Below are positions 1 to 23,220 of a stretch of DNA of 23,220 bases, piece after piece. Numbering within the stretch: position 1 is the stretch's first letter; each line of letters opens with the position of its first letter. The translations under genes and the position numbers were made by a program. Below the pieces are notes generated by a model, which saw nothing but the letters and a program-made list of their open reading frames with translations, was not told the DNA's origin and searched no databases. Source of the DNA: a virus; the IMG/VR virus record IMGVR_UViG_3300042507_001968, positions 1 to 23,220 of that record. One strand, 5' to 3'.

Positions 1-126
1 CACTTTGGTATTGAGCCATTTGATTTCATTAAGATGCCCCGAAGGGCAACACTTGCAAAGTATAGAGATGAGATTGCAGCAGCAGTAAAAAAAGACATAC
101 AAAACAATTTAAGAAATGAACTTTAA
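1..126 (+). CDS. C-terminal end of a phage morphogenesis/tail-completion-like protein (partial)
   Basis: Frame 1 is open from the window edge to a TAA at 124-126, giving the last 41 residues of a gene that starts outside the window. The visible tail has a PFDFIKMPRRATL segment followed by a charged helix. This loosely resembles the C-terminus of small phage virion-morphogenesis or HK97 gp10-like proteins, which often end with a conserved proline/arginine segment and an amphipathic helix. The stop overlaps the next gene by 11 bp, so the two are probably translated together. Its position just before tail-tip genes fits a head-tail or tail-completion role, but the assignment is weak because most of the protein is missing. 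Confidence 0.45.
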   Translation, partial: HFGIEPFDFIKMPRRATLAKYRDEIAAAVKKDIQNNLRNEL

Positions 127-1204
127 CGAACAACCAAGCGGGCGTGTTGGGGCGTTGTCCTCGATGATATATCAGGCATATGATAGCCTTTATGCAAGTG
201 CTGGATTCTATTATGAATTTAAAGTATTTGCGTGGAGTGGTACAACTACCATCCCAGCGAACCCCAATGCAACTATTCAAAAATTCCCTGACCAATTTGG
301 TAGCGGAAGGGCGTGGATAGATGTACATAAGATTGTACAACAACAACTCACAAGTGATTTCTTTACGGATGGCACTTATAAACCAAACATTGGTGGGGGT
401 GCTTGTTATGTTGCGGTAAAAGTACAAGGGAAATATACAGCTGGTTCAACCTCGGTGGTGACATCCAACACGGTGTTGGCTACAATGGGCTATGTATATA
501 CCTCGGAAGGGTTTAACGCCTCTTTAACAGGTCCCGTGTTCACCGATAAGGAAACATTTTATATTACACAAGGTGCTGAATCGTATTACATTTGGTACGA
601 TGCCGATGTAATTACTGGCATCACCATTGGTGCAACTACAATCACACCCAACACGGTAAGCACATCTTCAACCAAAATTCAGGGAGTGGATTTGATTCAG
701 TTGTTATCGGCTGCGGCAGTTAGCGGAAACACCAACGTGACGTTCACAACGGCTTCAACATCTTATGTATTCCCGATTGTGAGAAATTGTTTAAATCGAT
801 ACGGGAATGTAACTGCACATTTTTTAAATAAGTGGGGTGTGTACGATTCGTATTGCTTTAATGCGGTGAGCAAAAAGACGCAAAATGTATCATCTGAAAT
901 TTACGAGAAGCCTATTTACCGACAAACTGATTTATCACAGGCGTGGGATTACGGTGTGCAAGTGATGACACCTTTTAACGTGAACGCAAAAACCCAGTTA
1001 ACAATCAACACGAATTGGATTCCTGAAAACGATAACCAAGTAATTCAACAAATGTTTTTGAGTAGTTCAATAATTGTAGATGATTTTTCAGCAAGGGTGA
1101 CGGATTCGGCATTTGCAGAAAAGAAACGTGTAAACGACAAGTTAATCGACTACACTATTCAACTTGAATTTAACCAGCCTTTAATAAATAAGATAGTACG
1201 ATGA
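116..1204 (+). CDS. Putative tail structural protein, family not recognised
   Basis: A 362-residue protein rich in Thr, Ser, Asn and aromatic residues, with alternating patterns typical of beta-rich virion proteins. I see no signal peptide, membrane segment or recognisable catalytic motif. It begins with MNFNEQPSGRVGAL and ends at a TGA that overlaps the ATG of the 876-residue gene (ATGA), so it is translationally coupled to a tail-tip protein. Lying upstream of that protein and of the tape measure, it is best read as a tail-tip or distal-tail component. This is inference from context. The ATG at 116 is the first start in frame after the upstream coding end. Confidence 0.6.
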   Translation: MNFNEQPSGRVGALSSMIYQAYDSLYASAGFYYEFKVFAWSGTTTIPANPNATIQKFPDQFGSGRAWIDVHKIVQQQLTSDFFTDGTYKPNIGGGACYVAVKVQGKYTAGSTSVVTSNTVLATMGYVYTSEGFNASLTGPVFTDKETFYITQGAESYYIWYDADVITGITIGATTITPNTVSTSSTKIQGVDLIQLLSAAAVSGNTNVTFTTASTSYVFPIVRNCLNRYGNVTAHFLNKWGVYDSYCFNAVSKKTQNVSSEIYEKPIYRQTDLSQAWDYGVQVMTPFNVNAKTQLTINTNWIPENDNQVIQQMFLSSSIIVDDFSARVTDSAFAEKKRVNDKLIDYTIQLEFNQPLINKIVR

Positions 1205-3831
1205 GATTTTCACTTGTTATTGAAAATGTGGCGGTGGATTTGTTCAATGATGAATCCATACAACTTGTACGACAAATTAAGGACTATCAGGATTTATCAA
1301 ATAGCAAAACCGACTTTACACAACAATTTGTAATACCATCCACAAGTATCAATGATCCGATATTCCAAAACTACTTTGATGAGAATGCGGTGTTTAGTGG
1401 TTGGAACGCATTTATAAAATTAGATGCTCAAATATTCATTCATTCGCTTCCTGTGTTTACGGGGTGCGTTGAGTTAACGGGTGTTGAGTTCAAAAACGGA
1501 TTGCCACGCCAATATAACCTTGTTTTCTACGGGCAAGGGAAAAATGCAATGTCTCAATGGGGCGAAAAAACCCTACAAGAAATAGATTGGAGTGATTACA
1601 ACCACGTTGTCAGTTATGCCAATGTGATTTCATCTTGGGGCGGTGGCTTGGTTGGTGGTTCAATTTTATATCCAATAGTTGATTGGTACAAGGGAATGCA
1701 GTATTGCAGAACCCCAACGGTTCAAAACAATATGTATGGGGGTGGTACTGCCCTAAATGGTGGATTTTTGGTTAACGATTTACGCCCAGCAGTCCTTTTA
1801 AAGGATATGATAAGCACTTGTTTTGATTCTATTGGTTATACGTTATCAGGTTCGTTATTGGATAGAGATGAGTTTGATGATTTGTATGTTGCCCCAATGG
1901 GGACATCAGGACCGATTCAGAATAGTTCAAACCAAAATGCAAAATTCAAGGTTACATCAGGAAGCCAAACAATTACAACTCCTGCCTTTGGATATCAATT
2001 TTTAACATTTACAACGGTTGTAAGTAATCCAAGTGGGGCTTGGAATAGTATAAATAATTGGTATTTGACATATTTACAAGGTGATTACACCTTTAGATTT
2101 TCTTGCGATGTAACTGCTAATGGTGGATCGGTTGCATTTGTTTTTGCGGGGGCAAATAATCCTTTTAGTTATAATAACTCAATTACGGGTACTGGTCCTT
2201 ATTCAGTAGAATACACCGTTAGTTTCAATACAAATGTAAAAGCACAAATTGCAATAGTTGCTGCAAGTGGGTGTACAATTAATAATTTAGTTTTTGAATT
2301 AATTAAAGTTCCATTTGGAATTGAAGGTACAACCCTCAACATTGTTGACACGATGCCACAAATGAAGGTTAGTGACTTTATGAACGGAATTTTGAAAACC
2401 TTTAATGGGGTTTTAATTCCAGTTAACCAAACCGAATTTGAGTTACACAACATTGATGATTATTACGCCCTCGGTAGTACAAAAGATTGGACAAAATACA
2501 TTGATGTGGAAAACATACGACACGAAAAAATGTCGATACCACGCCAAATAGAAATGAAACACAAGGAAGGTGAAGACCAAGGCTCTTTGAATTTTGTATC
2601 TAATTTCAATCGTTTGTTTGGTGAGATAAAGGCTTCGCCTGATGTTGACTTTGCCAACGATGAGTTAATGATTGAAACCCCATTCAATGTACTTGTACCA
2701 TCAATCATAAAAGAGGTCAATGACAAGGGGCAATATGTAGGCAATACTAATTTGCAAATTCCCGTGATGCTTGACAACGACAATAAGCAAGTCAAACACG
2801 ACTTACTTTTGTTTTACTATGTCGGTCAAACCAACACGACTTACACCTATGACCTGAACCAAACAACACAATTTGCTTACCCTTTAATTTCAAGTTACTC
2901 CGAATTCCCAACGACTGAAAATTCATATAGTTTGGCGTTCGGTTTAGAAACTACCATCCAAGGGGATATGGCAACCAAAACGATGTTCACCCAGTATTGG
3001 CAAAAGTATTTATCACGCCTATTCTCATCAAGAAGCCGTGTGGTTTATTTCTCTGCTATCTTACCCGTTGGGGAGTGGTTAAATTTGCAAATGAATGACA
3101 CGATTGCCGTGAGTGGTAATTACTACAAAATTCAGCAAATAGAATACGATATGCTGAATGAACGTGCATCGCTTCAATTAATCAGTTATCCTGATGTTGA
3201 CATTTTACGAATCGCCTCTGATGGAATTACACCAAGTTGGGAAAATGCCACAAGCAACCCAGCAGGTACAACCCTTTTGAATGGTGATATAGTTGGAAGG
3301 GCAATTACCAACGCCATCCCCTTGGTGGGTGGTGGCTTGTCAACTGGTACACTTGGAAAAGTTGAGTATTTAGATTCCAATACAAATTGGCATCAAGGTA
3401 GTTTGAATGAGTTGGTAAAAAGAAAACGAATCAAAACGGGGCAAGGACTTGACCAAACGGTTACAATTCCAACAAATGAAACTTATGTTGTTGTGCCATT
3501 GACAACCGAGTATCAAACTGGTGACACCCAAGACTTGGTATTTTCAACGGCTACCGATTCAATAACGCCCTTGTATGGCGGTCAATTTAAAATCACTGCC
3601 GAGTTATCTTATGAACACGGACAAAGCCACGATTTGACATTCGCAATAATGGTTGGCGGTAAGCCTACTTTTTCAATTGCGGTATTAACCTCCAATAAAG
3701 GAAATGCAACTTTGAACGGGTACTTTGACATTCCTTTGTCAGCACCTATACAAATGGCACTAAAAAAATCAAGTGGAAGTAGTCACGCCATAGATATAGG
3801 GGTGGCAACGCTAATGGTTGAGCATATATGA
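1201..3831 (+). CDS. Large tail-tip/baseplate-like protein with C-terminal jelly-roll-like domain
   Basis: An 876-residue protein coupled to its upstream neighbour by ATGA. The N-terminal part (about residues 1-130: LVIENVAVDLF, then QFVIPSTSINDPIF) resembles the start of large tail-tip proteins seen in Bacteroidetes phages. The middle is long and beta-rich. The last roughly 85 residues (from about 793, YGGQFKITAELSY to GVATLMVEHI) have the strand pattern of a C1q/TNF-like jelly roll, a fold often used for receptor contact. Its place between another tail protein and the tape measure supports a tail-tip adhesin or hub role. The jelly-roll call is by eye and needs a profile or structure comparison. 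Confidence 0.6.
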   Translation: MRFSLVIENVAVDLFNDESIQLVRQIKDYQDLSNSKTDFTQQFVIPSTSINDPIFQNYFDENAVFSGWNAFIKLDAQIFIHSLPVFTGCVELTGVEFKNGLPRQYNLVFYGQGKNAMSQWGEKTLQEIDWSDYNHVVSYANVISSWGGGLVGGSILYPIVDWYKGMQYCRTPTVQNNMYGGGTALNGGFLVNDLRPAVLLKDMISTCFDSIGYTLSGSLLDRDEFDDLYVAPMGTSGPIQNSSNQNAKFKVTSGSQTITTPAFGYQFLTFTTVVSNPSGAWNSINNWYLTYLQGDYTFRFSCDVTANGGSVAFVFAGANNPFSYNNSITGTGPYSVEYTVSFNTNVKAQIAIVAASGCTINNLVFELIKVPFGIEGTTLNIVDTMPQMKVSDFMNGILKTFNGVLIPVNQTEFELHNIDDYYALGSTKDWTKYIDVENIRHEKMSIPRQIEMKHKEGEDQGSLNFVSNFNRLFGEIKASPDVDFANDELMIETPFNVLVPSIIKEVNDKGQYVGNTNLQIPVMLDNDNKQVKHDLLLFYYVGQTNTTYTYDLNQTTQFAYPLISSYSEFPTTENSYSLAFGLETTIQGDMATKTMFTQYWQKYLSRLFSSRSRVVYFSAILPVGEWLNLQMNDTIAVSGNYYKIQQIEYDMLNERASLQLISYPDVDILRIASDGITPSWENATSNPAGTTLLNGDIVGRAITNAIPLVGGGLSTGTLGKVEYLDSNTNWHQGSLNELVKRKRIKTGQGLDQTVTIPTNETYVVVPLTTEYQTGDTQDLVFSTATDSITPLYGGQFKITAELSYEHGQSHDLTFAIMVGGKPTFSIAVLTSNKGNATLNGYFDIPLSAPIQMALKKSSGSSHAIDIGVATLMVEHI

Positions 3832-3971
3832 TAACACAAATAATTAAATTAGTCCAAACTAACGAGTTTTATGGCGTTAGTTCAAATGTAGAGATAGCCA
3901 AAGGGGCGTACCAATACGCCACAACTTGGAAGCAAACATTTAAAAAAGTAAAAAGATGGCAGAAAAAATAG
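3828..3971 (+). CDS. Small tail-module protein (47 aa)
   Basis: A 47-codon frame that fills the gap between the tail-tip gene and the tape measure. Its ATG overlaps the upstream stop (ATGA at 3828-3831), and it ends at a TAG at 3969-3971, 16 bp inside the tape-measure gene. The product starts MITQIIKLVQTNEFYG and ends in a basic, Trp-containing segment (TWKQTFKKVKRWQKK). Precise overlap at both ends argues for a real gene rather than a chance frame. No family is recognised. The position directly before a tape measure is where tail-assembly chaperones usually sit, but this protein is far shorter than those, so no function is claimed. Confidence 0.55.
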   Translation: MITQIIKLVQTNEFYGVSSNVEIAKGAYQYATTWKQTFKKVKRWQKK

Positions 3972-5677
3972 TCATACCAATAGAGGTACAAGGCTCAAAG
4001 GCAGTTAAAGACATTAACAAAGTCAATGATGCCCTTGATAATACGGGCAAGGCTGCCGAAGGTAGTAAAAAAGGCTTCGGAAGTTTAGCGGGGCTTTTAA
4101 AAGGCGGTCTTGGTATTGGGGCGGTAATGTCATTACTTGATAGCCTTGGCGGTGCATTGATGGAAAACCAAAAAGTTCAGGATTTAATGAACAAGGCTAT
4201 GGTGGTTTTTCAGGGCGTTGTCAATGGAGTTATTGAAGTTCTTGAACCATTGTTTGGATGGTTGGAAAAAGTATTCAAGGATCCAGTTAAATCAATCAAG
4301 GAATTTGGCGAATTGGTTAAGCAAAATTTGATTAATCGTTTTAACGGATTATTGGAATTGATACCGCAATTAGGTAAAGCACTTTCATTATTATTTAAGG
4401 GTGAGTTTACCGAGGCTGGTAAAGTAGCGGTTAACGCCTTTGGAAAAGTTGCACTTGGTGTTGAAGATACCGTTGGGTTAGTTGAAAAAGGTGTAAAGGT
4501 GGTAAGTGATGCGGTTGTAAAAATAGGCAAAGCCACAAAGAAAGCATTTGACAACAAAGATGCCCTTGCGGCTGCCGAAAATAACCTTGCGAGATTATCA
4601 ATTTTGTTTCAGGGTATCGTTGAGAAATATGATTTGATGGCTGAAAAGCAAAGGCAGTTGAGGGATGATGAAACCAAAACCATTGAAGAACGTATAAAAG
4701 CGAATGAGGAATTATCAAAGGTATTAGATGAAGGGCAGAAAAAAGAACGTGAAAACATTGAAGCCCGTATTGGCATCATCCAAATGCAAAATAATCTTTT
4801 GGGTAAAACCAAAGAACGGACAAACGAAATATTATCACTTCAACAAGAATTAACGGGAATTGACGCTAAATACGCTGGTCTTAAATCCGAGCAATTAACA
4901 AATATCAATTCACTTGAAAAAGAAAAAATCGAGTTAAAACGTGCCGAGGTTGAAGGCACACTTGAAGCGAATAAGATTATTGCAGATAGCGAAGCGGAAT
5001 TGGCTGCCGAGGGAATGGATCAGTTTGAGAAAAAGATGGCTGCCATCCAACAGGAATACGAAGCCCGTAGAAAGTTGCTTGATGATGAGGTAAGCCAGTT
5101 GAAGGAAGGCACACAAGCCTATGTTGATGCAACCAATGAAAAGAAAGTTTTGGATGCTCAATATACGGCAGACACAAAAGCCCTTGCAAAAGAACGTGCG
5201 GACTATGAAACCGAACAGGCGAAATTAGTTGCTGAAAACCAAATGAGTGCCGTGATGGGTGCTTTAAGTGGTGTTCAATCATTGGTAGGTGAAAATTCAA
5301 AATTTGGTAAAGCCCTTGCAGTATCTATGGCAATAATTGACACTTATTCAGGTGCAACAAAAGCACTTGCCCAAGGTGGTACATTTGGCTTTATTGGTGC
5401 TGCTGGTGTTATCGCATCGGGTTTGGCGAATGTCAGAGCCATTATGCAACAAGAATTGCCAGGCGTTGAAGGTGATAGTTCGGGCGGTGGAGTTTCAATG
5501 ACTGCACCCACAGGACCAAATGTGGGTATAATTAGCGGTCAGATAAATTCATCGGCTCAATTACTTGGTAGTTTGAATAATTCATTAAGCACCCCACCAA
5601 GGGCATACGTTGTCGGTCAAGATGTAAATAGTCAGCAAAGCCTTGATAGGCATATACGCCAAAATGCAACACTCTAA
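3956..5677 (+). CDS. Tail tape measure protein
   Basis: A 573-residue protein with the usual tape-measure make-up. It has a short N-terminal beta segment (KIVIPIEVQGSKAVKDINKV), a Gly-rich hydrophobic stretch near residues 40-70, and hydrophobic helices around 70-200. A long Glu/Lys/Ala-rich coiled-coil region spans about 210-430. The C-terminal part holds small-residue hydrophobic helices (GFIGAAGVIASGLANV). Tape measures span the tail lumen and set tail length. At about 0.15 nm per residue, 573 residues would give a tail of roughly 85-90 nm, an inference from the family rule. The gene lies at the end of the tail-tip genes and just before the capsid maturation protease. Confidence 0.85.
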   Translation: MAEKIVIPIEVQGSKAVKDINKVNDALDNTGKAAEGSKKGFGSLAGLLKGGLGIGAVMSLLDSLGGALMENQKVQDLMNKAMVVFQGVVNGVIEVLEPLFGWLEKVFKDPVKSIKEFGELVKQNLINRFNGLLELIPQLGKALSLLFKGEFTEAGKVAVNAFGKVALGVEDTVGLVEKGVKVVSDAVVKIGKATKKAFDNKDALAAAENNLARLSILFQGIVEKYDLMAEKQRQLRDDETKTIEERIKANEELSKVLDEGQKKERENIEARIGIIQMQNNLLGKTKERTNEILSLQQELTGIDAKYAGLKSEQLTNINSLEKEKIELKRAEVEGTLEANKIIADSEAELAAEGMDQFEKKMAAIQQEYEARRKLLDDEVSQLKEGTQAYVDATNEKKVLDAQYTADTKALAKERADYETEQAKLVAENQMSAVMGALSGVQSLVGENSKFGKALAVSMAIIDTYSGATKALAQGGTFGFIGAAGVIASGLANVRAIMQQELPGVEGDSSGGGVSMTAPTGPNVGIISGQINSSAQLLGSLNNSLSTPPRAYVVGQDVNSQQSLDRHIRQNATL

Positions 5678-5683
5678 ATCATT

Positions 5684-5695
5684 ATCGTTAATTAA
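5684..5695 (+). promoter_or_regulatory. Recurrent pre-start motif ATCGTTAATTAA (copy 1)
   Basis: The 12-mer ATCGTTAATTAA ends 3 nt before the ATG of the protease gene. The same element, with at most one change, lies 2-4 nt before the starts of the scaffold-like gene (6635) and the fibre gene (12753). It is not a Shine-Dalgarno sequence. It may be a translation-initiation element for highly expressed structural genes. Confidence 0.4.
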
Positions 5696-5698
5696 GAA

Positions 5699-6286
5699 AT
5701 GAAAATCGTTGAATTGATTTTGGATGAAGATAGTAAGGTAAGCGGTATTGATGCAATCAGTATCGTTGAAAGCCCCGCCATCGAATCCAATTTTATAGCA
5801 CTAAACAACCATCAAGTTAAATTCGCCACCGTTGATACGGATAAGCGGATTTTGATGGGACCAGCATTAATTCCAAATAAACCAATTTACCGAAACCAAG
5901 ATGGTGAGGAGTTTTATGTTTATTTTTCAAAGGCTACCATTGAGAAAGCAATGCAGTTGTACTTAAAAAAGGGCAACCAACACAACGCCACTTTGGAACA
6001 CGATGGTAAAATTAATGGTTTAACCTTGGTTGAATCTTGGATAAAGGTAGATGCTGAAAAAGATAAGAGTGCAGCCTATGGGATGAATGATCCAGTAGGT
6101 ACTTGGTACGTTTCAATGAAAGTTGATAACGAAGAAATATGGCAAGAATATGTGAAGAGTGGTAAAGTAAAGGGATTTTCCATTGAAGGTTTCTTTGCCG
6201 ATAAGTCAACCACTATGAGCAAAGAGGAAGTGATGTTAACAGAACTAAAAAAATTATTAAAACTATATGCAAAAGAAAGCAATTAA
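5699..6286 (+). CDS. Prohead maturation protease, XkdF-like serine protease
   Basis: A 195-residue protein matching the XkdF-like putative serine protease family of phage and PBSX-like elements. Recognisable landmarks are GIDAISIVESPAIESNF at 16-32, RILMGPALIPNKPIYR at 50-65, EEFYVYFSK at 70-78, HNATLEHDGK at 95-104, and GTWYVSMKVDNEEIW followed by KGFSIEGFF at 134-166. By analogy with herpesvirus-type prohead proteases, His101 and Ser161 are the likely catalytic pair; this is inferred. Such enzymes cleave scaffold and capsid precursors inside the procapsid. The gene lies one gene before a scaffold-like protein and two before the capsid protein, and carries the ATCGTTAATTAA motif just ahead of its ATG. 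Confidence 0.85.
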   Translation: MKIVELILDEDSKVSGIDAISIVESPAIESNFIALNNHQVKFATVDTDKRILMGPALIPNKPIYRNQDGEEFYVYFSKATIEKAMQLYLKKGNQHNATLEHDGKINGLTLVESWIKVDAEKDKSAAYGMNDPVGTWYVSMKVDNEEIWQEYVKSGKVKGFSIEGFFADKSTTMSKEEVMLTELKKLLKLYAKESN

Positions 6287-6596
6287 AATAAACCTTGCCT
6301 TATTAGACGAGGCTTCTAAAGTTACTCAAAACGCAATTACGGCACGAAAAGAATTAATTCAATTTGTTCAAGATTTGCAAAAAATCAGTTCATTGGTTGA
6401 CAAAGCAAAAGCAAAGGCAAAAGAAGGTAACGGCATTTACGATAATGGTAAATCAGTTGCAACAAAAATTGCAAGTCAAATGGAGAATATAGGTATTGAG
6501 CCAAGGAGTAGTGCTGAATACAATAAATTGTGGGAAGCAATAAATGATGTTCAAGACCAAATTTTAAAAATTGAATATTACACCAAAAATTTCTAA
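6267..6596 (+). CDS. Small helical protein of the capsid module (109 aa), unknown
   Basis: A 109-residue, Lys/Ala-rich and mostly helical protein (for instance SSLVDKAKAKAKEGNG), with no membrane segment or signal peptide. It overlaps the protease gene by 20 bp and precedes the scaffold-like gene. Its ATG at 6267 is the first in frame, inside the protease C-terminus. No family is recognised. A capsid-assembly accessory role is possible from position, but no motif supports it. Confidence 0.6.
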   Translation: MQKKAIKINLALLDEASKVTQNAITARKELIQFVQDLQKISSLVDKAKAKAKEGNGIYDNGKSVATKIASQMENIGIEPRSSAEYNKLWEAINDVQDQILKIEYYTKNF

Positions 6597-6618
6597 AAAC
6601 CCAACACCATTTAAAACA

Positions 6619-6630
6619 ATCGTTATTTAA
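6619..6630 (+). promoter_or_regulatory. Recurrent pre-start motif ATCGTTATTTAA (copy 2)
   Basis: This 12-mer differs from the copies at 5684 and 12739 by a single A-to-T change and ends 4 nt before the ATG at 6635. It lies in a true intergenic gap (6597-6634), so it is not constrained by coding. Confidence 0.4.
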
Positions 6631-6634
6631 TTAT

Positions 6635-7270
6635 ATGAGCAACGCAAAAGACATCCTTAACCGTGTATACGATATCGTAATGGGTAAGGAATCAACCGAG
6701 GAAACAAAGGTTGAATTAGCACAAGTAAAAACAATGGATGGTGAAGCCATCTTTGATGCAGAGGCGTTTGAGATAGGTAATGCAGTTTTCATCGTAACCG
6801 AAGAAGGTAACATCCCCGTACCAATGGGAGAATATATGCTTGAAGATGGAATGAAAATTGAAGTTGATGAGCAAGGCGTTATCGTTGAGGTTTCAATCGA
6901 AGGCGAAGAAAAAGAAGAGGAAATCGTTGAAGAAGTTATCGAAGCAAAAGACGAAATTGAAAAAGAGGAAACCGGTATGATGGAATCAATGCCTAAAAAG
7001 GTGGTGAAGTCAAAAACCGAAATGGAAGAATCTTATTTCTCTAAAATCGAAACTCGTTTAAGTGCTATCGAGAAAGCCAACGAAGATTTGAAAGCCGTTA
7101 ACGTGCAGTTATCTGCCGAGAACGAAGAGTTGAAAAAGCAACTTGCTGAAAGCCCAGCAGAACACACAAAGTTTAACCCCGAAGCCACTACACAAACCAA
7201 TGTGCAATTTAAAATTGGTGCAAGAAGAGGCGAAACAATCCAAGATAGAGTATTTAACCAATTATTTTAA
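6635..7270 (+). CDS. Probable capsid scaffolding protein
   Basis: A 211-residue acidic protein. A compact N-terminal domain (about 1-90, including VPMGEYMLEDGMKIEVDEQG) is followed by a Glu/Lys-rich stretch (90-125) and a coiled coil (about 135-170, KIETRLSAIEKANEDLKAVN and onward). The C-terminus is short and basic (KIGARRGETIQDRVFNQLF). Acidic helical proteins with a basic C-terminal contact, encoded between protease and capsid genes, are typical phage scaffolds removed by the protease after procapsid assembly. That position and composition are the evidence; no signature motif exists for the family. The final residues before the capsid gene may be the capsid-binding end. Confidence 0.7.
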   Translation: MSNAKDILNRVYDIVMGKESTEETKVELAQVKTMDGEAIFDAEAFEIGNAVFIVTEEGNIPVPMGEYMLEDGMKIEVDEQGVIVEVSIEGEEKEEEIVEEVIEAKDEIEKEETGMMESMPKKVVKSKTEMEESYFSKIETRLSAIEKANEDLKAVNVQLSAENEELKKQLAESPAEHTKFNPEATTQTNVQFKIGARRGETIQDRVFNQLF

Positions 7271-7282
7271 AAACCAAAAATC

Positions 7283-8218
7283 ATGTCAAATAGAAAAATT
7301 CATTTAAGCGGACCTACCATTTCCCCTAACACCTACGCTGGTCAGTTTGCGGGAAAATATATTGCCGCATCACTTTTGTCAGGTGATACCCTTGCAAAAG
7401 ATTTAATCACTCTTCATCCTAACGTAGCGTTCAAGCAAGTTATTCGTAACTGGCAGAACACCGTTGCCGTTGCTGACGCAACTTGCGACTTTACTGATTC
7501 TTCTTCAGTAACTTTGGGTGAATACGTTTTGACCACAACTGAAAAACAAGTTAACTTGCAATTGTGCAAAAATAACTTGCGTACAACTTGGGAAGCGGCT
7601 GAAGCGGGTTACTCTGCATTTGAAAAATTACCAGCATCGTTTGAAGAGTTCTTGTTGGCACAAGTTGCTGCCGAGGTTGCTCAATCAATCGAATTGGGTA
7701 TTTGGAAATCATCTTTGTTCTATGATTCAGCGGTAACTGCTGGTCAAGACGGTATGTTCGGTTACTTGGCTGATAACTCTGCAATCGCAGTAACAGGTTC
7801 AGGTGCAACAACTGGTTCAAACGTAGTTGCTCGTTTACAAGCGATGTTGGATGCTTCTCCAGCTGCTTTGTACGGTAAAGAAGGATTCCAATACTATGTT
7901 GGTCCAACTACAATGAAGGCTTACCAAGCGGCTCTTTCTGCTGGTAACTATAACTTCCAATTCTACGTTGGTGAGAAGCCTATGAACTTCCAAGGTATTC
8001 CTGTAAACCTTTGCCCAGGTCTTAACGATTCTGATTGTGTACTTGGTCTTAAATCTGACTTACACTTTGGTACTGGTTTGTTGAGCGATACTAACGAAGT
8101 TAAGGTTATCGATATGAGCGACATTGATGGAAGCCAAAACGTGCGTGTAATCATGCGTTTCACTGGTGGTATCATCGCAACTAACCCAACTCAACAAGTA
8201 ATTCTTAATATTTCCTAA
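7283..8218 (+). CDS. Major capsid protein
   Basis: A 311-residue protein, the expected size for a HK97-fold capsid subunit. It follows protease and scaffold genes and is followed by a strong intrinsic terminator, the usual setting for the most abundant virion protein. Codon choice looks more uniform than in neighbouring genes, with frequent gct, ggt, aac and cgt, suggesting high expression. It has a cluster at residues 80-130 that fits the long helix and E-loop region, and a C-terminal half with YYVGPTTMKAYQAAL and QVILNIS at the end. The N-terminus does not show a long delta domain, which agrees with a separate scaffold gene. Confidence 0.85.
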   Translation: MSNRKIHLSGPTISPNTYAGQFAGKYIAASLLSGDTLAKDLITLHPNVAFKQVIRNWQNTVAVADATCDFTDSSSVTLGEYVLTTTEKQVNLQLCKNNLRTTWEAAEAGYSAFEKLPASFEEFLLAQVAAEVAQSIELGIWKSSLFYDSAVTAGQDGMFGYLADNSAIAVTGSGATTGSNVVARLQAMLDASPAALYGKEGFQYYVGPTTMKAYQAALSAGNYNFQFYVGEKPMNFQGIPVNLCPGLNDSDCVLGLKSDLHFGTGLLSDTNEVKVIDMSDIDGSQNVRVIMRFTGGIIATNPTQQVILNIS

Positions 8219-8248
8219 TTAATAATCTGATTTGTAGTTCATCAAAGG

Positions 8249-8273
8249 GGGAGGGGTGATTCCCTCCCTTTTT
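8249..8273 (+). terminator. Intrinsic terminator after the capsid gene
   Basis: A GC-only stem except for one A/T pair (GGGAGGG at 8249-8255 with CCCTCCC at 8262-8268), a 6-nt loop and a run of five T's at 8269-8273. It lies 31 bp after the capsid stop and ends the capsid transcript or lowers read-through into the tail tube gene. Confidence 0.85.
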
Positions 8274-8292
8274 ATTTAAAAATCAAAATAAA

Positions 8293-8856
8293 ATGGCTTG
8301 TAATACATTAGCAAATAGATCAGAACCTTGCAAAGAGTTTGTAGGCGGTCTGCGTGGCGTGTTTTTAGTACCTTACGTTTTTTCAAACGTAGTTAGTAAA
8401 GATGCGAGTGGTTTAGTAACCTCAATTAATAACGGTGCGTCTCCAACGCCTGTTAAATCAACTGCATATTTTTGGGAATTGAAGGGCTTATCTACATTGG
8501 AGGTAAGTGGTGCTGCGTCACGTGACAACGGTACAACTGCATATACCCAAACTTTAACTCTATCTTTGAAGCCAAGCGGAAGCACTCCGAACGCTGCGGA
8601 TAGTGATGCGGAAATCTTCGATACCTTGACAAAAGGTCGTTGGAGAGTAATCGTTTGGGATAGAAATGATGTGTTCACACTTTTGGGTGAAACCGAAGGA
8701 ATGGACGCAACTACGGACGTTGAATCTTGGGGAACTCAAATGGGTGATGCTCGTTTGAACACCATTACCTTAATTGGTATGGAACCAACTCCAAAGGCAA
8801 TAGTTGACGCTGAATCTTATTCAGATATGTCAACGGTGGTAACATTGGCTTCTTAA
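8293..8856 (+). CDS. Probable major tail tube protein
   Basis: A 187-residue beta-rich protein standing alone between two intrinsic terminators, directly after the capsid gene. The size, abundance-type codon use and position fit the major tail (tube) subunit. Landmarks include WELKGLSTLEVSGAASRDNG (about 57-76), and DTLTKGRWRVIVWDRNDVF followed by an AT-rich linker segment (about 113-131). Tail tube proteins are poorly conserved in sequence, so the call depends on context. An alternative is another head decoration or tail subunit. The ATG at 8293 is preceded by an A-rich tract rather than a Shine-Dalgarno site, as usual in Bacteroidetes. Confidence 0.65.
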   Translation: MACNTLANRSEPCKEFVGGLRGVFLVPYVFSNVVSKDASGLVTSINNGASPTPVKSTAYFWELKGLSTLEVSGAASRDNGTTAYTQTLTLSLKPSGSTPNAADSDAEIFDTLTKGRWRVIVWDRNDVFTLLGETEGMDATTDVESWGTQMGDARLNTITLIGMEPTPKAIVDAESYSDMSTVVTLAS

Positions 8857-8888
8857 GTTTTCCATATTTCTTGTTTAGGTTTCAAGGG

Positions 8889-8914
8889 AAGGGGCATCAC
8901 GCCCCTTTTCTTTT
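8889..8914 (+). terminator. Intrinsic terminator after the tail tube gene
   Basis: AAGGGGC at 8889-8895 pairs with GCCCCTT at 8901-8907 around a 5-nt loop (ATCAC), followed by a T-rich tail (TTTCTTT). It begins 32 bp after the stop of the tail tube gene. Together with the terminator at 8249, it makes the tail tube gene a separately terminated unit. Confidence 0.8.
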
Positions 8915-8947
8915 ATAACAAGATTTTGATTTTTCGTTACTTATAAA

Positions 8948-9394
8948 ATGGTTATCAATAATACCACATCATCTATTTCATTTTTCCCCTTTGTATCATT
9001 TGACGATGTAAGCCAAGGGGGCGGTGGGAATGATTCATTTTTATTGCTGCAAAGTGGTGATTTTCTTTTACAAGAAAATGGATCAAAAATCGTAATTGCC
9101 TACGCTGGTGGTACGGTAGATGTTGAAGTATGGCACAAAAATACAAAAACAATGGTTGAAGCGGAATCATCAGTTACAATAGTAGGCAGCAAGGTGACGG
9201 TTACTTTGCCGTCATTGTCAAACATTACTGCGGTGGCACAGGACCTCGATACTATTTTAATAAGAATTAAATACGAAGGAAAGTTGATGTGGGAATATGT
9301 GGCTACTTGGTCAACCGAATCAACCAATATAAATAATACCTTTAAAACTTGGGATACAACTGCGGATGAAAGCCCTGAATGGATAACTATATGA
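8948..9394 (+). CDS. Small structural protein preceding portal (148 aa)
   Basis: A 148-residue beta-rich protein with a Gly-rich early linker (QGGGG) and a LLLQSGDFLLQENGSKIVI segment at about 31-49. That segment's duplicated LLxxSGDFLLxENG pattern recurs in Bacteroidetes phage virion proteins in my recollection. The remaining part has alternating hydrophobic strands (VDVEVWHK, SKVTVTLPS, ILIRIKYEGKLMWEY). It may be a head-tail or tail accessory subunit. Its stop overlaps the portal ATG (ATGA at 9391-9394), so it is coupled to portal translation. Its exact role is unknown. Confidence 0.65.
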   Translation: MVINNTTSSISFFPFVSFDDVSQGGGGNDSFLLLQSGDFLLQENGSKIVIAYAGGTVDVEVWHKNTKTMVEAESSVTIVGSKVTVTLPSLSNITAVAQDLDTILIRIKYEGKLMWEYVATWSTESTNINNTFKTWDTTADESPEWITI

Positions 9395-11607
9395 GTAACT
9401 TGAAATTTATACAATTAGAAACCTATACAAGCCCAACCATCGTTGAGCAAAAAAATAAAGAGTGGGTTGAATATGGTCAGGATAATAATTATTATCAGTA
9501 CCTTATTGACCTTTACTATGGCTCTGCAACCAATAACGCTTGTATCAAAGGGATATCAGATTTAATCTACGGGGATGGTTTAGAGGTGGTTCGTGCCGAT
9601 AGGCATTTATCGGGTTACCTTGACCTTAAAAAACTATTTCACCCCGATTGCCTACGCAATACGGCAATGGATTTAAAGATGCTCGGTCAATGTGCTATTC
9701 ACTTGGTTAAGTCCAAGGATAGAAAAAAGTACGTTAAGGCTGAACATTGGGCAATACAAACACTACGCCCCGAAAAATGCAACGATAAGGGAGAAATTGA
9801 AGGCTATTATTTTGCACCTGATTGGAGTAAATTAAAAAGAGGTCAAAAACCTCACCGATTTGCCGCCTTTGGTTTTGATGAAAATGCAACCGAGTGCGTA
9901 TTGGTAATTAAACCTTACTCAACGGGTAACTATTATTTTAGCCCAGTAGATTATCAAGGGGGAACGCAATGGGCAGAACTTGAAACCGAGATTTCAAACT
10001 ATCATATCAATAACATCAAAAACGGAATGGCTCCGAGTATGTTGATAAATTTCAACAACGGACAACCACCAGCGGAAGTGAAGGATATGATTGAAGCCCA
10101 AATCATCAATAAGTTTACAGGCTCATCAAATACGGGTAAGTTTATCCTATCTTTTAACGACAACGCAGAAAGCAAAGCGGATATCACACCCGTTCAATTA
10201 TCTGACGCACACAACCAATATCAATTCCTTTCTACCGAATCAATGCAAAAGGTAATGATGTCGCACCGTGTGACCTCACCAATGCTTTTAGGTATTAAAG
10301 ACCAAACTGGATTTGGTAATAACGCAGAGGAGTTAAAAACCGCATCTATTTTATTTGATAACACCGTTATAAGACCTTTCCAAAGATTGCTTTTAGATGG
10401 TGTGAGAAAGATAATGAATGCCAATGGTTACAACTTGGACATTTATTTCAAGACATTGCAGCCTTTGGAATTTACTGATTTATCGGGTAAGGTAGTAAAC
10501 GAAGAAACCAAAGAAAAAGAATTTGGGTTCAGTAAAGTTGAATTAGTTAAACCTAACCCAAGTGAGAGCAAAAATGATTTTTTAGCACGTTGCATCCCTG
10601 TTGTCGTTAAAGAGGGCAAGGATGCGGATCAAGCGGCTGCGATTTGTTATTCATATTTTAAAGGTGAGAAGGTAGAACTTGAAGAATCATTTACCGATTA
10701 CCCCGAAGGTGCATCCAACAACGCTAAAAGGGCGTTAAAATGGGTGATGCAACACGGTTGGGGTGACTGCGGTACAAACGTAGGTAAAGCAAGGGCGCAC
10801 CAATTAGCCAATAAAGAACCTATATCAATCGAGACCGTTAAAAGAATGGCGGCTTTCCGTAGGCATCAACAAAACAAAGATGTGCCATATTCCGAGGGAT
10901 GTGGTGGATTGATGTGGGATGCTTGGGGAGGTGATTCAGGAATCAGTTGGGCTGAAACCAAAGTTAAAAATTTGCAGTTAAGTGCAGACTTACCCGAATT
11001 TACCGAGGAAATAGAGAATGAATGGTTGGACTATTTGAAAGACAAAGGCGAAGTTATCGGTGAGGAGTTTGAATTAATTGATGAAAGCCCCGTTACTGAT
11101 GACAACGAATACAAGTTTTTCAAACGATTTGCCAACCCAGAAGATAAAAGCAAGGATGATAAAGGAGTTTACCTGATTCGCTACCGATACGCCCCAATGA
11201 GTGCAAGTGGTAATTCTCGTCAATTCTGCAAAGATATGGTTGCCAATGCCAAGATGGGCGTGGTTTACCGAAGAGAGGACATTGATACGATGGGCGATGA
11301 TGGGGTTAACGGTCAATTTGCACCAAGTGGAAAATCTAATTACTCCATTTGGAAGTACAAAGGGGGCGTGAATTGTAAGCATCAATGGTATCGCTTGACT
11401 TATATGCGTAAACGTGTAAGTGGTGGTAAATTTATCCCATTAACACCCGAAGAGAAAAGCCAAGCCATCAAAGATTTGGATAATTACAAAAGGGTAAGTA
11501 ACCAAAGTGCGGATGCAGCTGGTGTACCTTTTTCACCACCTGATTGGCAAACCGCATCCACCAAAACCATTGATTTACCGAACCGAGGAAGTTTAAAAAA
11601 TAAATAG
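9391..11607 (+). CDS. Portal protein with extra C-terminal domains
   Basis: I chose the ATG at 9391 (738 residues) because it forms an ATGA overlap with the upstream stop; another ATG lies 12 bp earlier. Residues about 1-370 look like a phage portal, with a conserved late segment around 305-345 (SPMLLGIKDQTGFGNNAEEL, then a helix ending in RKIMNANG). Portals form the dodecameric DNA channel at the capsid vertex. After this come three additions: a Cys-containing motif at about 397-424 (ARCIPVV...QAAAICYSYF), a HGWGDCG...AFRRHQQ...GGLMWDAWGG domain at about 445-523, and a C-terminal domain with YKGGVNCKHQWYRLTYMRKR near 655-675. Similar domains occur attached to phage head proteins in Bacteroidetes. 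Here they are fused to the portal, making it larger than usual. Confidence 0.8.
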   Translation: MSNLKFIQLETYTSPTIVEQKNKEWVEYGQDNNYYQYLIDLYYGSATNNACIKGISDLIYGDGLEVVRADRHLSGYLDLKKLFHPDCLRNTAMDLKMLGQCAIHLVKSKDRKKYVKAEHWAIQTLRPEKCNDKGEIEGYYFAPDWSKLKRGQKPHRFAAFGFDENATECVLVIKPYSTGNYYFSPVDYQGGTQWAELETEISNYHINNIKNGMAPSMLINFNNGQPPAEVKDMIEAQIINKFTGSSNTGKFILSFNDNAESKADITPVQLSDAHNQYQFLSTESMQKVMMSHRVTSPMLLGIKDQTGFGNNAEELKTASILFDNTVIRPFQRLLLDGVRKIMNANGYNLDIYFKTLQPLEFTDLSGKVVNEETKEKEFGFSKVELVKPNPSESKNDFLARCIPVVVKEGKDADQAAAICYSYFKGEKVELEESFTDYPEGASNNAKRALKWVMQHGWGDCGTNVGKARAHQLANKEPISIETVKRMAAFRRHQQNKDVPYSEGCGGLMWDAWGGDSGISWAETKVKNLQLSADLPEFTEEIENEWLDYLKDKGEVIGEEFELIDESPVTDDNEYKFFKRFANPEDKSKDDKGVYLIRYRYAPMSASGNSRQFCKDMVANAKMGVVYRREDIDTMGDDGVNGQFAPSGKSNYSIWKYKGGVNCKHQWYRLTYMRKRVSGGKFIPLTPEEKSQAIKDLDNYKRVSNQSADAAGVPFSPPDWQTASTKTIDLPNRGSLKNK

Positions 11608-11609
11608 AA

Positions 11610-12122
11610 ATGTACGCAAACGATAATGTACTTTTAATAACCAAAGACCACTTGTTTAAATACACCCAGTTGGGTGGCAATGTGGATATTGACAAGGTTA
11701 CACCTTTTATAAAGATAGCCCAAGACATCCAAATCCAAGAGGTGTGTGGCACGGCTTTGTATCGGTCAATCTTAACCAAGGTGCAAGGAAACACCCTTGC
11801 TGGGAACTATTTGACTTTGGTAAATCAATACCTACAACCGATGCTCATTCACTATGCGATGGCTGACTTTTTGTTATTCCATGGCTATGAGATAAGTAAC
11901 GCTGGAATAGTTAGAAATACACCCGAAAACACGCAGTTACCTGATAGGGTTGAGATTGATATGATTGTGAAACGTCAAAGGGATATTGCGGAAACCTACC
12001 GTCAAAAGACGGTGAGTTATTTAAATTATTATCCTCAACTATTCCCTGAATTTACACAAGACCAACAAAGTGGAATGTACCCCGACCAAGATCCAAGTAA
12101 CTACACAGGATGGAATCTATGA
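11610..12122 (+). CDS. Head-tail connector-like protein (DUF6712-like)
   Basis: A 170-residue mainly helical protein starting two bases after the portal stop. The layout matches small head-tail adaptor proteins: an N-terminal helix set (LITKDHLFKYTQLGGNVDID), a central QDIQIQEVCGTALYRSIL segment, long helices around MLIHYAMADFLLFHGYEISN, and a tail of ITGWNL type. It resembles the DUF6712 family, which I associate with Bacteroidetes phages next to portal genes. Such proteins sit below the portal and connect the head to the tail. The family name is by memory of sequence character, not by search. Confidence 0.6.
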   Translation: MYANDNVLLITKDHLFKYTQLGGNVDIDKVTPFIKIAQDIQIQEVCGTALYRSILTKVQGNTLAGNYLTLVNQYLQPMLIHYAMADFLLFHGYEISNAGIVRNTPENTQLPDRVEIDMIVKRQRDIAETYRQKTVSYLNYYPQLFPEFTQDQQSGMYPDQDPSNYTGWNL

Positions 12123-12601
12123 AAAAACCATACAAACCGAAGCCCGACAAGGTGGAAAAGTTGGAGAAAGTGTATAAGGAAATCAAGGCTTCCAAGCCCG
12201 TGAAATCCTTTTTATTTGCCAAGGCAGTTGTGTTGATGGTATTGCTATCATCTTGCTCGGCTCAATGGCACTTAAAACAAGCCTGTAAAAAAGATGGGGC
12301 AATTTGTAAACCACAAGTAGTAAAATTAGATACCATCATTTATACGGATTCGGTAGAGATTTATGAAACTTTTGAAACGGAAGTACACGATACAATCATT
12401 ATTGATACGGGTAGCGTGAGGGTTGAAATTTATCGTGACCACGATGTTATTCGTACATACATAAAGCAACGCCCTGACACAATTAAAATCACTAAAACCG
12501 TAAATGTACCACAAGTGATAATGCAAGAAAAAGATTGGAATCCTTGGGTTATTCTGATAGCATTAATTTCAATTTTATTATGGCTAATCAAAAAGTTTTA
12601 A
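12119..12601 (+). CDS. Lipoprotein with C-terminal membrane anchor, candidate unimolecular spanin
   Basis: The ATG at 12119 forms an ATGA overlap with the upstream stop and gives 160 residues; an in-frame ATG 9 bp earlier is less likely. A basic N-region of about 30 residues is followed by a hydrophobic stretch and a lipobox LLSSC with Cys46. The middle is a Thr/Asp/Ile-rich beta-prone ectodomain (DTIIYTDSVEIY, HDTIIIDTGSVRVEIY). The end is a membrane helix (WVILIALISILLWLI) with a KKF tail. An outer-membrane lipid anchor plus a C-terminal inner-membrane helix is the architecture of u-spanins such as T1 gp11, which disrupt the outer membrane in lysis. The long N-region is unusual, and the gene lies away from the endolysin, so this is a hypothesis. 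Confidence 0.65.
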   Translation: MKKPYKPKPDKVEKLEKVYKEIKASKPVKSFLFAKAVVLMVLLSSCSAQWHLKQACKKDGAICKPQVVKLDTIIYTDSVEIYETFETEVHDTIIIDTGSVRVEIYRDHDVIRTYIKQRPDTIKITKTVNVPQVIMQEKDWNPWVILIALISILLWLIKKF

Positions 12602-12738
12602 AAGAAACCCCATCAAGGTCATCACCACCAAGTTCAAAACGTGGATGCCTCTGCAAAAACACTTTAAAATATAGTGTTAAATGTTGTGATGGAACTTTGT
12701 GGGCGCAAGGAATCGGACCTATAACAAAAACACCTTAA
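12580..12738 (+). CDS. Small cysteine-rich phage protein (52 aa)
   Basis: Starting at the ATG at 12580, inside the end of the preceding gene, this frame encodes 52 residues. An earlier in-frame ATG would overlap more and is less likely. The product has a Ser/Pro-rich, basic N-terminal half (KETPSRSSPPSSKRG) and a compact motif with two cysteine pairs, GCLCKNTLKYSVKCCDG, ending WAQGIGPI. The CxC...CCxG...AQGIG pattern resembles small proteins I recall from Bacteroidetes phages next to fibre genes. Four cysteines in 17 residues suggest metal binding or disulfides. Function is unknown. The gene ends 14 bp before the fibre gene. Confidence 0.65.
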   Translation: MANQKVLKETPSRSSPPSSKRGCLCKNTLKYSVKCCDGTLWAQGIGPITKTP

Positions 12739-12750
12739 ATCGTTAATTAA
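12739..12750 (+). promoter_or_regulatory. Recurrent pre-start motif ATCGTTAATTAA (copy 3)
   Basis: Identical to the copy at 5684-5695. It fills the 14-bp gap between the cysteine-rich protein and the fibre gene and ends 2 nt before the ATG at 12753. Confidence 0.4.
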
Positions 12751-12752
12751 TT

Positions 12753-14024
12753 ATGCCAGACCAAAAGATAAGTCAACTCACGGCAATTACCACGGTAGCC
12801 TCTACGGATGTGCTTCCCATTGTGGATGTGAGTGATGATACAACCAAGAAAATAAGTATTTCCCAAATAGCGGCTCAAAGCCCAGTTCAAAGTGTAAATG
12901 GTTCAACTGGTTCAGTTACCGTTCAACCGACTTTGGTAAGTGGAAGCAATATCAAAACCATCAATAACGAATCACTTTTAGGAAGTGGAAATATTACCAT
13001 TTCGGGAAGTGGTGGAGTTACTACCCTTGACGGGTTAAGTGGTGCGATTACATTGGTAGAGGGTGCAAATGTAACCATCACCGATAACGGCACAAATCAA
13101 ATCACTATTGCGGCTGCAAGTGGTGGTGTTACCGACGGTGACAAAGGAGATATAACCGTGTCAGGTAGCGGAGCAACTTGGACTATTGATAATGGTGTTG
13201 TGTCAAATGCTAAATTAGGCACAGGAATAGACGCTGCGAAATTGGGTGACGGAAGTGTAAGCAATACTGAGTTTCAATATTTGAACGGTGTAACCTCTGC
13301 AATTCAAACTCAGTTGGATGGTAAAGTAGACGAAAACGCTGCAATCACAGGGGCAACAAAAACTAAAATTACCTACGATGCAAAAGGTTTAGTAACTGCT
13401 GGTGATGAGCTTGCGGCTACTGATTTACCAAGCGGAATAGACGCAGCAAAGATTGCAAACGGAACTATTTCAAACACCGAGTTCCAATATTTAAATGGTG
13501 TAACTGATAATATTCAAACTCAATTTAGTGGCAAACAAGCAATTATCACAGGGGCAGCGACAACTATTGACACCGAAGATTTAACGGCATCAAGAGCATT
13601 AGTTTCTGACGGCAGCGGAAAGGTTGCGGTTTCTTCGGTTACGTCTACTGAACTAGGTTATGTCAGTGGCGTTACAAGTTCGGTGCAAACACAAGTAGAT
13701 TCAAAGACTGCAAAACTAATCACAACTAATCGTCAAACGGCATCTTATACACTTGTTTTAAGTGATGCGGATAAGTTAGTTGAAATGAACGTAGGGAGTG
13801 CAAATAACTTGACTATACCTTTGAACTCTTCGGTTGCATTTCCAACAGGAACACAGATTCTATTGGCTCAATACGGAGCAGGTCAAACGACCGTAGTTGC
13901 AACAAGTGGAGTGACCGTCAGAAGCAACGGAGGCAAGTTAAAATTAAATGTGCAGTATAGCGGTGCAACTTTGATAAAGATAGGTACTGATGAGTGGTAT
14001 TTATTTGGAGACATAGTATCATGA
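12753..14024 (+). CDS. Tail or head fibre protein with repeats
   Basis: A 423-residue fibre-like protein, rich in Gly, Ser, Thr and Asn. It opens with [20 protein letters not shown], an N-terminal virion-attachment segment common in phage fibres. This is followed by [11 protein letters not shown] and [14 protein letters not shown] type beta-helix or stalk segments. The middle carries three degenerate copies of an (N/S)TExxYxxGVTxxxQTQxxxK unit. The C-terminal end (about 330-423) has a compact beta domain ([20 protein letters not shown]). Fibres of this type project from the tail or capsid and present an adhesin tip. It is coupled by ATGA to the putative receptor-binding protein. Confidence 0.75.
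13263..13706 (+). repeat. Three degenerate 21-residue repeats within the fibre gene
   Basis: Copies at 13263-13325, 13473-13535 and 13644-13706 encode [34 protein letters not shown] and the more diverged [17 protein letters not shown]. The first two are nearly identical in protein but vary at the DNA level, so the repeat is maintained by selection on the protein. The intervening sequence also repeats SGIDAAK-type segments. Such units form the fibre stalk. Confidence 0.75.
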
Positions 14025-14824
14025 TTTTAGCAACACACGGATTTTTAGCAAGTTCAATAGGGCAAATTGATGCAGATGCACAGGCATTTTTTAACCGAGT
14101 TACAACGGCAGGAGGCACATTGTCTGCAACAGAAAGAAATGCCGTAAACACGTTGGTTATTAAAATGAAAACTGATGGCATTTGGACTAAGATGAAAGCC
14201 ATATACCCAATGGTGGGGGCAAGTGCCGCAGCGTGTGCTCAGAACTTGAAAAGTAGTTCATTTACGGGTACATTTACAAGCGGTTGGACATTTGCGAGTA
14301 CAGGAGCCAAGCCTAATGGAACAAATGCGTACATGAATACTAATTTTATTGCTAATAGTAATTTAACTTTAAATTCTGGTCATCTTAGTTTTTATTCAAG
14401 AACAGACAATAACACAGGAGTAGATGACATTGGAGCGGCTATTACTACAGATTTACAAAATATGAGATTAATCATTCGTAATGGTGGTTCATTGTTTTGC
14501 GATTTAAATAGTGGGACTACAGCAAGAATTAGTGGTTCAAATGCAAATTCATTAGGTTTTTATATAGGTTCAAGAACAACATCAACAACGTTTAAAGTAT
14601 TTAAAAACAATACAACTTTTGGCGCCAATACAAACACCAACAATGGCATTCAACCAATAATAAATATATATATTGGTTGCTTGAATAATAATGGAGTAGC
14701 ACAAAATTATTCAAATAGAGAGTGTGCTTTTGCTTCTTTAGGTGACGGACTAACCGACACCGAAGCATCTAACTTTTATACCGCAGTACAGGCGTTTCAA
14801 ACAACTTTATCTCGTAACGTATGA
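14021..14824 (+). CDS. Putative receptor-binding / fibre tip protein
   Basis: The ATG at 14021 overlaps the fibre stop (ATGA) and gives 267 residues; an earlier in-frame ATG at 13994 would overlap by 31 bp and is disfavoured. The N-terminal third is helical ([20 protein letters not shown], then [20 protein letters not shown]). It continues with [19 protein letters not shown] and a beta-rich domain of roughly 180 residues with the pattern of a concanavalin-like/LamG sandwich ([41 protein letters not shown]). The last helix is [18 protein letters not shown] recall similar proteins from Flavobacteriia phages after fibre genes. Location and fold suggest host-surface glycan binding. Confidence 0.65.
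14648..14686 (+). repeat. Inverted repeat inside the receptor-binding gene
   Basis: CAACCAATA (14651-14659) and TATTGGTTG (14671-14679) form a 9-bp perfect inverted repeat around an 11-nt AT-rich loop. Flanking ATTCAA (14648-14653) and TTGAAT (14681-14686) offer an alternative outer pairing. No T run follows, so it is not an intrinsic terminator. It lies in coding sequence. Confidence 0.5.
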
Positions 14825-15048
14825 TAGGCTATATTTTAACAATAGAACAAAAAAAAGCAATTCAAGGAGTATTTTTTGATAATGATATTTTCTTTAACTG
14901 CGTTCAAGATATCAATGATGTTTGGTTTTTATTTTTATCAGAGCAAGATAAAGAAATTTTACCACAAGAATATTTATACCTTTTAGACCTACCACAAGGC
15001 GAATACATTCCTAAACCATCACCTTTCCCTTTCAATGAAACTAACTGA
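14821..15048 (+). CDS. Small partner of the receptor-binding protein (75 aa)
   Basis: A 75-residue protein coupled by ATGA to the putative receptor-binding gene. It starts [19 protein letters not shown], has an acidic, aromatic middle (DNDIFFNCVQDINDVWFLF) and ends with a Pro-rich segment (GEYIPKPSPFPF). Small proteins placed directly after adhesin genes are often fibre-assembly chaperones, and a Pro-rich tail also occurs in such chaperones. No known family is recognised, so the chaperone role is a positional inference. Confidence 0.55.
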   Translation: MIGYILTIEQKKAIQGVFFDNDIFFNCVQDINDVWFLFLSEQDKEILPQEYLYLLDLPQGEYIPKPSPFPFNETN

Positions 15049-15059
15049 TACAACCGCTA

Positions 15060-15317
15060 ATGAAACTACCAATAACCTTTGACGAATTTAAGAGCGATCC
15101 GGCCAAGGCAATAACATTCTTGATGTTGGTCGTTGTGAGTGTGCTTTATTACCGTGCTGAACGCCAAAGCAAAGCCATCAATGACCGATGTGAGCAGCGG
15201 TTGGAGTTGTGCGAGGCGAAGTTGGAAAAAATGTCCAAGATGTTAAAAACACAAGATTCATTGTGTTCTGCGTTAATTACTGAAATATCAATCTACAAAA
15301 ATTTAGGTAAGATATGA
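15060..15317 (+). CDS. Single-span membrane protein of the lysis cassette (85 aa)
   Basis: An 85-residue protein with one membrane helix (about residues 15-32, KAITFLMLVVVSVLYY) followed by a charged coiled coil with three cysteines (RCEQRLELCEAKLEKMSKML... and DSLCS). A type II anchor with a periplasmic coiled coil resembles the inner-membrane spanin (Rz) layout, but holins or accessory proteins with one span are also possible. It lies upstream of a second single-span protein, a holin-like protein and the amidase. Its stop overlaps the following ATG (ATGA at 15314). Confidence 0.6.
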   Translation: MKLPITFDEFKSDPAKAITFLMLVVVSVLYYRAERQSKAINDRCEQRLELCEAKLEKMSKMLKTQDSLCSALITEISIYKNLGKI

Positions 15318-15508
15318 AACTACTTTACGGAATAGCAATAATAGCCTTAATTATGGCGGTTGCAATTGAACCTGATATTGAGCAGAAAGCCGAAGAGCAA
15401 ATCCACCATTCGGAAATGATGTGCGATTCTGCGGCAATAGTTTTAGAGGAAATCAGAGCGGTTAACGATAGTCTTTTAATTGAAAAATATTTTTATGAGA
15501 ATAAGTGA
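15314..15508 (+). CDS. Small membrane-anchored lysis-cassette protein (64 aa)
   Basis: A 64-residue protein with an N-terminal hydrophobic segment (LYGIAIIALIMAVAI, residues 4-18) followed by an acidic helical part (PDIEQKAEEQIHHSE and onward). It could be a secreted or membrane-anchored accessory lysis protein, for instance a spanin-type partner or antiholin-like factor. No family is recognised. It is coupled by ATGA to the preceding gene, and its end overlaps the holin-like gene by 14 bp. Confidence 0.55.
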   Translation: MKLLYGIAIIALIMAVAIEPDIEQKAEEQIHHSEMMCDSAAIVLEEIRAVNDSLLIEKYFYENK

Positions 15509-15704
15509 GTTATTCAAAGGTGACAAGGGCGAATTTTCGTCTAAAAGGTTTGTGGGTATTTTTGGCGCTTTGGTTCTTTTTGGCTCTATGGTTTATTATA
15601 ATACTTCTGAACTCGTTGAAGCGGTGGAGTTTATCACTATTTTCTCGCTTGGTTACACGGTTATAGATAAATATACCAATGGCAAAAACAACGCAAGTCA
15701 GTAG
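15495..15704 (+). CDS. Probable holin (two membrane segments)
   Basis: I chose the ATG at 15495 (69 residues); a TTG start at 15480 would add five residues. A charged N-terminus (MRISELFKGDKGEFSSKRF) is followed by two hydrophobic stretches, VGIFGALVLFGSMVYY and VEFITIFSLGYTVI, with a short loop and a basic C-terminus. Two-span proteins of this size next to an endolysin are typical holins, which open the inner membrane so that the amidase can reach the cell wall. The amidase lacks a signal peptide, which makes a holin necessary. The exact holin class is not determined. Confidence 0.65.
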   Translation: MRISELFKGDKGEFSSKRFVGIFGALVLFGSMVYYNTSELVEAVEFITIFSLGYTVIDKYTNGKNNASQ

Positions 15705-15798
15705 TTTTAAGGCGAAGCCCAAATCAAAATTGGGAAGGCATACTAAACACGTTAACAAACACAAGTCAAGCAAGGCTTATAAAGGACAAGGCAGATGA
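15679..15798 (+). CDS. Tiny basic conserved-type protein (39 aa)
   Basis: A 39-residue frame with unusually high Lys/Arg/His content: MAKTTQVSSFKAKPK, then SKLGRHTKHVNKHKSSKAY and a GQGR end. It starts 26 bp inside the holin-like gene and its TGA overlaps the amidase ATG (ATGA at 15795-15798), so translation is coupled at the 3' end. I recall very similar KSKLGRHTKxxNKHKS...GQGR peptides near phage amidases in Flavobacteriia, but have not searched. The charge suggests nucleic-acid or polyanion binding, possibly a minor virion or lysis-timing protein. Function is unknown. It is too short to be found by ordinary length cut-offs. Confidence 0.7.
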   Translation: MAKTTQVSSFKAKPKSKLGRHTKHVNKHKSSKAYKGQGR

Positions 15799-16421
15799 AA
15801 ATAACACAAATACCATTTAACGATTATTACAAAGAGGCAACCACCAAAACACAAATCTACCTACACCACACCGCTGGTACTGGTAAGGGCGATGATGTTT
15901 TTGGATGGTGGGGTAAAGATAAACCACGCATTGCAACTTGTGTTGTAATTGATCGTGACGGTTCAATTAAGCAAGGTTTTGGATCACAATTTTGGGCGTA
16001 TCATTTAGGGCTTCCCAACTCCGTATTCAAAGAAAATGGGTTGAGTTACCTAAACTTGGACAAGTTGAGCATCGGAATTGAACTAATTGCATGGGGGCAA
16101 CTAACCAAAAAAGGTGAGAAATACTATTCATACACAGGTAAGGAAATCCAAGGTGATGAGGTTACTACATTGGCAAAGCCACACCGAGGGTTTAAACACT
16201 ACCATTCATACACACAGGCTCAAATTGATGCGGTTATACACCTATTGAAGTTGTGGAAAGAGAAGTATTCTATTGATATTTCTTACAATGAAGATATTTG
16301 GGATGTAACTAAACGTGCTTTGAGTGGTGATAATGGCGTTTATACGCATTGTAGTGTACGCAAAGACAAGGTTGATACATTTCCCCAACCCGAATTAATT
16401 GAGGCTCTTAAAAGCCTTTAA
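15795..16421 (+). CDS. Endolysin: N-acetylmuramoyl-L-alanine amidase
   Basis: A 208-residue Amidase_2-family enzyme that cleaves the bond between muramic acid and the stem peptide. Expected landmarks are IYLHHTAGTG with His24/His25, AYHLG with His70, LSIGIELIAWG with Glu96, and the late motif THCSVRKDKVDTFPQP with His185 and Asp194 as probable zinc ligands. The KPHRGFKHYHSYT segment before it is a typical His-rich loop. No signal peptide is visible, so it probably depends on the holin for release. It is the last gene of the late region and follows the basic peptide gene by ATGA. No terminator with a clear T run is seen right after it. Confidence 0.9.
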   Translation: MKITQIPFNDYYKEATTKTQIYLHHTAGTGKGDDVFGWWGKDKPRIATCVVIDRDGSIKQGFGSQFWAYHLGLPNSVFKENGLSYLNLDKLSIGIELIAWGQLTKKGEKYYSYTGKEIQGDEVTTLAKPHRGFKHYHSYTQAQIDAVIHLLKLWKEKYSIDISYNEDIWDVTKRALSGDNGVYTHCSVRKDKVDTFPQPELIEALKSL

Positions 16422-16492
16422 TTCCATTCACTCATAAAAACCGTTCATTCACAAAATATTTGGGTTATTTTTTGATATTTATTCTTTTTATT

Positions 16493-16522
16493 TTTGAAAT
16501 ATAAAATATGGGTGTATATTTG
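16493..16522 (+). promoter_or_regulatory. Bacteroidetes-type promoter for early genes
   Basis: TTTG at 16493-16496 and TATATTTG at 16515-16522 are separated by 18 nt, close to the TTTG / TAnnTTTG consensus of Bacteroidetes primary sigma factor. The next ATG (16527) is 4 nt after the -7 box, which predicts a leaderless transcript. The gap 16422-16526 after the amidase holds nothing else I can identify. Confidence 0.65.
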
Positions 16523-16526
16523 CTAT

Positions 16527-16751
16527 ATGGAAAACACACAAAATAACTATCCACAAGAATTAGCGTGGATTACTTTTATGGGAGAAAATTATGAAAATGA
16601 ATGGTATCCCATTATGATGAATGGTAGACAACTTATTTGGGATGACATTTTCATTATGGAAATATGTCGTGAAAGATACATCAATCAATTTTGGGGTATT
16701 TCAAACACAAGTCAAATGCTAATTAATAACTCATTAAGAAATAATCTATAA
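16527..16751 (+). CDS. Small early protein (74 aa), unknown
   Basis: Starting at ATG 16527, the protein has 74 residues, begins MENTQNNYPQELAWITFMG, and is rich in Trp, Asn, Tyr and Met (WDDIFIMEICRERYINQFWG). An in-frame ATG upstream at 16494 would place the start before the promoter's -7 box, so I reject it. No known domain, signal peptide or membrane helix. As the first gene after the promoter it may be an immediate-early host takeover factor, but nothing in the sequence proves this. The opening bases ATGGAAAACACACAA are nearly the same as the start of the HTH gene at 17486. Confidence 0.55.
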   Translation: MENTQNNYPQELAWITFMGENYENEWYPIMMNGRQLIWDDIFIMEICRERYINQFWGISNTSQMLINNSLRNNL

Positions 16752-16791
16752 TCAAATAGGGGCTTAACCGCGCCTTTTAAAAATAAACTAT

Positions 16792-16941
16792 ATGAAAACA
16801 AGAAGTAACAAAACAACACGAGTTTTTACCGTGTGGATTAACGGATTAAAGTACACCACTATGCCAATGACAAAGGAAGAGTTTGCGGAGGCTGAATTTA
16901 ACACTATTAACGACTGGAAGTCTTATCCTTACTTTAAATAA
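16792..16941 (+). CDS. Small protein (49 aa), unknown
   Basis: A 49-residue frame: MKTRSNKTTRVFTVWINGLK, then YTTMPMTKEEFAEAEFNTIN and a DWKSYPYFK end. It has a plausible layout of two or three strands and a helix with a basic N-terminus. It starts after an A-rich leader and ends one base before the next small gene. No family is recognised. Its tight placement in a gapless chain of + strand genes supports it as real. Confidence 0.55.
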   Translation: MKTRSNKTTRVFTVWINGLKYTTMPMTKEEFAEAEFNTINDWKSYPYFK

Positions 16942-16942
16942 T

Positions 16943-17041
16943 ATGTACGATCAAAACTTTTTAAGATTCGCAGTTTACACCACCATAGCAGTTATTTACG
17001 GAATTTGGTGGTTATCAATTAAATTAACTGAAAAGAAATGA
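16943..17041 (+). CDS. Tiny single-span membrane peptide (32 aa)
   Basis: A 32-residue frame that is almost entirely one hydrophobic helix (FAVYTTIAVIYGIWWLSI) with a KLTEKK basic end. It begins one base after the preceding stop, and its TGA overlaps the next ATG (ATGA at 17038-17041). This perfect packing, and the hydrophobic helix with basic C-terminal residues, argue for a real gene. It may be a membrane-acting early peptide; there is no direct evidence. Confidence 0.5.
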   Translation: MYDQNFLRFAVYTTIAVIYGIWWLSIKLTEKK

Positions 17042-17256
17042 AATTACAAACTATTTACTCAAAGATGCCTATCGGTCAGTTAGTGCCTGACAAGGGAGGT
17101 AAAATGAAATTCGTTGCCAATAAAAACGAATGGTTAAATTTGGTAACGGCTGCCATCATCTCACCCAGTCAATATATTCATTGCGAAGAAGATGACAAAC
17201 CTTACACATTAAAAGAAATTATTTCGTATATTCAAAAAGGAGAAATACAATTATGA
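17038..17256 (+). CDS. Small early protein (72 aa), unknown
   Basis: A 72-residue protein starting MKLQTIYSKMPIGQLVPDKG and with an acidic middle (YIHCEEDDKPYTLKEIISYI). It has mixed strand and helix character with no membrane segment. It is coupled at both ends by ATGA overlaps (17038-17041 and 17253-17256). No domain is recognised. Confidence 0.6.
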   Translation: MKLQTIYSKMPIGQLVPDKGGKMKFVANKNEWLNLVTAAIISPSQYIHCEEDDKPYTLKEIISYIQKGEIQL

Positions 17257-17468
17257 TAACTAAACCACACCAACTACTCAAAGAGATCCTTGCCGATACA
17301 GGGATGAAAGATGTACCACTTACATTTATTAACACCATTGTTGACCGCTTGGAAAAATCCATTGAACTGGAAGTCAACTTGGCTTACAAAATGGGTTATG
17401 ATGATGCCAAGTTTGAAAACCCACGCAAGGAAGATTTTTACAATTACTTGCACGAAAAGAGTGAATAA
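17253..17468 (+). CDS. Small early helical protein (71 aa), unknown
   Basis: A 71-residue protein, MITKPHQLLKEILADTG, with an amphipathic helical middle (IVDRLEKSIELEVNLAYKMG) and an aromatic-rich C-terminus (EDFYNYLHEKSE). There are no membrane segments. It is coupled to its upstream neighbour by ATGA and ends 5 bp before the promoter-like element that serves the HTH gene. The family is unknown to me. Confidence 0.6.
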   Translation: MITKPHQLLKEILADTGMKDVPLTFINTIVDRLEKSIELEVNLAYKMGYDDAKFENPRKEDFYNYLHEKSE

Positions 17469-17473
17469 TATTG

Positions 17474-17481
17474 TATATTTG
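17474..17481 (+). promoter_or_regulatory. Putative -7 promoter box before the HTH gene
   Basis: TATATTTG at 17474-17481 lies 4 nt before the ATG at 17486, the same geometry as at 16515. The best upstream TTG (17448-17450) is 23 nt away, longer than usual, so the -33 part is weak. Confidence 0.45.
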
Positions 17482-17485
17482 AAAA

Positions 17486-17695
17486 ATGGAAACACACGAA
17501 GCATTATTTGACTTATTTACTAAAAACACCAACACGCAAATCGCAGAGGCTACTGGCGTAAATTACTACACGGTAGCCACTTGGCGTTGGAAATTCAAAC
17601 AAAATCAATTATCAGTAGAAAAACAAATCGAAATTTTAACAAGAACAAATTATAAACTAAAATCATTATTATTATGGAAACAAGAAGCAAAGTAA
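17486..17695 (+). CDS. Small helix-turn-helix DNA-binding protein
   Basis: A 69-residue protein with a clear HTH at about residues 17-36 (TQIAEATGVNYYTVATWRWK) followed by a basic helix and KQIEILTRTNYKL. The NTQIAEATGVN...TVATWRWKF pattern matches simple phage or bacterial HTH repressors. It is preceded by its own promoter-like box, with ATG 4 nt later, and overlaps the SSB-like gene by 22 bp. A role in controlling early transcription is reasonable; the operator is unknown. Confidence 0.7.
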   Translation: METHEALFDLFTKNTNTQIAEATGVNYYTVATWRWKFKQNQLSVEKQIEILTRTNYKLKSLLLWKQEAK

Positions 17696-18210
17696 CACAA
17701 GTAACAGGCAACGGTACATGGAACTCTCAGTACGGATTATTGTACAAATTTGAGGTACATTTTGAGAATGGAGAGTATGGGACTTATATGTCCAAGAGTT
17801 TAGAGCAAAACAAGTTTGTCGTTGGACAAGAAGCGACATACACCCGTGACTCAAAACAAGCAACGGGTGGGGCAATGTACTACACAATCAAGCCTGTACA
17901 ACCACAACAACAATTTGGCGGTGGTGGTAAACCAGCGTTTCAAAAAGATCCTGAAACCGAAAAACGTATTGCCCGTATGTCGGTGCTTAAAGTTGCTGGT
18001 GATTTAGTAACCAACGGAGTTATCAAGATGCACGACTTGACAAAGGTTGCATCATTTTTAGAGCAATACGTTATGACTGGGCAAGATACAATGACAACCA
18101 TTTATGCCGCTGCTGAACCAAAGCCACGAGCAAAGAAAACGGATGGCATCTTGCAAAACTTTTTAGAAGAGGAAATCAACGAGTTTAACGATGATAACTT
18201 ACCATTTTAA
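17674..18210 (+). CDS. Single-stranded DNA-binding protein-like
   Basis: A 178-residue protein. The N-terminal part (about 1-75) is beta-rich with aromatic residues (YGLLYKFEVHFENGEYGTYM), compatible with an OB fold. A Gln/Gly-rich linker follows (QPQQQFGGGG), then a helical part and an acidic C-terminus ending FNDDNLPF. This C-terminal tip is like the DDDIPF tip of bacterial SSB, which recruits replication and repair proteins. The fold is not proven from sequence alone, but the tip plus linker is a strong SSB hint. It would protect phage ssDNA during replication. Its stop and the next ATG share one base. Confidence 0.65.
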   Translation: METRSKVTQVTGNGTWNSQYGLLYKFEVHFENGEYGTYMSKSLEQNKFVVGQEATYTRDSKQATGGAMYYTIKPVQPQQQFGGGGKPAFQKDPETEKRIARMSVLKVAGDLVTNGVIKMHDLTKVASFLEQYVMTGQDTMTTIYAAAEPKPRAKKTDGILQNFLEEEINEFNDDNLPF

Positions 18211-18704
18211 TGAAATGGAATTATAACGAGATTCAGTACCTCAAAGATAATTGGGGTACTTTATCGGTCTTGATGATTGCAAATAACCTTGGAAGGACTT
18301 ATTACTCGGTGTATGCGAAGGGTGATGAGATGGGATTGAAGGTTCACCATAGGTTTACACCCAATGAGATAAAGTTTTTGAAAGCGTTTTACCCAACACG
18401 ATCCACAAAAAAAATTGCAGCGGATTTAAAACGCAGCATTGCAGCCATCAGGACAAAGGCGTGTCAACTTGGATTATCCAAGACAAAGGAATACAGGTCA
18501 AAAACTGCCAAGATTCCCAACGATGGACATTTCAAAAAGAATCAATCATCTTGGAATAAAGGATTAAAACTTGGTAGTGAGTGGGGTGGTGTTCACACAC
18601 GATTCCAACCAGGTCAAGAACCTCACAACAAGTTACCAGCTGAAATAAAAGAAGTCAATGTATTAATTAGGAAAATAAAAAGGTATGCCCAAAAACAAAA
18701 TTGA
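18210..18704 (+). CDS. Protein with two Myb/HTH-like repeats, unknown
   Basis: A 164-residue protein. Two similar N-terminal units, about 1-45 (YNEIQYLKDNWGTLSVLMIA to AKGDEMGL) and 46-90 (FTPNEIKFLKAFYPTRSTKK to ACQLGL), resemble Myb/GcrA-like DNA-binding repeats. They are followed by two FKKNQSSWNKG and FQPGQEPHNK segments like those next to HNH nucleases in phage genes. No HNH catalytic motif is visible, and it ends with IRKIKRYAQKQN. It may be a DNA-binding remnant or a regulator. It overlaps the following gene by 20 bp. Confidence 0.6.
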   Translation: MKWNYNEIQYLKDNWGTLSVLMIANNLGRTYYSVYAKGDEMGLKVHHRFTPNEIKFLKAFYPTRSTKKIAADLKRSIAAIRTKACQLGLSKTKEYRSKTAKIPNDGHFKKNQSSWNKGLKLGSEWGGVHTRFQPGQEPHNKLPAEIKEVNVLIRKIKRYAQKQN

Positions 18705-18891
18705 AGATTTGAGAAACCATTTATTTGAAGCGTTGGAAATGCTGAAAGATGGTGAACTGGCAGTCGACAAAGCCGAGGCAATTGTCGGAGTTGCACAGGT
18801 GATTGTTGAGACCGCAAAAGTTGAAGTTGCTTATATTAAAGCACTTGAAACAAATAAGCATTCAGGATTTTTGCAATTAGAAAATAAATAG
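18685..18891 (+). CDS. Small conserved-type phage helical protein (68 aa)
   Basis: A 68-residue acidic helical protein with KIEDLRNHLFEALEMLKDG and AEAIVGVAQVIVETAKVEVA. This pattern (LRNHLF..LE.L.D...A.A...VAQVI...AKVEV) recalls a small family that I have seen in phages of several phyla, of unknown role. It overlaps the preceding gene by 20 bp. The promoter element for the non-coding RNA begins in its last codons and extends two bases beyond its stop. Confidence 0.6.
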   Translation: MPKNKIEDLRNHLFEALEMLKDGELAVDKAEAIVGVAQVIVETAKVEVAYIKALETNKHSGFLQLENK

Positions 18892-18900
18892 TTATATTTG
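18870..18900 (+). promoter_or_regulatory. Promoter-like element ahead of the structured RNA
   Basis: TTTG at 18870-18873 and TATATTTG at 18893-18900 are separated by 19 nt, matching the Bacteroidetes consensus. By analogy with the other copies, transcription would begin near 18905, at the base of the first hairpin. No ATG is found close by, unlike the other copies. Confidence 0.6.
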
Positions 18901-18904
18901 TTAA

Positions 18905-19050
18905 ACCAAAGGGGGTAGTGTCACACCCGCTGCCCTCTTTTGTTTGAAAATAGAACAAACTGGATTGTAAGAGAGTCCAAAGTTTAAAACGATATTAGCC
19001 TTGTTGAATTAGTTGTGCTCTTACCACGCTAATTCGATGAGGCTTTTTTT
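18905..19050 (+). ncRNA. Candidate structured non-coding RNA with complementary hairpin loops
   Basis: The 162-bp gap without a gene holds three hairpins. P1 pairs 18903-18918 with 18930-18945 (one C/T mismatch, two G-U pairs). P2 pairs AAACTGGA (18957-18964) with TCCA (18976-18979) and GTTT (18982-18985), with an AA bulge; its loop contains GTAAGAG (18967-18973). P3 pairs 18997-19012 with 19029-19044 and, past a one-base bulge, 19014-19017 with 19025-19028. The P3 apical loop is exactly CTCTTAC (19018-19024), fully complementary to the P2 loop, so a kissing interaction is possible. P3 ends in a T run. It could be a free RNA of about 146 nt or an attenuator leader for the gene at 19054. No known RNA family is recognised. 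Confidence 0.6.
18997..19050 (+). terminator. Long intrinsic terminator/attenuator hairpin (P3)
   Basis: The 16-bp outer stem (AGCCTTGTTGAATTAG with CTAATTCGATGAGGCT) has no mismatch and three G-U pairs. It continues with a 4-bp upper stem and ends with T's at 19044-19050. The ATG of the nuclease gene is 3 bp further on. No promoter-like element lies between the hairpin and that ATG, so expression of the downstream gene may depend on read-through. Confidence 0.7.
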
Positions 19051-19053
19051 ATT

Positions 19054-19560
19054 ATGAATTTTTTAGAAAAAGATTTAGAAGAAATCATCTACACATCTGG
19101 AAGGGATGTTTTAGAAAAAAAAGGTTTACCGATCAAAGGTAAATTGAGAAGACAAGTTAAAATTGGCAATTATGGTATTGCTGATCTTATTGAGTATTAC
19201 CGACCATTTTATTATCCTGACCAAAACGGAGTAAAAAATGATTTTCAAAAAGGAACTATTTTTATCTATGAATTGAAAAAGGATAAAATTTCAATGAGTT
19301 CTTTTTTACAAGCATTGGGTTATGCAAAAGGAATTCAAAGTTATTTAAGAAAAAGGAAAAAGGACCACCTCTATGATATTTGCATCAGGGTTGTTGGAAG
19401 AACAATAGATTTACAAAGTGAATTTATTTATATACCGCAATTATTAAACATTGGTGAAGATGGCTACATTGAATTTTATACTTATGATTATAATGTCAAT
19501 GGAATAAAATTTACGGATCACAGTTACCAAGATTACAAGTTACGCAAAGAGGGTTTTTAA
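19054..19560 (+). CDS. Putative PD-(D/E)XK-fold nuclease, AT-rich
   Basis: A 168-residue protein. Residues 1-45 contain FLEKDLEEIIYTSGRDVLEK and GKLRRQVKIGNYGIADLIEY. The IADLI segment is followed about 30 residues later by IFIYELKKDKISMSSFLQAL, giving the D...ExK...Q arrangement of PD-(D/E)XK nucleases, near the DUF91/NucS type. It could be a repair or branch-processing nuclease, or one acting on host DNA. By hand count GC in 19081-19380 is about 29%, against about 43% in 17701-18000 of the SSB-like gene, which suggests a separate origin. It starts 3 bp after the terminator-like hairpin of the candidate RNA. The start agrees with a conserved-looking MNFLEKDLEE opening. Confidence 0.65.
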   Translation: MNFLEKDLEEIIYTSGRDVLEKKGLPIKGKLRRQVKIGNYGIADLIEYYRPFYYPDQNGVKNDFQKGTIFIYELKKDKISMSSFLQALGYAKGIQSYLRKRKKDHLYDICIRVVGRTIDLQSEFIYIPQLLNIGEDGYIEFYTYDYNVNGIKFTDHSYQDYKLRKEGF

Positions 19561-19562
19561 TT

Positions 19563-20372
19563 ATGAGTGGCTGGATAAAATTGCACAGGTCAATTAAAGA
19601 CCATTGGCTATATAATGAAAAACGTTCGTTTAGCAAGTATGAGGCGTGGTGCGATATATTGTTAAATGTAAACTATGCAGAGGCTAAACAAGTAATTAAA
19701 GGAACGGTTTATACAATTAAACGTGGTGAGAGTATTTATTCATTGGATACTTGGGGTAAAAGATGGGGATGGGATAGGTCAAAGGTTCGTCGATTTATAA
19801 AGTTGTTAGAAAGTGATTCAATGATTGTTTTAAAATCAGACAACACAACGACACACTTAACTGTTTGTAATTATGATACTTACCAAGATGAGCGAAACGC
19901 AGATGAAACGCAGATGAAACGCAAACGAAACGCAAGTGAAAACCAAACGAAAACCGAACGAACATCAAATGAAACGCAAACGACCACAAGAGAAGAAGAA
20001 CAAGAATTAAAAGAAGAACAAACAAATAAAGAAGAACAACAAGAACAAGAAGTAGGGGTTGTTGTGAAGAATTCTAATTTACTTGAAATTTTTAATGAGT
20101 GTTGGAAGGTGTATTGCTCGTTCTCTGACAAACAACCCGGAAGTAAAGAGAAGGCGCGGAAAAAATTTCTGACAATTACTCCCGAAGAATTGGAAACCTT
20201 GCGCGGACATTTGCCCAAATTTTTGATGAATCACCAGCGCGCGAAAAAAATCGAGTACTTGCCGCATTTTGTGACATACTTGAATCAAAAAAGGTACGAG
20301 GACGAGAAAATGTCCTACCCTGACAAGGTTGCGGAGTTTGAAAACAATTTGAATAATTGGTACAAAGAATGA
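19563..20372 (+). CDS. Putative replication initiation protein
   Basis: A 269-residue protein. The N-terminal domain (about 1-110, SGWIKLHRSIKDHWLYNEKR, then SLDTWGKRWGWDRSKVRRFI) looks like a phage replication winged helix. The middle (111-162) is a repetitive, highly charged linker made of ETQMKRKRN-type units and then Glu/Gln-rich sequence. The C-terminal part (about 170-269) is a helical domain (CWKVYCSFSDKQPGSKEKAR, FLMNHQRAKKIEYLPHFVTY) similar to the C-terminal parts of phage replisome organisers. The repeats in the linker coincide with a tandem 11-bp DNA array, as in lambda O where the origin lies inside the initiator gene. It follows the nuclease gene by 2 bp. Confidence 0.65.
   Translation: MSGWIKLHRSIKDHWLYNEKRSFSKYEAWCDILLNVNYAEAKQVIKGTVYTIKRGESIYSLDTWGKRWGWDRSKVRRFIKLLESDSMIVLKSDNTTTHLTVCNYDTYQDERNADETQMKRKRNASENQTKTERTSNETQTTTREEEQELKEEQTNKEEQQEQEVGVVVKNSNLLEIFNECWKVYCSFSDKQPGSKEKARKKFLTITPEELETLRGHLPKFLMNHQRAKKIEYLPHFVTYLNQKRYEDEKMSYPDKVAEFENNLNNWYKE
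19894..19981 (+). repeat. Tandem 11-bp iteron-like array inside the replication gene
   Basis: Eight successive 11-bp units, consensus GAAACGCAAAC: units 1 and 2 are identical (GAAACGCAGAT), units 3 and 8 are identical (GAAACGCAAAC), unit 4 is GAAACGCAAGT, and units 5-7 are more diverged. An 11-bp unit is not a multiple of three, so the period is a DNA property, matching about one helical turn. It is followed by an A-rich strand with GAAGAACAA-type repeats (about 19988-20055) that could melt easily. It is a candidate replication origin. Confidence 0.65.
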
Positions 20373-21001
20373 AAGTTTTAGTTGCTTGTGAGTATTCGGG
20401 TTCGGTTCGTGACGAATTTATTAAACTTGGTCACGATGCAATGAGTTGCGATTTGCTTCCAACGGATGTACCTGGACCACACTATACCGGTGATGTTTTT
20501 GATATTATTAACGATGGATGGGATTTAATGATAGCATTTCCACCGTGTACACATTTGGCTTTAAGTGGTTCACAATGGTTTGAAGAAAAAAGAAAAGACG
20601 GAAGGCAGCAAGAAGCATTGGAATTTGTAAAGGCATTGATGTTAGCACCGATTGATAAAATAGCCATTGAAAACCCAATGGGAGTAATACCAACGTATAT
20701 ACGTCATTATGACCAAATAATACAACCATATGAGTTTGGTGACCCTTTTCAAAAGTCAACTTGCCTATGGTTGAAAAATCTGCCAAAGTTAATACCTACC
20801 AACATCGTTGAAAAAGGTGAGTTTAAAGAATGGATTGATAAAAAAACGGGCAAAAAGAAAAGACAAGCGATGTGGTATTACGATGCACTTATAAGCAAAG
20901 AAGAAACTTGGAAGTTACGAAGTAAAACTTTTCCAGGAATTGCAAGGGCGATGGCTGACCAATGGAGTAGACCTGGAATAATACAATCAAAATTATTTTG
21001 A
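20369..21001 (+). CDS. C5-cytosine-methylase-like protein
   Basis: I chose ATG 20369 because it forms an ATGA overlap with the upstream stop; this gives 210 residues. The start MKVLVACEYSGSVRDEFIKLG, followed by HDAMSCDLLPTD, looks like a Rossmann motif I/II region, and MIAFPPCTHLALSGSQWF resembles the PPC(T/Q) loop of C5-cytosine methylases. ENPMGVIP matches motif VI-like ENP. The protein is much shorter than a full C5 methylase, with no visible target-recognition domain. It may be a non-canonical methylase or a related base-modifying enzyme. Small versions of this type occur in many phages. A Cys in FPPC is present, so catalysis remains possible. Confidence 0.65.
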   Translation: MKVLVACEYSGSVRDEFIKLGHDAMSCDLLPTDVPGPHYTGDVFDIINDGWDLMIAFPPCTHLALSGSQWFEEKRKDGRQQEALEFVKALMLAPIDKIAIENPMGVIPTYIRHYDQIIQPYEFGDPFQKSTCLWLKNLPKLIPTNIVEKGEFKEWIDKKTGKKKRQAMWYYDALISKEETWKLRSKTFPGIARAMADQWSRPGIIQSKLF

Positions 21002-21027
21002 TTTTCAAAAATAAAATACTAATATTG
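20997..21027 (+). promoter_or_regulatory. Promoter-like element before the gene at 21032
   Basis: TTTG at 20997-21000, a 19-nt spacer and TAATATTG at 21020-21027 (one mismatch from TAnnTTTG). The ATG at 21032 follows the box by 4 nt, as at 16515 and 17474, predicting a leaderless transcript. Confidence 0.5.
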
Positions 21028-21031
21028 AATT

Positions 21032-21634
21032 ATGTTTATAGAACAAGCCACGGTAGAAATGATGGTTGAGCCTGTTTCCAAGATTTGCCGCCTTGCTGGA
21101 ATCGATCCACCACCCAACGGGAGGGAATTTATAGCCTTTATACAAATTAGTTACGGCAAATATCCTTATGACATTTTAGACAAAGCGGTGATTAGTTGGG
21201 TTAATGGGCATATAGATGTAAAAGCCCCGAAGGTAATGAACGTGAAATTTATGAGTGATGTGGTTCGGTTGTACATAGAAAGCAACCGCCACAACATTCA
21301 GAAAAAGGAACGTGAATATTTGATGATAAAAGCCGAGGAAAACCGAAAAGCGGATATGATTCAGGTGGCAAAAACCAATTACACCAAAGTTAAAAACGGT
21401 GAAAAGGTCAATATTTACCCCTTGACAATGGCATTGGCATTCGATGAGTTGGGTGTTGAGCCTACTGGTAATGTGTTGGATAAAATTGAGTTTATCAAAA
21501 CACACGAAGCGGCAATGAGAAATGAGATGTTAAATAAGTTAGGAAAAAATAAAATAAAATCAGATTATGGCATTAATGACGAAATTTACCACAAAGCCGC
21601 AAAATTTGCCCTTTGGTGCGATGGACAAGGATAA
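21032..21634 (+). CDS. Early-region helical protein (200 aa), unknown
   Basis: A 200-residue mainly helical protein: MFIEQATVEMMVEPVSKICR near the start, a central KAPKVMNVKFMSDVVRLYIE, then a basic charged stretch (NIQKKEREYLMIKAEENRK). No catalytic motif is recognised. Position among replication genes, directly before a DnaA-domain-IV-like gene, suggests a role in replication, for instance helicase loading, but this is context only. It overlaps the following gene by 14 bp. Confidence 0.6.
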   Translation: MFIEQATVEMMVEPVSKICRLAGIDPPPNGREFIAFIQISYGKYPYDILDKAVISWVNGHIDVKAPKVMNVKFMSDVVRLYIESNRHNIQKKEREYLMIKAEENRKADMIQVAKTNYTKVKNGEKVNIYPLTMALAFDELGVEPTGNVLDKIEFIKTHEAAMRNEMLNKLGKNKIKSDYGINDEIYHKAAKFALWCDGQG

Positions 21635-22007
21635 AGAGATTTACTACCTTAAATCCCGAATTAACGAGTTAGAAAACGAAATCAGGGAACTTAAAGGTAT
21701 TCCGATGATTGTGGACTACCAAGATTTAATTGTGGCAATGATACGGGCTACGGGAGTGACCGAGGCAGAAATAATGGGACGTTCAAGAATTAGAGATATT
21801 GTGGTATGCCGCCAGTTGTTGGGGCATTACCTACGAATGGGGTTAGGGCTACCATATAACGAATGTGGGAAGGTTTTAAAGCGTCACCATTCATCTATCA
21901 TTCATTCAGTTAAATTAGTTGAAGATTGGTTATTATACCCCAAAATTTACATCTTTGAAAACAAACTACTAAATCAGATAAATTATGCTAAACATTTTCA
22001 AAAGTAG
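21621..22007 (+). CDS. DnaA domain IV-like DNA-binding protein
   Basis: Starting at ATG 21621 the protein has 128 residues; the in-frame ATG at 21567 would overlap the previous gene by 68 bp and is disfavoured. A short coiled coil (SRINELENEIRELKG) is followed by a domain with VVCRQLLGHYLRMGLGLPYN and KVLKRHHSSIIHSVKLVEDW. This matches the DnaA C-terminal helix-turn-helix, where the (R/K)xHxxxxH(S/A) signature contacts the DnaA box. No ATPase domain is present, so it is a stand-alone DNA-binding module, perhaps an origin-recognition or regulatory factor. The neighbouring genes are also replication-related. Confidence 0.75.
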   Translation: MDKDKEIYYLKSRINELENEIRELKGIPMIVDYQDLIVAMIRATGVTEAEIMGRSRIRDIVVCRQLLGHYLRMGLGLPYNECGKVLKRHHSSIIHSVKLVEDWLLYPKIYIFENKLLNQINYAKHFQK

Positions 22008-22356
22008 GGCGAAGTCGGAAGATAACGCCCCGAAGACCAACAAGCAATTATTGGTTAAATTATTACAGGACAGGTCACGAACCACCGAAGAATTGAGGCA
22101 TCACATTGCCCATCAAACTTTGACATCTGCACTTTCCCAACTGGAAGCGAAGGGGGTTATCTACAAAAACGGGAGAATCAAAGGAGGTAAAAGATATTTC
22201 ACTTTGTGGACTTACGAACCGAGTGAGGACATGCAAAAGCAACGCAGCAAAATGATTGCTCACGATAAGTACCACGCTTGGGTAAGGCAAGGCAAAAAGA
22301 ACGGATGGTTTGAAAGATTTGGAGGCTTAACAATGGAGGACGCACCCAATGGATAA
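21985..22356 (+). CDS. Winged-helix-like protein (123 aa)
   Basis: A 123-residue basic protein. The middle region (KQLLVKLLQDRSRTTEELRH, then QTLTSALSQLEAKGVIYKNG) has the helix-turn-helix and wing pattern of winged-helix proteins. A C-terminal portion (KYHAWVRQGKKNGWFERFGG) is basic and aromatic. It may bind DNA as a regulator or replication accessory. It overlaps both neighbours, by 23 bp upstream and 8 bp downstream. No specific family is recognised. Confidence 0.6.
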   Translation: MLNIFKSRAKSEDNAPKTNKQLLVKLLQDRSRTTEELRHHIAHQTLTSALSQLEAKGVIYKNGRIKGGKRYFTLWTYEPSEDMQKQRSKMIAHDKYHAWVRQGKKNGWFERFGGLTMEDAPNG

Positions 22357-22576
22357 AAAACAAACGGCAGTAGGGTTGTTGGAAGAAAAACTAAAAATTT
22401 CCTTTGGAAATGATATGAAACCATTAAGGGTATTTTTTGTAATAGCCAAAGAAATGGAGAAGGAGCAGATAATTGAAGCGTATCAGCAGGGTGTGACTGA
22501 TGAACACGGTGACACAATAACATTTACAACTGAAGGAGAAGACTACTACAACGAAACATACGGGGGTAACAAATGA
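22349..22576 (+). CDS. Small conserved-type protein (75 aa)
   Basis: A 75-residue protein with IAKEMEKEQIIEAYQQGVTD and EGEDYYNETYGGNK. The AKEMEKxQI..AY..G......AE.YYNETYG pattern is one I associate with small proteins of Bacteroidetes phage replication regions. The function is unknown. It overlaps the neighbours on both sides by a few bases. Confidence 0.6.
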   Translation: MDKKQTAVGLLEEKLKISFGNDMKPLRVFFVIAKEMEKEQIIEAYQQGVTDEHGDTITFTTEGEDYYNETYGGNK

Positions 22577-22782
22577 AAGGTAAAATTGACAAATGGAGAG
22601 AATATTATCTCCGCAAAGGTCAAGAAGTAGGGTATCACCCACCAGGTGCAACTAAAACCCAATACGGAATAATTGATGAGGTTGGAGAAAAAACCGTTAT
22701 TGTGGATTTTTATGGTGATTTAAAAGCCGTTGAAAAAGAATATTGCAATGCTATCTTTCACCGAAAGCCAACTACAAATTAA
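22573..22782 (+). CDS. Small protein (69 aa), SH3-like, unknown
   Basis: A 69-residue protein: MKGKIDKWREYYLRKGQEVG, then HPPGATKTQYGIIDEVGEKT and VIVDFYGDLKAVEKEYC. The strand-rich middle (YGIIDEV, TVIVDFYG) could form a small SH3-like barrel, but no family is recognised. It is coupled by ATGA with its upstream neighbour and overlaps the VRR-NUC gene. Confidence 0.55.
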   Translation: MKGKIDKWREYYLRKGQEVGYHPPGATKTQYGIIDEVGEKTVIVDFYGDLKAVEKEYCNAIFHRKPTTN

Positions 22783-23098
22783 TTTAGTCAAGTGGTTTAG
22801 GTTGAAATATCCTGAACACGTTTTGTATGCCATCCCCAACGGGGGTAAAAGGTCGGTAATTACCGCAGCAATAATGAAAGCCGAGGGAGTATTGGCTGGT
22901 GTTGCTGACCTTTTTTTGATGCAACCCAACAAAGATTACCACGGTTTATACATTGAAGTCAAAACCGAGAAAGGTAAACAAAGCCCATACCAAAAAGAAT
23001 TTGAACGCAAGGCAAAACAAAGGGGTTACGATTACCAAGTGTGTAGAAACTTTGACGAATTTCAAGAAATTATAACAAAATACCTTTCTATTTTGTAA
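22748..23098 (+). CDS. VRR-NUC domain nuclease
   Basis: I take ATG 22748 (116 residues) as start; a TTG start at 22730 would give six more. Family landmarks are SFTESQLQINLVKWFRLKYP, HVLYAIPNGGKRS, AEGVLAGVADLFLM and GLYIEVKTEKGKQSPYQ, the D...ExK catalytic set of VRR-NUC nucleases of the PD-(D/E)XK superfamily. The end is FDEFQEIITKYL. VRR-NUC phage enzymes are thought to cut structured DNA such as flaps or junctions in replication or repair. Length is typical for a stand-alone VRR-NUC protein. It overlaps the preceding gene by 35 bp. Confidence 0.85.
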   Translation: MLSFTESQLQINLVKWFRLKYPEHVLYAIPNGGKRSVITAAIMKAEGVLAGVADLFLMQPNKDYHGLYIEVKTEKGKQSPYQKEFERKAKQRGYDYQVCRNFDEFQEIITKYLSIL

Positions 23099-23103
23099 AT
23101 TTG
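23096..23103 (+). promoter_or_regulatory. Putative -7 box before the sigma-like gene
   Basis: TAAATTTG fits TAnnTTTG and lies 16 nt before the ATG at 23120. No TTTG at the right -33 distance is seen, so the element is uncertain. Confidence 0.3.
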
Positions 23104-23119
23104 AAAAGTGGTCACTATT

Positions 23120-23220
23120 ATGATGATAGCATCAAGACACCGTGAATGGATAAAAATGGCAAATTATCTCGGCTCTGACCACCCCGAAGATGCCGTGCAA
23201 GAAATGTACCTGAAATTGTG
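23120..23220 (+). CDS. N-terminus of a sigma-factor-like protein (partial)
   Basis: The last 33 visible codons begin MMIASRHREWIKMANYLGSD and continue HPEDAVQEMYLKL before the window ends. The DAVQE(M/V)(Y/F)LKL segment resembles region 2 of sigma-70 family proteins, the part that interacts with core RNA polymerase and the -10 sequence. I recall short sigma-like proteins with this start in Bacteroidetes phages. A phage-encoded sigma-like factor would switch host transcription to later phage genes. Too little is visible for firm assignment; an ATG at 23123 is an alternative start. Confidence 0.5.
   Translation, partial: MMIASRHREWIKMANYLGSDHPEDAVQEMYLKL

Follow-up and report, generated by a model that had tools for sequence, protein, structure and literature searches.

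In the ColE1 RNAI/RNAII system, replication is controlled through fully complementary 7-nt hairpin loops, and the loop sequence is the identity of the element. In pT181-type antisense attenuators, a contact between hairpins decides the formation of an intrinsic terminator in front of a replication gene (cf. PMC4878617). Short complementary leader segments give self-specific control in the phage P4 CI RNA and the P1/P7 C4 RNA, and the phi29 packaging RNA carries two complementary loops that vary between phages. Here we describe an RNA of ~100 nt that lies ahead of DNA-replication genes in phages of Flavobacteria-type bacteria. Like the ColE1 RNAs it has fully complementary 7-nt hairpin loops, and like the pT181 attenuators it places a hairpin of terminator type before replication genes. 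It is probably a new self-recognising genetic switch.

We analysed the RNA in a 23,220-nt stretch of viral DNA (the window; IMG/VR record IMGVR_UViG_3300042507_001968). Its parts, and the two genes behind it, are as follows.

18870–18900, + strand: Bacteroidetes-type promoter read from the sequence (TTTG at 18870–18873, a 19-nt spacer, TATATTTG at 18893–18900)
18909–18939, + strand: P1, an optional hairpin predicted by folding; seen in the window, L002 and L003 but in no other relative
18957–18985, + strand: P2 (HP1), a hairpin predicted by folding, with covariation in helices 1 and 2 of alignment A3; outer stem 18957–18960 with 18982–18985, inner stem 18962–18966 with 18974–18978
18967–18973, + strand: K5, the 7-nt loop of P2 (GTAAGAG); its partner is K3
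18986–18996, + strand: linker AAAACGATATT from P2 to P3; ~10–11 nt in most relatives
18997–19044, + strand: P3, a terminator-like hairpin of 20 bp with several G-U pairs, from folding and covariation
19018–19024, + strand: K3, the 7-nt apical loop of P3 (CTCTTAC); the exact complement of K5
19044–19050, + strand: terminator tail of seven T, the last of them 3 nt before the start codon (19054)
19054–19560, + strand: first gene, a predicted PD-(D/E)XK nuclease of EndoMS/NucS-like fold (D44, ExK 73–75 and QxxxY 86–90 by alignment); it is context of the RNA and not an essential component
19563–20372, + strand: second gene, a DnaD-like helicase loader (PHROG 2514, 1.3e-29)

Transcription is predicted to start a few nucleotides 3′ of TATATTTG. 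The hairpin and T run lie between promoter and first start codon, the layout of an intrinsic-terminator leader. The gap (18892–19053) has no open reading frame of at least 50 amino acids on its + strand. Its folding energy is −50.3 kcal/mol (z = −5.6), a value reached by 0 of 200 shuffles. Apart from its partner loop, the loop 7-mer is unique in the 23-kb window on both strands. A weak hairpin at 18940–18958 competes with the outer stem at the base of P2 and might represent an alternative state. The promoter-like element, the three hairpins, the two complementary loops and the T run, together with the lack of an open reading frame, had been named in a preliminary description of this DNA, and both sequence and fold place them where it did. 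It had also proposed a structured RNA of three hairpins as a candidate. The structured RNA stands, with P2 and P3 as its core; P1 is missing from all relatives other than the two nearest, L002 and L003, and by this comparison is an optional insert outside the core, and the RNA does not form an RNA gene by itself but is the 5′ leader to the gene at 19054.

Do the two loops pair? One set of relatives was built from IMG/VR homologues of the downstream protein, with no use of the RNA, and comprises 64 distinct upstream regions. In most of them a promoter and a 5′ hairpin are present, and a P3-like hairpin immediately precedes the ATG. A script detected a terminal hairpin in 56 of these regions. 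There, the longest stretch of the 5′ part with a perfect complement in P3 averages 7.4 nt, against 5.3 nt in cross-locus and shuffled controls, and it reaches at least 7 nt in 51 of them. Another set was collected with a DNA pattern of the P2 stem only, in two versions, leaving the loops and P3 unused. In 23 of these 24 distinct loci the P2 loop finds its exact complement 36–39 nt downstream, the sole exception being an unrelated sequence, whereas complements of other loops occur there in 12 of 504 trials.

Alignment of 25 RNAs (A3) gives the same answer. In its protein-found rows, K5 matches its own K3 in 14 of 14 cases and the partner of RNAs with different loops in 0 of 172. The loop-loop helix is 96.6% paired, the remainder being one alignment shift (row L191), and it holds 50 double-change cells in the 25 sequences; slid controls give 3–11, and 0 of 500 shuffles score as high. 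RNAalifold selects this helix as the consensus unprompted. The first two positions of K5 (GT) are nearly invariant, and the other five are variable, with up to four pair types. The P2 and P3 stems covary as well. G-U exceeds A-C in the stems (30 versus 8), which points to an RNA of the + strand. Among the loop-loop pairs, by contrast, G-U is found in 0 of 169 (against the 30 in stems, P = 1.5e-6). Covariation thus indicates that this phage RNA is structured and that its P2 and P3 loops pair with each other. An intramolecular kiss or a link between two RNAs had been suggested; the pairing is borne out, and the contact may take either form.

A separate detector, requiring a promoter, a complement of at least 7 nt, P3 and a T run, returned 79 matches in 1.7 Mb, many of them redundant, and one match in reversed text. 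The 34 non-redundant RNAs carry 25 different K5 sequences. In most relatives TATATTTG lies upstream of the RNA, with a mode of 16 nt before the P2 loop, and P3 is followed by at least five T in 26 of the 33 rows scored. Only 1–3 T follow it in 4 of the 33, so termination may not be universal. A variant found in L011 and L084 has a 13-nt segment at the 5′ end in place of the hairpin loop (in L084 with one G-U).

The loops are the fastest-changing part of the RNA and yet are exactly matched, without G-U. Divergence at the five variable loop positions is 33% for RNAs whose other parts are 10–20% different and 62% for those at 20–30%, while that of the P2 inner stem is 3%. The same loop type is found ahead of unrelated genes, which makes it probable that whole elements are exchanged between phages. 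Some of the rapid loop change could come from such swapping, not from selection on each element. In one circular phage (IMG/VR 3300043436_000818) the RNA occurs twice, ~3 kb apart (L199, 852–950; L200, 3112–3208); each copy lies before replication genes, and the loops of the two differ and do not match. Fast but matched change and two orthogonal copies suggest an identity role for the loop sequence.

What does the RNA precede? In the window the first gene encodes a protein whose structure model (AlphaFold pLDDT 92) superposes on 5gke with Z 11.6 and an rmsd of 2.6 over 111 residues. Fold and D...ExK...QxxxY motif fit the predicted EndoMS/NucS-like PD-(D/E)XK nuclease. No Pfam or NCBIfam family matched the protein, and Foldseek alone gave no confident match. 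The nuclease family has an almost invariant N terminus (MxFLEKDLE) and is nearly restricted to phages. The DnaD-like helicase loader, second in the row, marks the operon as a replication operon. In relatives, whose genes were named by inspection (those of the window were matched to PHROGs), the first genes behind the RNA encode the nuclease, HTH replication proteins, DUF6291-like, DUF4373-like and GIY-YIG proteins, and others; the next genes along are mostly for a DnaB-type helicase or a DNA methyltransferase. Because it stands ahead of such varied first genes of replication operons, we regard the RNA as a replication-operon leader. The distance from T run to start codon is mostly within ~3–45 nt. 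This leaves no space for a separate promoter of Bacteroidetes type, and the operon must consequently be transcribed through P3, from the leader promoter or from farther upstream.

At the nuclease start, a short motif close to AATACGGAATGT lies directly 5′ of the ATG in about 26–30 of 77 distinct loci (for example L011, L029, L030, L034 and L082); it is possibly a translation signal. L005 and L012 share a similar 15-codon open reading frame (MKI..KSVLV..WV) that spans the linker and the P3 5′ arm and ends just before K3. It is possibly a leader peptide in a subgroup; as a general feature of the RNA a leader peptide was rejected, since the frame is not general.

Cultured phages carry the RNA too, as found by a structure-based script or by eye. 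Flavobacterium phage FCL-2 has the loops CATCCAC/GTGGATG, phage FCV-1 and its relatives GTAGAGAG/CTCTCTAC, and phage 11b CGGGCAGG/CCTGCCCG; a less canonical copy in Cellulophaga phage Nekkels_1 has ATTGGAA/TTCCAAT. Several F. columnare phages (KY979235 and relatives; five records) have the GTAGAGAG/CTCTCTAC type in common, and the FCL-2-like ones have another. These phages with two loop types are a natural pair for a comparison in coinfection. One MAG contig (L084) holds both nuclease and RNA. No chromosomal or prophage copy of the canonical form occurs in 397 Flavobacteriaceae genomes, the PF00589 integrase is absent from 22 carrier records, most of them fragments, and plasmids gave no match to the element. 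Searching phage DNA for near-identical matches to the window, or to a canonical copy, yielded nothing useful, as loops and stems change between phages. Rfam 15, which includes the C4 antisense RNA, has no match at the gathering cut-off to the window or to 15 relatives, only sub-threshold ones, in agreement with the earlier view that the layout belongs to no known RNA family, and we found no publication on the element.

How might such a leader work? The reading we favour, with moderate confidence, is that the RNA is a 5′ leader attenuator of the phage replication operon, controlled by contact between K5 and K3. That the RNA is transcribed, that P3 terminates and that the contact has an effect are all inferred. 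Transcription would start just 5′ of P2 (5′ of P1 in the window phage). P2 would fold first and expose K5; P3 would fold second, forming an intrinsic terminator right before the first start codon with a loop complementary to K5. The contact would govern how often P3 halts the polymerase, and so set how much small, terminated RNA (~100 nt) is made relative to the full-length operon mRNA. A conserved antiterminator helix was not noticed in a non-exhaustive look at A3, where the RNAalifold consensus is the loop-loop helix only.

As to direction, we suppose that contact in cis would strain P3 and favour read-through, and that terminated RNA, once accumulated, would bind nascent loops in trans and restore termination. 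The outcome would be a self-specific negative feedback on the replication genes. This assignment of direction is tentative and may well be wrong. The strain is suggested by the linker of ~10 nt, too short for both hairpins to stay closed while kissing. In the window RNA a coaxial kiss in cis with both hairpins closed needs ~100 Å and the 11-nt linker spans ~70 Å; by this crude coaxial estimate, which ignores bends, 22 of 31 RNAs have too short a linker. Opening of the P2 outer stem would relieve the constraint. The contact may thus strain P3, need P2 to open in part, or be made from one molecule to another.

Contact between molecules leads to another explanation, possible if rather doubtful: the terminated RNA is itself the product, a small RNA acting mainly in trans in copy-number or coinfection control, as the kissing RNAs of plasmids and the CI RNA of phage P4 do. 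The short linker, which makes cis contact difficult, agrees with it, as do the two orthogonal copies in one phage and loops that change fastest while remaining exactly matched, with no G-U in 169 pairs. Against it, prophage immunity is not indicated, because the 22 records have no integrase and the 397 host-family genomes no copy, and third copies of the loop sequence that could be targets number none in the window and 8 in 10 contigs, where 13 are expected by chance. Loop behaviour weighs against a purely structural 5′ pseudoknot that keeps the operon mRNA from being degraded or controls ribosome entry at the nearby start codon, with no control of transcription. Such a pseudoknot should show G-U drift and change no faster than the stems, and the loops do the opposite; nor does it account for the T run behind P3 in most relatives. 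We consider it unlikely, even though K5 is close to the 5′ end, most often 16 nt from the promoter end, the start codon is just 3′ of P3, and the 5′ segment is longer in L011 and L084.

The remaining explanations fare worse. Complementary loops that share one RNA and vary between phages, and the short linker, would suit an oligomerising RNA like that of phi29, with the K5 loop of each molecule bound to K3 of its neighbour. Yet the RNA always heads replication genes and not packaging genes, it has a terminator layout, and carriers have ordinary terminases where annotated, all of which makes oligomerisation very improbable. We give as little credence to a signal at the DNA level, with K5 and K3 as inverted operators for a phage-specific repressor or as part of a replication origin. 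Strict Watson-Crick complementarity and the adjoining replication genes would fit, but K5 and K3 sit in loops of hairpins whose stems vary by G-U more than by A-C on the + strand, and the same loop sequence stands ahead of unrelated genes. The order of promoter, RNA, terminator and nuclease gene, and the presence of the RNA at most nuclease homologues in L002–L081, once made a partnership with the nuclease attractive, either as a ribonucleoprotein or in the manner of a type III toxin-antitoxin pair. It was dropped when loci retrieved through the P2 stem alone had the RNA ahead of other genes. Nuclease homologues in L014, L016 and L051 have no RNA, and the RNA is found ahead of at least six unrelated genes, at odds with the obligate linkage of RNA and toxin gene in type III systems; this reading is hardly tenable.

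There is also a wider conjecture, doubtful as it is: in virulent phages the terminated leader might be a self-recognition RNA that silences the replication genes of co-resident genomes with the same loop address. If true, diversified and strictly self-complementary loop addresses would provide RNA-based copy control and exclusion between phages. At the least, Rfam lacks a structured RNA that is widespread in Bacteroidota phages, shows unusually clear covariation and has an evolutionary pattern that speaks for self-recognition. This RNA sits on a switch for replication genes and is present in cultured phages, and it is therefore immediately testable. It may also supply natural orthogonal kissing-loop switches.

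Set beside the known systems, the leader differs from each. The P4 system acts on a replication operon, as we propose for the leader, but P4 CI and P1/P7 C4 serve prophage immunity in temperate elements and have other layouts; in the 22 records and 397 genomes covered the leader was found with neither integrase nor prophage copy, and it had no Rfam match to C4. In the phi29 packaging RNA the loop pairing is shorter, the structure is another and the context is packaging, whereas the leader is seen in replication operons only. RNAI and RNAII are antisense transcripts of one stretch of DNA. The leader does not fit an opposite-strand regulator of the ColE1 or pT181 type: both complementary loops lie on the + strand of a single leader, and G-U outnumbers A-C in its stems as expected for that strand. 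Indeed, regulation in pT181 comes from an antisense RNA separate from its target, and in the phage leader the partner loop is the terminator's own apical loop.
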